The notes under the pieces are model-generated. The model was given only the letters and a program-made list of their open reading frames with translations. It was not told where the DNA came from and searched no databases. This document shows, one piece after another, positions 1 through 64,000 of a DNA stretch of 64,000 nt. The stretch spans positions 1 to 64,000 of the forward strand of contig JAICUQ010000001.1 in assembly GCA_025935755.1 (NCBI GenBank), written 5' to 3'. Position 1 is the first letter of the stretch; each line of letters opens with the position of its first letter. The position numbers and the translations under genes were made by a program. This DNA comes from Chthoniobacterales bacterium. GTDB lineage: Bacteria > Verrucomicrobiota > Verrucomicrobiia > Chthoniobacterales > UBA10450.

Positions 1-135
1 CCTTCTTCCCGCCGGGAAACCCCGCGAATACAGGGGGCATTCGCTCAATTAAACCGGTTTATGATGATGATTCGGAAAATTGTTACGAACTTCTCTCCGG
101 ATATTTCGGATAAGCATCGTGGAAAGACCAAATAT

Positions 136-1320
136 ATGAAAACCATAACCACCTCTATTCACTCAACATTTGCGATTATCTGCCTAACGATATTAGCAAC
201 TACTGTAAACGCCGATCCGGGCGATGTATTCGTGTCAATCTCTATCAGCAACACAATCTATAAGTTTCATCCCGATGGCACGGGTGGAACGGTCTTCGCT
301 AGCACACCAGGAAATGCTGGCGGGCTTGCCTTTGATACCGCCGGCAACCTTTTCTCCGGGGATGCGGACTACGGCAACATTTATAAAATTACTCCCGATG
401 GCACACCGAGCCTCTTTGCGAGCGGACTAAGTGAACCTTACGGGCTTACTTTTGACAATGCGGGCAACCTATTCGCTGCAGATCTCATTGGCGGAAAAAT
501 CTATAAATATGCTCCGAATGGTACGCCAAGTATCTTCGCTACCGGATTGAACAACCCTACGGCGTTGGCTGTTGACGGTATGGGCAATCTGTTAGTCGTA
601 GAGTACCTGAGCGGGATAATCTACAAATACACTCCAGGTGGAACGCAGAGCACTTTCGCGACGGGACCTATTTATTCTGTTGCGCTCAGTTTTGACAGCG
701 CCGGCAATCTGTTTGAGCCAGATTTCTTGGGCGGTACGATCGTTAAATATGATACCAATGGCATGCCGAGCACTTTCGCTACCGGGCTTAATAGCCCCGC
801 GGGACTGACCTTTGACGCTTCGGGCAACCTTTTCGTGGCAGAGCACTACAGCGGCATTATCTACAAGTTTGCTCCAAATAACGGGACACCGGCTCTTTTC
901 CTTAACGGACTAAACTACGCGACTTTCGTTGCAGTCCAGCCGCCAGCCGCCACACCTACGCCGACACCAACGCCAGCCTATACTGCGCAGATCCAGCAGC
1001 CAATTGATGCGAATCGATCGAGCGTGTTTAACGCTAACCGCGGTGTTATACCGGTGAAGTTTACTCTCACGTTAGACGGCGTGGCGACCTGCCAGTTGCC
1101 ACCGGCAACAATTGCCGTTACTCGCACCGATGGGGGAGTTATAGGTTTCGTCAACGAGTTGGTTTACGCCGGGAACGCTGACAGCGGTTCGAACTTCAGG
1201 ATCGATAGCTGCCAATACATTTACAACCTGAACTCACGCGCGCTCGGTGCCGGCATGTATCGCATCGATATCTTGATCGACAATCACATCGTAGGTAGCG
1301 CTACGTTTGAGTTGAGGTAG
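136..1320 (+). CDS. Secreted NHL/SMP-30-type beta-propeller protein with PxKF-like C-terminal domain
   Basis: A 394-residue exported protein. The ATG at 136 begins a clean Sec signal peptide (hydrophobic stretch, then NADPGD). An upstream in-frame ATG at 61 would bury that signal behind 25 residues, so 136 is preferred; GGAAAG lies just upstream. The body holds about six repeats of roughly 38 residues with the pattern AGNLFxAD...GxIYKxxPxGTxSxFATGLxxPxGL, typical of NHL/SMP-30-like six-bladed propellers. A Thr-Pro linker (PTPTPTP, about residue 295) leads to a beta-rich domain carrying VIPVKFTL, resembling the PxKF domain of bacterial surface proteins. Likely periplasmic or extracellular and perhaps ligand binding. 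No enzymatic residues can be assigned. It stands alone on the plus strand. Confidence 0.8.
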   Translation: MKTITTSIHSTFAIICLTILATTVNADPGDVFVSISISNTIYKFHPDGTGGTVFASTPGNAGGLAFDTAGNLFSGDADYGNIYKITPDGTPSLFASGLSEPYGLTFDNAGNLFAADLIGGKIYKYAPNGTPSIFATGLNNPTALAVDGMGNLLVVEYLSGIIYKYTPGGTQSTFATGPIYSVALSFDSAGNLFEPDFLGGTIVKYDTNGMPSTFATGLNSPAGLTFDASGNLFVAEHYSGIIYKFAPNNGTPALFLNGLNYATFVAVQPPAATPTPTPTPAYTAQIQQPIDANRSSVFNANRGVIPVKFTLTLDGVATCQLPPATIAVTRTDGGVIGFVNELVYAGNADSGSNFRIDSCQYIYNLNSRALGAGMYRIDILIDNHIVGSATFELR

Positions 1321-1677
1321 GCCAACTAACCGGTCAGGAAAATTGTAGGGCGTCCGCCGCGGCGGACGCCAATCCTCCGGGACAGTGTCTCATAGAGACG
1401 CTCTACAAGTCCAGACATTAGAATGCGTGAAATGCTTGCGAGCCGCAGTCGCACCGGGAGTAATTCAGGTTCGAGTCAGGGCGTTGAAGCGAGCCGTTTC
1501 CGAACAAGCAAGGATGCATGTTCGACCCGACAGGCAGGATGCCTGTGTTACACTCGGCATCGGAATCCGTGTTATCCGCGTGATCCGTAGTCGCGCCGAA
1601 GTAACTCAGGCTTCCAGCCTGATCAGTCGCGCAAGCTTCCCAGCTTGCGCCCCGTGCACAGGCAGGGATGCCTGCCG
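1321..1677. repeat. Intergenic region with palindromic (BIME-like) elements
   Basis: This gene-free stretch between the convergent propeller gene and ligA is built of short inverted repeats. At 1345-1406 the ends GTAGGGCG and CGCTCTAC pair and enclose the perfect palindrome GGCGTCC-GCCGCGGC-GGACGCC (1349-1370) and a second hairpin containing GTCTCATAGAGAC. Further hairpins follow: GCAAGCTTCCCAGCTTGC near 1630-1648 and GGCAGGGATGCCTGCC near 1661-1676, the latter touching the ligA stop codon. The first unit recurs at 41611-41665. No convincing ORF is present. Confidence 0.7.
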
Positions 1678-3974
<2,297 letters not shown>

Positions 3975-4007
3975 ATTACGTGAAACAGCGGTTATGCATA
4001 ACGAATC

Positions 4008-5792
4008 GTGAAACCCGGTGAGCGCATCCTCGGGGTTGAAGGCGGCGGAACTAAAACCGCCTGGGCACTTGTCGAAACTGTCGCGAGTGCGTCCGGCACC
4101 GAGTTTTGCATTGTCGATCAAGGGAGACTGCCACCATCGAATTTTCGTCTCACCAAGCCCGAGCGTCTGCGAGCCATTTTTGCTGAATTGCCGAAGGAGA
4201 TCGATCGGGCGGGAGTTTTCCTGGCCGGTTGCAGAACCGGGGAGGACCGTCGCGTCCTTAGAGAAGCGTGTCTCGAGATCTGGCCGAAAGCCAAAATCGT
4301 CACCGGCAGCGATCGCCAGTCGGGATTAGCCGCGGCGCTTGATCACGCCGACGGGATTGTTGTAAACGCGGGAAGCGGATCATCGGTAACCGGCCGTCGC
4401 GGCGACAAAATCGAACGAGCCGGCGGATGGGGCCACATCCTGGGCGATGCCGGCGGCGGTTATTCTCTTTCCGTACAGGCGCTCCGCCTGGTTCTGCGCG
4501 AATACGATTTGCATCGCATCGAGTTGGATTTCACCGCGAAAATTCTGCACGCCCTTTCGTTGAACAACTTCGATGAGCTGGTTCGCTGGGTGCAAACAGC
4601 GGATAAAATGGAGATCGCAATGCTTGCTCCAGTTGTGTTCGAGACGGCCGCTGCCGGCGGCGCGCCGATGATGGAAATCATCGAAGAAGGCGCAGGCGTG
4701 CTATGCGAATACACCGAAGCCGTTGCTGACCGTCTGCACCTGCTCGCACCGAAAGTCGTCCTTATCGGTGGCCTGTTCTATCGCGATTCGATTTACACCC
4801 ACGCATTCCGGAGACGCCTGAAAAAGAATCTTCCTGACGCCCGCATAACGACCGCCGAGCGAGCGCCTGAACTCGGGGCTGCCTGGCTTGCCGTTGAACC
4901 GCACGATCACGCGGCATTTCATTCCAAGCCGTCTCAAATCGAAATCAACGGTTTGGCTGCCGCGCTCACGGAAAAACGCAATCCTCGCTCGGAAAACCTG
5001 GAAAAAATGAGTGCACAACAATTGGTTGAATTGTTTGTGCGCGAAGAAAAGTTCGTTCATGACGCATTGTCTGCTGCTGCGGCTGATCTTGCGTGCGCAA
5101 TTGAAATCGTCACTGAATCGATGCGCAACGGTGGGCATTTGTTCTATGTAGGCGCCGGCAGCAGCGGACGCATCGGGGTGCTGGATGCGAGCGAGATCCC
5201 GCCCACGTTCGGCGCGCCGCCTCACCTTGTGCAAGGCATCATCGCCGGCGGAGTCACGGCGTTGCACCGCAGTGTTGAAGGCGCGGAAGATGAAGAGAGC
5301 GCCGGCGCACTTGCTTTGGATGAGCGAGGCTTGAACTCCGCTGATGTGGTAATTGGAATTACCGCCAGCGGGCGGACGCCCTTTGTGCTCGGCGCGCTTG
5401 CCCGGGCAAAGTCGTTAGGCGCCAAAACGATTCTGCTTAGTTGTAATCCGGCTGTAGCCGTCACCGGGCATGGCGGCAGGCCGGAGTCAACGCCCCCTAC
5501 CTGCGACCTGTTGATCACACTGGCGGTCGGCCCGGAAATCCTGGCTGGCTCGACGCGGTTGAAAGCCGGAACTGCAACAAAGATCGCGCTAAACGCGATC
5601 AGCACCGGCGCAATGATCGGGCTCGGGAAAGTGCGCGGCAATCTCATGATCGACCTGCGCACGACCAGCACGAAATTGCGCGATCGTGCGGTGCGAATCG
5701 TGGCCGAGGTCACGCAACGTGATTACGAATCTGCTCGCAGCCTGCTCGAAGCGAGCGACTGGAACTTGCGCGCAGCGCTGGAGAAATCTTAA
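4008..5792 (+). CDS. murQ: Bifunctional BadF/BadG-type amino-sugar kinase fused to N-acetylmuramic acid 6-phosphate etherase (MurQ)
   Basis: A 594-residue fusion. Residues 1-about 300 form a BadF/BadG/BcrA-type ATPase/sugar kinase (GVEGGGTKTAWAL phosphate-1 motif, NAGSGSSVTG, GGWGHILGDAGGGY), the family that includes GlcNAc and MurNAc kinases. Residues about 330-594 are a complete MurQ etherase with SIS fold (GAGSSGRIGVLDASEIPPTF, EGAEDEE, GITASGRTPFV, TSTKLRDRA). Inferred role: phosphorylate recovered MurNAc and/or GlcNAc, then cleave the lactyl ether of MurNAc-6-P to GlcNAc-6-P and D-lactate, so both steps of cell-wall sugar recycling would sit on one chain. The start is GTG; family alignment at GVEGGGTKT supports it. 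Divergent from ligA. Substrate preference of the kinase half cannot be read from the sequence. Confidence 0.9.
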   Translation: MKPGERILGVEGGGTKTAWALVETVASASGTEFCIVDQGRLPPSNFRLTKPERLRAIFAELPKEIDRAGVFLAGCRTGEDRRVLREACLEIWPKAKIVTGSDRQSGLAAALDHADGIVVNAGSGSSVTGRRGDKIERAGGWGHILGDAGGGYSLSVQALRLVLREYDLHRIELDFTAKILHALSLNNFDELVRWVQTADKMEIAMLAPVVFETAAAGGAPMMEIIEEGAGVLCEYTEAVADRLHLLAPKVVLIGGLFYRDSIYTHAFRRRLKKNLPDARITTAERAPELGAAWLAVEPHDHAAFHSKPSQIEINGLAAALTEKRNPRSENLEKMSAQQLVELFVREEKFVHDALSAAAADLACAIEIVTESMRNGGHLFYVGAGSSGRIGVLDASEIPPTFGAPPHLVQGIIAGGVTALHRSVEGAEDEESAGALALDERGLNSADVVIGITASGRTPFVLGALARAKSLGAKTILLSCNPAVAVTGHGGRPESTPPTCDLLITLAVGPEILAGSTRLKAGTATKIALNAISTGAMIGLGKVRGNLMIDLRTTSTKLRDRAVRIVAEVTQRDYESARSLLEASDWNLRAALEKS

Positions 5793-5868
5793 AAATTTCT
5801 GCAACGCATAAGCGCAGCCGAAGTAGCTCGTGCGAAGATACGTATGTTTAACCGAAAGGAACAATCCT

Positions 5869-6018
5869 ATGCTCTGGACAATATTTGTTATTCTGCTGGT
5901 GCTGTGGCTGGTTGGATTAGTCAGCTCGTACACGCTGGGCGGGTTCATTCACATCCTGCTCGTGATCGCGATCGTGGTGCTGATTATCCAATTGATCTCA
6001 GGACGACGCGCATTATAA
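5869..6018 (+). CDS. Small lmo0937-family membrane protein
   Basis: A 49-residue, almost wholly hydrophobic protein (MLWTIFVILLVLWLVGL...GGFIHILLVIAIVVLIIQLI) with two membrane segments separated by SSYTLGG and a basic end (GRRAL). This matches the widespread lmo0937/DUF5670 family of small membrane proteins of unknown function. A clear Shine-Dalgarno (GAAAGGA, 5855-5861) fixes the ATG at 5869 and excludes the longer upstream starts. It ends 10 bp before the DUF3185 gene, so the two are probably co-transcribed; small membrane proteins of this sort are often stress associated, though nothing here shows regulation. Confidence 0.85.
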   Translation: MLWTIFVILLVLWLVGLVSSYTLGGFIHILLVIAIVVLIIQLISGRRAL

Positions 6019-6028
6019 CGTCGAACCG

Positions 6029-6250
6029 ATGAAACCTGCCGGAATTATCGGCATCATTCTTATCGTTGTCGGCATTATTGCGCTGGTGTGGGGCGGGATC
6101 ACGTACACGAAGCGGGAAAAGGTGTTGGATCTCGGCCCCATTCAGGCGACTGCTGAGAAACAGAAGACCATCCCGTTTCCTCCTGTGTTGGGCGGGATTT
6201 GCCTGGTTGGGGGAATCGTGCTGGTGATCGTCGGCAACCGTTCAACCTAA
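6029..6250 (+). CDS. DUF3185 family small membrane protein
   Basis: A 73-residue membrane protein with two transmembrane helices (MKPAGIIGIILIVVGIIALVWGG and PPVLGGICLVGGIVLVIVG) flanking a soluble stretch containing YTKREKVLDLGPIQ. These features are characteristic of DUF3185, a small inner-membrane family without known function. It follows the lmo0937-like gene by 10 bp in the same direction and probably shares its transcript. Family recognition is confident; function is unknown. Confidence 0.8.
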   Translation: MKPAGIIGIILIVVGIIALVWGGITYTKREKVLDLGPIQATAEKQKTIPFPPVLGGICLVGGIVLVIVGNRST

Positions 6251-6300
6251 CGACTGTTCGCAATTGCTGTAGCGGCAGCCAGTAACCAGTTCGAATTTGA

Positions 6301-6487
6301 GTAGGGCGGGCAGTCCTCTGCCCGCCGCTTGCTATTGATCGAAACCGGCGCCCATAGAGTGACGCCCCTGCCGCGACAGAGCGCAGTAACTGGATTCACC
6401 CGCCTGGTTCAAGACCGCGTCTGTAGCCGCCTCGCTCAGCGAGGCGGTCAGCTTCTACCCATCACGGCGACAGAGCGCCGTGGCTAC
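6301..6487. repeat. Cluster of REP/BIME-like palindromes
   Basis: Three hairpins in a row: GTAGGGCGGGCAGTCCTCTG closing with CCCGCCGC (6301-6328), GTAGCCGCCTCGCTCAGCGA continuing GGCGGTC (6423-6449), and CGGCGACAGAGCGCCGTGGC (6475-6494). The last one reaches the stop codon of the minus-strand HtrA gene. Similar hairpins occur near 14300 and 41611. They lie between convergent genes, where REP-like sequences are commonly found. Confidence 0.65.
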
Positions 6488-6489
6488 AT

Positions 6490-7962
6490 TCAGCTGCCGG
6501 CTTTTAGTACCGCAAAAGTTTTGCTGCCTTTGCGATCGAGATACAAAAGCACGCCGCGTTTTGGATCGGCCTTGTTGAGGGCGTCACGGAAGGATTGCAC
6601 GTTCGTGACCGGTTTCCCGTCTACCTCGTTGATCACGTCTTCGCGTTCAATGCCCTGAGCAGAGGCGATGCTGTTGTCTTCAACGTCGGTCACAATCACT
6701 CCCTGCGTTTGCGCTAAATGCAGGCGGTCGGCGACATCTTTCGTTAACTCCTGCACCTGTAACCCGAATTTCCCCAGGTCCTGCTCCGGTTTGGTTGCGC
6801 TCGGTTGCGGCGGCTGATTCGACGCGCGCGTAATTTCCTCCGGCAATTCGCCAGTTTTCACAGGCACTTTGATCGCCTGGCCTTTGCGCCACACAGTGAG
6901 CTCCACATTCTGACCCACTTTCTTTTTCAAAATCTCATGCTGCAATTGCGAATCGGACGTGACCGCACTCCCATCGACGTGGGTGATCACATCGAATGGC
7001 CGCAGGTTGCTTTTCGAAGCAGGGGCATCCGCTTCGATGGTGCGTACCACGACCCCTTTGTCTGCGCCTTTGAACAACTCCCGGATGGATGGATCATCGC
7101 CGAGCGTTTCGATCCGAATGCCCAGCCAGGGACGTACAATTTTGCGGCCGGCGATCAGTTCGCCTCCAATGTCTTTGGCCATATTGATAGGAATGGCAAA
7201 ACCCAGGCCCCGATTCATTCCATTGATCAGCGTGTTCATGCCAATCACTTTGCCGTCGATGTCGCACAGCGGTCCGCCGCTATTTCCCGGATTAATCGAC
7301 GCATCGGTCTGTATATAATCCGAGATGGAATAGCCGCCGGTCTGAAGCAATTTGCTTCGGCCCTTTCCACTAACCACTCCGTAAGTAAATGTGTAATCCA
7401 GCTTGAACGGCGCACCGATCGCGAACGCAAATTGTCCCACGCGCACTGTATCGCTGTTGCCAAGCTGAACGACCGGCAAATCTTTTCCCTCAATTTTGAT
7501 GACCGCGATATCTGTCCTCTCGTCGGCACCGACCACTCGCGCTGGAAATTCGCGGCCGTCTTGCAGTTTCACGTCGATTTTGTCTGCGTCCTCGATCACG
7601 TGCACATTCGTGAAAATGTACCCATCGGGCCGCACGATGAATCCTGAGCCTTCAGTTTGAACCGATCGAGGCGCACCGGGATTTTTACGCGGTTTGTTGT
7701 CATCCGGCGGCCCTTGAAAGAACAGATCGTCGAGTGGCGAGCTGTCGCTGACTTCGCTTTTCTTGGAAGTCTCGATGATCACAACACCCGGAGCGACGGT
7801 TTCAAAGACTTTTGCGAACGCGTTATTCAATTGATGAACCACATCCTTGCCTGCTTCAGCCGCCGATGGATTCAGAGGACTTGCACCGCTGGGCACAACC
7901 TCAGGCTGCGCCGCAAACGAAGTACTCAGCGCAACGCAGAGGGCGAAAATGGACAAACGCAT
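6490..7962 (-). CDS. HtrA/DegP-like periplasmic serine protease with two PDZ domains
   Basis: A 490-residue trypsin-like protease and probable periplasmic quality-control enzyme. The start at 7962 gives a signal peptide (MRLSIFALCVALSTSFAA); the frame stays open upstream but that extension reads as non-coding. The catalytic triad is visible: His121 in TNVHVIED, Asp151 in TDIAVIK and Ser228 in GNSGGPL. Two PDZ domains follow (RPWLGIRIETL about residue 275 and FGLQVQELTKDVADRL about 400). Divergently arranged with the ankyrin-L,D-transpeptidase gene, leaving 175 bp for both promoters. Gene symbol withheld because DegP, DegQ and MucD types cannot be separated here. Confidence 0.93.
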   Translation of the reverse strand: MRLSIFALCVALSTSFAAQPEVVPSGASPLNPSAAEAGKDVVHQLNNAFAKVFETVAPGVVIIETSKKSEVSDSSPLDDLFFQGPPDDNKPRKNPGAPRSVQTEGSGFIVRPDGYIFTNVHVIEDADKIDVKLQDGREFPARVVGADERTDIAVIKIEGKDLPVVQLGNSDTVRVGQFAFAIGAPFKLDYTFTYGVVSGKGRSKLLQTGGYSISDYIQTDASINPGNSGGPLCDIDGKVIGMNTLINGMNRGLGFAIPINMAKDIGGELIAGRKIVRPWLGIRIETLGDDPSIRELFKGADKGVVVRTIEADAPASKSNLRPFDVITHVDGSAVTSDSQLQHEILKKKVGQNVELTVWRKGQAIKVPVKTGELPEEITRASNQPPQPSATKPEQDLGKFGLQVQELTKDVADRLHLAQTQGVIVTDVEDNSIASAQGIEREDVINEVDGKPVTNVQSFRDALNKADPKRGVLLYLDRKGSKTFAVLKAGS

Positions 7963-8137
7963 AGGTTGGAATTTTGACAGTGGCCAACATGCAACGTTCA
8001 ACTCACGCCGTCCAATTACGCTTCCTCCAATCGAAACCGCCCAGTGGCCTCCTGACTCAAGGACGAACTCGCAGTCCCCCCGCAGTCGTGCCAAATTCCT
8101 TGACGAAAATCGTATAATCGGCGGCCCAGCCTTCAAA

Positions 8138-9433
8138 ATGCGCACCCTCCACAGGCGATTCTTCCTGCAAGCAGGCTTTGCAGCGCTCGTTTTGATTTTT
8201 CTGTGGGCAATCGTCATCGGGCCGGAGCCGACGTCGCGCATCACCATTTCCCCGGACGACCTCGTGCGCGCTGTTACGATTCAGCGCGATTCGCTTATCG
8301 ATTTATGTTTGATGGAACGCGTGGATCCAAACGGGCGCGATGCACAGGGCCGCACGCCATTGTTGATCGCCACGTCACAACAGGATTCGAAAACCGCCCG
8401 CCGGCTGCTCGATGCCGGAGCGGCGGTTGATCTCGCCGATAAAAAAGGATTTACGCCAGTGATGGCAGCAGCAATGCATGGAGATCCGGAGATGTTCCAG
8501 TTGCTCGTGGCGCGCTCAACAGATTTACATCCGGAAAAACCATGTGCCGACGGTCAAGACCTTCTGAGCTTTGCGCTCGATGGCGGACATCCGGAGATCA
8601 TCAAAACAGTGGAGCAGCGTTTGCCGATGATGCCGGATTGGACAAACAGCACGCGGCGCGCTTTGTCCAGGGCGCTGCAAGCCGGGAAAAACGACGAAGT
8701 GCGGTTGCTCCTCAGCAAGAGCTCGACGCCTCCCACGCCCGAAGGCAAGGACGTGCCGTTTCTCGCGTACGCAATCGCGAGCAGCAATCTGTCTCTGTTT
8801 ACGACTCTCTTGAATTGCGGAGCAGATCCCAACACGGTTCTGCCATCCCGTTGTGACAAGGATTTCCTGGCGATGCTCCCGAATGGATTGCGCAGTTACA
8901 TCCAGGAAGACCGCGGCGTAACCATGCTGATGCTTGCCTCGGGCCTGGGCCAGATCGATTACCTGAAGACCCTGATCGACGGGGGAGCGAATCGGACGCG
9001 CCTGACGACCAGGAATAAAATGTCGGCGCTGGATGTCGCCGCGGAGACCGGCCACTGGCGATCGGCGCAAATTCTTCTAGGCGGCGGACCGGCGCCCGAC
9101 AAGTTGCGAGTCGAGATTTCGTTGGCAATGCAAAAGGTTGCCCTCGTCAGGGACGGTGTTCCGATTTATCAGTCGCGATGCTCTACCGGTCGGGCAGGAT
9201 ATTCCACGAAGCGCGGCGAGTTTGTCATCACCAATAAGGAACGGAATCATCGTTCCACGATTTACCATGTCGAGATGCCGTATTTCATGCGCTTAAGCTG
9301 TCTCGATTTTGGCATGCACGCCGGTCATGTGCCTAACTACCCGGCGTCGCACGGTTGCATCCGCCTGCCGGAAGACACCGCGCGCAAATTCTTCTCCGAA
9401 ATTCCAGTCGGCACTGTCGTAACCGTCCAGTAG
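8138..9433 (+). CDS. Membrane-anchored ankyrin-repeat L,D-transpeptidase (YkuD) fusion
   Basis: A 431-residue protein. The ATG at 8138 opens an N-terminal membrane anchor or uncleaved signal (RRFFLQAGFAALVLIFLWAIVI). Residues about 45-310 contain ankyrin repeats (GRTPLLIATSQQDSKTARRLL, DAGAAVDLADKKGFTPVMAAA, later GVTMLMLASGLGQIDYLKTL and NKMSALDVAAETGHWRSAQIL). The C-terminal ~110 residues form a YkuD L,D-transpeptidase with the catalytic signature SHGCIRLP (Cys407) and its upstream His (HRSTIYHVEMPYFMRL). YkuD enzymes crosslink peptidoglycan stems 3-3 or attach proteins to them; the ankyrin part suggests a partner-binding platform in the periplasm. A perfect TATAAT is at 8113-8118, but no good -35 stands at normal spacing. 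Divergent from htrA. Confidence 0.9.
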   Translation: MRTLHRRFFLQAGFAALVLIFLWAIVIGPEPTSRITISPDDLVRAVTIQRDSLIDLCLMERVDPNGRDAQGRTPLLIATSQQDSKTARRLLDAGAAVDLADKKGFTPVMAAAMHGDPEMFQLLVARSTDLHPEKPCADGQDLLSFALDGGHPEIIKTVEQRLPMMPDWTNSTRRALSRALQAGKNDEVRLLLSKSSTPPTPEGKDVPFLAYAIASSNLSLFTTLLNCGADPNTVLPSRCDKDFLAMLPNGLRSYIQEDRGVTMLMLASGLGQIDYLKTLIDGGANRTRLTTRNKMSALDVAAETGHWRSAQILLGGGPAPDKLRVEISLAMQKVALVRDGVPIYQSRCSTGRAGYSTKRGEFVITNKERNHRSTIYHVEMPYFMRLSCLDFGMHAGHVPNYPASHGCIRLPEDTARKFFSEIPVGTVVTVQ

Positions 9434-9529
9434 GTAGCGCGGGCGTCTCGCTTGCGAATCGTACCAGCCGGAGCCATACGCTACTTTCTTGAATCCAAAC
9501 CCCACGTTTGCGCATCCTAATGGAACATC

Positions 9530-10231
9530 ATGCAAACAGATAATGTCGGCGCATCATCATTCCCGGTAACGCCTGAGCAACGGGCTTTTCCCACGAAGAT
9601 TTCGCCCGCAACATGCGCTGGACTGGCCATCTCGCTTTTCGCCATGGTCGCCATCCGCCAGCTGTTCGTGTTCTTTGTACCTGAAACCACGTTTATCTCA
9701 GCCCTTCTCAAAGAAGCGCTGATTTGGGTGAGCGCGCTGGCTCTCATTGTAATCGTTAGGCGAGGCGAACATTTGTCGTTGCGTTCCATCGGAATCGGCA
9801 CCGCGCGCTGGTGGAAATCCATCTTGTGGGGATTCATTATTGCGATCGTGTCAGCGCTCGTGGTCGGCGGGCTGGCTGCCGTTACCCATTACGGGCACGG
9901 TCCCGGCTCCGCCGCGTTCGAGAAACTGCCGCTTTGGTTGATCACCGCGATCGTTTTTCGCGCCGGAGTGGTGGAAGAATTATTCTATCGCGGCTACTCG
10001 ATCGAACGTTTGCGGTTGGTTGGTCTGGGCCGTTTCTGGTCGGTAGCGATTCCGCTGGTAATCTTTTCCCTTGGCCATTGGTCAGGCGGCGCGGCCAACA
10101 TTCTCATCGCGTTGGCCGCAGGCTTAATCCTGACGGGATTCTATCTATGGCGCCGCGACCTGGTCGCCAACATGATCGGGCACGGATTGGTAGATTTTGT
10201 CGCGAACGTTTTGCCTGCATTGTTTTCCTGA
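9530..10231 (+). CDS. CPBP family intramembrane glutamic protease (CAAX protease-like)
   Basis: A 233-residue polytopic membrane protein with about six hydrophobic segments. The CPBP/Abi signature is present: EELFYRGYSIERL (EExxxR-type motif, about residue 147), then FSLGHWSGG (FxxxH motif) and the final segment with GHGLVDFVAN. These residues form the active site of intramembrane CAAX-type proteases; bacterial members act in protein processing or in bacteriocin self-immunity, and the substrate here is unknown. It stands alone downstream of the L,D-transpeptidase gene. Confidence 0.9.
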   Translation: MQTDNVGASSFPVTPEQRAFPTKISPATCAGLAISLFAMVAIRQLFVFFVPETTFISALLKEALIWVSALALIVIVRRGEHLSLRSIGIGTARWWKSILWGFIIAIVSALVVGGLAAVTHYGHGPGSAAFEKLPLWLITAIVFRAGVVEELFYRGYSIERLRLVGLGRFWSVAIPLVIFSLGHWSGGAANILIALAAGLILTGFYLWRRDLVANMIGHGLVDFVANVLPALFS

Positions 10232-10234
10232 ACC

Positions 10235-10420
10235 GCTGCGTCCGGGAGCGACACTACCCGCGGGTGTAGGCGGCTCTCGATCCGCGCATGCAGGAGCCGT
10301 CGGGCCGTTCTTCGCTCGCCGTACCTTGGCAAAGCCGGCGCGATCACGAACAAACGGCGCTGCCGGTCCGATTCGCCTTGACTGACCAATCCGTCCTTGG
10401 CCAGCATGGCACCCCATGAA
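10235..10420 (-). pseudogene. Possible remnant of a MarR-like transcriptional regulator
   Basis: On the minus strand, the frame reads GAMLAKDGLVSQGESDRQRR then LFVIAPA, which resembles the winged-helix beta-hairpin of MarR regulators (KDGLVxRxxDxxDRR...VxLTPxG). Nothing matching the N-terminal helices is found upstream, where the Spy-like gene lies on the other strand, and the distal part is Arg-rich and unconvincing. It could be a decayed fragment. Chance resemblance is quite possible. Confidence 0.25.
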
Positions 10421-10814
10421 CTCAAGAAGAGATAAACTGAACGATTACATCCGGCTCAACGTGGTGGCGCTATGTTTCGGGATATCCGTGCTGATGGCAA
10501 CGACGTCATCCGCGCAACCGACGTCCGCGCACGAGCCATCCGGGCAACAGCAAAAAGCCAAGCTCGAGCAGATAGCGCAATACCTGAATCTCACGCCCCA
10601 ACAGAAGGACAAGATTCTGCCAATTCTGGCCGATGAGGCACCGAAGGTCCGGGCGATTAAAGAGGATCCTTCACTTTCAAGAATGCAACGAGCGCAACGG
10701 ATTAAGGCACTTCATCAGCAAAATGATCCACAGATGAAGGCAATTCTTTCACCTGAACAGTATCAAAAGCTGCAGGCGATGCGGCACAAGTCGATCTCCG
10801 ACGCTCTTCACTGA
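10416..10814 (+). CDS. Periplasmic Spy/CpxP-like LTxxQ protein
   Basis: A 132-residue exported protein: basic N-terminus, hydrophobic segment (VVALCFGISVLMATTSSAQ) and a likely signal peptidase site after SSAQP. The mature part is helical and charged, with LNLTPQQKDKILPIL and SPEQYQKLQAMR, resembling the LTxxQ motifs of Spy/CpxP-type periplasmic chaperones, which bind unfolded proteins. Short spacing between the two LTxxQ-like elements and total length fit the family. Isolated gene; no envelope-stress promoter can be read with confidence. Confidence 0.7.
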   Translation: MNSRRDKLNDYIRLNVVALCFGISVLMATTSSAQPTSAHEPSGQQQKAKLEQIAQYLNLTPQQKDKILPILADEAPKVRAIKEDPSLSRMQRAQRIKALHQQNDPQMKAILSPEQYQKLQAMRHKSISDALH

Positions 10815-11086
10815 TTCGACCTAACGGGATCGAGCTGTATCCGGTTCAGTGGCCGCTGGCATGATCTGATGGCACAACACTTCGAGAAGGCCACTCGTGT
10901 TGCGTCACGAAACGCCTAACGAGACCATTACCACCACGCAGAGCTCCTGTTCGAGTTCATTTCGCCAGCAGATTCTACTACGCCTTGTCTCCATCTCGCA
11001 GATCAACGATACTCTCGCCCCCGGGTATTTCCGTCAGTTGATGGCATGCGATCACGACGTACAATCACGAATGGGGAGGATAACCC
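10815..11086. other. Non-coding gap
   Basis: No reading frame here has credible composition. The sequence contains CCTAACGG at 10820 and CCTAACGA at 10915, an octamer that recurs at several gene borders in the window. The last part carries a strong ribosome binding site (GGGGAGG, about 11073) for the following secreted protein. Nothing else recognised. Confidence 0.4.
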
Positions 11087-11635
11087 ATGCGTCATGCGAT
11101 TTGTTGGGCGGTTTTCGGGCTGCTCTTTTCGAGCGGAACACTGTTTTCGCAACCCCATGGTGTCTCGCGGCCATCGGCACGACCGCGTGTGAAAGTGGTT
11201 GCGGTGCGTGGGTTCATCCCGCGTCCGGCGGTGTTCCTTCCGTACTGCATGCCCGTCACAGTTCCCTATCCTGTTCAATACCCTGATCCTGTTCCGTATC
11301 CCGTCTGGAATTTCATCCCGTCATCGCCCGCATACGTGTTTGTCGGCAGCGCTTCGCCTTCGCACCCGCAGTTGGTGTTTAAGGACGGAACGACGTACAC
11401 GGTAACTGACTACTGGCGCGTCAACGATCGGCTCAACTTCATCACGACCGAAGAGGGTGGCACGAAGTCAGTGCCGCATACGGCGCCGTTTGAAGACCTT
11501 GATGTGCAACGGACCACTGACGCGAATACAGCGCTAGGTTTTCGATTCGTGCTAAGGCAGGAACCGATCGAGCAATGGCTGGAGCACCATCGGCAACACG
11601 CGCCACGGCGCCACCGGAACGACACGGCTGGCTAA
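11087..11635 (+). CDS. Secreted hypothetical protein, Pro/Tyr-rich
   Basis: A 182-residue exported protein with signal peptide MRHAICWAVFGLLFSSGTLFS. The N-terminal mature part is rich in Pro, Val and Tyr (VPYPVQYPDPVPYPVWNF). The second half looks like a compact domain (LVFKDGTTYTVTDYWRVNDRL, NFITTEEGGTKSVPH), a type of sequence seen in small secreted proteins of soil bacteria, but no named family was recognised. A strong ribosome binding site (GGGGAGGA) precedes the ATG. Basic, low-complexity C-terminus. Function unknown. Confidence 0.7.
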   Translation: MRHAICWAVFGLLFSSGTLFSQPHGVSRPSARPRVKVVAVRGFIPRPAVFLPYCMPVTVPYPVQYPDPVPYPVWNFIPSSPAYVFVGSASPSHPQLVFKDGTTYTVTDYWRVNDRLNFITTEEGGTKSVPHTAPFEDLDVQRTTDANTALGFRFVLRQEPIEQWLEHHRQHAPRRHRNDTAG

Positions 11636-11697
11636 CTGCGGCATCAATGGACAACCGGCTCCCTCATTATTGTTGTTAGACCAGGCGAGCAAGAGCG

Positions 11698-12180
11698 ATG
11701 CATGGACGCGCAAAGGATCTAATCAGTCAGCTTCATCTGCGGCCCCATCCCGAGGGAGGACATTTCCGGGAGGTTTTCCGATCGTCGCACAAGGTGCAGC
11801 CGCTGGATGAGAGGTCGGCGCGTTGCGCGTTAACAACGATTTACTTTTTGCTTGCCGAGGGCCAGCACGGGCGCTGGCACCGGGTCGGATCCGATGAGGT
11901 CTGGCATTTTTATGAAGGAGATCCACTGGAGCTCTATTGGATCGATGACCAGGACATGGTGCATCGAGAGATGCTCGGGACGGGTACTGCAAACGTTGAG
12001 GCGATGTGCGTCGTCCCGGCCGGGTGCTGGCAAGCATCAAGGCCCCTGGGAGGGTACAGCTTGCTGGGATGTACCGTCGCTCCAGGATTTGACTTTAAGG
12101 ATTTCGAGATGATCTCCGAGGGATCAGCACTGCTCGGACACATCACATCTCTGGATCCAGCCCTCGCCGAACTCGCCTAG
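11698..12180 (+). CDS. DUF985 cupin family protein
   Basis: A 160-residue soluble protein of the DUF985 (cupin_5) family, a double-stranded beta-helix sugar-epimerase-like fold. Signature segments are visible: LHLRPHPEGGHFREVFRSS at the N-terminus, TTIYFLLAEGQHGRWHRVGSDEVWHFYEGDPLEL carrying the cupin His/Glu metal or ligand positions, and the closing YSLLGCTVAPGFDFKDFEM. Members are conserved but of unsettled function, probably small-molecule binding. First in a run of small co-directional genes. Confidence 0.92.
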   Translation: MHGRAKDLISQLHLRPHPEGGHFREVFRSSHKVQPLDERSARCALTTIYFLLAEGQHGRWHRVGSDEVWHFYEGDPLELYWIDDQDMVHREMLGTGTANVEAMCVVPAGCWQASRPLGGYSLLGCTVAPGFDFKDFEMISEGSALLGHITSLDPALAELA

Positions 12181-12348
12181 AGGTAAATGCATGATGCTAT
12201 CGCTCATCGTGTCCCGCACAGGCCGGGAAGAAACCGACAAGAATTTTTGTATACGAAATGCACTCTTGGAAATTGCAGCCATGGGAAGAGTTTGCGAAGA
12301 AAGCTAAAGCTGCCGGGCAATAAACCGGCGGCTCACGATTTTGGCTTC

Positions 12349-12594
12349 ATGAAAACTAAAGTGGTTTTGATGGTCGCTATGGTGACTGGCCTGCTCTCTT
12401 TGGTTGTGGCTGGCTATTGCTTCTGGCTGATGAACGTTCCGCTTTCCTATAGATGGGTGCCCGTCGTCATAACCGGTTTTCTCCTGGGGATTTTCGTGTT
12501 TGTCATCTCGTTGATCACTTCATTGATCGCTCTCATACAATTGCGTCGATTACCGCGTGCGCCTGATCCTCCGCAGATCAGGTCTATCACCTAA
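12349..12594 (+). CDS. Small two-TM membrane protein
   Basis: The ATG at 12349 gives an 81-residue protein with two membrane helices (VVLMVAMVTGLLSLVVAGYCFWLM and WVPVVITGFLLGIFVFVISLITSLIALI) and a basic, Pro-rich tail. The longer frame from 12187 adds a basic stretch with no membrane-protein character and is rejected. No family recognised. It ends 25 bp before the RidA gene and may share a transcript with it. Confidence 0.55.
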   Translation: MKTKVVLMVAMVTGLLSLVVAGYCFWLMNVPLSYRWVPVVITGFLLGIFVFVISLITSLIALIQLRRLPRAPDPPQIRSIT

Positions 12595-12619
12595 CCAGCC
12601 AGCTAAACCGCGACTGACC

Positions 12620-13024
12620 ATGCCAAAAGAATACATTAACCCCGATCACCTTTTCCCCAGCTTGCCACATGGATTTTCCCAGATCGTGGTCGCCACCGGA
12701 AAACGAATCGCGTTCATCTCCGGACAAACGGCCTGGGATGAAGGCAAGAACATTGTTGGCGGAGACAGCGTTCTCGAGCAGGCAAGGCAAGCGTTCCGTA
12801 ACGTTAGAAAGGCAATGGAAGCGGTTGGCGGCACGTTAACGGACATTGTCGCTCTGCGAATATACGTCGTGGATTATCAAGCAGAGTGCGGAACAGCGGT
12901 AGGCACAGCTCTACGCGAATGTTTTTCTACAGAGAATCCGCCGGCAAGTACATGGATCGGTGTTCAGGCCCTGGCAGATCCCCGATTTTTGATCGAGATC
13001 GAAGCGACAGCGGTCCTGGACTGA
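12620..13024 (+). CDS. RidA/YjgF family protein
   Basis: A 134-residue protein of the YjgF/YER057c/UK114 superfamily, trimeric enamine/imine deaminases that hydrolyse reactive 2-aminoacrylate-type intermediates. Matching features are the N-terminal FSQIVVATGKRIAFISGQTAWD, the helix QARQAFRNVRKAMEAVGG, the catalytic-Arg strand IVALRIYVVD and the C-terminal FLIEIEATAVLD with the conserved Glu. Start ATG 12620 is chosen since it begins MPKEYINPD; the frame is open upstream into the previous gene. RidA subgroup membership cannot be settled by eye. Confidence 0.88.
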   Translation: MPKEYINPDHLFPSLPHGFSQIVVATGKRIAFISGQTAWDEGKNIVGGDSVLEQARQAFRNVRKAMEAVGGTLTDIVALRIYVVDYQAECGTAVGTALRECFSTENPPASTWIGVQALADPRFLIEIEATAVLD

Positions 13025-13049
13025 GTCTTTCCGGCCTAACGAATAGACG

Positions 13050-13463
13050 ATTATCGCGTTTGCAATCAAAGCCGAGGTTAACGACCCGCTCGCTAAGACA
13101 TTCGCGTTTAGCGAGCAGAAGACGATGTACGGCGGCAAACAGGTTGCCAAAGGCGATACAATCTTTTTGTTCGCAAGCGAGAACCAAGGCGGTCCGGGTC
13201 TCATCGCCAGCGGTATCGTGACCTCGGTCCAACCAACCGCGAAGATGAAGGGAATCGCCCGGCAAGCGCCGCGGGTGAGCATCACTGTCAAATGCACCGC
13301 GCTCGCGAAGCGGCAGCTAGGGCGAAGCGAGCTGAAAGGTTTTTCCAACTGGAACGACGGCCGGCCGGAGACGGAGCTCAATTTCAAATTATACCGTCAA
13401 GCCACGAACAAAATCATTGGCATCTCCGATGAAGCCACAGCGTTCCTGCATAAGTTATTTTGA
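13050..13463 (+). CDS. Conserved hypothetical protein with apparent non-standard start
   Basis: From the only ATG (13125) this is 112 residues, yet the preceding 25 in-frame codons read as good protein (IIAFAIKAEVNDPLAKTFAF, then SEQKT) and contain no ATG, GTG or TTG after the stop at 13044. The probable start is therefore ATT 13050 or ATC 13053, or the start codon has been lost. The beta-rich body (GDTIFLFASENQGGPGLIASG, VSITVKCTALAKRQLG) resembles small barrel proteins of the ASCH/EVE/PUA-like sort, without certainty. It begins 25 bp after the RidA stop. Function unknown. Confidence 0.6.
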   Translation: MIAFAIKAEVNDPLAKTFAFSEQKTMYGGKQVAKGDTIFLFASENQGGPGLIASGIVTSVQPTAKMKGIARQAPRVSITVKCTALAKRQLGRSELKGFSNWNDGRPETELNFKLYRQATNKIIGISDEATAFLHKLF

Positions 13464-13615
13464 TCTCTTCAATGAAGAGCAATTTGGCCTGACAATTTTT
13501 GATTGATTAAATTTTTTGCGTTCTGGTTTTATGACCGCAAAAAAGCTCACTCCCGAGCGCCGTCTCGACAATGGAGTACGGTAATCACGGGAGCGAGTTT
13601 CGGAGGAGATAGCCG

Positions 13616-14221
13616 ATGATCCAGCCATTGATTGTTTTCGCACCGGGTGCGGGTGCGCCTTCCTCGCATCCGTGGATGCAAAATTGGAAACGGCGTCTAT
13701 CCGAAATCGGCGAGGTAGAAACTTTCGACTACGATTACATGCGGGCGGGGCGAAAACGGCCTGATTCGTTGCCGCAACTGATCGCCGCACATCGGGCGGC
13801 CCTCGCCGCGGCGCGAGAGAAACATCAACCGGAGTCAACATTGCTGATCGGCAAGAGCATGGGCGGGCGAATCGGTTGCCACCTGTCGCTCGAAGAAAAA
13901 GTCGATGGACTGGTTTGTCTTGGCTATCCGCTTCGCGCCATGGGCGATCGTACAAAACTTCGCGACGAGATTTTGCGCGCGCTCAGTACGCCTATCCTGT
14001 TTGTTCAAGCCACCCGCGACGCGCTATGTCCGCTGGACCTTCTCCAGCGGGTCCGAGCCGGGATGAAAGGGCCAAACATTCTGCACGTTGTGGAAGGCGG
14101 CGACCACTCCCTGCGTGTGGCGAAGCGCCAGCTTCACGCGGCAGGTGAAACGCAGGAAGATGTAGATGAAAGAATATTCCACGCGATCACTGCGTTCGTT
14201 CGCAATCTGAAATCTACGTAA
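13616..14221 (+). CDS. Alpha/beta hydrolase, TEX30/KANL3-like
   Basis: A 201-residue alpha/beta hydrolase. The N-terminal strand-loop FAPGAGAPSSHPWM, the nucleophile elbow GKSMGGR (Ser near residue 81), an acid in QATRDALCP and the His in GGDHSL form a plausible Ser-Asp-His triad. The spacing and GAGA loop match the short dienelactone-hydrolase-like group that includes TEX30/KANL3 homologues and many bacterial proteins of unknown substrate. ATG at 13616 is preceded by GGAGGAGA (strong Shine-Dalgarno around 13600). Stand-alone gene. Confidence 0.88.
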   Translation: MIQPLIVFAPGAGAPSSHPWMQNWKRRLSEIGEVETFDYDYMRAGRKRPDSLPQLIAAHRAALAAAREKHQPESTLLIGKSMGGRIGCHLSLEEKVDGLVCLGYPLRAMGDRTKLRDEILRALSTPILFVQATRDALCPLDLLQRVRAGMKGPNILHVVEGGDHSLRVAKRQLHAAGETQEDVDERIFHAITAFVRNLKST

Positions 14222-14436
14222 GCACTCGGACACTTTAAAAATTCTCGTTAATCGGAATGCGCGGCGGCGATTTGTGATCGCCGACTTTCTATTTTGGATG
14301 TTCGGCGCTCACAGAGCGCCGTTACAAAAGAGTCAAAGCAACGCGGGCACGGCCATGTGTCCTCGCATCGCTTTTTGAATGGCATCGTGTCACTATTTTG
14401 CTGCGATGGATCAGAGCGCATGAAAAGGAATGTGAC
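14222..14436. repeat. Intergenic region with a REP-like hairpin
   Basis: The gap holds a hairpin CGGCGCTCACAGAGCGCCG at about 14302-14320, the same core as at 6475 (CGGCGACAGAGCGCCG), plus a weaker GGCGATTTGTGATCGCC near 14264-14280. Ribosome binding sequence AAGGAA for the channel gene is at 14425-14430. No ORF with protein-like composition was seen. Confidence 0.5.
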
Positions 14437-15309
14437 ATGAGAAAAACCGAGCAAGTTTCTGTCCGCTCTGGCCAGGTCGAGTTCGTAAAGGTCGGTACGG
14501 ATGCGTGGAGATGGCGCGATGTCTATCGCTGGCTGCTCGGCCTGCGATGGCCGCAGTTCGCGGCGTTCGTTGCTTCCCTTTACGTCGGACTCAACCTGTT
14601 GTTCGCCCTGCTTTACAGTTTACAACAGGACAGCATTGCTGGAACGACTGGTGGGAGTTGGTTCTATGATTGCTTTTTTTTCAGCGTTCAAACACTCGCC
14701 ACGGTCGGCTACGGCCACATGTATCCGCAGACGCTTTACGGACACATCGTCAGCACTGTCGAGATCATGACCGGGCTATTTTTGCTGGCGGTGATGACGG
14801 GTTTAATCTTCGTCCGGTTTTCGCGCCCGATTGCGCGCGTGGTGTTCAGTAATTGCATCGTCATTGCGCCCTTGAACGGCAAGCCCACACTGATGGTGCG
14901 AATCGGCAATGAGAATCAGCACAGCATGGTCGAGGCTGAGTTCCGAATCATGTTCTCGCGCGACGAACCGTTACAAGAAGGTGGGGATTTCCGTTACTTT
15001 TACGTTCTCAAGCTGCATTTCGATCGGGTAACCCTTTTTCCTGCAGCATTGACATTGCGCCATACAATCGATGAGAAGAGTCCGCTTTTCGGCGCAACGG
15101 CTGAAACTCTCACCAACTGCCGCGCGCTGTTTATGGTGTCAGTGATTGGCATCGATCCGGTGATCGCAGCGTCGGTGCAAACCCAAAAGGATTATTCCTG
15201 GCGCGATATTCAGTTCGGCCATCGCTTCGTTGAGATCTATACCGACCACGGTGAGGGCCGGCTTACCGTGGATTACGGAAGGCTCCACGACACCGAAGCC
15301 GCGGAGTAA
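14437..15309 (+). CDS. KirBac-type inward rectifier potassium channel
   Basis: A 290-residue Kir-family channel. Two membrane helices (about 40-62 and 103-127) flank the pore loop with the selectivity filter TVGYG (residues 89-93). The C-terminal ~160 residues match the cytoplasmic immunoglobulin-like Kir domain (NCIVIAPLNGKPTLMVRIGN, then TLRHTIDEKSPLFG and VSVIGIDPVIAASVQTQKDY). Such channels pass K+ and are gated by cytoplasmic ligands. Start ATG 14437 has an AAGGAA element upstream; the frame upstream is open but unlikely. Faces convergently a minus-strand membrane gene, with which it shares no operon. Confidence 0.95.
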   Translation: MRKTEQVSVRSGQVEFVKVGTDAWRWRDVYRWLLGLRWPQFAAFVASLYVGLNLLFALLYSLQQDSIAGTTGGSWFYDCFFFSVQTLATVGYGHMYPQTLYGHIVSTVEIMTGLFLLAVMTGLIFVRFSRPIARVVFSNCIVIAPLNGKPTLMVRIGNENQHSMVEAEFRIMFSRDEPLQEGGDFRYFYVLKLHFDRVTLFPAALTLRHTIDEKSPLFGATAETLTNCRALFMVSVIGIDPVIAASVQTQKDYSWRDIQFGHRFVEIYTDHGEGRLTVDYGRLHDTEAAE

Positions 15310-15335
15310 AGTTTCGCCACGCAGGCGTCTGTTCA

Positions 15336-15833
15336 CTACTCGGGCAGGAAAAGAATCATCCGGGCAAATTGCGCCATCCCGGTGACCAGTTGGAACACGA
15401 TTCCGGCGAAAAACGGCCAGAACGCGGCGAGCACTGCGGTGTTGTACAATTGCAAAAGCATCGCTGCGGTGCCGAAGGCGCTGAACACAAAAAAAATCAC
15501 CCGCGTGAGGCGCTCACGCTGGGCATTTGCCAGATTCAAGCGGCGGAACATTCTCATAATTCCCGTCATGAACGACATCGTGGCAACAAGTAAGATGCCG
15601 CTACACCACCTCCATACCCCTGGTGGCATGGGTTCAATCGTTACTAACACCAATCCCAACATGGAAAGAGCCAGCGGCAGAATGGAATTCGCCAGCAAAA
15701 GACGTAACCGCAGTTTGTCGACGCCGGACCATTCGTGAACAGCTTCACGGCGAAAGACAACTACCACGCCCGCGAAACCGGCGAGTGCGACTGCTATCTG
15801 CGCGGCAATACCAAGCGCTTCGCCTGCTTCCAT
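15336..15833 (-). CDS. Four-TM membrane protein of unknown function
   Basis: A 165-residue polytopic protein with about four hydrophobic helices: AAQIAVALAGFAGVVVVF, LANSILPLALSMLGLVLV, WCSGILLVATMSFMTGIM and a long C-terminal hydrophobic region. Polar loops are short and Arg-rich on the predicted inside. The N-terminal LAGFAGVVVVFR resembles many uncharacterised bacterial membrane proteins. No function can be given. It faces the Kir channel tail to tail and is 40 bp downstream of the next minus-strand gene. Confidence 0.7.
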   Translation of the reverse strand: MEAGEALGIAAQIAVALAGFAGVVVVFRREAVHEWSGVDKLRLRLLLANSILPLALSMLGLVLVTIEPMPPGVWRWCSGILLVATMSFMTGIMRMFRRLNLANAQRERLTRVIFFVFSAFGTAAMLLQLYNTAVLAAFWPFFAGIVFQLVTGMAQFARMILFLPE

Positions 15834-15873
15834 GGTCGATGTTTAACAAAAAGGCGACGATTCGATAACTTTC

Positions 15874-16266
15874 TCAAAGGCCCAACCTCGCAAACTCCGC
15901 AGGCGACAAAGTCGTCGGCTGGAGATAAACGTGATAAGAATCCCACATCGCAGTAAAGATGTAGGTTGCGCCCGGGCGCACGTTCACAGTAAGCGAGCTC
16001 GGCTCACTCATGATGATGTTCGGCACGGCCGAAATTGTCAGGAGATGGCGCCCGGCCGAAATCGGGTGGTCATATTTACGACCCTGAACAATATTCGCGA
16101 CCGTTCGGCCATCGATCTTGAGATTGGCGGCAACGTTCCAGCCGAAATTTGCTACCCTGATCACAATGAGTCGACCACTTGGTTCGGTGGCGCCGTCGGC
16201 TGACACTGCAGAGAAAAAAACAAGAATCAGAAAAAATCTGGCAGTATAGCTGCATGCGGTGCTCAT
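15874..16266 (-). CDS. Secreted hypothetical protein with PEGA-like beta domain
   Basis: A 130-residue exported protein with signal peptide ARFFLILVFFSAVSADGA. The mature part (LIVIRVANFGWNVAANLKID, GRTVANIVQGRKYDHPISAG, RHLLTISAVP) is a single beta-sandwich-like unit recalling PEGA/DUF2846-like domains that present a ligand-binding face from envelope proteins. The resemblance is by pattern only. Same strand as its neighbours, with 40-bp gaps that allow co-transcription with the membrane gene downstream. Confidence 0.6.
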   Translation of the reverse strand: MSTACSYTARFFLILVFFSAVSADGATEPSGRLIVIRVANFGWNVAANLKIDGRTVANIVQGRKYDHPISAGRHLLTISAVPNIIMSEPSSLTVNVRPGATYIFTAMWDSYHVYLQPTTLSPAEFARLGL

Positions 16267-16305
16267 GAATTCGTTATAGCACGATCACGATCGCACCCGC
16301 ACGCG

Positions 16306-17025
16306 TTAAATCCGCCAGAGCGAGCGATGCGTGCCGAACTCGGAGATTTCCCCGGAGGTACGTCTGCTGACGTAAATGGTAATGGTAATGACGCTAACGA
16401 ACGTGCCCACGAATACCATTGCTACAAACCACGACGGAATATGCCCGATGCGTAGTGCGTGATAAAAGGATGACACGTCCTTGATCGGCGCGGTGGCGTG
16501 CAGAAATACTTTTGTTAGCCACGCCATCAGGATCAGGATGAAAATGAACACGTAATTGCGTTTCATCCGGCGCCCGATGGCCTCCAGCTTTGTGATTTTG
16601 AAGCTGGGCAAAATCAGATCTTCGCATACCAGTTTTTTCCATTCGCCTTGAAGCAGTTCGCGATTTTCCATGACCATCGGGACAAGAAAATGCGCTTCGA
16701 GCATGCGAATGCGCGCGCGAAAAGCATCATAGAAACGGTACCTGCGCGATTCGATCCAGAGCAGCACGGCAACGATCGCCAGGTTAAAAAAGAAAATAAT
16801 GTGCGGCACTTCGCGGGTGGAAAAAGCGATTGTAATAATGGCAGTGCTGCTGGTGATGGCCCAGTTGGTGGTCACATCCAGTCGTTGCCGCCAAACCATG
16901 CTTCGCCCCAGCTCGCCCCGATAAAAGTGCGACATTGCGTTGACATAGCCCGGATCATAAATGCTCCGCTGCAACGAAACTGTCCGTTCCTCTTTCGGCG
17001 CTGCCGCTGTATCGTGAGTTGCCAC
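16306..17025 (-). CDS. DUF2270 family membrane protein
   Basis: A 239-residue membrane protein matching DUF2270: MSHFYRGELGRSMVWRQRLD followed by TTNWAITSSTAIITIAFS, then LWIESRRYRFYDAFRARIRM and LEAHFLVPMV, all typical of that family. Four membrane segments are predicted (about 55-90, 168-188 and 205-228). The role is unknown. The N-terminal ~25 residues before MSHFYRGE are variable; the ATG at 17025 is accepted because no nearer start precedes the conserved part except the internal Met. Faces the EIIA gene divergently with only 63 bp between. Confidence 0.85.
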   Translation of the reverse strand: MATHDTAAAPKEERTVSLQRSIYDPGYVNAMSHFYRGELGRSMVWRQRLDVTTNWAITSSTAIITIAFSTREVPHIIFFFNLAIVAVLLWIESRRYRFYDAFRARIRMLEAHFLVPMVMENRELLQGEWKKLVCEDLILPSFKITKLEAIGRRMKRNYVFIFILILMAWLTKVFLHATAPIKDVSSFYHALRIGHIPSWFVAMVFVGTFVSVITITIYVSRRTSGEISEFGTHRSLWRI

Positions 17026-17088
17026 AGCTTGCTATTTAACTGGATAACTGCGTTTACTGCATAATCCAATAAATCTCTCCACACCCTG

Positions 17089-17556
17089 ATGCCTATTGCC
17101 CTTCCAGATCTGCTAACTCAGGAAAAGGTGATCCTCCGGTTGCGCTCGCGAAAGCCAGCGAACGCGATTCGCGAGATCGTGGACGTGCTCGCGTCCGATA
17201 TCGGCGGAAGGAAGATCCAAAACCCCGAAGCTTTTCTCGAGCAAGTGCTCGCTCGCGAGGAGACGCATCCCAGCGTGGTGGAAAACAGCGCCGCGTTTCC
17301 ACATGCCCGCACTGAGATGGTTGATGAAATTGTGATCGGCGTAGGGCGCAGCCGGGCCGGCATTGCGTTCGGAGAAAATCAACAGCGAGCGCATCTCATT
17401 TTCGTGATCGCCGTTCCAGAGCGTTTGATTAGCGATTACCTGGTCTGCGTCGGCACCCTGGCGCGTCTGGTGAAAGACGAGACGATCCGGTCGAGATTGC
17501 TTAACGCGGAAACGCCTCACGAATTCGTCGAAGCGTTAACGACTGAAACTCTGTAG
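17089..17556 (+). CDS. PTS EIIA type-2 (PtsN-like) domain protein
   Basis: A 155-residue single-domain EIIA of the fructose/mannitol/nitrogen class. The active-site His lies in AAFPHARTEMVD (residue about 75), in the usual context ENxxAFPHxR; the C-terminal segment LARLVKDETIRSRLLNAETP HEFVEAL is also typical. Stand-alone members usually act as phosphorylation-dependent regulators (EIIA-Ntr) rather than sugar transporters. No EI, HPr or permease genes are nearby, which favours a regulatory role. Confidence 0.88.
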   Translation: MPIALPDLLTQEKVILRLRSRKPANAIREIVDVLASDIGGRKIQNPEAFLEQVLAREETHPSVVENSAAFPHARTEMVDEIVIGVGRSRAGIAFGENQQRAHLIFVIAVPERLISDYLVCVGTLARLVKDETIRSRLLNAETPHEFVEALTTETL

Positions 17557-17606
17557 CGGGGCCCGGCGACCCGGCCGGCAGCAGCGATGCCTGCCAGAAG
17601 ATCCGC

Positions 17607-18932
17607 TTACCCCAATTGACGAATCGCTCGAAGCGCGGTCTCAATCTCCTGCGGCGTGTTAACGACATTGCAGGCCAGACGCGCATACGATACGCGGTAC
17701 GGAGTGGTAGAAGCGACGATGCGTTGAGCAAGAAGACGCTCTACGACTGCTTCCGGTTTCATCCCTTTCACATCGAAACAGACTATGCCGGCCGAAAGCT
17801 TTTCATCACGCGGTGTGTAGAGCTGGATGTTCGGCATGTGGGCGAGTCCTTCTTTCATTTGAGCATTGAGTTCGTGTGTGCGGGCAGTGATTCGTGCCGG
17901 CCCGATGTCCTGATGAAACCGAATTGCCTGCGGTAACGCCCAAAAATGTTCGAACGCTTGAAAGCCTCCCGGTGAAAACCATGCCGCTCGCGCCGAGGAG
18001 CCCGGCTCACGTTCCTGCTCCCACGCGGCAAAAAGATCGGGCGAACTAAAGGATGGAATCACTGGACGCATTCTTTTCCAAAGCTCGGGCTTCGCCCAAA
18101 CGAACCCGGTCCCGCGCGGACCGAACAGCCATTTGTGGGTGCCGGCCGCAAACGCGTCGCATCCCAGCGCGGTAATCTTTGGATCTTCCACGCCAATGCC
18201 GTGCACGCCGTCCACGATCAGCAGCACACGATTTTTCTCATCGCGCCCGCGGTTCACGTCGGCCAAAGCGGCGGCGATCCGCGGGATAGGCAGGCGCAGC
18301 CCACTGCTGGAATGCACCCAGGTGACTCCGACCGCTCGCGTCTTTGGCCCAATCGCTTTGCGAATGCGGTCGCTCATTTCATCCGGCGAAATTGATTCGT
18401 ACGAATCGAAGAGGGAAATCTTGCGCCAGGTCGCGCCGCAACGTTCCGTAGCAAGCCGGATCGATTCGTGATGCACATAGTGATCCTGCGTAGTAGTCAG
18501 GATCTCGTCGCCTTCGCGCAAAGGCAGCCCGTGATAGAGGAGAGCGAGACCGGTTGTGGTGTTCTGCGTCAGCGCTATGTCCTGGGCGTCGCCGCCAATG
18601 TAATTGGCGATGGCGCGGCAGACCTGCAACGGGATGTTCTCGTCAGACTGCACGAACATCGCGTTCTCAACCGTAAGCAACGGGTTGGCATCGAGCTTCG
18701 CCCGGTATTGCTCGATTGCCTGACGCACAGGTCTGGGATGAGAAGCGAGGAAAAACAACGCCAGATGAATGTGATCAGGAGCCAGATCAAACTGCCGTCG
18801 CACTGATTCCCAGTCCTGGAAATCAACCGGAACTTTGTTCCGTGTTTTAGGCTCGGCGAGCGCCGATGAGAGCGTTCCGGCAACGAGCGACAACGAACCA
18901 CGGATGAGAAAATTGCGGCGAGTTAACGACAT
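17607..18932 (-). CDS. Tat-exported class V aminotransferase-fold (isopenicillin-N-epimerase-like) protein
   Basis: A 441-residue PLP-dependent fold-type I enzyme of the class V aminotransferase/cysteine desulfurase/isopenicillin N epimerase group. The PLP lysine is in AAGTHKWLFGPRGTGFVW, with the Asp of LLIVDGVHGIGV upstream. The N-terminus carries a twin-arginine signal (TRRNFLIRGSLSLVAGT) so the folded, cofactor-loaded protein is probably exported to the periplasm; Tat-exported homologues with the TRRNFL signal are known in several phyla. ATG 18932 has AAGGAAA upstream; the longer frame to 19088 adds no sensible sequence. TatC is encoded at 58773. Substrate unknown. Confidence 0.88.
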   Translation of the reverse strand: MSLTRRNFLIRGSLSLVAGTLSSALAEPKTRNKVPVDFQDWESVRRQFDLAPDHIHLALFFLASHPRPVRQAIEQYRAKLDANPLLTVENAMFVQSDENIPLQVCRAIANYIGGDAQDIALTQNTTTGLALLYHGLPLREGDEILTTTQDHYVHHESIRLATERCGATWRKISLFDSYESISPDEMSDRIRKAIGPKTRAVGVTWVHSSSGLRLPIPRIAAALADVNRGRDEKNRVLLIVDGVHGIGVEDPKITALGCDAFAAGTHKWLFGPRGTGFVWAKPELWKRMRPVIPSFSSPDLFAAWEQEREPGSSARAAWFSPGGFQAFEHFWALPQAIRFHQDIGPARITARTHELNAQMKEGLAHMPNIQLYTPRDEKLSAGIVCFDVKGMKPEAVVERLLAQRIVASTTPYRVSYARLACNVVNTPQEIETALRAIRQLG

Positions 18933-19106
18933 AAGTTTTTCCTTTGTTTGACCGTTCAGTAAGTAAATCGATTGCGCGCAGGAAGCGATGGAATTATACC
19001 GGCGAGTCTGTAGTCGCCTCTCTGCGAGACCCGCTGCCGAGGCTGCTAACGTGCAGGATGTACGCCCCGCACAACGAGGCGACAACACGGGCGGCGGTTT
19101 GTAGGC

Positions 19107-20930
19107 CTAACGAGAGCGCGTTTTCCGGGGTGGGCCCAATACCGGTCCGCCACACGTTGCTTTTGGTCCTTTGATGTCAGAGACCTGATCGTAGCGGAGC
19201 GTCTTCATCGTCGCGTTCACGCGTTCGGTCAGTTCGGTGAACGATACATCCGTCTCGCGCGCCGCCTGCGCTTTACGAAATTCTTTGGCCAGCGCGTACG
19301 TGAACACTCCATACCCGATCGTGCCGTGGTGATATTCATAGGCGTAGCCGCTCTCCTGACACGCGGTTAACACCACCGGCATATACGGCCCGCGCCGCTC
19401 GCGTGGCGCTTTCCGGTACTGCGTCGCCGTTTGGTTCTCACGAAGACTCATCGCCGTGCCGAGTTTTTTCGTGCTGCAGTTGCGGCCCATATATTTTTGC
19501 CGGAGCTCCCGGCTGCCGCCAAAATCGGGGTTGAGATTTCGAAGGTCCCGCTCTTCCCACATTTGTTCCGCTTTGTTCCAGCGGAGCATTCGGTGCCGAA
19601 TATCATCCGGAGGTGTAACGGCGCGAATCTTCCGCGCACCGTCCCGGGTCAGGCCGCCTGAGTGGCAGCAATCAAAAATCGCGAAAAATTTCGCGGAGTA
19701 CGGGAGCGCGCTGTAGTACCGCAGGAAATCATCGTCGGTGATAGCGCTGTCTTGCGTCCAATGAAAATCGTACGGCACAAGACATTCATCAACGTGATCA
19801 ATTTGTTCTGCGGCGTTGTAGTCGGGCAACTGCGCACCATGGCCGCTGTAGTAAAGCACTCGTTCCTGGCCGTCGGCCGTGCCGTCGAGCAGCCAGTCAA
19901 TGCGCTCGCGAATTCCTGCAGCCGTGGCGCGCTCGTCTGTTACGACGCGGATATCTTCTGCGTCGAACCCGATTTCCTGCAGCACACTGCTCATGAGAAA
20001 TACATCGTTCACGCAGCCTTCCAGACGTGACGCAGGATCGGGATAATCATTTATGCCCACGAGCAAGGCGCGTCGCCGACGTTGTTGCACCGAGTTCTGG
20101 AATCGTGTGCTTCGAGCAGTCAACGCACGCACGCCGGGTTGTCGCGCGAGCACGCGATACACGCGTTGCCCCGTCAAATCACGTTGCAGGTACCCGGCAT
20201 GGCCAGGGAACTGGTTCAAATCAACAACGGCAGCGTGGCCGGCAATGCGGTCGTCCCATGAAATCTCTTCAAACTTCGGGACACGATCGAGGATTCGATG
20301 GGCGAGAACCGGATCGCTTTTGTTAAACAGGTGAAACCAATACTTCTGATTGACGCCATCGATCTTGTTATTGAAATGCGCCGCTTTCAGGAACGGGTTG
20401 GCGATTTGTGAGCCGAACGTTACTAAATATCGGCCCGCGCACGCGTTTTTGTCCTGGTTGGAAAACGCGTCGTAGCAAATAATGCTACCGAGACTGTGCG
20501 CCATGATCACGTCCGGGTCGAACGTGTTGATTCGCTCGATCAAACGTTTTCGTAACGTGGCGCGCAACGCCGCGTTCTGGTCCCACTCCGCTACCATTCC
20601 TGCGTGCCAGCCGTCGGCCGCTTCAGCGACGGGCGTTGCCCAATCCAGCAAGCCGCGACTCGGACGAAACCAGCCGGAAACAGTCTCAGCAGCGTCCTCG
20701 ATAGCAGCTCCGACAGGCGCGAAGCCGAGATGCGCCGCAGCGCCGACGTCGCTCAGGAGATTAATTTTTCCCGAAAATAAATTATCGTAGTCGAAGCGTT
20801 CGTAGGTCGGCGCAAACGCAGGATCGAAATATTGGATCCCCGCGGTGATCGCCTCTTCCCATGGTGGTTCCCACGGCTGATTATCAGGACGCTCCTGGTG
20901 GCCGACTCCGTGAACCAGGAGTATTTTCAT
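19107..20930 (-). CDS. Orthocaspase with N-terminal alpha/beta-hydrolase domain
   Basis: A 607-residue two-domain protein. Residues 1-about 260 resemble a serine hydrolase/lipase-like module: N-terminal MKILLVHGVGH, nucleophile elbow AHSLGS (Ser146). Residues about 285-600 form a C14 caspase-like domain: RRALLVGINDYPDPASRLEG (residues 287-306), catalytic His364 in YYSGHG, catalytic Cys422 in FDCCHSGG, and a C-terminal subdomain with GVFTYALAKEF. No signal peptide, so cytoplasmic. Start ATG 20930 lies 3 bp after the stop of a second caspase gene, so both are one operon. Bacterial orthocaspases cleave after Arg/Lys and are linked to cell-death and defence functions; the target here is unknown. 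Confidence 0.9.
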   Translation of the reverse strand: MKILLVHGVGHQERPDNQPWEPPWEEAITAGIQYFDPAFAPTYERFDYDNLFSGKINLLSDVGAAAHLGFAPVGAAIEDAAETVSGWFRPSRGLLDWATPVAEAADGWHAGMVAEWDQNAALRATLRKRLIERINTFDPDVIMAHSLGSIICYDAFSNQDKNACAGRYLVTFGSQIANPFLKAAHFNNKIDGVNQKYWFHLFNKSDPVLAHRILDRVPKFEEISWDDRIAGHAAVVDLNQFPGHAGYLQRDLTGQRVYRVLARQPGVRALTARSTRFQNSVQQRRRRALLVGINDYPDPASRLEGCVNDVFLMSSVLQEIGFDAEDIRVVTDERATAAGIRERIDWLLDGTADGQERVLYYSGHGAQLPDYNAAEQIDHVDECLVPYDFHWTQDSAITDDDFLRYYSALPYSAKFFAIFDCCHSGGLTRDGARKIRAVTPPDDIRHRMLRWNKAEQMWEERDLRNLNPDFGGSRELRQKYMGRNCSTKKLGTAMSLRENQTATQYRKAPRERRGPYMPVVLTACQESGYAYEYHHGTIGYGVFTYALAKEFRKAQAARETDVSFTELTERVNATMKTLRYDQVSDIKGPKATCGGPVLGPPRKTRSR

Positions 20931-20933
20931 CGA

Positions 20934-21746
20934 TTAGACCGTGAACGGTTCCTGTTCCTCGAACGAGTAGTTGGCTGGACCCATGGTAAAATAATTCGGT
21001 GTTTGCGTCGGCGGCATCAGTTTCACGATCGATTTGTGCAACCCGCGGTAATCGCCCTTGAACTTCCCGTTCTTCCAAACGGCGAGCAGCGTTTGGGTGA
21101 ACAATCCGTTACGATCGCCGTCCGCGCTGGTCTGGTTATCCTGGCATCCGGAAATTAACAATGCGGTGCCGCGCATCCGGGTTCGCGAACTGGAGCGGTG
21201 CTGTTGGATTTTGTCGTAGAACTTCTGGTGATCCATGTAAACGCGCAGAGCAACATCGCGCGGCATCATACGCGGACGCACCGGAGTCATGCCGAGCGCG
21301 GAAAATTGGATGGCCCGCAGCACCGTGCCGCTGTGGCAACTATCGGACAGCACAAAGATCCGCACTCCGCTGACGAATTGCTTCAACGCAGTGTAAAGCT
21401 CGTCATCAATGATTTCTCCATCGTACAAACACCACGTTTCATCGAAGCCGTCCGGTTCTAAATCGTGGCCGGTGTTGGGCACCTGGCCGCCGTGTCCCGA
21501 ATAGGTGAGAAAGAAGATATCGTTCCGTTTCAGTTTCGCAGCTGCGGCTTTGATATCAGCGAGGACCCGGTTGCGTGTTGCCTTCTTCGTCAGGCGCTTG
21601 GTTATTTTGGTAAATCCCTGCGATTTCGCCACTGCCTGCATGTCGTTTGCGTCGAATTCGCACGCCGTGAGTTGACCATCCCATCCGCTGTATTGTTTTG
21701 GATCGACGGCGTTGAGACCGATGTGAAGAGACGCTCCAATTGGCAT
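20934..21746 (-). CDS. Orthocaspase (peptidase C14 family), single domain
   Basis: A 270-residue caspase-fold protease. The p20-like part reads SLHIGLNAVDPKQYSGWDGQ, LTACEFDANDMQAVAKSQGF; the His/Cys dyad is His85 in TYSGHGGQ and Cys137 in LSDSCHSGT. The p10-like region includes CQDNQTSADGDRNGLFTQTL. ATG 21746 follows a strong AAAGGA site; the frame upstream to 21869 is not protein-like. Transcribed together with the hydrolase-caspase fusion downstream (3-bp gap). The two caspases differ in length and in the extra domain; they are not recent duplicates. Confidence 0.9.
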   Translation of the reverse strand: MPIGASLHIGLNAVDPKQYSGWDGQLTACEFDANDMQAVAKSQGFTKITKRLTKKATRNRVLADIKAAAAKLKRNDIFFLTYSGHGGQVPNTGHDLEPDGFDETWCLYDGEIIDDELYTALKQFVSGVRIFVLSDSCHSGTVLRAIQFSALGMTPVRPRMMPRDVALRVYMDHQKFYDKIQQHRSSSRTRMRGTALLISGCQDNQTSADGDRNGLFTQTLLAVWKNGKFKGDYRGLHKSIVKLMPPTQTPNYFTMGPANYSFEEQEPFTV

Positions 21747-22114
21747 AAGCCATCCTTTCGTTTTGGACCAGGGCAGGCATTCTGAACCAGAAGAACACGG
21801 CGGCGCAAGATGATTGTCATCTTGAGCTTCGAGCGTCGCATCCGCATGGCTGAGAGAACGCATTTGCACCGTTCGCCGCGACCACGATTCGAATCAGGGA
21901 AGGCACATCTAGGCCGCAATCTGAATCGGCGTCTGGCAGAGATGCTCTACAATCCAAGCAACACTAGACACCTGGTCGCAATTAAAAGTTGACCATCCTT
22001 AAGGAAAATCGTTATGCTCCGGGGAGTGCCAAGTTTTGCAATTCCTGCATTGAAGCGAAACTGCGCTGAGTTCAGCGTCTCTCGCCTTTCTCCTCGTTAG
22101 TCTGTTCGCCATTT
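21747..22114. other. Divergent intergenic region with degenerate REP unit
   Basis: 368 bp between the caspase operon and the first large secreted gene. It carries a degenerate member of the palindromic family, TAGGCCGCAA...CGGCGTCTGGCAGAGATGC TCTAC (about 21910-21952), with the conserved CGTCTxxCAGAGAxGC half-site also found near 1391 and 41645. A probable promoter for the plus-strand gene is at 21989-22018. No ORF of credible composition. Confidence 0.5.
21989..22018 (+). promoter_or_regulatory. Candidate sigma-70-type promoter
   Basis: TTGACC at 21989-21994 and TATGCT at 22013-22018 are separated by 18 bp, close to housekeeping-sigma consensus. It points to the large secreted protein whose ATG is at 22115, leaving a leader of roughly 90 bases. 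Read by eye only. Confidence 0.4.
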
Positions 22115-25100
22115 ATGAAAACACCTCTGCTCAAATCCTCCTCTATTGTTCTGGCGGTCGCCGCTCTCATGGCCGCATTTTTGCCCGTCCCACTTGCCCG
22201 GGCGGCAACCGATCCCCTGATGCCGAAGGGGCCGGGCGGCGTGCAACCGTTCGATCCCAATCCTTCTGCTCCCGATTCGTTAACCCGACGTTTCATGACG
22301 TATGGCGTCGACCCAGACGGCAACCGCATCCCGCTGAAAACGCTGCGAATCACCAATAATACAGCGCATACCGTGTATCCGATCATGCGAGACCCGAACT
22401 CCATCACCATCAGGGGCAGCACGACAATCGGCTTGTATGATCCGTATGACCCGGCACACAAGGAATACCGCGGTTACATCGGTTACGAGGAGGGCGGAAA
22501 ATATTTTTTTGGTCTGAAACGCGGCGAGAGCATCCTCGTGAGGCTGCCTCTGGTTTTCTGGAACGGTGCCCGCATTGGCATTGGGACTGACGGTCAATAT
22601 TTGACGCCGACGGGAGATCCAAATCCTCTGCGTTACGATCCGAACTCGCAACGCTCGATTACCAAAGCTGAGACCGGCGAAGATACCATCTCGAATGGCG
22701 TCGTGATGTGGTATCGGGCCGAAGTTTCCAAGGCGCCTAACGACGATACAGAGGATCAGCTCGCGGAATGGACGATTCGCGATCACGTCTACCTGGTCAA
22801 TCCGCAGATCACGGCAAAAACCAACCATGAAATCCCGGATAACCAACTCGTCACGCTGATCAATTATGACGTCTCGAATGTGGATAACCTCTATCTGCCG
22901 CTCGCTATGGAGGCGAACGACGTCTGGGTGGTACCGCAGAAGTCGGGAACAGGGCCGAATGCTAACCGTGACGGCTGGAAACCCGGGTCGGTGCCGGACG
23001 TGTACGGCTGGACTGGCGCCATCAATAACAATGACTTTCTGCAGACGCGGATCCGGGAATTCACCGCCGACAACAATCAACTTCTGGGAGAATACTTCGG
23101 GAAGAAGAAACCGGGCTGGCCCTTCTATAACATTCCGAATCCTACCAACGATCCGACCCCCCCCCGCAAAATCCCCTCCGGCGCCAATGTCTTCGCACAG
23201 AGCCCACTCAAGGCTGTTCCTTCCAGCTATGGCAACGGACAATGGCAGAACGATAAATACATGCTCTCGAGCGGCGGCACCCAACCGATAAAAGTGAGCA
23301 TCGGAAATTCGATCACGGTCAATCCAGCGGGAAGCAAAACCTTGAACGTCAATGAGGTGGATCCGGAAATAAGAGAAAAGTTCGCCGCCATTGAAGTGGG
23401 AGACGTCGTCATCGGTCGCCCGGCCCCTAGCGTCACCAATCCCATTCAAGATGGCACAACCGTTACGGCTGTGAACCCCCCCAGCGGGAACCCCCTTAAG
23501 TACACCGTTACCTTGAGCAAAGCGTTGGTCGCCCCGAGCGGGAGCTGCACGTTCGAGTTCACGCGGCCCGTCCACGACTACGCCTCCGAGGCCATGATCA
23601 GGCTTTGGTATTCCTGGGCGCAATATTACCTCTTGCACTGGAAAGACCGCACACCGAACGCTTCCACCACGCCGACGCGGATCAAGGGATCCATCGGCAA
23701 GAATCTGGCGACGCTGTTCTTCAACGAAGCGCATCCCGAGCTAGTCGAAGGCATGGCGGTCACAGGCCCCGGACTGGACGACGCGACGACCGAGAAAGGC
23801 ATCCACCAGGGGAACGCGGTGATTCTGGAGATCGCCAGCGATAAAAAATCGGTCGTCCTGAGTCAGGTGGTAAACACCGATTCAGAGAATAAGCCGTTCA
23901 CCTTCCATCCTCCGCAACCGCTTTGCACCGGAGCAGACAAAACTGGATGCCTGCTCTGGGCTCCCACTGCGGAAGGAGACCCGGGATATCCGCTCATCGG
24001 AGACAAATTCAGTTTTTCTAACGAGCCGGACTGGCACAACCCGTACGAATTCTCGCAGCAAGTCTATTTGATTATGGCGTCGATGAATCAGATCGGTGAG
24101 CCGAACAACGACAGCGTGTCCAAGTTCATGCAAGACATCGTCGGCGCAAACATGGGCTTCATCTTTACCAATCCTGCGAAAAATACTGGCGATGCCCAGA
24201 TGGTAATCGCGATGATTCGGGACATGATAAAATCCGTGCTGCGCGGGGTCTGGGATTTCACCAAATTTCCGGATACGGTTGACGACCACGGCAACCACCT
24301 TAAGTGGTATCCAGATCCGAAGGAACACCGCGGCGATCAGCCGTTCAATGTGTTCAACCTCGATCCGTTCGTCTGGTTCGTTCACGTCCAACTGGGCTTC
24401 TCGGGCTACGGCTTCTCCGTCGACGACGATACCGCCGACGTCGGCGCCGGCGGGGCCTCAGAACTTCAGCTTAGCGTCACTGGCACAGGTGGCCTCAAAA
24501 ACAGGAATGCCTGGAGTATCCAGGCGCCGTACGGTCCGGTGAAAAACCAGCGTCTGCAATATTTCGGCCCGGCGAGCTTGAACGGCGATACGCTTTATCA
24601 CGCCATCACCAATGTCAGTGATACCACCCCGATCAAAATCACCACGGAAGGTGAACACCACCTTGCGAATGGCGATAGCGTATTAATTGATCAGGTGATC
24701 GGCGACAACGCCGCGAATGGCACTTTCAAGATCGGCAATGCCTCGAGGAAAACGTTCGAGCTATTCGATGCCGCTACGGGAACGATTCCGGTTGCTCCCA
24801 GCGGCAACTACGTTAGCGGCGGGAGATGGGCATATCCACTCCATCCGTACGTGGACACCGGCAATGATTTGACGAAGGTTTTTTATCGCGTCACCGGGGA
24901 CGATGCCCTTGGCACTTTCGAGGGCACACTGCTCTCCGTCGACGGCGTGGATCGGAACAAAAGCGGGAAAAAATTCCGGGTCTTTCAGCTGGGTCGCCAG
25001 GATGTTGGACGCCTTCTTTTAGACACTGACCTGACCGATGCGAATGGGACCCCGCTGCCCGCCGGCACTTATACGTTCGATTTCTTCGGAATAGCGGACA

Positions 25101-25426
25101 CCGGCAATGGTGTTGGCGGTCCGCCGCCACCCAAAGCTCCTCTTGGCGCCATCCGCGAGGACATTCATGAGGAAATGGATAGGATCTGGAAGAGGTTGCA
25201 CCAGCTCGAAAAGCAGAATGGCGAATCTAAACAATCGGCTCGGAAGGAGAGATGGCTGGAAATGCGGATCTCCGTGCTCACAGCCCGGCTCGAGTATCCG
25301 ACCGACGAAGTGCTCCAGCAGCTTGAACAACAGCTCGAAGCGCGCGAATCACTTGGCCGTAAAGCGCTGCGCAAGTTCCTGGACCGCCTGAACACGCGGA
25401 TAGTCGAGCTACAAAACGGCGGCTAA
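22115..25426 (+). CDS. Large secreted thaumatin/GH64-like protein with C-terminal coiled-coil tail (paralogue A)
   Basis: An 1103-residue exported protein: signal peptide MKTPLLKSSSIVLAVAALMA with ARA cleavage. The body is beta-rich with LKTLRITNNTAHTVYPIM, LINYDVSNVDNLYLPLAM and a late FSGYGFSVDDDTADVGAGG. The NYDVSxVDxxxLP and YGFSxDD motifs recall thaumatin-like/GH64 glucanase folds, but similarity is distant and no catalytic Asp/Glu pair was located. A repeat-like insert lies between (SNSITVNPAGS and similar). The last ~95 residues (from LGAIREDIHEEMDRI) are a helical, coiled-coil-like tail almost identical to that of the gene at 26036. Followed by a small secreted gene. Could be surface polysaccharide binding; not established. 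Confidence 0.75.
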   Translation: MKTPLLKSSSIVLAVAALMAAFLPVPLARAATDPLMPKGPGGVQPFDPNPSAPDSLTRRFMTYGVDPDGNRIPLKTLRITNNTAHTVYPIMRDPNSITIRGSTTIGLYDPYDPAHKEYRGYIGYEEGGKYFFGLKRGESILVRLPLVFWNGARIGIGTDGQYLTPTGDPNPLRYDPNSQRSITKAETGEDTISNGVVMWYRAEVSKAPNDDTEDQLAEWTIRDHVYLVNPQITAKTNHEIPDNQLVTLINYDVSNVDNLYLPLAMEANDVWVVPQKSGTGPNANRDGWKPGSVPDVYGWTGAINNNDFLQTRIREFTADNNQLLGEYFGKKKPGWPFYNIPNPTNDPTPPRKIPSGANVFAQSPLKAVPSSYGNGQWQNDKYMLSSGGTQPIKVSIGNSITVNPAGSKTLNVNEVDPEIREKFAAIEVGDVVIGRPAPSVTNPIQDGTTVTAVNPPSGNPLKYTVTLSKALVAPSGSCTFEFTRPVHDYASEAMIRLWYSWAQYYLLHWKDRTPNASTTPTRIKGSIGKNLATLFFNEAHPELVEGMAVTGPGLDDATTEKGIHQGNAVILEIASDKKSVVLSQVVNTDSENKPFTFHPPQPLCTGADKTGCLLWAPTAEGDPGYPLIGDKFSFSNEPDWHNPYEFSQQVYLIMASMNQIGEPNNDSVSKFMQDIVGANMGFIFTNPAKNTGDAQMVIAMIRDMIKSVLRGVWDFTKFPDTVDDHGNHLKWYPDPKEHRGDQPFNVFNLDPFVWFVHVQLGFSGYGFSVDDDTADVGAGGASELQLSVTGTGGLKNRNAWSIQAPYGPVKNQRLQYFGPASLNGDTLYHAITNVSDTTPIKITTEGEHHLANGDSVLIDQVIGDNAANGTFKIGNASRKTFELFDAATGTIPVAPSGNYVSGGRWAYPLHPYVDTGNDLTKVFYRVTGDDALGTFEGTLLSVDGVDRNKSGKKFRVFQLGRQDVGRLLLDTDLTDANGTPLPAGTYTFDFFGIADTGNGVGGPPPPKAPLGAIREDIHEEMDRIWKRLHQLEKQNGESKQSARKERWLEMRISVLTARLEYPTDEVLQQLEQQLEARESLGRKALRKFLDRLNTRIVELQNGG

Positions 25427-25503
25427 GAAGGCATTGAGAACCATTCGAACCGCCGGAGCACAGCAATAGCCTAACGAGTAGGTCAAGTTCCAGGTTTAGT
25501 GAA

Positions 25504-25848
25504 ATGCGGAATTCGCCAACGCTGACGAACGCCTCAAGAGTATTCATCGCTGTCCTTGTAGGTCTCTCGCTCAGTACGGAGGGACAATCGCCATCCCCCC
25601 CGATTTATTCCAGAGTGTCGGAGTCGATGCTCCCTCCCAATGTTGTCATCTCGTTAAGCGAGGTGAACCGGTTGTTCCCGGAAGTCACGCACGAAGCGAG
25701 TACCGGGCAGAACTTGACTGCAGTCGGCAATCCCAAAGCGACAAGGAGCGTCATCTACACCAATAGCGAACCGGCAATGAGATTTTCGAGGGCACCGTCA
25801 GTCAAACCTGAACACGGATCCCGAGATAGCCGCGTGATTGCAGCTTAA
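25504..25848 (+). pseudogene. Broken copy of the small secreted gene at 28822
   Basis: The first ~85 codons match the intact gene at 28822 nearly base for base (MRNSPTLTNA, SLSTEGQ, NVVISLSEVNRLFPEVTHEA), including the upstream leader CCTAACGAGTAGGTCAAG. After VIYTNSEP the frame jumps to sequence matching the middle of the intact gene (FEGTVSQT aligns with FVGTVTQA), so about 60 codons are missing. The conserved reading there soon hits a stop, while the open frame runs on as unrelated residues to 25848. Signal peptide intact, so a truncated secreted product is possible. Confidence 0.75.
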
Positions 25849-26035
25849 TGCAAACGGAAAACAGATTACTCAGCTGAGGAATTGCGGTGAGTGGCGGCGG
25901 CGGGAATGTAATTCTCTCCGTGTGGTGTCGAGTTTGAACGATGGTTTTGTTTGGAATTCTCTCAAAGCCTTCGCGGAATTGACATTGAACAAGTCTACTG
26001 TGAAGATCGCCTGCTCCCTTCGCCTTGTTCGTTTT

Positions 26036-28744
26036 ATGAAAACACCTCTCCTCAAATCCAATCTTATCAAGCTATCGATAGTGCGAGTGGGCTGCTCGGC
26101 GTTCTTGGTTCTGGCGGCCGCCGTTCTTACCGCCGCTTCCTTGCTCTCCCCGTCGACTGGTGCGGCGCCGATTCTTCGCACGGTTCCGGTCAAAACCGTC
26201 AACATCAAAAACAACTCAGGCAAACCGATCTACGTCGTGCTCGAGGCGGCGAAGCAAGACATTAAGGACGACAACGGGCGTCCCCACGACCGATGGCTCC
26301 AAGCCGAGTTCAACGACGAGATTGGAACGTACGCATCGAACTATATCTACCGAGCGTACGTGAATCCCCATAATGGGATCCCCGGCGGGGGCGGGTCGGT
26401 GTCCGTGACCCTTCCGTTCTATACGCAGCTCCAGTCGCAGCTATCTCCGAGCAAGGACGATCAGTACATCGACTGGTGGAGAGCGCTCCGGATCTACGTC
26501 TACGACGACCCGGGCGCCATCCAGCACGCGTACAACAAGGACACGAACACGGAGAACGCGGTTCCAATTTCCACGTTCGCCCCCGGTGCGTCCCCCGTGC
26601 CGACATCTGGTGGCGCGTTGCTCGTCGTCTATCGGGACCAGAGCGGAGGCGACAATCACGGCGTGGCGCTACCGCTCGACGATCCGTCGCAATTGTTGGA
26701 GTTCACGTTCGCCAAGGTTAACACGTTCGGCCCGCTAGAGATGCCCGACCACCAGTTCGTCGATTACGATATTTCGTCGGTCGATCAGGTGTACCTGTCC
26801 GTCGCCATGGATCCCGTGAACAACCCGTTGATCGGCTACATCGGCTCGGTGCTGGGGCAAAAGAAATTCAGCGACACGCTGACGGCGTTTCGGGATGAAT
26901 TCAACTGGCCAAAGTACAAGTGGCCGGAATACGTCACCAATCAAAACAACATTCGACTGCCCGCGACCTACAACGTCATGAACCAGATCGCGCACCCAGG
27001 GGACCTCGATCCGACCGGTCCAGCGATCAAAAACCTTCGCGCCGTCAAGAAGATGGAGGAGCTATGGGACGGGTGCTGCGGTGCGGACTGGCCGGAAAGC
27101 GGGCACTGCAAGCACGCCTCATCGTCGGACGCATGCAACAACATGGCGAAAGTGGCCGAGCTTTTCGAAAAGAACTATAAAAATTACAGGAAACTTGCGC
27201 AAGGCAAGAGTTGTCAGACGCCGGTCGCGCCGACCCGGGACGACATGATGGCCAAGGTGTATGGCTGGGTGCCGTTCAACTCCTGCAAAGACGGCGCCGT
27301 TAACCATAATTTGAACAATGAGCTGCGAGACACGCCGGACATCGGTGGCGCCGCCGGATATCAGGCGATCTCGGAGGATTACGTCGATCTGCAGTATCAC
27401 TCGCCGCCGAATCCCAAGACGTTCGGCGATTTCAACCGGTTCACGGAGCTCATTCACAGCGACGCGTATCTCCACGCGAACGAGTACGGGTTTTCCATCG
27501 ATGACGCGGCCGGAAACATGCTGGAGATAGGTGACGGCATCAACATTACCGTTGGCGGGGCCGAGGGGCTGGACAACACCAATCCCTATGACCCCTGGCG
27601 GTTCTTCCTGTTCAACGTGGGAGCGGCGAAGGAGACCGGACCAAAGTGGACGAAGTACCGCGTTTGCACGGGCGCCGAGCTGCCCGCCTGTGCGGACAAG
27701 GCCCCTGACCGTGACATGAAGGGGACGCGCGTTGAGGACGTTAAGACAAAAGAGGTCTCCATCCAATATCCCGCCATCAAGATCGGCGCGGTCCCAGGCC
27801 CGTTCGTGATCGTGCTTCAGGACAGCAACGGCGCGCTGTACAAGACCGAGGTCAAGCGGCTTCCGCAGCCGCCGCCGACTCACCCACTCAACAAGGTAGG
27901 CGATCCGCCGACCGCCATTGACAACCTATGGAACCAGAAGAAGGAGGACGGCAGCTATACCAACGTGAAGTGCTTCGACAACGAGACGAGCTTCGACTGG
28001 TGTGGAGGTCTGCAGGCCTACTCGGCTACAGAAAAGACGCGGAAAGGCGCGTTGCGAACGGTGTACCACGTCAATACGAGACCACCGGAGGTGTCCAAGC
28101 CGGGTATCAAGTTCCTCCCTGGGGATATCGAGGCAACCCTCGTCTCGGCGGACCGGCTGTTGGTGAAGTGGCCGAAGGCCGTCACCCAGCCGCCGGGCAA
28201 CCCCGTCAAGTACGAGCTGACGCTGTGGGATCGAGCGAACTGCCCCAAGGACAGCAATCTCTGCGACGGCCACTCGCACAACCCGAATAGAGCGTGTAAT
28301 CAATCGCAGACACAATGCGAAGTCACGCTGCCCCGGTGTGTGCCTCCGCTCACCGCGGAGACGCTCAAGAGCATATCGGTGGTGGCCAAGGATCTGAAGG
28401 CCCCCCCAGGTACCCCCAATGCGCAGAAGGAGGTGAACTTCACCGCGCCGCCCCCCAAACTTGGCGCGATCCGAGAGGACATCCACGAAGAGATGGACAG
28501 GATCCAGAAGAGGCTACACGACATCGAAAAGCAGAACAGTGACACGAAACAATCGGCTCGGAAGGAGAGATGGCTGGAGATGCGGATCTCTGTGCTCACA
28601 GCCCGCCTGCAGTATCCGACCGACGAAGTGCTCAAGCAGCTTGAACAAACGGTCGAGGCGCGCCAATCCCTTGGTCGTAAAGCGTGGCGTAGTTTCCTGG
28701 ATCAGCTGAACACACGGATAGTCGAGCTACAATCCGGCCATTAA
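26036..28744 (+). CDS. Large secreted thaumatin/GH64-like protein with C-terminal coiled-coil tail (paralogue B)
   Basis: A 902-residue exported protein. The ATG at 26036 begins MKTPLLKS as in paralogue A; the open frame reaches 25838 but that stretch is the 3' end of the broken small gene. The body (VNIKNNSGKPIYVVLEAAKQ, VDYDISSVDQVYLSVAMDP, NEYGFSIDDAAGNMLEIGDG) aligns in motifs with paralogue A but is strongly diverged, shorter, and carries Cys pairs (CCGADWPESGHC, CQTPV). The last ~95 residues, LGAIREDIHEEMDRIQKRLH onward, are nearly identical to A, also at DNA level. A fibronectin-like segment (PGDIEATLVSADRLLVKWPK) precedes the tail. Function unknown; likely surface or extracellular binding protein. 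Confidence 0.75.
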   Translation: MKTPLLKSNLIKLSIVRVGCSAFLVLAAAVLTAASLLSPSTGAAPILRTVPVKTVNIKNNSGKPIYVVLEAAKQDIKDDNGRPHDRWLQAEFNDEIGTYASNYIYRAYVNPHNGIPGGGGSVSVTLPFYTQLQSQLSPSKDDQYIDWWRALRIYVYDDPGAIQHAYNKDTNTENAVPISTFAPGASPVPTSGGALLVVYRDQSGGDNHGVALPLDDPSQLLEFTFAKVNTFGPLEMPDHQFVDYDISSVDQVYLSVAMDPVNNPLIGYIGSVLGQKKFSDTLTAFRDEFNWPKYKWPEYVTNQNNIRLPATYNVMNQIAHPGDLDPTGPAIKNLRAVKKMEELWDGCCGADWPESGHCKHASSSDACNNMAKVAELFEKNYKNYRKLAQGKSCQTPVAPTRDDMMAKVYGWVPFNSCKDGAVNHNLNNELRDTPDIGGAAGYQAISEDYVDLQYHSPPNPKTFGDFNRFTELIHSDAYLHANEYGFSIDDAAGNMLEIGDGINITVGGAEGLDNTNPYDPWRFFLFNVGAAKETGPKWTKYRVCTGAELPACADKAPDRDMKGTRVEDVKTKEVSIQYPAIKIGAVPGPFVIVLQDSNGALYKTEVKRLPQPPPTHPLNKVGDPPTAIDNLWNQKKEDGSYTNVKCFDNETSFDWCGGLQAYSATEKTRKGALRTVYHVNTRPPEVSKPGIKFLPGDIEATLVSADRLLVKWPKAVTQPPGNPVKYELTLWDRANCPKDSNLCDGHSHNPNRACNQSQTQCEVTLPRCVPPLTAETLKSISVVAKDLKAPPGTPNAQKEVNFTAPPPKLGAIREDIHEEMDRIQKRLHDIEKQNSDTKQSARKERWLEMRISVLTARLQYPTDEVLKQLEQTVEARQSLGRKAWRSFLDQLNTRIVELQSGH

Positions 28745-28821
28745 GAAAGCGCTGCGATCATTCCAACGGCCGGAGCGTAGCGAGTGACCTAACGAGTAGG
28801 TCAAGTTCGAGGTTTAGTGAA

Positions 28822-29412
28822 ATGCGGAATTCGCCAACGCTGACGAACGCCTTAAGAGTATTCATCGCTGTCCTTCTAGGTCTCTCGCTCAGTACGGAGG
28901 GACAACCGCCATCGCCTGGCAAGCGTTCCAACGCCTCGGACTCAATGCTCCCTCGCAATGTTGTCATCTCGTTAAGCGAGGTGAACCGGTTGTTCCCGGA
29001 AGTCACGCACGAAGCGAGTACCGGGCAGAACTTGACTGCAGTCGCCAATCCCAAAGGGACAAGGAGCGTCATCTACACGAATAGCGATAGCGCGAAGAAA
29101 GTAACCATTACCATCGACCAATACGCGACGCTGAGCGCTGCGTCGTCAGCCTATCAGGAAGCAGTTACGAAAAGCAAAGCTGTTCCCGGCTTTCGCCCAA
29201 TTCCGGTCGAGAACCTTGGCCCGAACGCATTTGTCGGAACAGTGACTCAAGCCGGAGAGATACACGTCGGACTTGGCGCGCTCCGCGGCACGTTGATCGT
29301 GGAAGTAACGCTGGCAGGATACGATTCTACGAAAGAGAACATCGCCAGGCTCATTTCTCTGACTCGCGAGCAGGAACTCGTTGCCAAAGGCGCGATAGAT
29401 CGCAGCGAATAG
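28822..29412 (+). CDS. Small secreted protein associated with the thaumatin-like gene (intact copy)
   Basis: A 196-residue exported protein with signal peptide (VFIAVLLGLSLSTEGQ). The mature domain (SEVNRLFPEVTHEASTGQNL, then RSVIYTNSDSAKKVTITIDQ and GALRGTLIVEVTLAGYDSTK) is an alpha/beta unit reminiscent of DUF3558/LppX-like small envelope sensors, by pattern only. It sits 77 bp after paralogue B and its damaged twin sits 77 bp after paralogue A, so it probably works with the large protein, for example as a partner or chaperone. No family name is secure. Confidence 0.7.
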   Translation: MRNSPTLTNALRVFIAVLLGLSLSTEGQPPSPGKRSNASDSMLPRNVVISLSEVNRLFPEVTHEASTGQNLTAVANPKGTRSVIYTNSDSAKKVTITIDQYATLSAASSAYQEAVTKSKAVPGFRPIPVENLGPNAFVGTVTQAGEIHVGLGALRGTLIVEVTLAGYDSTKENIARLISLTREQELVAKGAIDRSE

Positions 29413-29509
29413 AAATGCTCGCTCTCCGTGTGAAATATTTTCACGATTCCTCCTCATCTTCGCTGTTTCTGTTTGCGCAAATTCACATAGCGCGAATACC
29501 TTTGGATCC

Positions 29510-30358
29510 GTGTTCAGCTTGACCATGCTCGGCAGCGGGAGCGCGGGTAATAGCACGCTTGTCGCCACCAATCATTGCAGAATTCTCGTTGATGGCGGTC
29601 TCAGCGCGCGCCAGGTCGTATTGCGCCTGGAGCAGTGTGGCGTCATGCCGGAGCAACTCGACGGCGTTGTTGTCACTCACGAACACACCGATCACATCTG
29701 TGGTCTTGAAGTTCTCTGCCGCAAATTCGATCTGCCGATTTACTGCAATCGGTTAACGGCCGAAGCGCTTCGGTCCAGCGGGCTCGCAGAGCGCTGTCGG
29801 AACTGGCGATTATTTGCGACGGGCACTGCGTTTTCGATCTGCGATATCACAGTGCAAACCTTTCCAGTGCCGCATGACGCCGTCGATCCGCTGGGGTTCG
29901 TGTTTCACGCCGGCTCAGGCGGCCTGGGGTTTATCACCGACCTCGGTTACGTTACCAAGTTGATCGTCGAACGGTTGCGGGAAGTGCAAACACTGGTCAT
30001 CGAGACGAATCACGATGAGAAGCTTTTACAGAACGACACGCATCGCCCTTGGCCGGTCAAACAGCGTATCCAATCACGGCACGGACATCTCTCGAACACG
30101 GCTGCGGCAAACGTGATCGAACAATTGTTACCCGGAAAAATCGAGCGCGTCGTGCTCGGTCATCTCAGTCGCGATTGTAACACGCCCGCGCTCGCAATTA
30201 ATACCGTGCGCGCGTCCCTCGAAAAATGCGGCAGGACGGACGTCGAAATTCATTGCGCTGCACAATTCGAAATCAGTCCCCGATTTCGAATCGGCGAGAC
30301 ACAACCCGGGGCGTTTCAGTCCACTTTCGAAAACGTTTTCTTCCAAAACGCACTTTAG
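29510..30358 (+). CDS. MBL-fold metallohydrolase, YycJ/WalJ-like
   Basis: A 282-residue metallo-beta-lactamase-fold protein. The N-terminus MFSLTMLGSGSAGNSTLV and the metal motif THEHTDH (residues about 60-66), with later His and Asp ligands in VPHDAVDPLGF, FITDLGYVT and LGHLSRDCN, match the YycJ/WalJ group, which are probable 5'-3' exonucleases or nucleases linked to cell-wall and replication control. Start: GTG 29510 gives the family-like N-terminus; ATG 29525 would remove its first strand. Stand-alone gene. Confidence 0.88.
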   Translation: MFSLTMLGSGSAGNSTLVATNHCRILVDGGLSARQVVLRLEQCGVMPEQLDGVVVTHEHTDHICGLEVLCRKFDLPIYCNRLTAEALRSSGLAERCRNWRLFATGTAFSICDITVQTFPVPHDAVDPLGFVFHAGSGGLGFITDLGYVTKLIVERLREVQTLVIETNHDEKLLQNDTHRPWPVKQRIQSRHGHLSNTAAANVIEQLLPGKIERVVLGHLSRDCNTPALAINTVRASLEKCGRTDVEIHCAAQFEISPRFRIGETQPGAFQSTFENVFFQNAL

Positions 30359-30435
30359 CGACCTGCTGGAGTGCACGACATTCAGAGCTTCACCGACGCA
30401 CTTGCGAGTGCGCCGGGTTCATGTGATGACGAAGC

Positions 30436-30804
30436 ATGTATGCAATTGAGCTGGACCGGTCAAAACGACTACTGGTGATCAGCGCAGTGCAAAGAGTTAC
30501 GGCTGAGGAAGCGAAGCTCGCTGCGCGACAAATCCGCGACCAGTTGCGGGATGTCGCACCGGGACTTCACGTCCTGGCGGATTTCCGCTGGCTGAACTCA
30601 ATGGATCCCGCAGCAGCACCGCACATCGCGAAGATCATGGACGCGCTTGCGGAAAAAGAGGCCGCTTCGGTGACACGTGTGATGCCCGATCCGCGCAAGG
30701 ACATCGGTCTCAATATCCTGTCACAATTCCATTACGGGCCAAATGTCTCGATCGCGACGTTCGAGACGTTGGCCGATGCCGTACAAAGCATCGCATCGAG
30801 CTGA
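30436..30804 (+). CDS. STAS-like small soluble protein
   Basis: A 122-residue soluble protein: short beta start (MYAIELDRSKRLLVISAV), helix AKLAARQIRDQLRDVAPG, then LHVLADFRWLNSMDPAAAPH and a C-terminal helix. This order resembles SpoIIAA/STAS-like domains, in particular the lipid- or partner-binding SpoIIAA-like group, without the classic phosphorylated Ser context being obvious. No operon partners with kinase or phosphatase character are nearby. Function not assigned. Confidence 0.55.
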   Translation: MYAIELDRSKRLLVISAVQRVTAEEAKLAARQIRDQLRDVAPGLHVLADFRWLNSMDPAAAPHIAKIMDALAEKEAASVTRVMPDPRKDIGLNILSQFHYGPNVSIATFETLADAVQSIASS

Positions 30805-30816
30805 TTCTCGGCCGGA

Positions 30817-31437
30817 TTAATGCCGCTCGCCGCCGAGCTTGTCGCCTTCCTTAATCGCTTCGGCTTCGGTCATGTATTTACCTTTTTTGGTGGTGCCGTA
30901 GAAACGGGAGCCTTCCTTGTGGTAAACGTGCGTTTCGCTGTTAACCCAAACCAAGCCATGGCCTCCGCCGGGTGCGGGAGCTTTCACCGCGGTCTGAGTA
31001 CTCGCAGTCTTTGCTTTAGCGGGGGCTGGTGCCGCAGGATTCGTTGCTGCCGTAGAATTCTTCGGCTTAAACAAATCACCCAGACTGAATTTACCCGGTG
31101 AAGCTGATGCCGCAGGACTTGTGGCTGCAGTTGCTGTGCCGGCCTTTGCGTGTGCCGCGCGCTTACCCTGAGGAGACGCTGCAGGAGACTCGGCTGGACT
31201 AGCTGCTGTTGTAGCCTCAGCTTTTTTATGAGTGCGCTTTGCCTTGGGCGAAGCTGCGGGTGACGCGGCCGCTGAAGGCGACTCGGCGGTCTGAGTTGTC
31301 GATGCGGTACTCTCGGTTTTCTTATGACTCCGATGTTTTGTTGGCTCTTTTGAAGGCCCCGGACTGGGAGCCGATTGATCTTGTGCAACACAAACTCCGG
31401 CAAGTCCGAATACACAAAGCAGAGCAAGCATTTTCAT
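30817..31437 (-). CDS. Secreted Ala/Lys/Pro-rich protein with C-terminal HVYHKEGSxxYG domain
   Basis: About 206 residues. Signal peptide MKMLALLCVFGLAGVCVA; start codons at 31437, 31443 and 31479 are all in frame, and 31437 is chosen as giving the shortest normal signal. The middle ~120 residues are low complexity (repeats of SPAASP, KRTHKKAEA, TAAT). The C-terminal ~45 residues form a compact conserved motif, VWVNSETHVYHKEGSRFYG, TTKKGKYMTEAEAIKEG, found at the end of many short bacterial secreted proteins of unknown role. The basic linker may contact polyanions or the wall. Confidence 0.7.
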   Translation of the reverse strand: MKMLALLCVFGLAGVCVAQDQSAPSPGPSKEPTKHRSHKKTESTASTTQTAESPSAAASPAASPKAKRTHKKAEATTAASPAESPAASPQGKRAAHAKAGTATAATSPAASASPGKFSLGDLFKPKNSTAATNPAAPAPAKAKTASTQTAVKAPAPGGGHGLVWVNSETHVYHKEGSRFYGTTKKGKYMTEAEAIKEGDKLGGERH

Positions 31438-31626
31438 TGTCATATCTGCGAGGGTAAAAACCGCCGCTGTTACCGTCAATCCAATTCGAAGGGACGCGCG
31501 CGTGAGCGCTGGCTTTTACTGACTGCCAAGAGCTGTCCCGAAACCGCCAGCCGCTATGCCCATCCTCTTCTCCGGTGGAAGCTCACCCCTTGAGCGCGGT
31601 GCCCGTTTGCGCTACCATTTTCCGGG

Positions 31627-31842
31627 ATGCTCGACCTCACTCTGGGATGCCTCAAATGGGCCGCGGTCGGCTTTGTCGTCGCGTTCTTCCTTATGAAACT
31701 GTTCGAGGCCAGTCAAATTCACGACGACATTCCCAAACCAGCATTCAAGATACGACAGACCAAACGCGCCACACTCGTGTTATCGACTTTCGCGGCAATG
31801 CTTTCCGCCTTGGTATGGCTCCTCGTCCAAAAGTTGGACTGA
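31627..31842 (+). CDS. Small two-TM membrane protein
   Basis: A 71-residue protein with two hydrophobic segments (LGCLKWAAVGFVVAFFLM and LVLSTFAAMLSALVWLLV) joined by a polar, Lys/Arg-containing loop. Composition and codon pattern are protein-like and the frame is free of overlaps. No family recognised. It precedes a dense cluster of palindromic repeats. Confidence 0.5.
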   Translation: MLDLTLGCLKWAAVGFVVAFFLMKLFEASQIHDDIPKPAFKIRQTKRATLVLSTFAAMLSALVWLLVQKLD

Positions 31843-31872
31843 GCCCATCGGCACTTGAGACTGGTGGATCAG

Positions 31873-32013
31873 CGTCTTAAGCCATCGCGTTGGGACAACG
31901 CGATCCACCTTTAATCCCGAAGTTCAAGCGCGAATACTTGGTGAAACGCGTTGTCCCCAACGCGTTGGCAGCGTCCGAGTCATCGCGTTGGGGACAACGC
32001 GATCCACCTCCGA
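31873..32013. repeat. Array of GTTGTCCCCAACGCG-type palindromes
   Basis: Three successive units: CATCGCGTTGGGACAACGCG with ATCCACCT (31883-31911), AACGCGTTGTCCCCAACGCG with TTGG (31944-31967), and CATCGCGTTGGGGACAACGC with GATCCACCT (31982-32010). Arms of neighbouring units are reverse complements and can form long hairpins. The same family lies at 3870-3974. Located after a small membrane gene and before the 3' end of the minus-strand SDR gene. Confidence 0.75.
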
Positions 32014-32030
32014 ACTTGTCGACAAAAACG

Positions 32031-32786
32031 TCATCCCAAATAAAATCCACCGTTCACGTTGAGCACTTGTCCGGTGATGTAACTTGCCATTGGCGATGCC
32101 AGGAATAGCGCGGCATCGACAATCTCGTGGGCTTCGCCGAGGCGCCCGAGCGGAATTTGTTTGATGAAATTCTGTGTCACTTCCTCCGGCATGCCTTTGC
32201 TCATTCCGACATCGATGAATCCAGGTGCAATGGCGTTCACGGTGATGTTCTGGCGCGCAAACTCGCGTGCTGAAACCTTGGTGAGCGCAATGATTCCAGC
32301 TTTGCTCGACGAATAATTGGCCTGGCCAAACAGCCCCATCTGGCCGCTCACGGACGACATGTTGATTACTCGTCCGCCATTACGGAGAATCGCTGCCGCT
32401 TTCTGCGTGACTGTGAAGGTTCCGATGAGATTCACGCGGATGACGCTCTCGAACTCATTTAGAGACATTTTTTTGATCGTGCGATCACTAATGATGCCGG
32501 AATTGTTTATCAGGATGTCGAGTCCGCGGCGTTGGTCCTGTATCTGCTTCATCATCGCTTCGGTCTGCTGAGGCTGTGTCACGTCGCACTCGATCACCAG
32601 CGGATCATTCAGTTCGTTCGCTACTCCCAGGGCATCAGCTTTGTTTCGTCCCTGCTCGTCGGCCACGTAGTTCACCACACATTGCGCACCGCGTGTGCCG
32701 AAAGCTTTAATCATCTCGGCGCCAATTCCGCGCGAGCTGCCTGTAACCAGCGCAACTTTTCCGCTAAAATCGAAAGGATCCTTCAT
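32031..32786 (-). CDS. Short-chain dehydrogenase, FabG-like 3-oxoacyl-ACP reductase family
   Basis: A 251-residue classical SDR using NAD(P)H. Visible motifs: cofactor glycine motif TGSSRGIG (residues 15-22), NNSG, catalytic Ser in NMSSVSGQMG and Tyr/Lys in YSSSKAG, then the PG motif AIAPGFIDVGM. The closest general type is FabG, but SDR substrates cannot be decided by sequence reading. Start ATG 32786 overlaps the stop of the upstream membrane gene (ATGA), implying coupled translation; a longer frame to 33164 lies wholly over that gene and is rejected. Confidence 0.9.
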   Translation of the reverse strand: MKDPFDFSGKVALVTGSSRGIGAEMIKAFGTRGAQCVVNYVADEQGRNKADALGVANELNDPLVIECDVTQPQQTEAMMKQIQDQRRGLDILINNSGIISDRTIKKMSLNEFESVIRVNLIGTFTVTQKAAAILRNGGRVINMSSVSGQMGLFGQANYSSSKAGIIALTKVSAREFARQNITVNAIAPGFIDVGMSKGMPEEVTQNFIKQIPLGRLGEAHEIVDAALFLASPMASYITGQVLNVNGGFYLG

Positions 32787-33250
32787 GATTGCCGTGCTTG
32801 TTGAGAGTAGTGGCTCACAATCAATGCGCACGGCAAACCGATCAACGAAATATGAATGGCAATGGCCAGCAAATCGTTCCCGAGCCGGTGCCGAAACGTC
32901 GGAAACACCGTTGGCAATACCAACCAGTACATCACAACGTAAACGCCGATCCCGTACAACATGCCCGACACGACGGGATGAAGCGTCAGAAATCCGATCT
33001 TCCGGCTGGCCAGATAAAAAATGGTGACGACCATAAACGCGACGAAAAAGTGCAGCGCCAAACCGAGCCCGGCCGTTATCACTCCGCCGTCGAACGAGTT
33101 CGCGCCCAGCAATCCAGCGGCGATCCCTTGTAATCCGCGCCGTGCACCTACGCCGCGTTGCCACCAGATCACCAACGCAGATGAAATATCCAAAACACCG
33201 ACCACCAAACCGGCTGTAAGGATCGCACGAAGCGCCCCGCAGTTTTTCAT
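32783..33250 (-). CDS. Four-TM membrane protein
   Basis: A 155-residue membrane protein with about four helices (AILTAGLVVGVLDISSALVI, GGVITAGLGLALHFFVAFMV, TLHPVVSGMLYGIGVYVVMYW, LLAIAIHISLIGLPCALIVS). It resembles small uncharacterised membrane proteins found widely in soil bacteria. The stop codon overlaps the start of the SDR gene by 4 nt, so the two are a coupled operon; whether the functions are linked is unknown. Confidence 0.75.
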   Translation of the reverse strand: MKNCGALRAILTAGLVVGVLDISSALVIWWQRGVGARRGLQGIAAGLLGANSFDGGVITAGLGLALHFFVAFMVVTIFYLASRKIGFLTLHPVVSGMLYGIGVYVVMYWLVLPTVFPTFRHRLGNDLLAIAIHISLIGLPCALIVSHYSQQARQS

Positions 33251-33490
33251 AGGTTTCGGCGGAGCTTACTCAGGAACAGCGAAAATTAGGAAGCAAAGAA
33301 ATAATCACCGCGAAATGGACTACTTGCTGCAAATCAGTAATCTGCGCTGCGACGGGCACCCGCCACGGCGGGTGTACTCCGAGGCCAGCGTCTCAAATCT
33401 TTGGAGGAACGGAAAAACAGAAAGTGGGATAAACATTCATCAGTTTTCCTGGTTTCTCGGATCGCAGATTGTTGTTAACTCTTGAAAGAA
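33251..33490. repeat. Intergenic region with one hairpin repeat
   Basis: A GGGCACCCGCCACGGCGGGT hairpin (about 33354-33374) with trailing GTACTCCGAGGCCAGCGTCT lies here, similar in style to the other REP-like units. The rest shows no ORF; the segment just before 33490 must hold the promoter and leader of the mutase operon, but no consensus was clear. Confidence 0.45.
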
Positions 33491-34663
33491 ATGTCTTCTC
33501 CCATTCGAATTCTAACCGCAGTTCCGATTTGTGATGGCCACGACAGCGCGATCAACACAATCAATCTGGAATTCATTCGCCACGGGATCGAGGTGATTTA
33601 TCTCGGTTATCACCGCTCAGTTAGCGACATCGTCCGTGCCGGCATCCAGGAAGACGTCCGCGCGATTGGGATTTCCAGTTACAACGGCGGACACATCGAA
33701 TTTTTCGCGGCCGTTGTCGATCTTCTGCGCAAAAAAGGCGCGGACGATATCAAGGTTTTCGGGGGCGGAGGCGGCACCATCACGCGTGACGACGCGACAA
33801 AGATGAGACGCAAAGGTGTCGACGAAATTTTCTTCGCGGGCACATCACTCGACGACATGGTGAAATTTGTGCATCAACGATACGGTAAACCCCGAAGCAG
33901 ACGTCCCCGGCCGCAATCGTTTGATCAGGAACTCGCGCATAAGCTAACTCAGATCGAGGAAGTATACGGGAGTGGAAACAGAAAACGTCCAACGCCGAGG
34001 TTTTCGCGCGCGAAGCGTGCTTTGAACTGCGGCGGCTTGACGCCCCTTTCGCCACGCACGTCGAAGGTCATTGGATTTACCGGCCCTGGCGGCGCGGGTA
34101 AAACGACGCTGATCGACGAGCTTGTTCTGCGGTTCCTGCATCGCAATTCGAAGGGACGCATCGCGATTTTGTCGCACGACCCCAGCGTAGTTGGCGAAGG
34201 CGCGTTGCTGGGCGATCGCGCGACGATGATCAATTCGCAGCACGACCGGGTGTTCATGCGCAGCATGGCGACACGCGGCCAAGCAGGCGGACTTTCCCCT
34301 GCAACCCACGATTGTCTCGCTTTACTGGCACAATCGAATTTCGATTACGTCATCATCGAGACCGTAGGCACCGGCCAGGAAGCGATGCCGTTTCAGAAAA
34401 ATGGAATCGTCGACTCAACCGTGCTGGTAATGAATCCCGATTACGGTAGCCGGTTGCAGTTGCAGAAGATCGTAATGCTCGATTTGGCTGACATTGTGGT
34501 GGTGAACAAGAGCGATCTTCAGAGGGCCCGCACCGCGCACACCGAAATCGAGCAGCGGCTGGACCAAAACCGAAGGCATCAACAGTTGGTCGATACCGTG
34601 GCAAAACGGCACCGCGACTCTGGCGCGGATCGGTTGTTTGAGTTAATCTCAGATCGTCAGTAA
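33491..34663 (+). CDS. Cobalamin-binding domain fused to MeaB/ArgK-type GTPase (IcmF N-terminal half)
   Basis: A 390-residue fusion. Residues 1-about 135 form a B12-binding domain: AVPICDGHDSAINTINLEF has the DxH-type motif (His17 as axial ligand), with GISSYNGGHIEFF and VFGGGGGTIT around the corrin tail. Residues about 185-385 form a MeaB-like G domain with Walker A GPGGAGKTT, ILSHDPSVVGEGALLGDR, ETVGTGQE and NKSD. This B12 domain-GTPase order is the N-terminal half of IcmF. The next gene supplies the mutase part, so together they should make a holo-enzyme with its own repair chaperone. ATG 33491 is preferred over TTG 33482. Confidence 0.9.
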   Translation: MSSPIRILTAVPICDGHDSAINTINLEFIRHGIEVIYLGYHRSVSDIVRAGIQEDVRAIGISSYNGGHIEFFAAVVDLLRKKGADDIKVFGGGGGTITRDDATKMRRKGVDEIFFAGTSLDDMVKFVHQRYGKPRSRRPRPQSFDQELAHKLTQIEEVYGSGNRKRPTPRFSRAKRALNCGGLTPLSPRTSKVIGFTGPGGAGKTTLIDELVLRFLHRNSKGRIAILSHDPSVVGEGALLGDRATMINSQHDRVFMRSMATRGQAGGLSPATHDCLALLAQSNFDYVIIETVGTGQEAMPFQKNGIVDSTVLVMNPDYGSRLQLQKIVMLDLADIVVVNKSDLQRARTAHTEIEQRLDQNRRHQQLVDTVAKRHRDSGADRLFELISDRQ

Positions 34664-34669
34664 ACACGC

Positions 34670-34788
34670 TGTCATGTCGAGCGGAGTCGCTGCAACGAAA
34701 TGCGGAGCATGAGGCCAGGGTTTCAAACATCTCTGGAAATCTCAGCGCTCTTGTAATCAGAGATTCCTCGACTGCGCTCGGAATGACA
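34670..34788. repeat. Palindromic mobile-type repeat, TGTCAT...ATGACA (intergenic copy)
   Basis: A 119-bp element with inverted ends: TGTCATGTCGAGCGGAGTCG (34670-34689) against CGACTGCGCTCGGAATGACA (34769-34788). The interior contains GCTGCAACGAA and GGTTTCAAA. A second copy with the same ends and interior landmarks (GCTGCAACGGA, GGCTTTCAA) lies inside the flavin oxidase gene at 42034-42177. It separates the two halves of the mutase. Confidence 0.8.
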
Positions 34789-34808
34789 AAACGATTAAAG
34801 GAAATTGT

Positions 34809-36623
34809 ATGAGCAAGCTCGGACAAGTCGTCGAATCGGTTGAAAATTATAACAAATTCGTTCTCGATCAGGTGAAGCGCGCGCGCACTGATCAAAAATT
34901 CGGACGCGATCTGCTGGGACGCTGGAACGATACAAAAGCAAAAATTCCCGTTACGCGCACACCGACCGGCTTGCCGCTGCCGCGTCTCGCGTTGCCTGAG
35001 ATCGACGAGCCCGGCGAGATTGCGCGTTTCATTTTTGGAGAAGGTTTGCCGGGCCAATTTCCTTATCTCAACGCCGCGTATCCCGAAATGTACCTGGAGC
35101 CGATCCGCGAGATCGAGAGTTTCGATAAGAACGGCAGTCGGAGCCGGAGTGCCCTCGATACCGGCAAGAAGCTCACACAACCTGAAGAGCCTACGCGTTT
35201 GTTCTCCGGCCTGATGCTGGCTGAAGACACAAACGAGCGGTTTCACTACTTAACGCGGCACCAACGCACTCATCGGCTCAGCACGGCCTTCGATGGGCCG
35301 ACCCTTTACGGGCTCGATAGCGATGCGGACGGTGTTTTTGGGAAAATCGGCGAGGGGGGCGTGGCCATCGATACCGTCGAAGACATGGTACGCCTGTACG
35401 ACGGATTCGATCTGGGCTCTGCGAACTTCTCCGCTTCAATGACCATCAGCGGTCCGGCCCCAATGATCATGGCCATGTACATCGCCGCCGCCAAAAGGCG
35501 GTTTGGTCCCAAAGTCGTTTCGAGATTGCGCGGCACGGTTCAGGCCGACATTTTCAAAGAAGTCCAGGCACAGAACGAAACCATTTTCCCGATCGAACCG
35601 TCGCTGCGGTTTCTGGCCGATATGGTGGAGTTCACTACGCGCGAAATGCCGCGTTGGTATCCAATCTCGATCAGCGGTTATCACATCGGCGAGGCGGGGT
35701 CGACGCCGGTCCAACAGGCGGCCTACACGCTTTCCAACGGTTTTGCTTACGCGGAGATGTTCGCCGCGCGCGGCATCCCGGTCGACCAATTCGGGCCAAG
35801 ACTTTCCTTTTTTCTAGATTGCGGACTGGACGCGGAGTACATCGCGCTCTCGCGCGTGTCGCGCCGGATCTGGGCGATCGGAATGCGCGATGTGTTCGGC
35901 GCAGGTGCGAGAGCGCAGTTGTTCAAATTGCATACTCAAACCAGCGGGCGCTCGTTAATTGCCGCCGAATTCAAAAACAATCTTACCCGGACGGCCACGG
36001 AACTGATTCTATCCTACATGAACGCTACGAATTCGTGTCACTCCAATAGCGCGGACGAACCGTTCACCACGCCGAGTGAAGAATGGATCCGGCTCGCGGC
36101 GCACGGCCAGGCGATTCTGCTGGAGGAATCGGGTATTTTCAAACACACCATGAACATGTTGAGCGGTTCGCCCGGTATGAAAGCGGTAGAGCGCGCTGTC
36201 GAAGCGGCGATCCTGAATGAGTTCCGCGAAATCGAGCGGCTCGGAGGCGTGCTCGCTGCGGTGGAAGAGCGATATCAACGCAGTCAGATTCAAAATGCCG
36301 CGCATCGGTACGAACAACAGATTTACGACGGAACTCGCCCCATCATTGGCTTGAACAAGTATCGCGACAACGATGAGGACGCTCCGGAGGTGAAGCTCGT
36401 TCGCACGCCCCGAGCGAAACAGCAGTTGCAAGTCGATCGGGTGCAAAAGTTCAAAAAGAAAAACGCCGAAAAAGCAAAACGCGCGTTGGACCAGCTCGCA
36501 ACGGTTGCCGAGCGCGGCGACAATGTTTTCCCTGCTCTGCTTGAAGCAGCCGAAGTCTGTTCGTTAGGCCAGATCACCGGTCGGTTGCAGGAAGTCGTCG
36601 GCCGTTTTCGGCCGATGGTATAG
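34809..36623 (+). CDS. IcmF-type acyl-CoA mutase catalytic subunit
   Basis: A 604-residue mutase of the methylmalonyl-CoA mutase superfamily, coenzyme-B12-dependent carbon-skeleton rearrangement. Segments such as NERFHYLTRHQRTHRLSTAF, DGPTLYGLDSDADGVFGKIG and FSASMTISGPAPMIMAMYIA match the substrate-binding (TIM-barrel) part of the IcmF fused isobutyryl-CoA mutase more closely than classical MCM. The GTPase/B12 half is the gene immediately upstream, making this a split version of IcmF. The region GEAGSTPVQQAAYTLSNGFA belongs to the conserved mutase core. Which acyl-CoA is used is not decided; active-site residues need alignment. Confidence 0.9.
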   Translation: MSKLGQVVESVENYNKFVLDQVKRARTDQKFGRDLLGRWNDTKAKIPVTRTPTGLPLPRLALPEIDEPGEIARFIFGEGLPGQFPYLNAAYPEMYLEPIREIESFDKNGSRSRSALDTGKKLTQPEEPTRLFSGLMLAEDTNERFHYLTRHQRTHRLSTAFDGPTLYGLDSDADGVFGKIGEGGVAIDTVEDMVRLYDGFDLGSANFSASMTISGPAPMIMAMYIAAAKRRFGPKVVSRLRGTVQADIFKEVQAQNETIFPIEPSLRFLADMVEFTTREMPRWYPISISGYHIGEAGSTPVQQAAYTLSNGFAYAEMFAARGIPVDQFGPRLSFFLDCGLDAEYIALSRVSRRIWAIGMRDVFGAGARAQLFKLHTQTSGRSLIAAEFKNNLTRTATELILSYMNATNSCHSNSADEPFTTPSEEWIRLAAHGQAILLEESGIFKHTMNMLSGSPGMKAVERAVEAAILNEFREIERLGGVLAAVEERYQRSQIQNAAHRYEQQIYDGTRPIIGLNKYRDNDEDAPEVKLVRTPRAKQQLQVDRVQKFKKKNAEKAKRALDQLATVAERGDNVFPALLEAAEVCSLGQITGRLQEVVGRFRPMV

Positions 36624-36658
36624 CACGCACGTAGCACGCCTATACTGGCTGTGGGCTG

Positions 36659-36709
36659 GCGGGCATCTCGGCTGCCCAACCTTGTAACACACGCACGCAA
36701 GATGCCCGC
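36659..36709. repeat. Inverted repeat GCGGGCATCT/AGATGCCCGC
   Basis: A 10-bp perfect inverted repeat (36659-36668 and 36700-36709), with GCCCAAC beside each arm, lies between the mutase stop and the DUF72 gene. One of the REP-style intergenic elements of the window. It could act as a terminator-like hairpin but has no T-tract. Confidence 0.55.
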
Positions 36710-36748
36710 ATGCCCAACAGTCAGCATGCTTGTGCTACGATTACTCGT

Positions 36749-37477
36749 ATGCCAGGGAAAACGTACATCGGCACCAGTGGTTGGAATTATAAAACCTGGC
36801 GTGCCGATTTCTATGGCGACAAGCCCCAAAAACGATGGCTCCGGTTTTGCGCGGAACATTTCACCTCAATCGAAGTAAACGGCACGTTTTACCGGCTCCA
36901 GCCGCCAAGCACGTTTCAAAAATGGCGGGACGAAACTCCGGACGGATTTCCGTTTGCCATCAAAGGACATCGCTACGTCACCCACAACAAAAAGCTAATC
37001 GACGTCGAAGAACCGGTGATTCGTTGCCGCGATGCTGCGGCTCCACTCGGCACACGATTGGCTGCTGTGGTGTGGCAGCTTCCCGCATTTTTTAAAAAGA
37101 ACATCGAGCGACTTGGAAAGTTTTTAGAAGCACTGCGGCTCTGGGAAACCACGCGACATGCCATCGAGTTTCGTCACAAGACGTGGTTCGATGACGAAGT
37201 AGCCCAATGTCTGACCAAACACGCAGTCGCGATCTGTATGTCCGACGCGCCGGATTGGCCGATGTGGGACCGGGTGACGACGGATCTCGTTTACATCCGG
37301 TTACACGGACACACGCGGAAATACGCGTCGAATTATAGCAAGCCCTCGCTCAAAAACTGGGCAAATCGAGTCCGCACCTGGCTCGACGAGAATCGCGACG
37401 TCCACGTTTACTTCGACAATGACGCCGAAGGCGCCGCGCCGAGGAACGCGCTGACACTGCTGGAAATGCTGCGCTAA
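36749..37477 (+). CDS. DUF72 domain protein
   Basis: A 242-residue TIM-barrel-like protein of the DUF72 (YecE) family. Hallmarks: IGTSGWNYKTWRADFYGDKP at the start, SIEVNGTFYRLQPPSTFQKW, FPFAIKGHRYVTHNKKL, and the C-terminal YIRLHGHTRKYASNYS, VHVYFDNDAEGAAPRNAL. The family is very common but has no established reaction; metal or nucleic-acid related roles have been suggested. ATG 36749 gives the conserved N-terminus; the longer frame is not supported. Followed by a perfect hairpin. Confidence 0.92.
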   Translation: MPGKTYIGTSGWNYKTWRADFYGDKPQKRWLRFCAEHFTSIEVNGTFYRLQPPSTFQKWRDETPDGFPFAIKGHRYVTHNKKLIDVEEPVIRCRDAAAPLGTRLAAVVWQLPAFFKKNIERLGKFLEALRLWETTRHAIEFRHKTWFDDEVAQCLTKHAVAICMSDAPDWPMWDRVTTDLVYIRLHGHTRKYASNYSKPSLKNWANRVRTWLDENRDVHVYFDNDAEGAAPRNALTLLEMLR

Positions 37478-37493
37478 CAAATCCGATCTCATT

Positions 37494-37600
37494 AACACCG
37501 GTCTTTAGACCGGTGTTTGTCAAGATGGCCGACAAAGCCGTTTCAACGGCTTTGTAAAGAGGAACAAGACTATGTCCGCGGAGCCGTTGAAACGGCTGGT
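37494..37600. repeat. Compound of three tight hairpins after the DUF72 gene
   Basis: Three perfect stems with 2-nt loops: AACACCGGTCT-tt-AGACCGGTGTT (37494-37517), ACAAAGCCGTT-tc-AACGGCTTTGT (37532-37555) and AGCCGTT-ga-AACGGCT (37582-37597). The second and third carry cores that are reverse complements of each other. The first could end transcription of the DUF72 gene, but there is no good T-run. Such tight two-base-loop hairpins suggest a repeat family rather than a simple terminator. Confidence 0.7.
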
Positions 37601-37640
37601 GACGCAGCATCAAAAGCATCTGGTTGAAGCCAGGCGCTAA

Positions 37641-38429
37641 TCAGATGCGTTTCTGGCAATGCGCGCAAAACCATGAAGTGCGACCGCCGATCGTTGCTGA
37701 TTGCAACGCGCGGCCGCAACGCGGACATCTGCCGCGTTTTTCACGACGTGTCAGCAGCCAGGATTTCGGCAAACGATTGAAATCGGTTTTCAACGCAATC
37801 GCTTTGGCCAGCACCTGCCGGGTCGCGCGAAACAGCCTCGCCAGATCCTTGTCTCGCAACCTGGCAGCTTCACTGGCCGGGTGCATGCGTGCCCGGAAAA
37901 GAATTTCATCGGCATAAAGATTGCCAATCCCGGCGATCAACTGCTGGTTCAACAAAATCGCTTTCGTCGCGCCGCGGTGTTTTGAAAGAATTGCTTTGAA
38001 TCCCGGGAAACTAATTTCGAGTGCGTCAGGACCAAGGCCGCGTGTTCGCAAAAATTTTTCGACATTCTCAATCAATCCGACCTCGCCAAATTTTCGTTGA
38101 TCGTCGAACGCCAGAGCGCAGCTGTTTGAGAAGCGAAAAATCACACGCGCGGTTTTCGGTGCCACCTTGTCATGTTTCAGGTACTCAAGCGCCCCAGTCA
38201 TGCCGAAATGCAACCGCAACCAAAGCTCGTCACCGGCCCGCACAAACAAATGTTTGCCGTGGCGCTCACTTTTTTGGAACCGGCGCCCTCTCAGTCGCCG
38301 CCCCAGTTCACGCGCGGAAATACGTTCCAATACATACGAGTCGTGCACTTCGACGTTGCTGATTCGCTGGTGCAATGAGGTGCTGTCCAAATATCGCTTG
38401 GACATTTCGACTTCCGGCAACTCTGGCAT
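37641..38429 (-). CDS. Formamidopyrimidine-DNA glycosylase (Fpg/MutM family)
   Basis: A 262-residue Fpg/Nei-family repair glycosylase/AP lyase acting on oxidised purines such as 8-oxoguanine. The N-terminus MPELPEVE provides the catalytic Pro and Glu; Lys59 lies in ERHGKHLFV; the H2TH region reads GIGNLYADEILFRARMHP; and the zinc finger near the end is CPRCGR...CAHCQK. All key parts are intact. Fpg versus Nei-type specificity is not certain (the start SKRYLD is unusual), so no symbol is given. Divergent, 29 bp apart, from a uracil-DNA glycosylase gene, so a shared repair promoter region is likely. Confidence 0.92.
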   Translation of the reverse strand: MPELPEVEMSKRYLDSTSLHQRISNVEVHDSYVLERISARELGRRLRGRRFQKSERHGKHLFVRAGDELWLRLHFGMTGALEYLKHDKVAPKTARVIFRFSNSCALAFDDQRKFGEVGLIENVEKFLRTRGLGPDALEISFPGFKAILSKHRGATKAILLNQQLIAGIGNLYADEILFRARMHPASEAARLRDKDLARLFRATRQVLAKAIALKTDFNRLPKSWLLTRREKRGRCPRCGRALQSATIGGRTSWFCAHCQKRI

Positions 38430-38458
38430 CGCGCTTACGTTTGCACTTAGTTCAAACG

Positions 38459-39202
38459 ATGTCCCACAACCAATTGGATAAGTTTCTGCGACTGTTAAAA
38501 GCTTCCCCCTCCGGCGCGGTATTTAATCCGTGGCGGCAAATCGATGAGCAAAACGACATCGGTCCGCACTCCCCAGCGATTCGCAGAAAACATTTGGCCG
38601 CCTATTTCCGCAAACGGCTCGGCAAGGTTCGAGTGGTGATCATCGGAGAAGCGCTCGGTTATCGCGGCGGTCATTTCAGCGGAATCCCAATGACTTCCGA
38701 GCGCATTCTGCTTGGAAAGCAGCCGGCAATCGCAGCCGCGCTGAGCGAGCGCCGAAACCGAAAACCGAATTCCAAGAACAGCGGTCATCACGGCAAGCCG
38801 GCACGACAGATCCTTTCGGGCTTGAGGCCGCGCCGCACCAGCAAACCGAGTGTTTGTGCGGATGGTTTTTCGGAACCGACGGCGACGATTGCGTGGGGCG
38901 CGTTGCTGAAGACTGGCGTGCCGCCAAACGAGTTCGTTTTGTGGAATGCATTTCCGTGGCATTCGTTCGATCCGCGACGGGGGCTTTTGAGCAATCGCGC
39001 GCCTGACAAGTCGGAACAACTTTGCGGTCGCGCTGTGTTGAAGGCCTTCCTGGAATTATTTCCTTGTGAGACAATCGTTTCACTGGGAAAGATCGCCGCC
39101 GCCCAGCTCGAGCAACTCGGCGTCAAAGGGCAGTGCGTTCGCCACCCGGCATCCGGCGGCGCCAAACGATTTCGCCAGCAGATCGCCGGGATTATCCGCT
39201 GA
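38459..39202 (+). CDS. Uracil-DNA glycosylase superfamily protein
   Basis: A 247-residue member of the uracil-DNA glycosylase fold. Landmarks are VRVVIIGEALGYRGGHFSGI, PMTSERILLG, the GFSEPTATIAW segment and WNAFPWHSFDP, followed near the end by IVSLGKIAAAQLEQLG and RHPASGGAKRFRQ (the HP(S/A) loop). This pattern is a less-studied bacterial branch. A Lys/Arg/Asn-rich stretch at about residues 100-122 looks like an insertion. ATG 38459; the longer frame overlaps fpg. The exact substrate is not settled. Confidence 0.8.
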   Translation: MSHNQLDKFLRLLKASPSGAVFNPWRQIDEQNDIGPHSPAIRRKHLAAYFRKRLGKVRVVIIGEALGYRGGHFSGIPMTSERILLGKQPAIAAALSERRNRKPNSKNSGHHGKPARQILSGLRPRRTSKPSVCADGFSEPTATIAWGALLKTGVPPNEFVLWNAFPWHSFDPRRGLLSNRAPDKSEQLCGRAVLKAFLELFPCETIVSLGKIAAAQLEQLGVKGQCVRHPASGGAKRFRQQIAGIIR

Positions 39203-39291
39203 TCGCCGCGTACACCAGGGGTTTACGGCACGCAGCTACGAAAGATTCAGAGCTCTTTTCTGTCGCTTGCAACCTGGTATGAAATCACCGC

Positions 39292-39516
39292 GTGCTGACT
39301 CATAAATCTGGCGGTGGATGGACAGAACAAAAACTAAAGATTCTGGACAATTACTCGGTCGCGTATTGCAGGATTTTTCAGATAAATCCAGGAGCAAAAC
39401 ATTTCGACACGATCGATGTCGATGCTTTCGCGGGAACAGGTCTCGTAACTCAGCGAAAAGACGCTGCCAAGGGAGCGAAGTTGGTGGCGAATCCGGATGG
39501 TGCGCTCGACCGATGA
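39292..39516 (+). pseudogene. Truncated tcmP (three-Cys-motif partner) remnant
   Basis: A 74-codon frame from GTG 39292: GGGWTEQKLKILDNYSVAYC and FDTIDVDAFAGTGLVTQRKD match the N-terminal part of TcmP, the partner protein of three-Cys-motif (Gp37/Gp68, DUF5131) proteins, which is normally several times longer. Its stop codon overlaps the ATG of the DUF5131 remnant (ATGA), as in an operon. The bulk of the gene is missing, so an internal deletion or truncation is inferred. Presumably inactive. Confidence 0.6.
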
Positions 39517-39669
39517 AAATCGAATGGACTCGGGAGATCTTTAAGGCGTGTCGAAAGCAAAATGTTTCCATTTTTCTTTAAGCAATGGGGCGGAGTCCGC
39601 AAAGACCTGACCGGTCGCTTACTTCGTGGGAGAACCTACGACGAGATGCCAGTCAGAGTGGCGGCATGA
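39513..39669 (+). pseudogene. DUF5131 (phage Gp37/Gp68-like) remnant, deleted and frameshifted
   Basis: From ATG 39513 the frame starts MKIEWT, the usual beginning of DUF5131 proteins, then jumps to [12 protein letters not shown] and, after a frameshift at the T-run near 39565, to [17 protein letters not shown] and [10 protein letters not shown], the usual end of the family. Removing one T restores the family reading [12 protein letters not shown]. The central part with the three-cysteine motif is gone. So both ends are kept and the middle is lost. It overlaps the tcmP remnant by 4 nt. Confidence 0.7.
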
Positions 39670-39672
39670 GGT

Positions 39673-40458
39673 TCACTCCTTCGGCGGTTCGCTCTTTTTG
39701 ATTAGTGCCGTCAAGAGGTCGATCGGAAGGGGAAAAAAGGTCGTGGTGTTATGTTCGCTGGAAATTTCGCGCATGGTTTGCAGGAAGCGTAGTTGCAGCG
39801 CAATCGGCTCCTTGCTCATCATCGCTGCGGCCTGCACCATTTTTTCCGCAGCCTGGAATTCGCCCTCGGCGTTGACGATCTTTGCACGCCGCTCGCGCTC
39901 AGCTTCCGCTTGCTTTGCCATCGCACGCTTCATTGTATCGGGCAGCGCGACATCCTTGACCTCGACCGCCGTGACTTTGACTCCCCACGGTTCGGTTTGC
40001 CGGTCGATGATCTCCTGCAACTTCTGGTTGATCGACTCCCGCTGCGAAAGCAGGTCGTCCAAGGGAGCCTGGCCGAGCACGCTGCGCAATGTCGTCTGCG
40101 ACATCAGCGAGGTGGCTTTGAGAAAATTCTCCACCTTCACGACGGCGGCTTGCGGATCGACTACGCGGAAATAAACAACCGCGTCGACCGTCACCGGCAC
40201 GTTGTCACGCGTCATCACTTCCTGTCGCTCGACGCTGATGGTCACGACGCGCAAATCCATACGCACCATCCGATCGACGATCGGAATAAGAACAATCACG
40301 CCCGGACCTTTTGCGCCGAGCAATTTTCCGAGGCGAAAAATCACGCCGCGCTCGTATTCGCGCAGGATCCGGATCGCCTGCGGAAAAATAATGATCGCAA
40401 GAATGATGATGGGCACGGCCCAACTGAGCAATCGGGGAAACGCTTCGAGTAATTCCAT
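39673..40458 (-). CDS. Slipin/stomatin-like SPFH (band 7) membrane protein
   Basis: A 261-residue prohibitin/stomatin-family protein: one N-terminal membrane helix (LSWAVPIIILAIIIFPQAI), then the SPFH domain (EYERGVIFRLGKLLGAKGPG, VTISVERQEVMTRDNVPVTV, LSQRESINQKLQEIIDRQTE) and a helical C-terminus (KRAMAKQAEAERERRAKIVN). Such proteins oligomerise at the membrane and organise microdomains or proteases; NfeD proteins are frequent partners and one is encoded at 45221. A strong AAAGGAG supports ATG 40458. mqnC ends 11 bp upstream on the same strand, so they may be co-transcribed. Confidence 0.93.
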   Translation of the reverse strand: MELLEAFPRLLSWAVPIIILAIIIFPQAIRILREYERGVIFRLGKLLGAKGPGVIVLIPIVDRMVRMDLRVVTISVERQEVMTRDNVPVTVDAVVYFRVVDPQAAVVKVENFLKATSLMSQTTLRSVLGQAPLDDLLSQRESINQKLQEIIDRQTEPWGVKVTAVEVKDVALPDTMKRAMAKQAEAERERRAKIVNAEGEFQAAEKMVQAAAMMSKEPIALQLRFLQTMREISSEHNTTTFFPLPIDLLTALIKKSEPPKE

Positions 40459-40469
40459 GGCTGTCTCCT

Positions 40470-41561
40470 TTAATTCAACAGTTCGTACCAATTATTGCGC
40501 CGGCGCGGTTCGTAACCGGCATCGCGAATGAGCGATTCGATTTGCGCTGCATCCAGCCGAAATGTTGTGCCCGCGCTGCTAACCACATTTTCTTCCATCA
40601 TCACCGAACCAAAATCATTCGCGCCGTATCTCAGCGCGATCTGGCCAATGTTCGGTCCCTGTGTCACCCAGGAGCTTTGAATATTTTCAATGTTGTCCAG
40701 AAAGATTCGGGCTAGCGCTTGCATGCGCAGGTACTCCGAGACACCAGTCGGCCGCGTCACTTTCAAAACCGTATGCTGCGGTTGGAAGGTCCAACAAATG
40801 AATGCCGTGAATCCGCCGCTGCGATCCTGTTGCTCGCGAATCCGCTGTAAATGTTCGACGCGATCTTCGATTGTTTCGACGTGGCCGAACATCATTGTGG
40901 CGCTCGATTTCAACCCGAGCTCATGCGCCACCTGCATTACCTCGAGCCATTGGTCACTGTTAATTTTTAAAGGGGCAATCCTCTTCCGAACCCGGTCCAC
41001 GAGAATTTCGCCGCCGCCCCCCGGGATGGAGCCGAGCCCGGCTGCCTTGAATTGCGCGATCACTTCGCGCAGCGGCATCCGGAATGTTTCCGCGAAATGT
41101 TGAAACTCCGGCGGACTAAATCCGTGGATATTGATGTGCGGATATTTTTCGCGGATGTGCCGTAGAAGATCGATGTACCATTTGAACTGCAATTTTGGAT
41201 GATGGCCACCCTGCATCAGGATTTGCACTCCGCCTGCAGCAGTAAGTTCGTCCAGTTTTTGATCCAGCTGCTCAAAGCTCAGCACGTAATGATCTTCATC
41301 GCGCTCGGTCCGATAAAACGCGCAGAACTTGCAGTAAACGTTGCAAACGTTCGTGTAATTGATGTTGCGATCGACGATGTAAGTTACGATCTCGCGGCCG
41401 CGGCCATCGTAGCTTCTGGCCTTTGCCAATTCGCGCCGCGCATTCGCAAGCGCTGCCAATTCCTCCAGTGGCCATCGATACAATTGCAGCACGTCGTCCC
41501 GAGAGATCCGCGCGCCTTCCACGATTTTTTCCGTGAGCACATCTCGATTAAGTGAAACCAT
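40470..41561 (-). CDS. mqnC: Cyclic dehypoxanthinyl futalosine synthase MqnC
   Basis: A 363-residue radical SAM enzyme of the futalosine route to menaquinone: it cyclises dehypoxanthine futalosine. The [4Fe-4S] cysteines are Cys73, Cys77 and Cys80 in NVCNVYCKFCAFYR. Additional signatures are VQILMQGGHHPKLQFKWYID, GSIPGGGGEILVDRVR, TMMFGHVETIEDRVEHL and YGANDFGSVMMEENVVS, matching MqnC rather than MqnE or CofG/H. No other mqn genes are in the window. Upstream of the slipin gene by 11 bp. Confidence 0.95.
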   Translation of the reverse strand: MVSLNRDVLTEKIVEGARISRDDVLQLYRWPLEELAALANARRELAKARSYDGRGREIVTYIVDRNINYTNVCNVYCKFCAFYRTERDEDHYVLSFEQLDQKLDELTAAGGVQILMQGGHHPKLQFKWYIDLLRHIREKYPHINIHGFSPPEFQHFAETFRMPLREVIAQFKAAGLGSIPGGGGEILVDRVRKRIAPLKINSDQWLEVMQVAHELGLKSSATMMFGHVETIEDRVEHLQRIREQQDRSGGFTAFICWTFQPQHTVLKVTRPTGVSEYLRMQALARIFLDNIENIQSSWVTQGPNIGQIALRYGANDFGSVMMEENVVSSAGTTFRLDAAQIESLIRDAGYEPRRRNNWYELLN

Positions 41562-41610
41562 GGGAGATACATCTTAGACGCTGCGGAAAATTTGGCACGC
41601 ACCAAACTCC

Positions 41611-41665
41611 AGGGCGTCCGCCGCGGCGGACGCCAGCGAGATCGGCGTCTCACAGAGACGCCCTG
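41611..41665. repeat. BIME-like palindrome, second copy
   Basis: AGGGCGTCCGCCGCGGCGGA with CGCC (41611-41634) is identical over 23 nt to the unit at 1348-1370; it is followed by GGCGTCTCACAGAGACGCC (41644-41662) and closes with CCTG/T, complementary to the AGGG start. Lies between mqnC and the flavin oxidase gene, both of which are transcribed away from it. Confidence 0.8.
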
Positions 41666-41713
41666 TAATTCAAGCCTCCTTGTTTTTAGTCGTCGCGCTT
41701 ACATCATGGTGAT

Positions 41714-42778
41714 GTGACAGAACGAATTGCAATTATCGGTGCGGGCGTATCGGGGCTCACGTGTGGGGTAGTGCTTGCTGAGCACGGCTACCCCACCAGC
41801 ATTTTCGCAAAACATACCGGGCAGCAAACAACCTCCGGTGCCGCTGCAGCGGTTTGGTTTCCCTACCATGTCGAACCGGCCGAAAGGGTGATTCCCCTGG
41901 CACTCAAAACGTACGACGTTCTTCTAGATCTCGCTCGGTTTGCCGAAACTGGTGTCTCCGTCATCGAGTCGAAGCAGTTCTTGCGCACCGGTGAAATCGA
42001 AATTCCGGATTGGGCCATTCCGCTGGGCGCTTCTGTCATCCCGAGCGCAGTCGAGGCTGCAACGGAGCAGACGAAGTCTCCGGGGGCAGGCTTTCAATCC
42101 CGCGACGTCACATTAAAGGTTTCTCTGCGGGATCCTTCGACTCCTCGCGCGTTCGCGGGATCCGCTCAGGATGACCATCAATTCGCCAGTGGCTTCTCGC
42201 TGCGTACTCCGCTCACAGACACCACGATTTATCTCGACTATTTAGCCGTGCGCTTTCGCAAGGCTGGCGGGGAAATTCACGCCGATGTCTGCTTCGAAAA
42301 AATCGACGAAGTCGATGAAAAATTCGACTTCGTGATCAACTGCGCAGGGATCGGTGCGCGCGAGCTTCTGCAAGACACCGATCTCGAGCCGCACCGCGGC
42401 CAGGTTGCAATTGTTTCAAAGATTGAGGGTCTTTCCAGCGCGATTGTCTGCGATGACGAGCCGCTCATGTACGCGATCCCGCGCAAAAACGATTGTGTTT
42501 TCGGTGGAACCAACGAACTCAGCGACAACCTGTCTGCCGATTCCGTAACCACTTCTCGAATTGTCGCTGAATGCAGTCGAGTGCTGAACATCGAAAAACC
42601 CCGCGTCATCGCTGAGCGCGTCGGGCTGCGCCCGTTCCGAAGATCAGGCGTCCGCCTGGAGCGCGACCAGTCGGCTGATGGCCGCAGAGTCATTCACAAT
42701 TACGGTCACGGCGGCGCTGGATTCACACTCTCGTGGGGATGCGCGCGTGAAGTTCTCGACATTGCGCTGTCTAGTTAG
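41714..42778 (+). CDS. FAD-dependent D-amino-acid-oxidase-like protein with in-frame repeat insertion
   Basis: A 354-residue flavoprotein of the DAO family (oxidative deamination of amino acids at FAD). The Rossmann motif IIGAGVSGLTCGVVLAEHG opens the protein (GTG start 41714, since the nearby ATG runs into TGA), with GAAAAVWFPYHVEP, FDFVINCAGIGARELLQD, HRGQVAIVSKIEG and the C-terminal HNYGHGGAGFTLSWGCA, all typical. Residues about 107-155 are atypical and are encoded by a 144-bp palindromic element (42034-42177) that keeps the frame open; the usual family sequence resumes at FASGFSLRTPLTDTTIYLDY. Whether the enzyme is active is unknown. Confidence 0.88.
   Translation: MTERIAIIGAGVSGLTCGVVLAEHGYPTSIFAKHTGQQTTSGAAAAVWFPYHVEPAERVIPLALKTYDVLLDLARFAETGVSVIESKQFLRTGEIEIPDWAIPLGASVIPSAVEAATEQTKSPGAGFQSRDVTLKVSLRDPSTPRAFAGSAQDDHQFASGFSLRTPLTDTTIYLDYLAVRFRKAGGEIHADVCFEKIDEVDEKFDFVINCAGIGARELLQDTDLEPHRGQVAIVSKIEGLSSAIVCDDEPLMYAIPRKNDCVFGGTNELSDNLSADSVTTSRIVAECSRVLNIEKPRVIAERVGLRPFRRSGVRLERDQSADGRRVIHNYGHGGAGFTLSWGCAREVLDIALSS
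42034..42177. repeat. Palindromic element inserted in frame in a coding gene
   Basis: Begins TGTCATCCCGAGCGCAGTCG (42034) and ends with GCTCAGGATGACC (about 42164-42176); contains GCTGCAACGGA and GGCTTTCAA, as does the intergenic copy at 34670-34788. The interior holds a further hairpin (GCGGGATCC ... GGATCCGC). Length 144 bp by these bounds, a multiple of three, with no stop in the oxidase frame. Confidence 0.75.
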
Positions 42779-42892
42779 TGCCCGTCACGCGTCTTGTTTG
42801 GGCGGCGCGCCGAAACGATGTTTTACCTAACGAGAATGGAACTTCGCGAATGCGAGAACGTCGACGGCCAGTGCGCGATACGCGAGCGCTAA

Positions 42893-43291
42893 CTACGTCA
42901 GTGCGATGCACTGAAAGGAACTGACGACGTCGTCGGGACCCTTCTCCGCAAAGAAACTTTCGTAGTAGCCGGGGCCGAGGTCCCAATGCGGGCCTTTGTA
43001 ATAATCATCGCGATAAAATCGCCACACACCGCTCACGACGATGACGCAGCTCATTCGGTCGTTCCAATAGTCGCCAACATAATGAAAACTGAGGTTGGTG
43101 CGTGCATAAGAACCTTTGAAGCCGATATGGTCGTAAAGGATCAGTTCAGGCAGACGGGTGATATCCTTAGTGGGTTCTATGTCGACCTTGCCCAGTGCAG
43201 AAGAGCGATAGCTCAGGGCGCCGAGGTTCCATTTCATATCGATGACGCACCCGTTATCGGGCGACAATTCAATTTTGGATAGTCGTGGCAT
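42893..43291 (-). CDS. Beta/gamma-crystallin-like protein
   Basis: A 132-residue protein. The second half has paired Greek-key signatures (ELILYDHIGFKGSYARTNLS, then GVWRFYRDDYYKGPHWDLGP with GYYESF), the (Y/F/W)xxxx(Y/F)xG pattern of beta/gamma-crystallin domains, which in microbes often bind Ca2+ through N/D-N/D-x-x-S/T-S motifs. NDRMSCVIV may be such a site but is not canonical. No signal peptide; cytoplasmic or structural. The start is ATG 43291. Confidence 0.75.
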   Translation of the reverse strand: MPRLSKIELSPDNGCVIDMKWNLGALSYRSSALGKVDIEPTKDITRLPELILYDHIGFKGSYARTNLSFHYVGDYWNDRMSCVIVVSGVWRFYRDDYYKGPHWDLGPGYYESFFAEKGPDDVVSSFQCIALT

Positions 43292-43566
43292 AAGCGTGCA
43301 GGGGCGATGGTTTCCCGTAATTTGATCAGATGAATTCTGCTCTGTCGAGCAAAGAGATTAACTCCTCCCCCGGAGCTGTGGATCGGCGCGTGCAAAAGCG
43401 GCGCAACAGCGCCGCAGTCCAAAACGTGGCCGTCGTTCAGGAGGTATCTTCGGCTTCGCTTTTTGGAGTGCGCCGGTGCTCCGGCGGCTTTCCGGGCTAT
43501 ACCGCACCACCAGCGTGGGTTGTTAGCCACCGCAAGCCGGCGACCGCTATCAGTCGGGTTCTGTAA
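43292..43566. other. Non-coding gap
   Basis: A plus-strand frame (43330-43566) is open here but has the composition of unconstrained sequence (Ser/Arg/Pro-rich, no motif), so no gene is called. A hairpin-like GGTGCTCCGGCGGC segment near 43475 was seen, nothing more. Confidence 0.35.
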
Positions 43567-44115
43567 CTATTGACCTTTTGCCCAGCCGATCACACCACAC
43601 GCAATGCGCGCGCCTGAATCGCCGGATGGTTGAGTCTTCAGATCGTCCGGTTTTGCGTGGACAACGACCGAGCGGCCAATCGCCGATTTCGCATCGTTCG
43701 CCAGCGAAATCTGATGATCTACGTAATCGAGCTTCGCATTGCCGGAAGCGTCCGCCTCCACATTGCCCATGTCACCCTCGTGCCGCGCGGCTGCGTCAGG
43801 CCCGGCATGGGGTTGGTTGCTGGGATTGAAATGCGCGCCAGCGGAGCTGCCATCGGCTGCACTGCAATCGCCAAACTCATGGACATGGAAACCGTGGTTG
43901 CCGGGCGTGAGCCCGGAAATTTCCGCGTGCACCCGCACTCCACCAGCAACGGGCGTGAATGTTACGGTTCCGCTGACTTTGTTGCCGGCGATGGGATGCA
44001 ACACTGCAATGCCCTTTGCTGCCACGGATTTCTCCGCGGGTGTTTGCGCCAGCGCGATCAAACCGGTGAATGCTGCAAGCACGAGCCCGATGAAGAAAGG
44101 TTTGAATGTGTTCAT
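43567..44115 (-). CDS. sodC: Periplasmic Cu/Zn superoxide dismutase
   Basis: A 182-residue exported CuZnSOD that disproportionates superoxide in the periplasm. Signal peptide FFIGLVLAAFTGLIALAQ; start ATG 44115 chosen over the upstream one as it begins MNTFKPFF. Copper ligands lie in GFHVHEFGDCS, the zinc/bridging His region in AHFNPSNQPHAGPDAAARHE, with a later Asp, and the C-terminal Cys of RIACGVIGWAKGQ forms the disulfide with the GDC Cys; the RSVVVHAKPDD copper His is also present. Full-length, all ligands intact. Confidence 0.95.
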   Translation of the reverse strand: MNTFKPFFIGLVLAAFTGLIALAQTPAEKSVAAKGIAVLHPIAGNKVSGTVTFTPVAGGVRVHAEISGLTPGNHGFHVHEFGDCSAADGSSAGAHFNPSNQPHAGPDAAARHEGDMGNVEADASGNAKLDYVDHQISLANDAKSAIGRSVVVHAKPDDLKTQPSGDSGARIACGVIGWAKGQ

Positions 44116-44249
44116 ATTAGCATTTGTATTTCGCACGAGTCGGCGCGTCCAGTCGCATCAAAGTTGGCGGCGCGGGTAATACCAAACTTGGACGACAACC
44201 CGGTGATGCGGACGCTCACTCACCCCGACGAGCAAGCTGCGCGATTGCC

Positions 44250-44483
44250 CTAAGCGCGATCTTTCAATTGCGTCGCGCCTGACGTCCGTGCGCAGTGGAC
44301 GCAGCAAAAGATGTTTCCATCCGCTTCCACACCGTGACCAACAATGCGGCAGTTGCAGTGCGGGCAAACAGGCGCCAGCGCGTGGATCGCGCACTCGAAG
44401 CTATCGAAGGTGTGACGTTCTCCGCCAATGACAACTTCAAACGCCTTGTCATAATCGTTCTCGCAAACTTCACATGTAGCCAT
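44250..44483 (-). CDS. Small Cys-rich zinc-binding protein
   Basis: A 77-residue protein with four Cys pairs or CxxC-type motifs: MATCEVCEND, SFECAIHALAPVCPHCNCRI and IFCCVHCARTSG. This is a recognisable conserved small family of bacterial zinc-ribbon-like proteins with the pattern CEVCxNxYDKxFEV, function unknown. The six or more cysteines and His residues suggest one or two Zn sites. Isolated between sodC and a YbaK gene. Confidence 0.8.
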   Translation of the reverse strand: MATCEVCENDYDKAFEVVIGGERHTFDSFECAIHALAPVCPHCNCRIVGHGVEADGNIFCCVHCARTSGATQLKDRA

Positions 44484-44727
44484 ACAGAATTCCTTCGCGC
44501 GAGATGGGGCTCGCGGCGGTGTACATTTTCCGTTGCAAATGGAATTCAGCGGCCAACCGCAGGCATCTCAGGGCTGCGCGCAAAATTAGCCTCCGGAACT
44601 CCGGTCCAGCGGTGAGTGTGCCGGGTCCGTTCGTTACCCTTACGCTACAGCGCGAAGCCAAAGAGCAGCGCGTCTTCCGCCAGTAGAGATGACTCGGGAA
44701 AGTGATACTTTTGACCGGAGACACGCC
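44484..44727. other. Non-coding gap
   Basis: No credible ORF and no tRNA cloverleaf was found. Weak plus- and minus-strand frames here are Arg/Ser-rich and overlap each other. A purine-rich GGGAAAG and GGAGACACGCC near 44696 and 44717 probably serve as leader and ribosome binding site for the YbaK gene. Confidence 0.35.
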
Positions 44728-45213
44728 ATGGAGATACCGAAACAACTGATCGATTGCTTGAATGAATACAAGGCGCCGTACGAAACTTTACGCCACTCCG
44801 AGGCAGTCACGGCCCAACGAATCGCTCAAGCCGAGCACATCAAGGGCCGGCATCAAGCGAAAGTCGTGATGCTGAAATCTGCGGATCAATATTTGATGGC
44901 CGTGCTGTCAGCAGATCACCACATCGACATGGAAAAAATTGAGAGGACGATCGGAAAACCTGTCTCTCTTGCCAGGGAAACTGAATTCAAATCACTGTTC
45001 CCGGATTCCGTGATCGGAGCGATGCCTCCGTTTGGGAATCTTTACGGTCTGCAGACTTACGTCGACAAAGATCTGGCCGAACAAGACTATATCGTGTTCG
45101 AAGCCGGCACTCACACTGACGGCATAAAAATGAGCTACAGCGATTATGCCCGGATCGTGAAGCCAACGGTGGGAGATCTGGCGATTAAACTTCACCCCAT
45201 GAAAGGAGCTTGA
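44728..45213 (+). CDS. YbaK/EbsC/ProX-domain aminoacyl-tRNA deacylase
   Basis: A 161-residue YbaK-domain protein, a trans-editing domain that hydrolyses mischarged tRNA such as Cys- or Ala-tRNAPro. Visible: VTAQRIAQAEHIKGRHQAKV, then VMLKSADQYLMAVLSADHHI, and IGAMPPFGNLYGLQTYVDKD with the conserved G-A-xPPxG loop, ending SYSDYARIVKPTVGDL. ATG 44728 gives the family start; the frame upstream is not supported. It ends 7 bp before the NfeD protease gene and likely shares its transcript, a shared arrangement without an obvious functional link. Confidence 0.9.
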   Translation: MEIPKQLIDCLNEYKAPYETLRHSEAVTAQRIAQAEHIKGRHQAKVVMLKSADQYLMAVLSADHHIDMEKIERTIGKPVSLARETEFKSLFPDSVIGAMPPFGNLYGLQTYVDKDLAEQDYIVFEAGTHTDGIKMSYSDYARIVKPTVGDLAIKLHPMKGA

Positions 45214-45220
45214 GCTGACG

Positions 45221-46582
45221 ATGGGTAGCGGAGCTCTGCGACGCCGATCGAAGGAATGCGAGCGTTATTCGCGAGCTCCCGGAGCTCGTCCCTCCATTTG
45301 CGTCCTTGCTCTGCTGCTCTGTCTCGCCAGCGCATCGGCGTCGGAGGCTTTGGCTGCGGATAAAGTTGGTTTCATCAACGTCGACGGCGCGATCGGGCCT
45401 GCGACAGCAAGTTATATTTCGCGAAGCATCGAAGAAGCGAAGGCACAAAATGTCGGCTGCCTGGTGATTCAGCTTAATACGCCGGGCGGTCTGCTCGATT
45501 CGACGCAGAAAATCGTGCAAAGCTTCCTCGGCTCTCCGGTGCCGATCGTCGTGTATGTTGCGCCGACTGGCGCGACGGCAACCAGCGCCGGCTGTTTTAT
45601 TACGCTCGCGGCGAATGTCGCCGCAATGGCGCCCGCCACCACGATCGGCGCGGCGCATCCGGTTTCCATCGGCGGTTTCCCTGGCGGCGGCGAAGAAAAG
45701 CCCGACGAAACCATGAAGCAGAAGCTTGAGAACTTTTCCGTCAGCTACATGGAAACCATCGCGGGCAAGCGGCAGCGCAACGTTGAATGGGCAAAGTCCG
45801 CCGTAAAAGAGAGCGCTTCGATCACCGCGCAGAAGGCGCTGGAATTGAAAGTCATTGATTTGATCGCGACCGATATGAACGATCTCCTCCAAAAACTGAA
45901 CGGACGTGTCGTGGAGGGAAAACCGCTGAACACTAGCGGGGCGCAAGTGATTGAGATTAAGATGTCGCCGGCCGAGCGTGTATTTCAAAAGCTGTGGCGA
46001 CCGGAAGTCATGTTCATCCTTATGCTGGTCGCGATCTACGGAATCATCGGAGAACTGAGTTCGCCCGGAGCAATTCTTCCCGGCGTGGTGGGAGCGATTG
46101 CGTTGATTCTGGCGCTTTATCTGGCGGCGATCCTGCCGGTCAACGTGGCGGGACTCGTTCTAATCGCGCTGGCGACGGCTCTTTTCATCTTTGATTTATA
46201 CACGCCTACACACGGGGTGCTCACGGTGGGCGGAATTATTGCGTTTCTGATCGGCTCGCTCATGCTATTTAATCGAGCAGATCCACTTTTTCGTTTGTCA
46301 TTGAGCTTCATCATTCCTGCAACACTCGTCACCGCGGCCTTCTTCGTTTTTGTCATCGGAAAAGGAGTGCGCGCACAAATGCTGCCGATAAAAGTTGGTA
46401 AAGAAACGCTTATCGGAAGAACTGTGACCACCGTAACTCCGGTTGATTCGCGCAACGGGAGAATTTTTGTCGAAGGCGAATACTGGAACGCGGTCAGCGA
46501 TTCACCAATTGGAAAAGACGAAGAAGCTGAGATTACGGCGGTGCAGGGCTTAACCTTGAAATTGAAGAGAAGACCTCATTGA
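45221..46582 (+). CDS. NfeD-family membrane-bound ClpP-class serine protease
   Basis: A 453-residue protein with signal peptide (ICVLALLLCLASASASEALA). Residues about 45-230 form a ClpP/SppA-like protease domain with the catalytic Ser in TGATATSAGCFITLAANVAA (TSAG) and CLVIQLNTPGGLLDSTQKIV; a catalytic Lys is expected later (AKSAVKESASITAQKALELK). Then come four membrane helices (about 265-380) and a soluble OB-type NfeD domain at the end (LIGRTVTTVTPVDSRNGRIF). Such proteins cleave stomatin-like partners; a slipin is encoded at 39673. AAAGGAG upstream supports ATG 45221. Confidence 0.92.
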   Translation: MGSGALRRRSKECERYSRAPGARPSICVLALLLCLASASASEALAADKVGFINVDGAIGPATASYISRSIEEAKAQNVGCLVIQLNTPGGLLDSTQKIVQSFLGSPVPIVVYVAPTGATATSAGCFITLAANVAAMAPATTIGAAHPVSIGGFPGGGEEKPDETMKQKLENFSVSYMETIAGKRQRNVEWAKSAVKESASITAQKALELKVIDLIATDMNDLLQKLNGRVVEGKPLNTSGAQVIEIKMSPAERVFQKLWRPEVMFILMLVAIYGIIGELSSPGAILPGVVGAIALILALYLAAILPVNVAGLVLIALATALFIFDLYTPTHGVLTVGGIIAFLIGSLMLFNRADPLFRLSLSFIIPATLVTAAFFVFVIGKGVRAQMLPIKVGKETLIGRTVTTVTPVDSRNGRIFVEGEYWNAVSDSPIGKDEEAEITAVQGLTLKLKRRPH

Positions 46583-46765
46583 GAACATCAATGCACGCAA
46601 CAAATCTGGATGAGGATGGGTTGTATGCAGGGAGACGTAGGCTGAACGAGAACCCGACTCCTGAAGGCTTAATGAAAAATCTCGCCTTGACGATTGCGGT
46701 CTTATTTCCGATATAGGCGCCTGTCCTGCGTCGGTTTGGGTTGCGTGGGGCTGCGCTTCTGACAT

Positions 46766-49099
46766 ATGCAACGTTTTTGTGGATGGATGCGCCCCCCGCC
46801 GATTGCGATCTGGGTCGCCTCCTTTTGTACGCTTTTTACTGCCATAGTGGTCCGGGCACAGGCGCCTCCGTCGGCTCCCGGTCCGCCCGTGATCCGTTCC
46901 CTCGAGGTCCAGTACACAGGGCCCGCAACGATTAGCAAAGAGCGGATTCTGGCGCAGATGCGCACAAAAGTCGGCCAGGTGTATTCGAACGAAATCGTGC
47001 AGGAAGACATCAAGACGCTGTACAAAACCGGCTACATTCGAAACGTCCGAATCTATGCGCAGCCAGAAGGGGATGGCGTGAAGGTGATTGTTGCCGTGCA
47101 GACCCGCGCGATTGTGCGCGAAATCGAAATTACCGGCGCGGAACGGGTCAAACCAAAAAGACTGCGCAAAGAAATCAAAGTGCAGCTCAATCATGCGGTT
47201 GACGAACAGGCACTCGAGGAATCCCGCGAAAAAATGATTGAAGTTTACCAGTCGCACGGATTCAACGACGTCACGATTGAATTCCGCGTAGATCCAATCG
47301 ACGAGAAGCGCGGCACCGCGCGTGTCGTTTTCAGTGTTAACGAAGGCGTTAGAGGTGCGATAAGCCAGGTTCGTTTTGAGGGCAACGCGCACATTAAGAC
47401 TGCCACACTGCGCAAACAGATGAAAACCCGCGGCAGATCCCTCATCTATTTCATGGATAAGACGGGCCGGTTGGATGAAGTGCAGTTAGAGCAGGACCTC
47501 GATAAAATCCGCGAATATTACCAAAACCACGGCTTCATCGACGTGGAAATAAAAGAGGTGCGTAAAGATCGCACTCCGAAGGGCCCGATGATTATCACGA
47601 TCGTGATAGTGGAGGGTCCACAATATCATGTCCGTAACCTCGCAATTACCGGTTACCAGCACAGCTCCGAGAAATTGATTCGCGCCTTTCTAAAAATGAA
47701 AGAGGGCAGCGTTTATTCGCCAAAGCAACTGCATGATGACGCCAAGGCGGTGGCCGACGCGTACGGCAGCGGAGGCTACGTCGATCTGGTGATTACACCC
47801 GAGGCGATACCGGCCGGACCAACTCTCGTCGACATTCACTACAACATCGATGAGGGCACGCGCTCGTTTGTGAACCGGATAGATATTCAGGGCAACACCC
47901 GCACAAAGGACAAGGTTATCCGTCGCGAAGTGCTGGTCGCTCCGGGAGACGTTTTCAACACGGTTCGTGTAGACACTACGAAGAAGCGTCTGGAAAACCT
48001 GGGTTACTTCGCGAAAGTCGAGACGTATCCCGAGGATACAGATATACCCGGTCGGAAAGATCTGACGATCCTCGTCCGCGAAAAGCGCACCGGTTCACTT
48101 AGCTTTGGAGGTGGCTTCAGCACGGTCGATAAATTGGTTGGGTTCGCGGAACTTACCCAGGGCAATTTCGATCTGTTTAACTGGCCGTCGTTTACTGGCG
48201 GCGGGCAGAAGTTCCGTTTGCGTCTCCAATACGGCACCGAGCGTAAAGATTTTATTCTGGCGATTACAGAACCATATTTGTTCGACCGGCGCCTCGCGCT
48301 CACTGGCCAGGCCTTTTACACCGAAGCGAATTACCTGAGTTCTCAGTATGACCAGCGTAATTACGGATTCACGTTCGAGATACGCAAGCCGATCGGCACT
48401 AACATGTATGGAACGTTGGGGTACACCCTGCAGGACATCGACATTTTCAACGTGGATCCCAGTGCGTCTGTATTCATCCTGTCCCAGGCTGGGTCGACCG
48501 TCGAAAGCAAAATCTTCTCCAGCCTCGTTTTCGATACGCGTGACAACCCGTTGCTCACTCGTAAAGGACAACGAGTAACTCTTTCTCCGACTCTCACCGG
48601 TGGATTTCTTGGAGGTGACACGCAGGTTTACGGACTCGATTTGGAAGGATCACAGTATTTCCATCTGCCATGGGACACCATCCTGCTGATCAATGGGGAA
48701 ATCGCGACGGTGAGCCAATGGGGAGCCGGCACCGACGTGCCAATTTACGAGCGGCTTTTCCTCGGCGGCTCAAACAACCTGCGAGGCTTCCCGTTCCGGG
48801 AAGTGGGACCAAAGGATGAAAACGGCGAACCGGAAGGGGGCCAATCCATGGCGCGCACCACGATCGAGTGGACTTTCCCGATCATCGAAAAAGCACGGGG
48901 CGCAGTTTTCTACGACATGGGATTTGTGAATAGCGACGCGTGGTCTTTTGGTTTCAACAACATGGCCTCGGATATCGGCGTCGGACTTCGGCTTGATCTG
49001 CCCATCGGTCCACTACGCCTTGATTATGGATACCCGATCATGCGTGACGGCTATCACGGTGGCGGCCATTTCAACTTCAATGTGGGTTATCAATTTTGA
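46766..49099 (+). CDS. bamA: Outer membrane protein assembly factor BamA
   Basis: A 777-residue Omp85 protein: signal peptide (IAIWVASFCTLFTAIVVRAQ), five POTRA domains from about 40 to 420 (for example VIRSLEVQYTGPATISKERI, REIEITGAERVKPKRLRKEI, RSFVNRIDIQGNTRTKDKVI), then a 16-strand barrel with the RGF loop motif (LRGFPFREVGPKD) and VFYDMGFVNSDAWSFG, ending in Phe (FNFNVGYQF), the usual outer-membrane beta-signal. It inserts beta-barrel proteins in the outer membrane and establishes a diderm cell. Immediately followed by Skp, as in many bacteria. ATG 46766 is used; ATG 46787 is also possible. Confidence 0.97.
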   Translation: MQRFCGWMRPPPIAIWVASFCTLFTAIVVRAQAPPSAPGPPVIRSLEVQYTGPATISKERILAQMRTKVGQVYSNEIVQEDIKTLYKTGYIRNVRIYAQPEGDGVKVIVAVQTRAIVREIEITGAERVKPKRLRKEIKVQLNHAVDEQALEESREKMIEVYQSHGFNDVTIEFRVDPIDEKRGTARVVFSVNEGVRGAISQVRFEGNAHIKTATLRKQMKTRGRSLIYFMDKTGRLDEVQLEQDLDKIREYYQNHGFIDVEIKEVRKDRTPKGPMIITIVIVEGPQYHVRNLAITGYQHSSEKLIRAFLKMKEGSVYSPKQLHDDAKAVADAYGSGGYVDLVITPEAIPAGPTLVDIHYNIDEGTRSFVNRIDIQGNTRTKDKVIRREVLVAPGDVFNTVRVDTTKKRLENLGYFAKVETYPEDTDIPGRKDLTILVREKRTGSLSFGGGFSTVDKLVGFAELTQGNFDLFNWPSFTGGGQKFRLRLQYGTERKDFILAITEPYLFDRRLALTGQAFYTEANYLSSQYDQRNYGFTFEIRKPIGTNMYGTLGYTLQDIDIFNVDPSASVFILSQAGSTVESKIFSSLVFDTRDNPLLTRKGQRVTLSPTLTGGFLGGDTQVYGLDLEGSQYFHLPWDTILLINGEIATVSQWGAGTDVPIYERLFLGGSNNLRGFPFREVGPKDENGEPEGGQSMARTTIEWTFPIIEKARGAVFYDMGFVNSDAWSFGFNNMASDIGVGLRLDLPIGPLRLDYGYPIMRDGYHGGGHFNFNVGYQF

Positions 49100-49154
49100 A
49101 CGAATATATCAGGTTGCAGTCTAACGCGTTTCGTCCACCATATCCTCTGTTTCT

Positions 49155-49793
49155 ATGAAAAAGTCTCTGTTAATACTCTCCGCGCTGACGCTTGCTGCTC
49201 CGATTGGGGCCTTCGCCCAGGGCAAAATTGGAACGGTCGATATGCAGCGTGCGTTCAAGGATTACAACAAGACCAAGGATGCCGAGGCAAAGATTAACGA
49301 AGCCAAAAATGCTGCTAAAAAGGAATACGACGACCGGGCGGAAGCTTACAAAAAGGCGCTCGACGAAATCAATAATCTCAACAAGCAGCTTGAGTCTCCA
49401 GCACTGAGCGCTGACAAGAAAACCGGGATGGCGAAGGAACGCGATGAAAAAATCGCCAATATCAAAAGCATGGAGCGCGAGATCAGTGATTTTCGTCAGA
49501 CGCGAGAACGCCAGTTGCAGGAGCAATTGATGCGGATGCGCGAGGGAATCGTGAAAGAAATCACCGACGTTGTTATCGAGAAAGTGAAGACCAAAAGCCT
49601 GGATTTTGTGCTGGATAAGTCGGGTATGAGCATCAACGGAGTTCCTGTGGTGATGTACTCGCCAGAGAATGTTGATTTCACGAACGAAATCATTGAGACC
49701 CTGAACAAACCCGGTCGCGCTACAGCTTCGGCCAAACGGCCTGCGGCAGCTGCATCGGTCAGCCCTGCAGCAGCAAGAGCGACGAAACCCTGA
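49155..49793 (+). CDS. Skp/OmpH family periplasmic chaperone
   Basis: A 212-residue exported protein: signal peptide KKSLLILSALTLAAPIGAFA, then GKIGTVDMQRAFKDYNKTKD, the OmpH start pattern, and a long charged coiled coil (AKNAAKKEYDDRAEAYKKAL onward) with a C-terminal YSPENVDFTNEIIETLN. Skp proteins keep unfolded outer-membrane proteins soluble in the periplasm for delivery to BamA, encoded just upstream. An Ala/Pro/Lys-rich tail after residue 185 is an extension. A perfect rho-independent terminator follows 18 bp later. Confidence 0.92.
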   Translation: MKKSLLILSALTLAAPIGAFAQGKIGTVDMQRAFKDYNKTKDAEAKINEAKNAAKKEYDDRAEAYKKALDEINNLNKQLESPALSADKKTGMAKERDEKIANIKSMEREISDFRQTRERQLQEQLMRMREGIVKEITDVVIEKVKTKSLDFVLDKSGMSINGVPVVMYSPENVDFTNEIIETLNKPGRATASAKRPAAAASVSPAAARATKP

Positions 49794-49810
49794 CGTTCGC
49801 TTCGAATTTC

Positions 49811-49848
49811 AAAAATACACGCGGGCTAAACTCGCGTGTATTTTTTTG
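49811..49848 (+). terminator. Rho-independent terminator after skp
   Basis: AATACACGCG (49814-49823) pairs perfectly with CGCGTGTATT (49833-49842) across a 9-nt loop and is followed by a T-tract. It closes the bamA-skp unit and is preceded by an A-run, so it could work in both directions. Confidence 0.93.
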
Positions 49849-49909
49849 TACGGATGAGATCATCGGGCTGACACGTCGATGGTTGTCAGCAGCTGCGATC
49901 CTTCAGAGA

Positions 49910-50731
49910 ATGTTTTTTCGAACTGCATTGCTAACAACGAAATGCGCGATCGTGATTCTGCTCGCGTGCTCCACTGGTTCATTCGCTGCGGATTGGGAGG
50001 CAACACTCAGCAAGGAGCCCGCTGGAAATTTCCCGGAGTTGCGCCCTTTGCGCGCATCCTACCGCTTCGGATGGTCGGGACTCACGGCGGCTACGGGGGA
50101 GATTCATTTCAGCAGGCCATCAAACGACAAATTCCAACTCGACGGTACAGGGCGAACCATTGGCTTCGTTAGGGCGTTGTGGAAACTCGATGTCAATCAA
50201 CGCGCCATTGCCAATTCACAAACATTGGCTCCTATTGAAACCCAGCAGACGGAGAGTTATCGATCGAAGAAATTAGTCACCCGCCTCACGTTCACCGACG
50301 GTGGAGTAACTCGAGTTCGCACAGAAGGAGAAGGCGCAGCCACCAAGACAACGACACGCGATTTCAAATTTCCTCACTTGTTCGATTTGCATTCTGCGGC
50401 GCTTTACTTGCGCAGCCAGCCACTCAAAGAAGGAAGCGTTTATCGCCTCGCAGTTTACCCGGCCACGAACGCTTACCTCGCGACTATCAAAGTAACCGGC
50501 CGGGACAAGATCTCGGTACGGGCAGGCACTTACAACGCGATCAAGCTTGATCTGCGATTAAAACGCATCGGAAAGAATCTCCAACTGGAACCGCACAAGA
50601 AATTCCGTCGTGCCACAATCTGGGTGTCAGACGATGCCGAGCGGCTCATCCTCCGCATCGAAGCACAAATCTTCGTCGGCACAGTTTTCGCAGAACTGCA
50701 GTCAATGCACTTCGATAATCCGAAAGAGTAG
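49910..50731 (+). CDS. DUF3108 domain secreted protein
   Basis: A 273-residue exported protein, ATG 49910 preferred (TTG 49883 would add nine residues). Signal peptide ends CSTGSFAAD; the GCxx-like ACSTG may hint at a lipoprotein, uncertain. The mature beta-rich domain (LRASYRFGWSGLTAATGEIH, FVRALWKLDVNQRAIANSQT, LSTxxTRVR-type strands, AGTYNAIKLDLRLKRIGK) matches DUF3108, a periplasmic family with a lipid-binding-like fold of unknown role. Convergent with the peptidoglycan-binding gene. Confidence 0.85.
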   Translation: MFFRTALLTTKCAIVILLACSTGSFAADWEATLSKEPAGNFPELRPLRASYRFGWSGLTAATGEIHFSRPSNDKFQLDGTGRTIGFVRALWKLDVNQRAIANSQTLAPIETQQTESYRSKKLVTRLTFTDGGVTRVRTEGEGAATKTTTRDFKFPHLFDLHSAALYLRSQPLKEGSVYRLAVYPATNAYLATIKVTGRDKISVRAGTYNAIKLDLRLKRIGKNLQLEPHKKFRRATIWVSDDAERLILRIEAQIFVGTVFAELQSMHFDNPKE

Positions 50732-50774
50732 CGCATGCGTCTCGCTTGCGACGTTAACAAAAGCGCGCGCTACA

Positions 50775-51524
50775 TTAATCGGGTTCCCATTGACCACGGA
50801 CCGGCGGCCCGGGTGGTGGCCACATCCGCCGGCGATAAGGATTGTGAAACGGCTGGCGTGGCCCAGGCAACAACCGCAACGCGGAAAGGGTTTCCAGATC
50901 CAGCCGACCAGTTACGGACAGTCTCGCTTGCGCTTGATAGGCGCGTAGTGAGAGTTCCATCGCCGGTCCGTAGATCCCATCGATTTGCTCGCGATACAGT
51001 CCGCTCCGGGAGAGGGCGATCTGCGCGGAGACGATCACATTTCGTTGCACGCCGGGTGGAGCACTCTGAAATGGGGTGCCCGCAAAGACCCCTGCCGATG
51101 ACCCGGACGGACTCATCGGAGTTGATGGAAAAACCTGCTGCCCTGGTGGAACATTGCCGAAAGGCTGAACCGGAGGGGCTGGACTTGCGGTTTGGGTATC
51201 GTCGGAAGGCGGCTCGCTCGGCACAGCACCGGTCGCAGGAGTCGGTGACGCCGTGTTGGTGATTGGTGGAGATGATCCAGAAGATTTAATCCGGAGCGAT
51301 CGCAACGTCTCATCATTGAGTTCACCGGTGACCTGCAGGCCGTTGCGAATTTGATAACGACGAATCGCTGCAGTGAGATTCGCATTCGTGTCGCCATTGA
51401 CTTCACCGTAGTAGAAACCCTCGTCCTTCAACGCCTGCTGCACGCTTTCGACGAGTTGGTCCGCCCGCATCAGCATTACCGACCCAATGAAGATCACTAC
51501 GGTCACTGTGATTCTCACGCTCAT
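50775..51524 (-). CDS. Peptidoglycan-binding domain protein (two PG_binding_1 domains)
   Basis: A 249-residue exported protein with an N-terminal membrane/signal segment (VRITVTVVIFIGSVMLM). The first peptidoglycan-binding domain is at about 20-85 (VQQALKDEGFYYGEVNGDTN...RNGLQVTGELND), the second near 165-225 (AQIALSRSGLYREQIDGIYG...YQAQARLSVTGRLD). A Pro/Ser/Thr-rich linker joins them. The two domains look like tandem wall anchors without a visible catalytic domain. It lies 20 bp after the amidase, on the same strand, so it probably belongs with it and possibly with the proteasome operon upstream. Confidence 0.88.
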   Translation of the reverse strand: MSVRITVTVVIFIGSVMLMRADQLVESVQQALKDEGFYYGEVNGDTNANLTAAIRRYQIRNGLQVTGELNDETLRSLRIKSSGSSPPITNTASPTPATGAVPSEPPSDDTQTASPAPPVQPFGNVPPGQQVFPSTPMSPSGSSAGVFAGTPFQSAPPGVQRNVIVSAQIALSRSGLYREQIDGIYGPAMELSLRAYQAQARLSVTGRLDLETLSALRLLPGPRQPFHNPYRRRMWPPPGPPVRGQWEPD

Positions 51525-51544
51525 GCGACGTCGAATTCTCCCAG

Positions 51545-52342
51545 CTATTCAGCGCTCTTCTGAGCCGTGTCTGCCGATCCGGATTCCCGCTGACTGATCA
51601 CGTCGCGATATCGCACGATGCCGTCGGTAATCGCTGCCGCTAACTGGTCGCGATAATCTTCACTCGCAAGTTTCGATAGCTCGTCCTTGTTCGTGATAAA
51701 GCCGCCCTCAATCAAGACCGCAGGAGATGTCACGTTTGCGATCACAAAAAATTGTTTGGCTTGCGTCCCGCGATCGATGGATCGGGTTCGCGCCACCAAT
51801 GCTTCCTGAATGAAACTGGCGAGACTTTGGCTTTCCGGCCTCGGTGAATTAGATGGCGGCCGCGAAAAAAATGGCAGCCACGAAGCGAGAGTAGAACTGT
51901 AGCCGACCTGATGCGCCGCATAATACGTTTCAACACCACTGGCGACTGGTTTGTTGTCTTCATTAAAATGAATACTGATAAAAATGCTGTCGTTCGCCCG
52001 ATTCCCGAACGCAGCCCGGTCGGCCAGCGAGACATAGCTGTCCCCGAGCCGGGTCATCAATGTGGCAATCCCTCGAGCATCCAGGAGCCGATCGACGCGG
52101 CGCGCTACGTCCAGCGTCAGATCTTTTTCTACGACGCCGCCACACATCGCTCCGGAATCCTGACCACCGTGTCCAGGGTCAAGAACCACGACTGCGAATG
52201 GCTTGCGTCCCTGTGGCTGAGTAGCCCTTGATCCTTTATAAACCGCCGGTCGCTTCTCCTGGTGCAAGGAAATCCAGACAAGCGAGACAATCATCAGCAA
52301 CAAGCCGGCGACCGCCACCACATTCCTCAAGGCTTGTTTCAT
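51545..52342 (-). CDS. N-acetylmuramoyl-L-alanine amidase (Amidase_3)
   Basis: A 265-residue Amidase_3 zinc hydrolase: VVVLDPGHGGQDSGAMCGG holds the first Zn His and the following Glu (VVEKDLTLDVARRVDRLL), with later SIHFNEDNK (His) and the catalytic Glu in AVLIEGGFITNKDE. N-terminal transmembrane/signal anchor (VVAVAGLLLMIVSLVWISLH). It cleaves the MurNAc-L-Ala bond in the wall. Placed 38 bp after prcA and 20 bp before the peptidoglycan-binding gene, so likely co-transcribed, although the functional tie to the proteasome is not clear. Confidence 0.93.
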   Translation of the reverse strand: MKQALRNVVAVAGLLLMIVSLVWISLHQEKRPAVYKGSRATQPQGRKPFAVVVLDPGHGGQDSGAMCGGVVEKDLTLDVARRVDRLLDARGIATLMTRLGDSYVSLADRAAFGNRANDSIFISIHFNEDNKPVASGVETYYAAHQVGYSSTLASWLPFFSRPPSNSPRPESQSLASFIQEALVARTRSIDRGTQAKQFFVIANVTSPAVLIEGGFITNKDELSKLASEDYRDQLAAAITDGIVRYRDVISQRESGSADTAQKSAE

Positions 52343-52380
52343 TCGTGATTCCCGTGAGAAAAATTGAGTTCATCATTTAA

Positions 52381-53160
52381 TCACTGAGAAATGATGGAGC
52401 GCAATTCCTTATCTGCCAGCGGGCGATATCGAATCGGTGTGCTGCCATCGCGCTGCAGCACTGCGGCTTCTACCGCAGCAATCGCGAGTTGTTCCTGGCG
52501 ATGTTGCGCGATGGCATCGCGCGCCGGCAACTCTTTCGTCTCGCCCGCTTGCAACAACATGTGACCAACACTCCATGCGTCGAGTGCCGAGTTCACTGCC
52601 GTTTCCAAGCTGGCATCCGGTTTGTGCTCGGCTTTGAGAAATGCTTCCATGAATTCGACCGATTGGCGCGTCCCGCTGAGCACGGCAAAATCTTGTCGCG
52701 CTCGCGAATACGTCGCACCGTTGCTTGCGATCTCGCCGTCGTATTCAACTCGCAAAAACAAATCGTCCTCGGGACGCGCGCCTACCTCCGCGAAAAGCAT
52801 GCGCGCCAGATACGGAGCACCGTAGACCTGCTCGAAAGCGCTCTTCATGACCGGGCTGAGCGAATAATGCGCGAGCCGCCGCAGCGAAACATCCGCCGCC
52901 GAGCGCGTGAAACCCTCGGTGCTCGCCAGTTCAATGGCGGCCATTCGTAAACGCTCGATATCGCCGGGATGGCCGATCGCTCCCATCGCAATACGATCGT
53001 AAATCTCGAAAAGTTTCTGGCGCGTCTGTCCAAGCGTGACAAACAGGATGCCTTCGCCGTAACCCAGCGCCGCGATGGGACTACCAGGGGCGAGCTGTCC
53101 TTCGATGTACTCGCGCCGGTTGGCGATCGCTTCAACCCAACGATACGGCTCCTCAATCAT
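52381..53160 (-). CDS. prcA: Proteasome alpha subunit (PrcA-like)
   Basis: A 259-residue alpha-type proteasome subunit, which forms the outer rings of the 20S barrel and gates entry. Segments REYIEGQLAPGSPIAALGYG, EGILFVTLGQTRQKLFEIYD and RIAMGAIGHPGDIERLRMAA match actinobacterial PrcA, including the IYDRI and IGxxxDxExLR elements. Its last residues (RSIISQ) do not show the canonical GYL-type tail. The ATG overlaps the prcB stop (ATGA), a coupled pair, with UBact upstream. No unfoldase gene is present here. Confidence 0.92.
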   Translation of the reverse strand: MIEEPYRWVEAIANRREYIEGQLAPGSPIAALGYGEGILFVTLGQTRQKLFEIYDRIAMGAIGHPGDIERLRMAAIELASTEGFTRSAADVSLRRLAHYSLSPVMKSAFEQVYGAPYLARMLFAEVGARPEDDLFLRVEYDGEIASNGATYSRARQDFAVLSGTRQSVEFMEAFLKAEHKPDASLETAVNSALDAWSVGHMLLQAGETKELPARDAIAQHRQEQLAIAAVEAAVLQRDGSTPIRYRPLADKELRSIISQ

Positions 53161-53981
53161 GCCACCATTTCCTTGAACACGGCCGCGATCTTATTTTGCG
53201 GCAAAGTGGTGATGCCTTTGCGCGACACAATCTTGATTATGGGATAAATTTTTCCGCTCCGATCCACGCCTGCTGTCGCTGTATCTGATTCAGCAGCAGT
53301 ATCTAGGGCGCGCAGCGCGAGGGACACTGCTTCGTCTTCACTCAGGTTGTGCAGCGGCTTCCCGCCCCATGTGTTTTCATAATAAAGAATGCCGCGGACC
53401 GCAGGGGAACCGGATCCAGTTGCCGCGTAATCGGTGGCTTCAAATTGCGCGCCCATCGCGTCGTAAAAGTAGAGACGCGCTTCGGGCTTCGAATTTCCGT
53501 CATAAGTCGCAAAGATCGGGACTACGACACCGATGCCTTGCATGACGAACCCGAAATTGTCGCGCAACAACTTCGAGAGCGCCCGCACTTTGCCGTCGAC
53601 GCTCATTTCCTGCAGCTGAGTTCGCCGAAAAAATTGCAGTGAATGCTCAAGCACGCGTGCCATCTCCCACGCGGTGGCAGGCACACCGGCGATGGCCATT
53701 ATCGAATTGCTATCAATCTCCAGAACTTTGTCCGCGCGATCATAGACAACGGTGTTACCCGCAGTCGCACGGCGATCTCCTGCAACCAGAACGCCGCCGG
53801 AAAATTTGAAGGCAAGAATCGTCGTCGCCTGGGTCGGTTGCCACATCTGTTGTTGCGCCGGGTTTTGCACCATCGGACCCGGGGCAGCCGGGCCAAGCAG
53901 CCCTTTGCGCCGCAGCAGCGAAGGAAAGTCATCCGCTGCACCAGAGAAATTCTGGTCAAATCCCAACTCCGAATGGTCCAT
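53157..53981 (-). CDS. prcB: Proteasome beta subunit (PrcB-like), N-terminal threonine protease
   Basis: A 274-residue precursor of the catalytic beta subunit. The active Thr is expected at residue 53 in QATTILAFKF, leaving a 52-residue propeptide for autocatalytic removal. In mature numbering Thr1, Asp17 (AGDRRAT) and Lys33 (ADKVLEI) stand at exactly the canonical distances. The residue before Thr1 is Ala instead of the usual Gly. The start is the ATG at 53981, which shares a base with the UBact stop (TAATG); a longer frame to 54119 overlaps the UBact gene entirely and is rejected. Downstream prcA overlaps by ATGA. Confidence 0.95.
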   Translation of the reverse strand: MDHSELGFDQNFSGAADDFPSLLRRKGLLGPAAPGPMVQNPAQQQMWQPTQATTILAFKFSGGVLVAGDRRATAGNTVVYDRADKVLEIDSNSIMAIAGVPATAWEMARVLEHSLQFFRRTQLQEMSVDGKVRALSKLLRDNFGFVMQGIGVVVPIFATYDGNSKPEARLYFYDAMGAQFEATDYAATGSGSPAVRGILYYENTWGGKPLHNLSEDEAVSLALRALDTAAESDTATAGVDRSGKIYPIIKIVSRKGITTLPQNKIAAVFKEMVA

Positions 53982-54157
53982 TACTGACCCGTGCGCTGGC
54001 GATAGCGCTTGGATTGGTTGGGATCCACCTTGCGCATTTTCTTTAACAAATCCTTCGTGTCCGGTCGCGAAACATCGGGCGAACGCGGGCCACCGCTGTC
54101 GCCTTGTTTTGGTCCCCACGGAGCCGGTTCTACCGGCTTTTGAATGCGCTCAGGCAT
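53981..54157 (-). CDS. UBact-type ubiquitin-like (Pup-like) protein
   Basis: A 58-residue, charged, probably disordered protein: it starts MPERIQKPVE, includes APWGPKQGDSGGP and RPDTKDLLKKMRKVDP and ends RYRQRTGQ. This pattern is that of UBact, the Pup analogue described in some Gram-negative bacteria carrying proteasomes. Like Pup it is expected to be attached through its C-terminal side chain to substrate lysines; the terminal Gln58 would first need deamidation by a Dop-like enzyme. The stop TAA shares a base with the prcB ATG. The reading upstream of 54157 is not part of the gene. Too short to be found by length filters. Confidence 0.93.
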   Translation of the reverse strand: MPERIQKPVEPAPWGPKQGDSGGPRSPDVSRPDTKDLLKKMRKVDPNQSKRYRQRTGQ

Positions 54158-54316
54158 GAAAAAACGTACGAGCAAAAGTTCGAAACGCAAGGGGCGCAGC
54201 GTCAATAGGCTTCTTAAATGGCTACAGTGCATTCGTTAACAGTTTGAAAAAACAATCGCTCGAACTGTCGAACCCGCTTGTCAGACAAATGCGCCGATGG
54301 CAACATTTCCGCAGCG
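54158..54316. promoter_or_regulatory. Divergent control region for UBact-prcBA and the LysM gene
   Basis: 159 bp between two genes transcribed apart. On the minus strand TTGACG (54205-54200) could be a -35 for the proteasome operon, but the -10 at the right distance (CGAACT) is poor. The region is AT-richer next to the UBact start (a run of T on the coding strand) and no Shine-Dalgarno is visible before its ATG. Confidence 0.3.
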
Positions 54317-54784
54317 ATGAAGGCAGCCGGCATTTTGTGCGCGATGAGCTCTTTCGCGCTTTGCATTGCGCTCGCGGAAACCCCCGCGTCGCCTGAGAAA
54401 AAAGGGACTGAACCCACGCAGCTCGAAGCGTTGGCAAAAAAGATTGACGAACAGAACGCCAAAATCGATGCGCTTTCTCAGGAGATTCTCAAACTGGAGC
54501 AACAACTCTCGCATTCCCGGCCCGGTGTGATGATAGGAGAAGCTTCGCCTGCGCCCGCAACCGGGACAGCTCCTGCTGCACCTGTACCGCATTCCGCTGC
54601 GGGAGGTAACACACATACGGTTGCACGCGGTGAAACTCTCACTTCCATCGCAAAGATGTACAAAGTGACCGTGGACGATCTGCAGAAAGCCAACAACATT
54701 GAAGACGGCCGTAAATTGCAGGCCGGCCAAACGATCACGATCCCGACGACATCACCTGCCGCGTCCGCCTCGCCGTCGCCCTGA
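54317..54784 (+). CDS. LysM domain secreted protein with coiled coil
   Basis: A 155-residue exported protein; ATG 54317 yields the signal peptide MKAAGILCAMSSFALCIALA. A coiled coil follows (LEALAKKIDEQNAKIDALSQ), then an Ala/Pro linker and one LysM motif at about 98-143 (HTVARGETLTSIAKMYKVTV, ANNIEDGRKLQAGQTITIP), which binds peptidoglycan glycan strands. The tail is Ser/Ala/Pro-rich. Divergent from the UBact operon. It precedes the GYF gene by 17 bp. Confidence 0.88.
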   Translation: MKAAGILCAMSSFALCIALAETPASPEKKGTEPTQLEALAKKIDEQNAKIDALSQEILKLEQQLSHSRPGVMIGEASPAPATGTAPAAPVPHSAAGGNTHTVARGETLTSIAKMYKVTVDDLQKANNIEDGRKLQAGQTITIPTTSPAASASPSP

Positions 54785-54801
54785 TCGACAAGAAAATTCC
54801 G

Positions 54802-55350
54802 GTGAACCAAAAGTGGTTTCTTCGCAAACACGAGGACGGTAGCACGTTCGGGCCGGTGCAGTTCGAGCAGATCACGCGTTGGGCTGCTGCGGCGCAGGTC
54901 GCGCCGCATGATACTCTTTCCAGTGATGGACAGACTTGGACCAAAGCGCCGATGCTTCCTCAGCTCGGCATGGACTGGCTGGTTGAACTAACGAGCGAGC
55001 ATTATTACGGACCGACCACCCTGGGTGCATTGCGGGAGTTTATTCGGCTCGGCGAAATCGACGGCGAAGCAGTCGTGATTAACACTTGCGATGGTATTCG
55101 CAGACAGATCCGCGAAATGCCCGACCTGTGGGAGACCGCCCAGTCCGGAGCCGATGAAAATCAATTCCAAATTCAACTCGACGATCCCGTCGGACCAGGT
55201 GTTGCGAAGATGTCTGTCCGTCTTCAGGAACGAATTCGCGATCTTGAACAGACGCTGCAGGAAGAACGCCGCGCCCTCGCCGACAGTCAGAAGCGCTATG
55301 ACGATCTCGAACGAAAATACCAGGATCTCTTACTGCGCGACCTGTCGTAA
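54802..55350 (+). CDS. GYF_2 (DUF4339) domain protein with C-terminal coiled coil
   Basis: A 182-residue protein starting at GTG 54802. Two GYF_2-like units are visible: WFLRKHEDGSTFGPVQFEQI TRW (about 5-55) and YYGPTTLGALREFIRLGEID (about 68-100). GYF_2 domains bind Pro-rich ligands or membrane partners. The C-terminal ~50 residues are a coiled coil (RLQERIRDLEQTLQEERRAL). No membrane segment. Likely co-transcribed with the LysM gene. Function unknown. Confidence 0.8.
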   Translation: MNQKWFLRKHEDGSTFGPVQFEQITRWAAAAQVAPHDTLSSDGQTWTKAPMLPQLGMDWLVELTSEHYYGPTTLGALREFIRLGEIDGEAVVINTCDGIRRQIREMPDLWETAQSGADENQFQIQLDDPVGPGVAKMSVRLQERIRDLEQTLQEERRALADSQKRYDDLERKYQDLLLRDLS

Positions 55351-55384
55351 GTCAGGCATCGAATCGCCGGCGTTTCCGTAACAT

Positions 55385-57226
55385 TTAAACCGGCAATCGC
55401 TCTTCTTCTTGTTCCGGTACTTCTGATGCGAGAATTCCCTGCTGCGGTTCTGGTTCCCGCTGGGGCGACGACTCCAAAAAGCTCTGCCGGCACAGCTGCG
55501 CGTATTTTTGATCCAGCGCGAGCAATTCATCGTGTGAGCCGCGCTCGATGACTCGGCCGTGATCGAGCACGAGAATTTGGTCCGCGTGCACGATCGTGGA
55601 AAGCCGGTGCGCAATTACAATGGACGTTCGATTCGCCATCAGATGTTCCAGCGCCTCCTGGATCAACCTTTCCGTCGCCGTATCCACACTCGCAGTTGCC
55701 TCATCAAGAATCAAAATCGGTGGATCTTTGAGCAGCGCGCGTGCAATCGAAAGCCGCTGCTTCTCGCCCACACTCAATTTAACACCGCGCTCACCGACAA
55801 CGCTCTCCACGCCCTGCGGCAAACGTTCGATGAACTGCCGGGCGTTCGCCGCGTCGATCGCGCGCCACAATTCGGCGTCGGCCGCGCCTGGCTTCCCCAT
55901 CAACAGATTTTCACGAATGGATCCGTTGAACAGAAAGCTTTCCTGCGTCACCACCCCAATCGCTTCGCGCAACGTGGGCAGGTCGTATTCGCGAATCGGC
56001 TTGTCATCGACGTAAATCTGGCCGGAATCGTATTCGTAAAAGCGGACCAGTAAATTCACCAGCGTCGATTTCCCCGCGCCAGTCGCGCCGACCAGCGCAG
56101 TTGTCGTGCCCGGCGGCGCGTGAAACGAAACGTGCTTTAGCGCGGGTAATCCTTCGGCATAACTGAAGCCCACGTTTTCGTACCGAATGTCGCCGATGAT
56201 TCGCTCTTTTGGACTGCGCAAACGTGTCTGCGCTTGTGAAGCGGCGACACGTAGCGGCGCTTGAAAACCTGGTTCGACGTTTTCGTCGAGGATCTCGAAC
56301 ACGCGCTCGCCCGCTGCGCGCCCGGCCTGGACCAATTGATTTAGCTGATGCAGCCGGCTGATCGGATCATAAAGAAATGCCGTGAGCATCAGGATCGCGA
56401 CGAGGTCGCCGATCTGTAACGTCCCATTCAAAACGGCATGACTGCCGAATCCCAGCACGAGCAACGCGCCGATCGCTTCGAACATCGACATCGAGGGCGA
56501 GTAAATCGCCCACGTCCGCATCACCACCAGCGTGGCGTGCCGCAATTGATCGCTGGCGCCATTGAAACGCGAGTGTTCCTCGCGTTCGCGGGCGAAACTC
56601 TTGATCTGCCGAATCCCGGCAAGATTGTCGTGCAACAAGGCGTTGATGTTTGAGGCAGCGCGCCGCTGTAATCGATAACGGCGGTGCGCGGTTAACGTGT
56701 AACCGAGCGCGCCCGCAATCAGGAGCGGCAAAGGCACCAGCGCGAGCAATGCGAGCATCGGGTTCAGATAAAACATCACCGCCATCACAATGATGATCTG
56801 TAAAACCGCGACGACGCCTTGCTCGATTCCATCGATCAGCACCCGCTCGACCGAGTTGACGTCTTCAATCACGCGCGTCATCAGGTCGCCCGTGGCCCGG
56901 TTATCAAACCAGCGCAGCGGCAGCAATTGAATGTGTGAATACAAATCGCTGCGCAGATCGAAAATCACTTTCTGCTCGAACGTGTTATTCAGGATGATCC
57001 GGAGCGCGTTAAAAAGGTGCTGAACAACAAAAGCCGCGGTGGCGAGCAAAAGAAGCGGTAGCAATTTGTCCGGCCGGTTGGCATACACCACATCGTCGAT
57101 GATCCATTTGGTTACGCCTGGAAAGACGATCACCATCAGCGTGCCCAGGATCGCGCACGCGAGCGTCCCGGCAGCCAAACCGGGATAGCGCTTTAGATAA
57201 GCGAATACGCGCCAAACCGTTTCCAT
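55385..57226 (-). CDS. MsbA-like ABC exporter (ATPase-permease fusion)
   Basis: A ~613-residue half-transporter exporting lipids, drugs or peptides. Six membrane helices fill residues about 18-310; the nucleotide-binding domain has Walker A GATGAGKST, Q-loop VTQESFLFNGSI, signature LSVGEKQRLSIARALL, Walker B ILILDEATASVD and H-loop IAHRLST. Overall the closest type is lipid A exporter MsbA/multidrug exporter, but specificity cannot be told. ATG 57226 (METVWRVFAYLKRYPG) is chosen; the alternative 57277 adds 17 residues. Ends tail to tail with the GYF gene. Confidence 0.93.
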   Translation of the reverse strand: METVWRVFAYLKRYPGLAAGTLACAILGTLMVIVFPGVTKWIIDDVVYANRPDKLLPLLLLATAAFVVQHLFNALRIILNNTFEQKVIFDLRSDLYSHIQLLPLRWFDNRATGDLMTRVIEDVNSVERVLIDGIEQGVVAVLQIIIVMAVMFYLNPMLALLALVPLPLLIAGALGYTLTAHRRYRLQRRAASNINALLHDNLAGIRQIKSFAREREEHSRFNGASDQLRHATLVVMRTWAIYSPSMSMFEAIGALLVLGFGSHAVLNGTLQIGDLVAILMLTAFLYDPISRLHQLNQLVQAGRAAGERVFEILDENVEPGFQAPLRVAASQAQTRLRSPKERIIGDIRYENVGFSYAEGLPALKHVSFHAPPGTTTALVGATGAGKSTLVNLLVRFYEYDSGQIYVDDKPIREYDLPTLREAIGVVTQESFLFNGSIRENLLMGKPGAADAELWRAIDAANARQFIERLPQGVESVVGERGVKLSVGEKQRLSIARALLKDPPILILDEATASVDTATERLIQEALEHLMANRTSIVIAHRLSTIVHADQILVLDHGRVIERGSHDELLALDQKYAQLCRQSFLESSPQREPEPQQGILASEVPEQEEERLPV

Positions 57227-57329
57227 TTGCAACAATTTTACTCGAAGCCCGCGAATCACGCGAATCGCTTCGGCCATTCACCCTGTTACGCGCGATTGGC
57301 GAATCCGGTTTCGTGGTTAAGGTTCGGGC

Positions 57330-57710
57330 GTGGCCAATGATTCGCATTCGTCCCCCGACCAAGTCCACATCGAACAGCTCGAAGTTTTCACGGTTATTGG
57401 CGTGTTAGAGCACGAGCGCAAAGGTTTACAACGGTTGACCATTTCTATCTCTTTTACGCCGTACCAAAAGGCGCAGGATTTGGCCGATGACATCGATAAG
57501 GCCGTCAACTATTCGGCCATCGCCGAGGAGACGCAACGTTTCGCGCGTGAACAATCTGTAAACCTTATCGAAACATTAGCGGACTATCTGGCTGCGCATT
57601 TACTCAGGACCTTTTCGATTCAAGATGTGACTGTCGAAATCCGGAAGTTCGCTTTGCAGGATGCAAAATACGTTTCTGTCAAGGCGACGCGAACTGCACG
57701 AATCGGCTGA
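57330..57710 (+). CDS. folB: Dihydroneopterin aldolase
   Basis: A 126-residue FolB-family protein that converts 7,8-dihydroneopterin to 6-hydroxymethyl-dihydropterin in folate synthesis. Key parts: IEQLEVFTVIGVLEHERKGL (with the conserved Glu of GVxxHER), the VNYSAIAEETQRFA segment, SVNLIETLADYLAAHLL and the C-terminal VEIRKFALQDAKYVSVKATR with the catalytic Lys. GTG start at 57330 keeps the family spacing. Length normal. Divergent from the ABC exporter. Confidence 0.92.
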   Translation: MANDSHSSPDQVHIEQLEVFTVIGVLEHERKGLQRLTISISFTPYQKAQDLADDIDKAVNYSAIAEETQRFAREQSVNLIETLADYLAAHLLRTFSIQDVTVEIRKFALQDAKYVSVKATRTARIG

Positions 57711-57988
57711 TCCAGAGCAGCGACTCTAGTGCCCGGTTTACGCGGCGAGTTTCTGGGCGACGGACAAAGCTGATGTGATTCCGGCGAGGGCACGCGCCCT
57801 CGCGTGCTGGCGACGCCGCCTCGCCATCGTGAACTTTCTTTCGATGCTCGGCCTCGGTTGCTCGCCGTCGGAGGTTTGACGCGAGGGCGCGGCAAACAGC
57901 GCGCGAGGGCGGGTGGGCTCCCCGGAGTCGAAGCGAACCTTTTGGCAGGACGTTTGCCGCTGAAGAAAGCGACCGCTACAATTGCCGG
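57711..57988. repeat. Intergenic region with GC-rich palindrome
   Basis: The sequence GCGAGGGCACGCGCCCTCGC (57784-57803) is a perfect 9-bp-stem palindrome with overlapping copies of GCGAGGGCG further on (57880-57915). No coding frame of natural composition is present. It belongs to the REP-like elements of the window; the last 40 bp are the leader of the NUDIX gene. Confidence 0.5.
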
Positions 57989-58582
57989 ATGAACGGCGGT
58001 CATTGGGAGACGATTTCAAGCGAGCAGCAGTTTGCTGATCGCAACCTCGAAGTTGTGATCGATCGTGTGCAAACACCAGGCCGTCCGGATCCCAGGTCCT
58101 GGACAATTGTGCATCGCAAACCGGCGGTCGTAATCGCGGCAATGACACGCGACGGGAAAATCATCCTTATTCGCCAGGAAAGGATTCCGATCGAACAAGC
58201 GATTTGGGAAATGGCATCGGGGCAGATCGACAATCACGATACCGACCCGGAGAACATCAAAAATGTGGCCCTGCGAGAGCTCAGAGAAGAAACCGGCTAC
58301 GAATTGGCAGCACGCGGCGAGCTTGTTTCGTTAGGCTATTTTTTTTCGTCACCGGGATTTACGGATGAGCGCGGGTATTTCTTTTTGGCCCGTCCGGTTC
58401 AACCATGCGCAGACGGCCCGGACCGGGAGGAAGGCGAATCGATTCTTGATTGCCGAGCATTCACCAGCGAAGAGATTCGCCGCATGATTGCGGAGAATGA
58501 AATTCGGGACGCCAATACACTTGGTATTTGCGCCAGGCTCGCCTCTCGCGGTCTTCTATCCATCGCGCCGCATCATGAGTAA
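57989..58582 (+). CDS. NUDIX hydrolase, ADP-ribose-pyrophosphatase-like
   Basis: A 197-residue NUDIX protein hydrolysing a nucleoside diphosphate linked to another moiety. The Nudix box reads ASGQIDNHDTDPENIKNVAL followed by RELREETGYE: the REUXEEXGU core is intact, while the segment before it is two residues longer than usual and the first Glu is replaced. VVIAAMTRDGKIILIRQERI and the SPGFTDERGYFFLAR segment are typical of the ADP-ribose group. ATG 57989. A hairpin CACCCG...CGGGTG (58711-58732) follows downstream. Confidence 0.88.
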   Translation: MNGGHWETISSEQQFADRNLEVVIDRVQTPGRPDPRSWTIVHRKPAVVIAAMTRDGKIILIRQERIPIEQAIWEMASGQIDNHDTDPENIKNVALRELREETGYELAARGELVSLGYFFSSPGFTDERGYFFLARPVQPCADGPDREEGESILDCRAFTSEEIRRMIAENEIRDANTLGICARLASRGLLSIAPHHE

Positions 58583-58772
58583 CCGGTGTGCCGTTCTCAT
58601 TGACACGCAGCTTCACCCGGGTGCGAAAACCAGAGCGGCCGGCAAGGCAGTTCAACCACTTCAAGCTGAGTCCAAAACCATTGAAATAGTTCGTGTTTCT
58701 TTCAGTTGGCTTCACCCGTCGAAAACCGGGTGTTAATGAAAAACGCCTGGACGTTTGGACGAAAGTAATTCG
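58583..58772. other. Non-coding gap with hairpin
   Basis: CACCCGTCGAAAACCGGGTG (58712-58731) forms a short stem that may end the NUDIX transcript, although no T-run follows. The remaining sequence has no supported ORF. The promoter of tatC would have to be here. Confidence 0.4.
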
Positions 58773-59555
58773 ATGGCGCTGCGAGACATCTTCAAATTCC
58801 GTGATCCCCCGGAGACTGAAACGTCAAAGCCGTTTCTAGAGCATCTGGAAGATCTCCGGTGGACTATTGTGAAGATGGCTCTCGCTCTTGGTATAGCGAT
58901 GATCATCTGTTTCGCGTTTCGCGGCACGCTGGTGCGGATTATCCAGGCGCCGCTCAACCATCTGGGGTCACAAGTCGGAACGCTCAAGGCGCTCGGGATC
59001 ACTGATTCAATCGTGATTTCATTTCATCTGGCGTTTTACGCCGGCATCATTTTGTCTTTCCCGCTGCTTCTGTATTTCCTGGCAGAATTCGTTTTGCCGG
59101 CGCTCACCGCAGTAGAGAAACGTTTTCTATTTCCAGCAATCGCCGTAAGCTTCGCGCTCTTTCTTTTCGGCGTCCTCGTCTGTTATTTCTGGTTGCTGCC
59201 GAAAACGATTCTTTTCTTTTTCCGAGACACCGAATCGCTTGGCTGGGCGCCGACTTGGACGGTACAACAGTACTACTCGTTCGTGACGCGATTCACCATC
59301 GGCTTTGGTCTGGCGTTCGAATTGCCTGTGGTGGTACTTGCGTTGGTCCGATTCGGTCTGGTCACATACCGGTTTATGGCGCGAACGCGCCCGTATGCGA
59401 TTGTGCTTATCTTTGTGCTGGCAACAGTGATCACGCCGACGCCAGATATTTTGACTTTGATCGCCATGGCACTGCCGATGTGCTTGTTATACGAAAGTTG
59501 CATCTGGATCGCATGGTTGATGGAGCGCCGCGCATCGAAACGGATCGCCAGTTAA
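58773..59555 (+). CDS. tatC: Sec-independent protein translocase TatC
   Basis: A 260-residue TatC, the receptor of the twin-arginine translocase. The N-terminal FLEHLEDLRWTIVKMALALG with the conserved HLxELR-type motif (here HLEDLR), six membrane helices, the periplasmic SFHLAFYAGIILSFPLLLYF, FVLPALTAVEKRF, and the GLAFELPVVVLALV segment are all typical. ATG 58773 preferred over TTG 58755. TatA/B are not in the window. A Tat-exported protein is encoded at 17607. Followed 4 bp later by the prepilin peptidase gene. Confidence 0.95.
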   Translation: MALRDIFKFRDPPETETSKPFLEHLEDLRWTIVKMALALGIAMIICFAFRGTLVRIIQAPLNHLGSQVGTLKALGITDSIVISFHLAFYAGIILSFPLLLYFLAEFVLPALTAVEKRFLFPAIAVSFALFLFGVLVCYFWLLPKTILFFFRDTESLGWAPTWTVQQYYSFVTRFTIGFGLAFELPVVVLALVRFGLVTYRFMARTRPYAIVLIFVLATVITPTPDILTLIAMALPMCLLYESCIWIAWLMERRASKRIAS

Positions 59556-59559
59556 CCAC

Positions 59560-60657
59560 GTGCAGCATTCGCCCCAGAATCTCGTTCTTAGCGTATTTGC
59601 GTTCGTGCTGGGCGCAGCGGTGGGCTCGTTTCTGAACGTTTGCATCTACCGTTGGCCGGTTGATCTCTCCATTAGCCGCCCACGCCGCTCGTTTTGTCCG
59701 CAGTGCAAACAACCGATTCCATGGCATCACAATCTTCCGCTGCTCAGCTGGCTCGCGCTCCGAGGCCGATGCGCGAACTGCAGCGCAAAAATTCCGTTTC
59801 GCTATTTCGCTGTCGAACTCGTTACCGCACTTTTGTTCCTAGCGATCTGGGAACGGTTCCCGTGGCAGGTGGCGATTGCGTACTGGATCTTCGTGTCATT
59901 GTTGATCATCGGAACGTTCATCGATTTTGAGCATTTCATTATTCCGGACCGTGTAACCATCGGCGGAACAATCGCGGGCATAGGTTGCAGCATCGTTGTT
60001 CCCGCCTTGATGCAGACAAATTCGCGCCTTGCAGCCGGTGTTCGCGCCGCGCTGGCCGCGGCGCTTGGTTACGTCATCCTCTGGATCGTGCTGGAAGCAG
60101 GAAAAATTGCTTTCGGCAGGAAACGTATTGAATTCGAAACGCCCACCCCATTCACCTGGGCAAAACGCGACGACGATGATGCTCATTTCACTGTAGGCAC
60201 TGAAGAAAGTCTCTGGAGCGAATACTTCGCGCGAGAAAAAGATCGCCTGCTTCTCAAATGCGACCAGGTGAGGATTGATGATCGCGAGTATGGCAGCCTG
60301 ACACTGGCTTTCCACTACGATCGGGTGAACGCCGACGGCAACGTGCTGATGCTCGATGATCTCACCCATATTTCTGGCGTCACGCGCGAGCTGGTCATTC
60401 CCCGCGAGGCGATGGGACGGGGCGACTTGAAATTTCTGGCGGCCATCGGCGCATTTCTTGGGTGGCGCGCAGTTTTGTTCAGCCTTTTCGCCGGATCGCT
60501 GCTCGGTTCGGTGATCGGATTAGTGACGCTCGTCGCCGGAAAACCTGTTTGGTCAGCCAAGCTCCCCTTTGGACCATATTTGGCATTTGGCGCATTGAGC
60601 TGGATGTTTTTCGGCGAAACAGTTCTGCACTGGTACGGAATGCTGCTCAGCCCCTAA
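59560..60657 (+). CDS. A24 prepilin peptidase with large cytoplasmic insertion
   Basis: A 365-residue type IV prepilin peptidase/methyltransferase. N-terminal domain: GSFLNVCIYRWP and zinc-binding Cys46, Cys49, Cys71, Cys74 (CPQC...CANC). The catalytic aspartates are Asp122 (GTFIDFEHFIIPD) and Asp289 (GRGDLKF). Between them sits an extra ~95-residue soluble insertion (about 188-283, including WSEYFAREKDRLLLKCDQVR). It cleaves and methylates pre-pilins and pseudopilins. GTG start 59560, 4 bp after tatC, implies one transcript. Membrane topology is eight helices. Confidence 0.93.
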   Translation: MQHSPQNLVLSVFAFVLGAAVGSFLNVCIYRWPVDLSISRPRRSFCPQCKQPIPWHHNLPLLSWLALRGRCANCSAKIPFRYFAVELVTALLFLAIWERFPWQVAIAYWIFVSLLIIGTFIDFEHFIIPDRVTIGGTIAGIGCSIVVPALMQTNSRLAAGVRAALAAALGYVILWIVLEAGKIAFGRKRIEFETPTPFTWAKRDDDDAHFTVGTEESLWSEYFAREKDRLLLKCDQVRIDDREYGSLTLAFHYDRVNADGNVLMLDDLTHISGVTRELVIPREAMGRGDLKFLAAIGAFLGWRAVLFSLFAGSLLGSVIGLVTLVAGKPVWSAKLPFGPYLAFGALSWMFFGETVLHWYGMLLSP

Positions 60658-60690
60658 TAGAATCGTGATCGGCCGGCCTGCATGACATGA

Positions 60691-61119
60691 GCTGGCGCTC
60701 TTGAGATTGACGACTTCGAATCTCCGGTAAGTACTTTCTACAAATGGATTTTCCTTCGGGACCCATGGACAGGCTTCTACAATTACGGACGCAGCACCCG
60801 CAAACACGGCATGCATCTCGTTCTGACTTTCGCTGATTACGAAGTTTCAGGCGACGGAAACGATGATATCGGCAATTTCGTTGTGATTGGGCGATTCGAC
60901 CGCACGAATGGTGAGTGCAACTGGATCAAGACATACATCCGTAGACACGACGTTTGCTACCGCGGCTTCCGCGAGGGCAAAGGGATCTGGGGAGTATGGG
61001 AGCTGCCGGGTGACTCAGGAGGTTTTCATATCTGGCCGCTCGGGCAAGAAGAAGGCGAACAGGATCAAGAGAGCGCAGAAGAACCGCTGCCGGTTGGAGC
61101 AGTTGCGACTGAGACATAA
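60691..61119 (+). CDS. Conserved hypothetical protein lacking a normal start (possible frameshift)
   Basis: The first ATG in frame is 60811 (102 residues), yet the preceding 40 codons from 60691 read as part of the same domain: DDFESPVSTFYKWIFLRDPW, TGFYNYGRSTRKHGMHLVLT. The whole domain continues FADYEVSGDGNDDIGNFVVI, IKTYIRRHDVCYRGFREGKG, GGFHIWP. No ATG, GTG or TTG lies in frame before 60811; ATG 60682 in this frame hits TGA at once, and ATG 60687 in another frame reads MSWRS then stop, one base out of register. A lost or frameshifted 5' end is likely. Function unknown. Confidence 0.6.
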   Translation, partial: AGALEIDDFESPVSTFYKWIFLRDPWTGFYNYGRSTRKHGMHLVLTFADYEVSGDGNDDIGNFVVIGRFDRTNGECNWIKTYIRRHDVCYRGFREGKGIWGVWELPGDSGGFHIWPLGQEEGEQDQESAEEPLPVGAVATET

Positions 61120-61324
61120 CTTGGGTTCGCAGTTAGTCCGACCGCTGCCTAACGGCAACATCCCAACGGCTGAGAACGGTAGCGTCGGCCGAATCGCATC
61201 CCCGACCGCTTTCTGGCACCGATCACCGGTCGGTTCCGTAGTAGAAGAAGAGACATGAGGTTTTGAAAGTTTATGAATCCAAACCGACGGAGAATTTCGT
61301 TACGCAACTGGTGAGCCAGGCGGG

Positions 61325-62794
61325 ATGACTATGGAAGGACTTCGTCTTGTACCCCTAAGCGCATACCACATCGATTGCCGGACCCTTGAGGTGGAGCCAG
61401 GCGCATCTTTGGAAGAGATAAAACAGGCTTACCGCGATCAGACAAAGGTGTGGCACCCGGATCGATTCACGAATGACCTCAGGCTACAGAAGAAAGCTGA
61501 GGAAAAAATCAAACAAATCAGTCTGGCTTATCGTCGACTTTGCGGGCTGTCGCCATATGAGCAGCAGGCGCCCCGTCCCGCTGTACTCCGCTCTTCGTCG
61601 GATTGGGCGATCGCTTTCTTCGCTCTCGGTCGGGCGCTTAGGAACACCTTGACCGTTATCTTAAAGCCATTCGTCTGGTTGATACGAACAGCAGCCGCGA
61701 TCTGCAACGGTATCTTTCAGTGGTGCTGTCGTGAGAGAAAATCGCTGGCGATCGCTACGAGCGCGTTCGTCCTCGGATTCGGTTTCGGTGTATGGTTTTT
61801 GCCGCGGGACTCTGAGACTTGGATGAAAGTTACCAGTCTGTTCCAGGGCAACATTGAAAAGAATGGAACTGCGCAGGTGGTAGGCGAGGCTGCGGCTGCG
61901 GCTCCGACCGCCTCTCCTAACACGGCAGTAACTGCTACCCCTTCGCCGCAGGTAGAGGCATCACTGCCCCCGTGGTCGTTTGGCGCGAACTCAGACCTGA
62001 CAATAGATTTGGCATCGCAAAATGTTTTCGTCACGCCGGCCTTCGGGCGCAGCGAACAGGAGCTGACAGGGGAGGTGTCGTCACCGTTCGAGAGCGCTCA
62101 CACGCAAGATGGGCAGCAAAGCGTTGGAGAAGATTATGCTGAACGAATGGGACACGGTAGTTACATACCTATCTCATTCGTATCGCAGGAAAGTACTTTA
62201 TATTTTGCGTTGGCGTACAACGACATTGAACACGAACAACAGACCAACGCCGACCAGCCAGAGGTACTCCCGTGGTCCAGAAAGATTCATGTCCAGCCGC
62301 ATAGCATCGTTACGAGGCAGCAACCGGACGAGAATACAGAAGCAAACCATGCGCATCCAGCCGTAACGGAATCACCGCACGCCGCTACCCGCTGGACAGG
62401 TGTTACCTCCGTTGCGCGTTCCGGAGTTACACTGGAGAAAGAGTTGGACGAGAGCAAAAGGCCCGCGAACCATGTTTCTATCAAACCACTGCAAGTCCAT
62501 CGCGTCCCTTCTGAAGGCCCAACCACGGCCGTTGCCAAACCAGTTACCACCTATGCACCGCGCCCCGAATATCCAGAGGAAGCCCGTTCCCGGCGCATTG
62601 CAGGCAGTGGAGTTTGCGTCGTGTCGGTTGATCCTCTTACTGGCAGGGTTCGCGACACTTCAATGGCGGAGAGCACAGGAAGTTTGCTCTTGGATAAGTC
62701 AGTTCTCAGGACACTTCGTACCTGGAAATTCAAACCAGGAACAGTGTCGGAGGTCAGCGTCCCCGTTGAGTTCACAAGAGACGAAGAACGATAA
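61325..62794 (+). CDS. J-domain membrane protein with TonB C-terminal domain
   Basis: A 489-residue fusion. Residues 16-75 form a DnaJ-like J domain with HPD at 44-46 (KVWHPDRF), which stimulates Hsp70 ATPase. A single membrane helix lies at 141-159 (LAIATSAFVLGFGFGVWFL). A long disordered periplasmic linker follows (Ala/Thr/Pro-rich), and the last ~90 residues form a TonB-like C-terminal domain (YAPRPEYPEEARSRRIAGSG, VDPLTGRVRDTSMAESTGS, LRTLRTWKFKPGTVSEVSVP). Topology: J domain inside, TonB domain outside. It could couple cytoplasmic DnaK to an envelope complex; the pairing is inferred only. ATG at 61325 preceded by no strong Shine-Dalgarno. Confidence 0.85.
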   Translation: MTMEGLRLVPLSAYHIDCRTLEVEPGASLEEIKQAYRDQTKVWHPDRFTNDLRLQKKAEEKIKQISLAYRRLCGLSPYEQQAPRPAVLRSSSDWAIAFFALGRALRNTLTVILKPFVWLIRTAAAICNGIFQWCCRERKSLAIATSAFVLGFGFGVWFLPRDSETWMKVTSLFQGNIEKNGTAQVVGEAAAAAPTASPNTAVTATPSPQVEASLPPWSFGANSDLTIDLASQNVFVTPAFGRSEQELTGEVSSPFESAHTQDGQQSVGEDYAERMGHGSYIPISFVSQESTLYFALAYNDIEHEQQTNADQPEVLPWSRKIHVQPHSIVTRQQPDENTEANHAHPAVTESPHAATRWTGVTSVARSGVTLEKELDESKRPANHVSIKPLQVHRVPSEGPTTAVAKPVTTYAPRPEYPEEARSRRIAGSGVCVVSVDPLTGRVRDTSMAESTGSLLLDKSVLRTLRTWKFKPGTVSEVSVPVEFTRDEER

Positions 62795-62843
62795 GTCGGT
62801 TCCCTCGCTTAAGCATTGTAACGTGCGCGTTGGCAGCAGTTTT

Positions 62844-64000
62844 TCACACATTCGGACGCACCACGGACCTGCGATACATCAGCAACCCCACCAATCCGAG
62901 CACTAGGAGGAACACAGTGGAACCGGCGTCGGGAACGGAAACATTGCCTGCCGCTACAGTGAGAAGGGCATAGGTGGGAAAATAACTAATCTCCCAATGC
63001 TCGGCCAGGTCATCGATGTTGCGGTTACGCATCAACAATGTCCCGTTCACAGCGCCTGCAGTTAAAAACGTAAACGAGTCGCCAACGCCTGGGACAAAGC
63101 CGTTCAGAAGCACGACGCTGAGTTGCCCACCCAGATTAGCAGTGCCAAGCACGTTCAAAGCACCGAACTCATGGGTGTTCGCAATCTGGATCATGAGCGT
63201 GGCGTAGTTCGCTTGCGTGAAACTGCTGACCGTCAATGTGCCTGTCGGACTGCCTGGGCTGACGGTACCCTGATTGCTAAGAGTACCATGGATTGTCCCT
63301 GTGCCAGTAAGCGTGCCCTGACGGTTTACCAGTGTGTTGCTTGTAGTAGAGCCATCCACCTGTAGCACACCACGATTGACCTTTGTGTCGCCAGTGTACG
63401 TGCTGTTACCAGACAGAATGAGCGTTCCGGTACCGACCTTTGTCAATGAGCCGCGCATGCCCTGAATTGTGCCGGCAAAAGTGGTGCTAAGGTTATTGGT
63501 GCCAACGGTCAAATTGTTGGCTCCTAGCTCAACGGAAGCACTTTCATCCCCCGCTAATGAGCCGATCGTGACGCCCGGAGCGTTGTGACCACTAATGTCA
63601 AGCGTGCTAGCGACCTCTTCAGCAAAGTCGAAAAAAAGTCCAATGGCCGCTATACCGCCCTTCGAAGAGCCGGAAAAAATTATATCTACTCCGGCGCCGC
63701 TGATATCGGCATTACCAGCAGTCGAAAAATCGGAAAACTGGATGAGGTTCGGGAAACCTAACGTGGGTCCGACGACGATAATCGCGTTATCTGCACTGGA
63801 GTGATCCAGGAAACTTACCACGCTAAACTCTCCGAGGCGTATGGTGGCAGCACCAGCCGTGGAATTGTCGTGAAAACTTACGAATTCGCCCACCGCATTG
63901 GTGGTGTCGATCTGCGCGCTACCCGCAGTGGAGTTGTCGAAAAAATTTACGGCGTCTTCGCCAGCGAAGGGAAGGATAAGCGCATTACCTGCAGTCGAGT
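62844..64000 (-). CDS. Secreted autotransporter-like beta-repeat protein with VPDSG-CTERM-like tail (5' end beyond window)
   Basis: The frame remains open to the window edge, so at least 385 residues of the C-terminal part are here. Upstream repeats of about 23-24 residues read FxDxSTAGxAxI (NFFDNSTAGSAQI, SFHDNSTAGAATI, QFSDFSTAGNADI). Then come autotransporter-associated beta strands (GSLTKVGTGTLILSGNSTYT, GDTKVNRGVLQVDGS) and a passenger-like end. The C-terminus VPDAGSTVFLLVLGLVGLL with MYRR is a variant of the VPDSG-CTERM exosortase sorting signal of Verrucomicrobiota (Ala for Ser in the motif), predicting membrane insertion, cleavage and surface display. Exosortase is not in the window. 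Confidence 0.88.
   Translation of the reverse strand, partial: STAGNALILPFAGEDAVNFFDNSTAGSAQIDTTNAVGEFVSFHDNSTAGAATIRLGEFSVVSFLDHSSADNAIIVVGPTLGFPNLIQFSDFSTAGNADISGAGVDIIFSGSSKGGIAAIGLFFDFAEEVASTLDISGHNAPGVTIGSLAGDESASVELGANNLTVGTNNLSTTFAGTIQGMRGSLTKVGTGTLILSGNSTYTGDTKVNRGVLQVDGSTTSNTLVNRQGTLTGTGTIHGTLSNQGTVSPGSPTGTLTVSSFTQANYATLMIQIANTHEFGALNVLGTANLGGQLSVVLLNGFVPGVGDSFTFLTAGAVNGTLLMRNRNIDDLAEHWEISYFPTYALLTVAAGNVSVPDAGSTVFLLVLGLVGLLMYRRSVVRPNV

Follow-up and report, generated by a model that had tools for sequence, protein, structure and literature searches.

The window, a 64,000-nucleotide stretch of DNA, includes a 144-bp palindromic repeat, here named element A, that is read in frame within a gene coding for a flavin oxidase of the DAO family (Table 1). 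We consider it likely that element A is a REP/REPIN-type repeat inserted in frame, and that tolerant protein loops such as this one gain, lose and exchange unrelated repeat families. In the oxidase, IleRS, TsaD and PheT the same codons are occupied by repeats of more than one family in different species. Judging by its best matches, which were soil MAGs of Verrucomicrobia (AVxx) together with one named Ca. Udaeobacter bin, the source genome is that of a Candidatus Udaeobacter-like verrucomicrobium.

Element A and its host gene

A check of the sequence located element A and a related intergenic element (element B) with the ends and shared motifs that an earlier note on this DNA had described, and the insertion in a flavin oxidase gene reported there is indeed in frame: element A runs from base 3 of codon 107 to base 2 of codon 155. 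The Pfam DAO match of the host protein aligned residues 4-348, spanning the insert, and the nearest PDB relatives, by sequence profile as well as by fold, were D-aspartate and D-amino-acid oxidases. Folded as a single strand, element A reaches −60.4 kcal/mol. Its left head is 95.7% identical to positions 34788-34766 of element B, and the arm of its right head recurs in many copies in the same genome. An intein or an intron was ruled out: the insert is 144 bp, a Pfam search of the host protein found no other domain at the insert site, and element A had no match to a known RNA family in Rfam at the gathering score. Another palindromic repeat is present in the window at 43395-43491 (AAAGCGGCGCAACAGCGCCGC..GGCGGCTTT), with at least four similar copies among the loci sampled from the genome.

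Table 1. Location of the host gene, the two repeats and the heads of element A in the window
Feature	Coordinates	Strand	Remarks
Host gene of element A, DAO family (PF01266)	41714-42778	+	GTG start; 354 aa; Pfam E 5.9e-35
Element A, 144-bp palindromic repeat, subfamily A	42034-42177	+	In frame as residues ~107-155 (SVIPSAVEAATEQTKSPGAGFQSRDVTLKVSLRDPSTPRAFAGSAQDDHQ)
Left head of element A, TGTCATCCCGAGCGCAGTCGAGG	42034-42056	+	22 of 23 bases shared with the right-end head of element B, opposite strand
Right head of element A, read on the minus strand as GGTCATCCTGAGCGGATCCCGCGAACGCGCGAGGAGTCGAAGGATCCC	42129-42177	-	From the sequence; extra hairpin in its loop
Element B, 119-bp intergenic copy, subfamily B	34670-34788		At least 46 matches in its own genome (E≤1)

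The REP1 repeat family

Element A has at least 42 matches in its own genome at E≤1, up to 81% identical. A search with the 22-mer head pattern GTCATNCNGAGCGNAGTCGANG, allowing up to 3 mismatches, gave 224 matches in this genome and a single one for the reversed control; together with the genomic matches of both elements this rules out a chance likeness between A and B. At 2 mismatches the pattern was found in each of the 35 genomes from the genus, with 12 to 150 occurrences per genome and essentially none for the control, so that the further copies expected by the earlier note exist in abundance. The family, named REP1, was characterized on a sample of about 118 elements of the source genome that is not an exhaustive listing. 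Among the sampled loci there were 113 full inverted dimers with a median length of 119 bp. REP1 therefore consists, as REPs do, of high-copy, dispersed, short palindromes that often occur as inverted pairs (224 heads, 113 dimers).

The lists of best genomic copies of A and B do not overlap, and what the two have in common is limited to the terminal head and a GCTGCAACG..GGCTTTCAA module in the center; they therefore represent different subfamilies. The intergenic “twin” of the earlier note is thus a relative of element A, but one from another subfamily. Both subfamilies include a nested module with the structure GCTGCAACG-hairpin-GAGGCCAGGCTTTCAA, and element A would be a composite non-autonomous REP/REPIN-type palindrome made of two inverted heads, TGTCATNCCGAGCGNAGTCGAGG, and this nested hairpin module. 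The tag of REP1 is (Y)TGTCAT; of 237 heads, 132 have a T and 62 a C before GTCAT. The dinucleotides CT or TT are found before the head in 101 of the 237 cases, and may be part of the element or reflect a weak target preference. With regard to MITEs, which have target-site duplications and are related to DDE-type insertion sequences, REP1 has terminal inverted heads; no consistent target-site duplication was seen by eye in the contexts of L001-L060, and the TsaD junctions were ambiguous.

The source genome includes three short Y1_Tnp genes (L091, L092 and L093) with hairpins beside them. L091 and L092 each have their own flanking hairpins, and L093 is directly followed by two CACCGGCC..GGCCGGTG hairpins that resemble a second, GTAG-tagged family (REP2, see below). 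The inverted pairs of REP1 and the presence of these genes are reminiscent of REPIN/RAYT systems (PMC3116915, PMC2817692), from which REP1 differs in lacking an adjacent RAYT: REP1 was not found directly flanking any of the three Y1_Tnp genes, none of which is a cognate RAYT flanked by REP1, and L091 has REP1 heads at a distance of about 650-800 bp, with other genes in the vicinity. An adjacent RAYT is not required of CGTC REPs, where it is generally absent (PMC3733652). At least the GTAG family may be mobilized by an HUH (RAYT-like) enzyme. The L093 locus (1-760 and 1035-1521) consists of the RAYT-like Y1 gene, the two REP2-like hairpins and then a tandem array encoding PPxGGTxN-like repeats.

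REP1 copies within conserved genes

Most of the sampled REP1 elements are intergenic. At least 10 copies lie in frame within conserved proteins, namely the oxidase, IleRS (L003), PheT (L284), a sarcosine-oxidase-like DAO (L275), RNase D (L256), TsaD (L296), an FAD/Fe-S oxidoreductase (L304), the N-terminus of Mfd (L024), 3-hydroxyacyl-CoA dehydrogenase (L029) and CbiX (L013). The interruption of a conserved region is firm for the first six and less firm for the FAD/Fe-S oxidoreductase and Mfd. Domain matches span the inserts, as in TsaD (PF00814, 143-381) and a DAO protein (7-399). Ten other candidates (L018, L019, L030, L041, L049, L051, L310, L269, L283 and L286), which are long antisense or upstream ORFs, were set aside because no conserved domain was present in their frame on either flank of the insert together.

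The frames and orientations in which REP1 is read differ between genes. The mean number of open frames per dimer is 2.15 of 6, compared with 2.33 of 6 in dinucleotide shuffles; frame openness being no higher than in the shuffles, an adaptation of the elements for read-through is unsupported. The length of 35% of the dimers is divisible by 3, and about a third of the dimers could be read in frame by chance. Element A probably spread through the genome and entered a tolerant loop of the oxidase by a chance insertion that was in frame and free of stops, coding insertions elsewhere presumably being purged by selection acting as a filter.

Other repeats were seen in two of these proteins. After the UvrB-interaction domain, the N-terminal region of Mfd has a very long insert of several repeat-like stretches, with STGASPALLPTSRA..GEGARAP followed by REP1. 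The IleRS of the source genome (L209) has two further in-frame copies of another repeat, ESRNRDGRTT and EERNRDGRATS, at query residues ~55-75 and ~295-310, and some relatives have versions of it at the first of these sites.

Occupancy of the oxidase linker across the genus

The insert lies in the linker that joins the helix WAxxLGA to the strand FxSGF. Outside the genus this linker consists of 13-16 native residues unrelated to the insert, and the segment is accordingly not conserved in homologs that lack the repeat. The earlier statement that the family normally lacks the segment holds for these relatives but not within the genus, where the linker varies from 11 to 53 residues, its DNA is built of recognizable repeat pieces, and most species have some repeat-derived insert. 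REP1 (TGTCATYCCGAGCGAAGTCGAGGGATCTC and TGTCATGTCGAGCGAAGTCGAGACATCTCT) was found in about 19-22 species and the GTAG-tagged REP2 (TGTAGCAACCGGCCTGTGGCCGGTT..GCGCGGTGGCTACA) in 8; the linker is native in L088, L118 and others. The linkers of about 30 related species encode peptides derived from at least two unrelated repeat families, REP1 and REP2. In 205 kb around the oxidase gene of 34 relatives, the REP patterns matched 18 linkers, compared with 2 clear sites elsewhere. The insertion is thus real but not a one-off event, its host site being a recurrently occupied loop.

State changes were counted on single-gene trees of MAGs from which the linker was left out. On the oxidase tree the native, REP1 and REP2 states require a minimum of 9 changes (7-10 over 1000 bootstraps), and REP1 and REP2 alone require 6 (5-7). 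Mixed clades are well supported: L088, with a native linker, is found beside L113 and L114 with REP2 (GTAG; support 95/88), and L064 and L066 with REP2 group with L109, L063 and L065 with REP1 (support 96/96). Native residues are mostly absent from REP-bearing linkers, so that simple insertion without later or concurrent deletion is insufficient to explain them.

Loop states in IleRS, TsaD and PheT

The same behavior was observed in other enzymes. The IleRS site between LRILLGNLYDF and TLIDRW has four states: REP1, a GTAG dimer, a third repeat, REP3 (HPTLSPSRGE..LSPGRGEDEGEG), and no REP. A minimum of 11 changes is needed on the IleRS tree (bootstrap 10-12), and sister sequences differ in state: L211 with REP3 and L216 with GTAG (support 100/99), L209 with REP1 and L215 without REP (98/94), and L226 with REP1 and L227 with GTAG (97/90). 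The commonest REP-free IleRS linker (L221, L223, L219 and others) is a short tandem repeat of CAGGAAANN units (ESGNQESRKKDL) and differs from the DPK..E linker of L217. The TsaD site after RYLLPK has three states, REP1, a GTAG dimer (GTAGGGCGTTTCTGTGAAACGCC..GGCGTCTGACACAGACGCCCTAC) and an empty LKGDFLAD, with a minimum of 9 changes (bootstrap 7-10). In PheT, the source genome and three of its relatives have REP1, and two others have a different repeat-like segment (VGQAHRLPAGGAPAL), giving two families at this site. Some protein loops, in the oxidase and these three other enzymes, are recurrent parking places for small repeats.

The simple view that every loop change is an independent insertion is contradicted by four REP1 copies in IleRS. 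These copies come from distant lineages and are 87-91% identical to each other, above their identity to any other copy in the genus. Because they are closer to each other than to other copies they are orthologous and go back to one insertion, and some of the state changes could accordingly represent loss, replacement or exchange instead of new insertion. In contrast, the copy in the IleRS of the source genome belongs to subfamily A and is similar to other copies of that genome; since its sister L215 has no REP, this insertion looks recent.

The orthology of the four IleRS copies, like the scatter of each state over the gene trees, is what would be expected if homologous recombination had shuffled loop states among Udaeobacter species, with few insertions whose alleles spread horizontally. 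Block recombination carrying the loop left no sign in the flanking DNA. In the 30 bp next to the linker the similarity of same-state and different-state pairs is 0.76 and 0.78 on the left and 0.85 and 0.81 on the right for IleRS, and 0.74 and 0.75, and 0.74 and 0.74, for the oxidase, and within 0-360 bp same-state pairs are no more alike than different-state pairs, which argues against such an exchange. The same codons would in any case have had to receive at least 2-4 founding insertions, and we regard this explanation as unlikely. We infer that new insertion, loss and replacement all contribute to loop turnover, with the oxidase loop probably belonging to a small set of tolerant loops that trade palindromic repeats of several families over species time; the swapping itself may be a treadmill of insertion and deletion. 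A stronger and more tentative proposal, which we think has somewhat less than an even chance of being correct, is that the loops of the DAAO-like oxidase, IleRS, TsaD and PheT are true landing pads, where unrelated repeats are inserted, precisely removed and replaced at a high rate through a site preference or because one palindrome attracts the next. If so, selfish hairpins would continually rewrite protein linkers.

Effect of the insert on the protein

An AlphaFold2 model of the host protein had a mean pLDDT of 89 with the fold otherwise intact, and pLDDT values fell below 50 at residues 113-121, 127-132 and 141-153. The insert is therefore predicted to form a probably disordered loop; a fold prediction to look for a surface loop had been suggested by the earlier note. 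In seven orthologue pairs the oxidase flanks had dN/dS values of 0.12-0.20, indicating that they are under purifying selection. Of the four more diverged pairs, three had a linker dN of 0.6-1.1, far above the flank dN; in the fourth, L102/L105, it was 0.13 compared with 0.11 for the flank.

It is highly improbable that the loops are an artifact of misassembly at repeats in metagenome bins, or that the gene is a pseudogene. The genomes are all fragmented MAGs, assemblies break at repeats, a stop interrupts the TsaD match of G006 (L337), and the frame is broken in the oxidases of G006 (L079) and AV52 (L086/L131); but the linker is intact and in frame at the same codons in more than 30 separate bins from several projects, and the flanks are constrained as described above. 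The frame breaks in L079, L086/L131 and L337 are located near or away from the loop and may reflect either recent decay or assembly error.

Domestication, in which the element-encoded loop or its mRNA hairpin would be functional in the enzyme or its expression, could account for the occupied loop in most species of the genus, for the strength of the hairpin (−60 kcal/mol) and for the three close pairs in which the linker is kept with a dN of only 0.03-0.07. We nevertheless find it very doubtful, given that the linker varies in length, repeat family and reading frame, evolves much faster than the flanks in three of the four more diverged pairs and is predicted to be disordered, and that related genera and L088 retain the short native linker. 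Most economically, the insert is read as a tolerated, probably disordered and dispensable loop, its encoded peptide presumably having no function, while the rest of the enzyme is still under purifying selection.

Relationship to known repeats

Rickettsia palindromic elements (RPEs) are palindromes of about 100-150 bp that belong to several families and are found in frame in unrelated metabolic and information genes as well as in intergenic regions (Ogata et al. 2000, reviewed in PMC10969869). The analogy with RPEs drawn in the earlier note holds for the way the elements work, as at least 10 genes of the source genome carry in-frame insertions in conserved genes that are not abolished by them. 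They differ in phylum and in sequence, the latter as judged through Rfam (no match at the gathering score) rather than by direct comparison. In addition, RPEs are described as encoding a conserved peptide, whereas here several frames and both orientations are read, with an openness no better than that of shuffles, and several families fill the same loop in different species.

GTAG and CGTC REPs are tagged stem-loops, single or as inverted dimers, with hundreds of mostly intergenic copies per genome (Di Nocera et al. 2013, PMC3733652). Some are in frame in DNA-repair and tRNA-synthetase genes, Verrucomicrobiota included, and intragenic REPs are most numerous in Opitutus terrae (GTAG) and R. conorii (PMC3733652). 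REP2 and the TsaD GTAGGGCG..CGCCCTAC dimer fit the GTAG class, while the (Y)TGTCAT tag of REP1 is not strictly CGTC. With intragenic REPs (PMC3733652) and RPEs (PMC10969869) on record the class is already known; the earlier note did not mention that in-frame REPs had been reported for another verrucomicrobium, O. terrae. Different REPs at about the same site have been reported for one pair of Xanthomonas recB genes (PMC3733652); in contrast to this single case, same-site differences in family recur here in four genes and dozens of species. The open-licence literature searched yielded no comparable extent of loops filled by several families throughout a genus, and no papers on repeats in Udaeobacter. 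What sets the present case apart from the known ones is that, within one genus, fixed enzyme loops are occupied by several families with a high turnover.

Selfish repeats that are read in frame have been viewed as rare curiosities, known best from Rickettsia, an obligate intracellular genus. In the present case they occur in essential genes of a common free-living soil genus, and over about 35 species compared the same loops change repeat family again and again. MAG annotations and alignments of these genes should be read with caution, since they include loop sequence that is not homologous. These loops also offer a natural, countable system for measuring the insertion, loss and tolerance of new protein segments.

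Follow-up and report, generated by a model that had tools for sequence, protein, structure and literature searches.

The ubiquitin-like modifier UBact reportedly received its name in 2017. PMC12751074 cites Lehmann et al. (2017, BBRC 483:946) for the UBact system. A Methylacidiphilum Pup with a G[EQ] C-terminus had been reported in 2008 (PMC2588565), and verrucomicrobial proteasome subunits were also reported earlier (PMC5666114). For Pup, deamidation by Dop and ligation by PafA are established, as is a second role of Dop in removing the tag (PMC7947786). Furthermore, in mycobacteria the proteasome is opened by the C-terminal GQYL of Mpa and Bpa/PafE, which retains the penultimate tyrosine of the HbYX motif (PMC8223512, PMC12288473). 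For UBact, we found neither a biochemical study nor a conjugation experiment in the open-access literature.

The locus described here very probably supplies the modifier and the core particle of a UBact-proteasome system that is complete in its genome, that of a Ca. Udaeobacter-like member of the Chthoniobacterales, and that would work as proposed from the enzymes of the Pup system. The system is real and complete, of a kind that is already known, biochemically little studied and common in soil verrucomicrobia. Our additions to this picture are modest: the dispersal of the gene cluster and a Val/Ile tail on the ATPase.

Results

The window, by which we mean the whole 64,000-nucleotide stretch of DNA that was analysed, is part of a 104-kb contig in an assembly of 3.67 Mb and 270 contigs. 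An earlier note, made from the letters of the window, had described three tightly coupled minus-strand genes at 52381-54157 and had named them UBact-prcB-prcA; the genes are indeed there, and profile matches for all three proteins, well beyond what chance would give, bear out the names. The first, ubact (53981-54157), encodes a modifier of 58 aa, prcB (53157-53981) the proteasome beta subunit of 274 aa and prcA (52381-53160) the alpha subunit of 259 aa. At the ubact/prcB junction, TAATG, the last A of the TAA stop is the first base of the prcB ATG; prcB and prcA overlap by ATGA, and the three genes are translationally coupled. A 120-bp intergenic region (54158-54277) separates ubact from a divergent plus-strand LysM-domain gene and, going by this layout, presumably holds the promoter of the three genes. 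An N-acetylmuramoyl-L-alanine amidase gene (51545-52342, minus strand; Amidase_3, 170.8 bits) lies 38 bp downstream of prcA. This DPGHGG-type reading frame follows prcA in most Chthoniobacterales loci and in none of the Nitrospirota loci, and we do not assign it to the proteasome system.

PrcB carries a propeptide of 52 residues (coding segment 53826-53981, minus strand), which ends in QPTQA and is followed by TTILAFKF. In the phmmer alignment the mature beta chains of Rhodococcus and M. tuberculosis start opposite its residue 53, which is the catalytic Thr; Asp17 and Lys33, numbered from this Thr1, are present as first read from the sequence. PrcB matches TIGR03690 with 173 bits (E 6.5e-51, under the curated cut-off of that model) and PF00227 with 103 bits. 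HslV models match it weakly (E 4.6e-8), and we ruled out that it is HslV because a separate alpha subunit is encoded and the 20S beta match is far better. Ala instead of Gly before Thr1 had been flagged as a point of interest. The Ala is present, and the Rhodococcus beta chain does have Gly at this position, but Ala is the norm of the lineage: the residue is Ala in 72, Ser in 15 and Gly in 2 of 89 relatives (Ala or Ser in 87/89), which rules out an unusual maturation site.

PrcA is divergent in sequence, with about 86 bits to TIGR03691 (85.9; E 2.8e-24, under cut-off) and a phmmer match to M. tuberculosis PrcA at E 3.7e-14. Its AlphaFold model, built with 22 relatives as input, has a pLDDT of 88; it matches 20S chains from M. 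tuberculosis and from Rhodococcus at E about 1e-16 (best 2e-17), and by this model PrcA has the alpha-subunit fold. K49, which aligns with the activator-pocket lysine region of M. tuberculosis PrcA, is invariant in the 22 relatives.

The 58-aa protein had been called Pup/UBact-like, a reading that a lack of similarity to UBact in profile searches was to count against; the similarity was found: 79.9 bits to PF20513 (E 1.2e-22, cut-off 27.8) and 83.5 bits to NF033388 (ubiq_like_UBact; cut-off 35). Each of the 17 relatives in the alignment matches PF20513, and G-P, P, M, VDP, Q, RY and QRTG are common to all; in the alignment across two phyla the C-terminal part is almost invariant and the N-terminus variable. 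Its reading frame lies directly 5' of prcB in essentially every locus compared. Pup was absent from the matches when the UBact profile was searched against PDB chains that included Pup, and in a Pfam scan, and hhalign gave the pair a probability of 0.8% (E 0.066). UBact is thus not recognisable as Pup by HMMER or hhalign, and we do not claim direct homology from sequence; the notion that it acts as Pup does comes from the enzymes in common and from the G[EQ] end, and not from the modifier's sequence.

As first described, the window's UBact ends in RTGQ, with Gly and then Gln closing the sequence RYRQRTGQ. This terminal Gln, presented as a feature of interest, is not unusual: in 87 loci UBact ends with Gln in 54 and with Glu in 33 (RTGQ or RTGE), which rules it out as a special feature. 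The two residues have codons one base apart (CAA/CAG and GAA/GAG), and a quick PrcB tree implies 12 or more switches between them, five of these being forced by well-supported branches. Dop is found in Gln-ending and Glu-ending UBact genomes alike, and its retention in the latter would fit a second role in tag removal, by analogy with Pup.

The absence of an unfoldase and a ligase holds for the window but not for the genome: the homologues of Dop/PafA and ARC/Mpa that the earlier note proposed to look for are all in the same assembly, and they were also found in the phylum's other UBact genomes. Contig C188 carries a Mpa/ARC-like ATPase of 559 aa (12108-13787, minus strand) with Prot_ATP_ID_OB_N (OB_N), OB_C and AAA domains and 461 bits to TIGR03689 (cut-off 504.75). 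Directly after it lies the gene for Dop (507 aa; 548 bits to PF03136; best NCBIfam match TIGR03688 Dop, 484 bits). PafA, of about 480 aa, is encoded on contig C203 (417 bits to PF03136; best NCBIfam match TIGR03686 PafA, 327 bits). Against solved structures, Dop scores 408 bits to Dop and 267 to PafA. The corresponding margin for PafA is slight (246 to PafA, 238 to Dop), and a tree was therefore built, in which a branch (94/86) separates the Dop proteins, those of the UBact lineage as well as the actinobacterial ones, from both PafA sets. The PafA side is less certain, since it includes a single, long-branched actinobacterial PafA row. The spacing from GLETEYG to NGAR is 80 in Dop and 47-50 in PafA, the roughly 30 extra residues falling at the position of the Dop loop. 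Both proteins keep the RxYxD motif, whose Asp is Asn in the 4bjr PafA entry. PrcB, PrcA, the ATPase, Dop and PafA all score under NCBIfam equivalog cut-offs that were tuned on actinobacteria, so kinetics or partners may differ.

The ATPase of the window's genome (G000, contig C188; locus L007) ends in TSVI. A [VI][VI] end, preceded by a diverged linker and with no aromatic among the last four residues, was found in 27 of 27 distinct UBact genomes from two phyla (Verrucomicrobiota and Nitrospirota), and in none of these 27 did we see a GQYL tail, a penultimate Tyr or HbYX. Actinobacterial ARCs taken as controls (Nonomuraea, Tsukamurella) end in TGQYL. A third record, from a plasmid of Streptomyces sp. 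NBC_01320 (L215), was dropped as a control since it has no normal ATPase C-terminus; its unannotated, partial ARC-like match (4001-4957) lies between transposase genes, is degenerate in its C-terminal reading frame and looks like a broken copy. The pocket lysine of the alpha subunit is the residue that meets the C-terminal carboxylate of the activator. With K49 invariant and the ATPase ending in [VI][VI], the pocket lysine is kept and the tail differs. We found no mention of this tail in open-access papers.

Nitrospirota and one verrucomicrobial family (f9), which is represented by six compact genomes of about 2.3 Mb each and is probably Methylacidiphilum-like, have an intact cluster in the order ATPase-Dop-UBact-prcB-prcA-PafA. 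Genomes of the window's family have the set spread over three contigs, which holds even for assemblies with as few contigs as 10 (G166) and 20 (G013), and in one genome (G257) PafA lies about 4 kb past prcA on the opposite strand. What remains joined is UBact-prcB-prcA, often followed by the amidase gene. The cluster has broken up in the window's order, and the lack of ligase and unfoldase in the window reflects this dispersal. Other arrangements were seen as well. In Nitrospira sp. YR-XLJ-1 (L155, 8631-13187) UBact-prcB-prcA is tandemly duplicated within one cluster, with two copies each of UBact, PrcB and PrcA. In two Verrucomicrobiaceae/Prosthecobacter loci (L143, 9687-10452; L147, 9684-10449) a permease-like membrane-protein gene follows UBact-prcB where prcA would be expected.

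Across the phylum 387 genomes were sampled. UBact scores above its cut-off in 10 of them, and these are also the ones with exactly two full-length Pup_ligase genes; an ATPase and a proteasome subunit match were present in all of them (10/10). PF20513 matches in two further genomes (G099, G229) fall short of the cut-off, and neither genome has Pup_ligase or a proteasome; we took these matches to be chance. The only Pup_ligase match outside the 10 is a fragment of 27 residues that scores 36.6 bits; the open frame with this fragment (L032, G341:C68:14549-14629) is 39 aa long and is a relic or a contamination in a verrucomicrobial genome without UBact. In the window's family, UBact was found in 73 of 83 genomes and Pup_ligase in 82 of 83; for genomes of good quality the counts are 29/30 and 30/30. 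The set is thus nearly universal in the family and not a sporadic trait. Named genomes were scanned as well and gave 537 encoding loci, the best 80 of which include many from Chthoniobacterales (Ca. Udaeobacter, Spartobacteria), Chthoniobacter flavus Ellin428 and Nitrospirota. The verrucomicrobial origin suspected for the window is thereby narrowed to a Ca. Udaeobacter-like lineage of the Chthoniobacterales.

Discussion

UBact, PrcB, PrcA, the ATPase, Dop and PafA are all encoded with recognisable catalytic and structural landmarks, and their joint occurrence shows that the set is inherited together. By analogy with Pup, we infer that proteins are tagged with UBact and degraded by the proteasome in this lineage. 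Dop would hydrolyse the amide of the terminal Gln of UBact to give Glu, and PafA would phosphorylate the side-chain carboxylate of this Glu and join UBact to lysines of target proteins; Dop may also detach the tag. The hexameric ATPase would engage UBact on the tagged protein, unfold the latter and feed it into a 20S particle, presumably PrcA7-PrcB7-PrcB7-PrcA7, in which self-processing of PrcB would expose Thr1 for degradation. The ATPase might dock on the alpha ring by its C-terminal Val/Ile-Val/Ile tail, not by an aromatic tail of the GQYL/HbYX type. As it lacks the GQYL that actinobacterial activators need, this docking mode is putative. We tentatively suggest, giving it somewhat less than an even chance, that UBact proteasomes have a docking chemistry unlike that of the characterised Pup, PAN and Rpt types, the Val/Ile-Val/Ile tail opening the alpha ring through the pocket lysine and with no tyrosine. 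The tail is a testable lead.

It is improbable, in our estimation, that UBact is mainly a reversible, non-degradative mark, with a proteasome that degrades largely by another route and three genes co-transcribed by history only. Such a mark would suit the separation of ligase, Dop and ATPase from UBact-prcB-prcA in the window's order and an ATPase without the kind of docking tail that Pup systems have. It would also suit the retention of Dop where UBact already ends in Glu, which suggests that tag removal is probably under selection. However, after the break-up of the cluster UBact stays beside prcB, and not beside PafA, across the lineage; ATPase and Dop have remained adjacent on their other contig, and all components are co-inherited. 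These observations argue against a mainly non-degradative mark. The break-up might also be taken as decay, leaving dispersed and non-functional remnants of a cluster whose genes lie on three separate contigs in the window's family, low-contig assemblies included. We already disfavoured this reading and consider it highly implausible: every open frame is intact, the catalytic residues are retained and Pup_ligase persists in 82/83 genomes of the family. Finally, there is a negligible chance that the small 58-aa frame upstream of prcB is spurious or unrelated, and the idea can be counted as refuted, for although the frame is short, with a low-complexity N-terminus and no obvious Shine-Dalgarno sequence, it has a strong UBact profile match, a conserved C-terminal part and a place 5' of prcB in essentially all loci.

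The distribution shows that a mostly uncultured soil family carries a full tagging-and-degradation set almost universally. Two features of the system amount to natural experiments: the repeated switching between Gln and Glu at the end of UBact while Dop is retained, and an ATPase tail without the tyrosine that is thought to open proteasome gates. Chthoniobacter flavus and the Methylacidiphilum lineage (PMC2588565) offer cultured entry points for the study of UBact conjugation.

Comparison with known systems

With HslV/HslU the link is a weak match of PrcB to HslV models; PrcB is much closer to bacterial 20S beta subunits, and a separate alpha subunit is present here. Archaeal and eukaryotic 20S proteasomes with PAN/Rpt ATPases share the core-particle fold and the Thr1 mechanism; conjugation there is of the E1-E2-E3 kind, whereas here it would be of the Pup-ligase type, and the ATPase has no HbYX tail. 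The actinobacterial Pup system has the same enzyme set (Mpa/ARC, Dop, PrcB, PrcA, PafA), the same Gln/Glu logic at the C-terminus, a Dop with and a PafA without the extra loop, an OB+AAA ATPase and a pocket lysine in the alpha subunit. It differs in a modifier that is not detectably related to UBact, in the end of its ATPase (GQYL there, [VI][VI] here) and in the residue before Thr1 of PrcB (Gly there, Ala/Ser here). The described UBact system agrees with ours in modifier family, partner genes and Gram-negative host, the difference being that in the window's order only UBact-prcB-prcA are still together.
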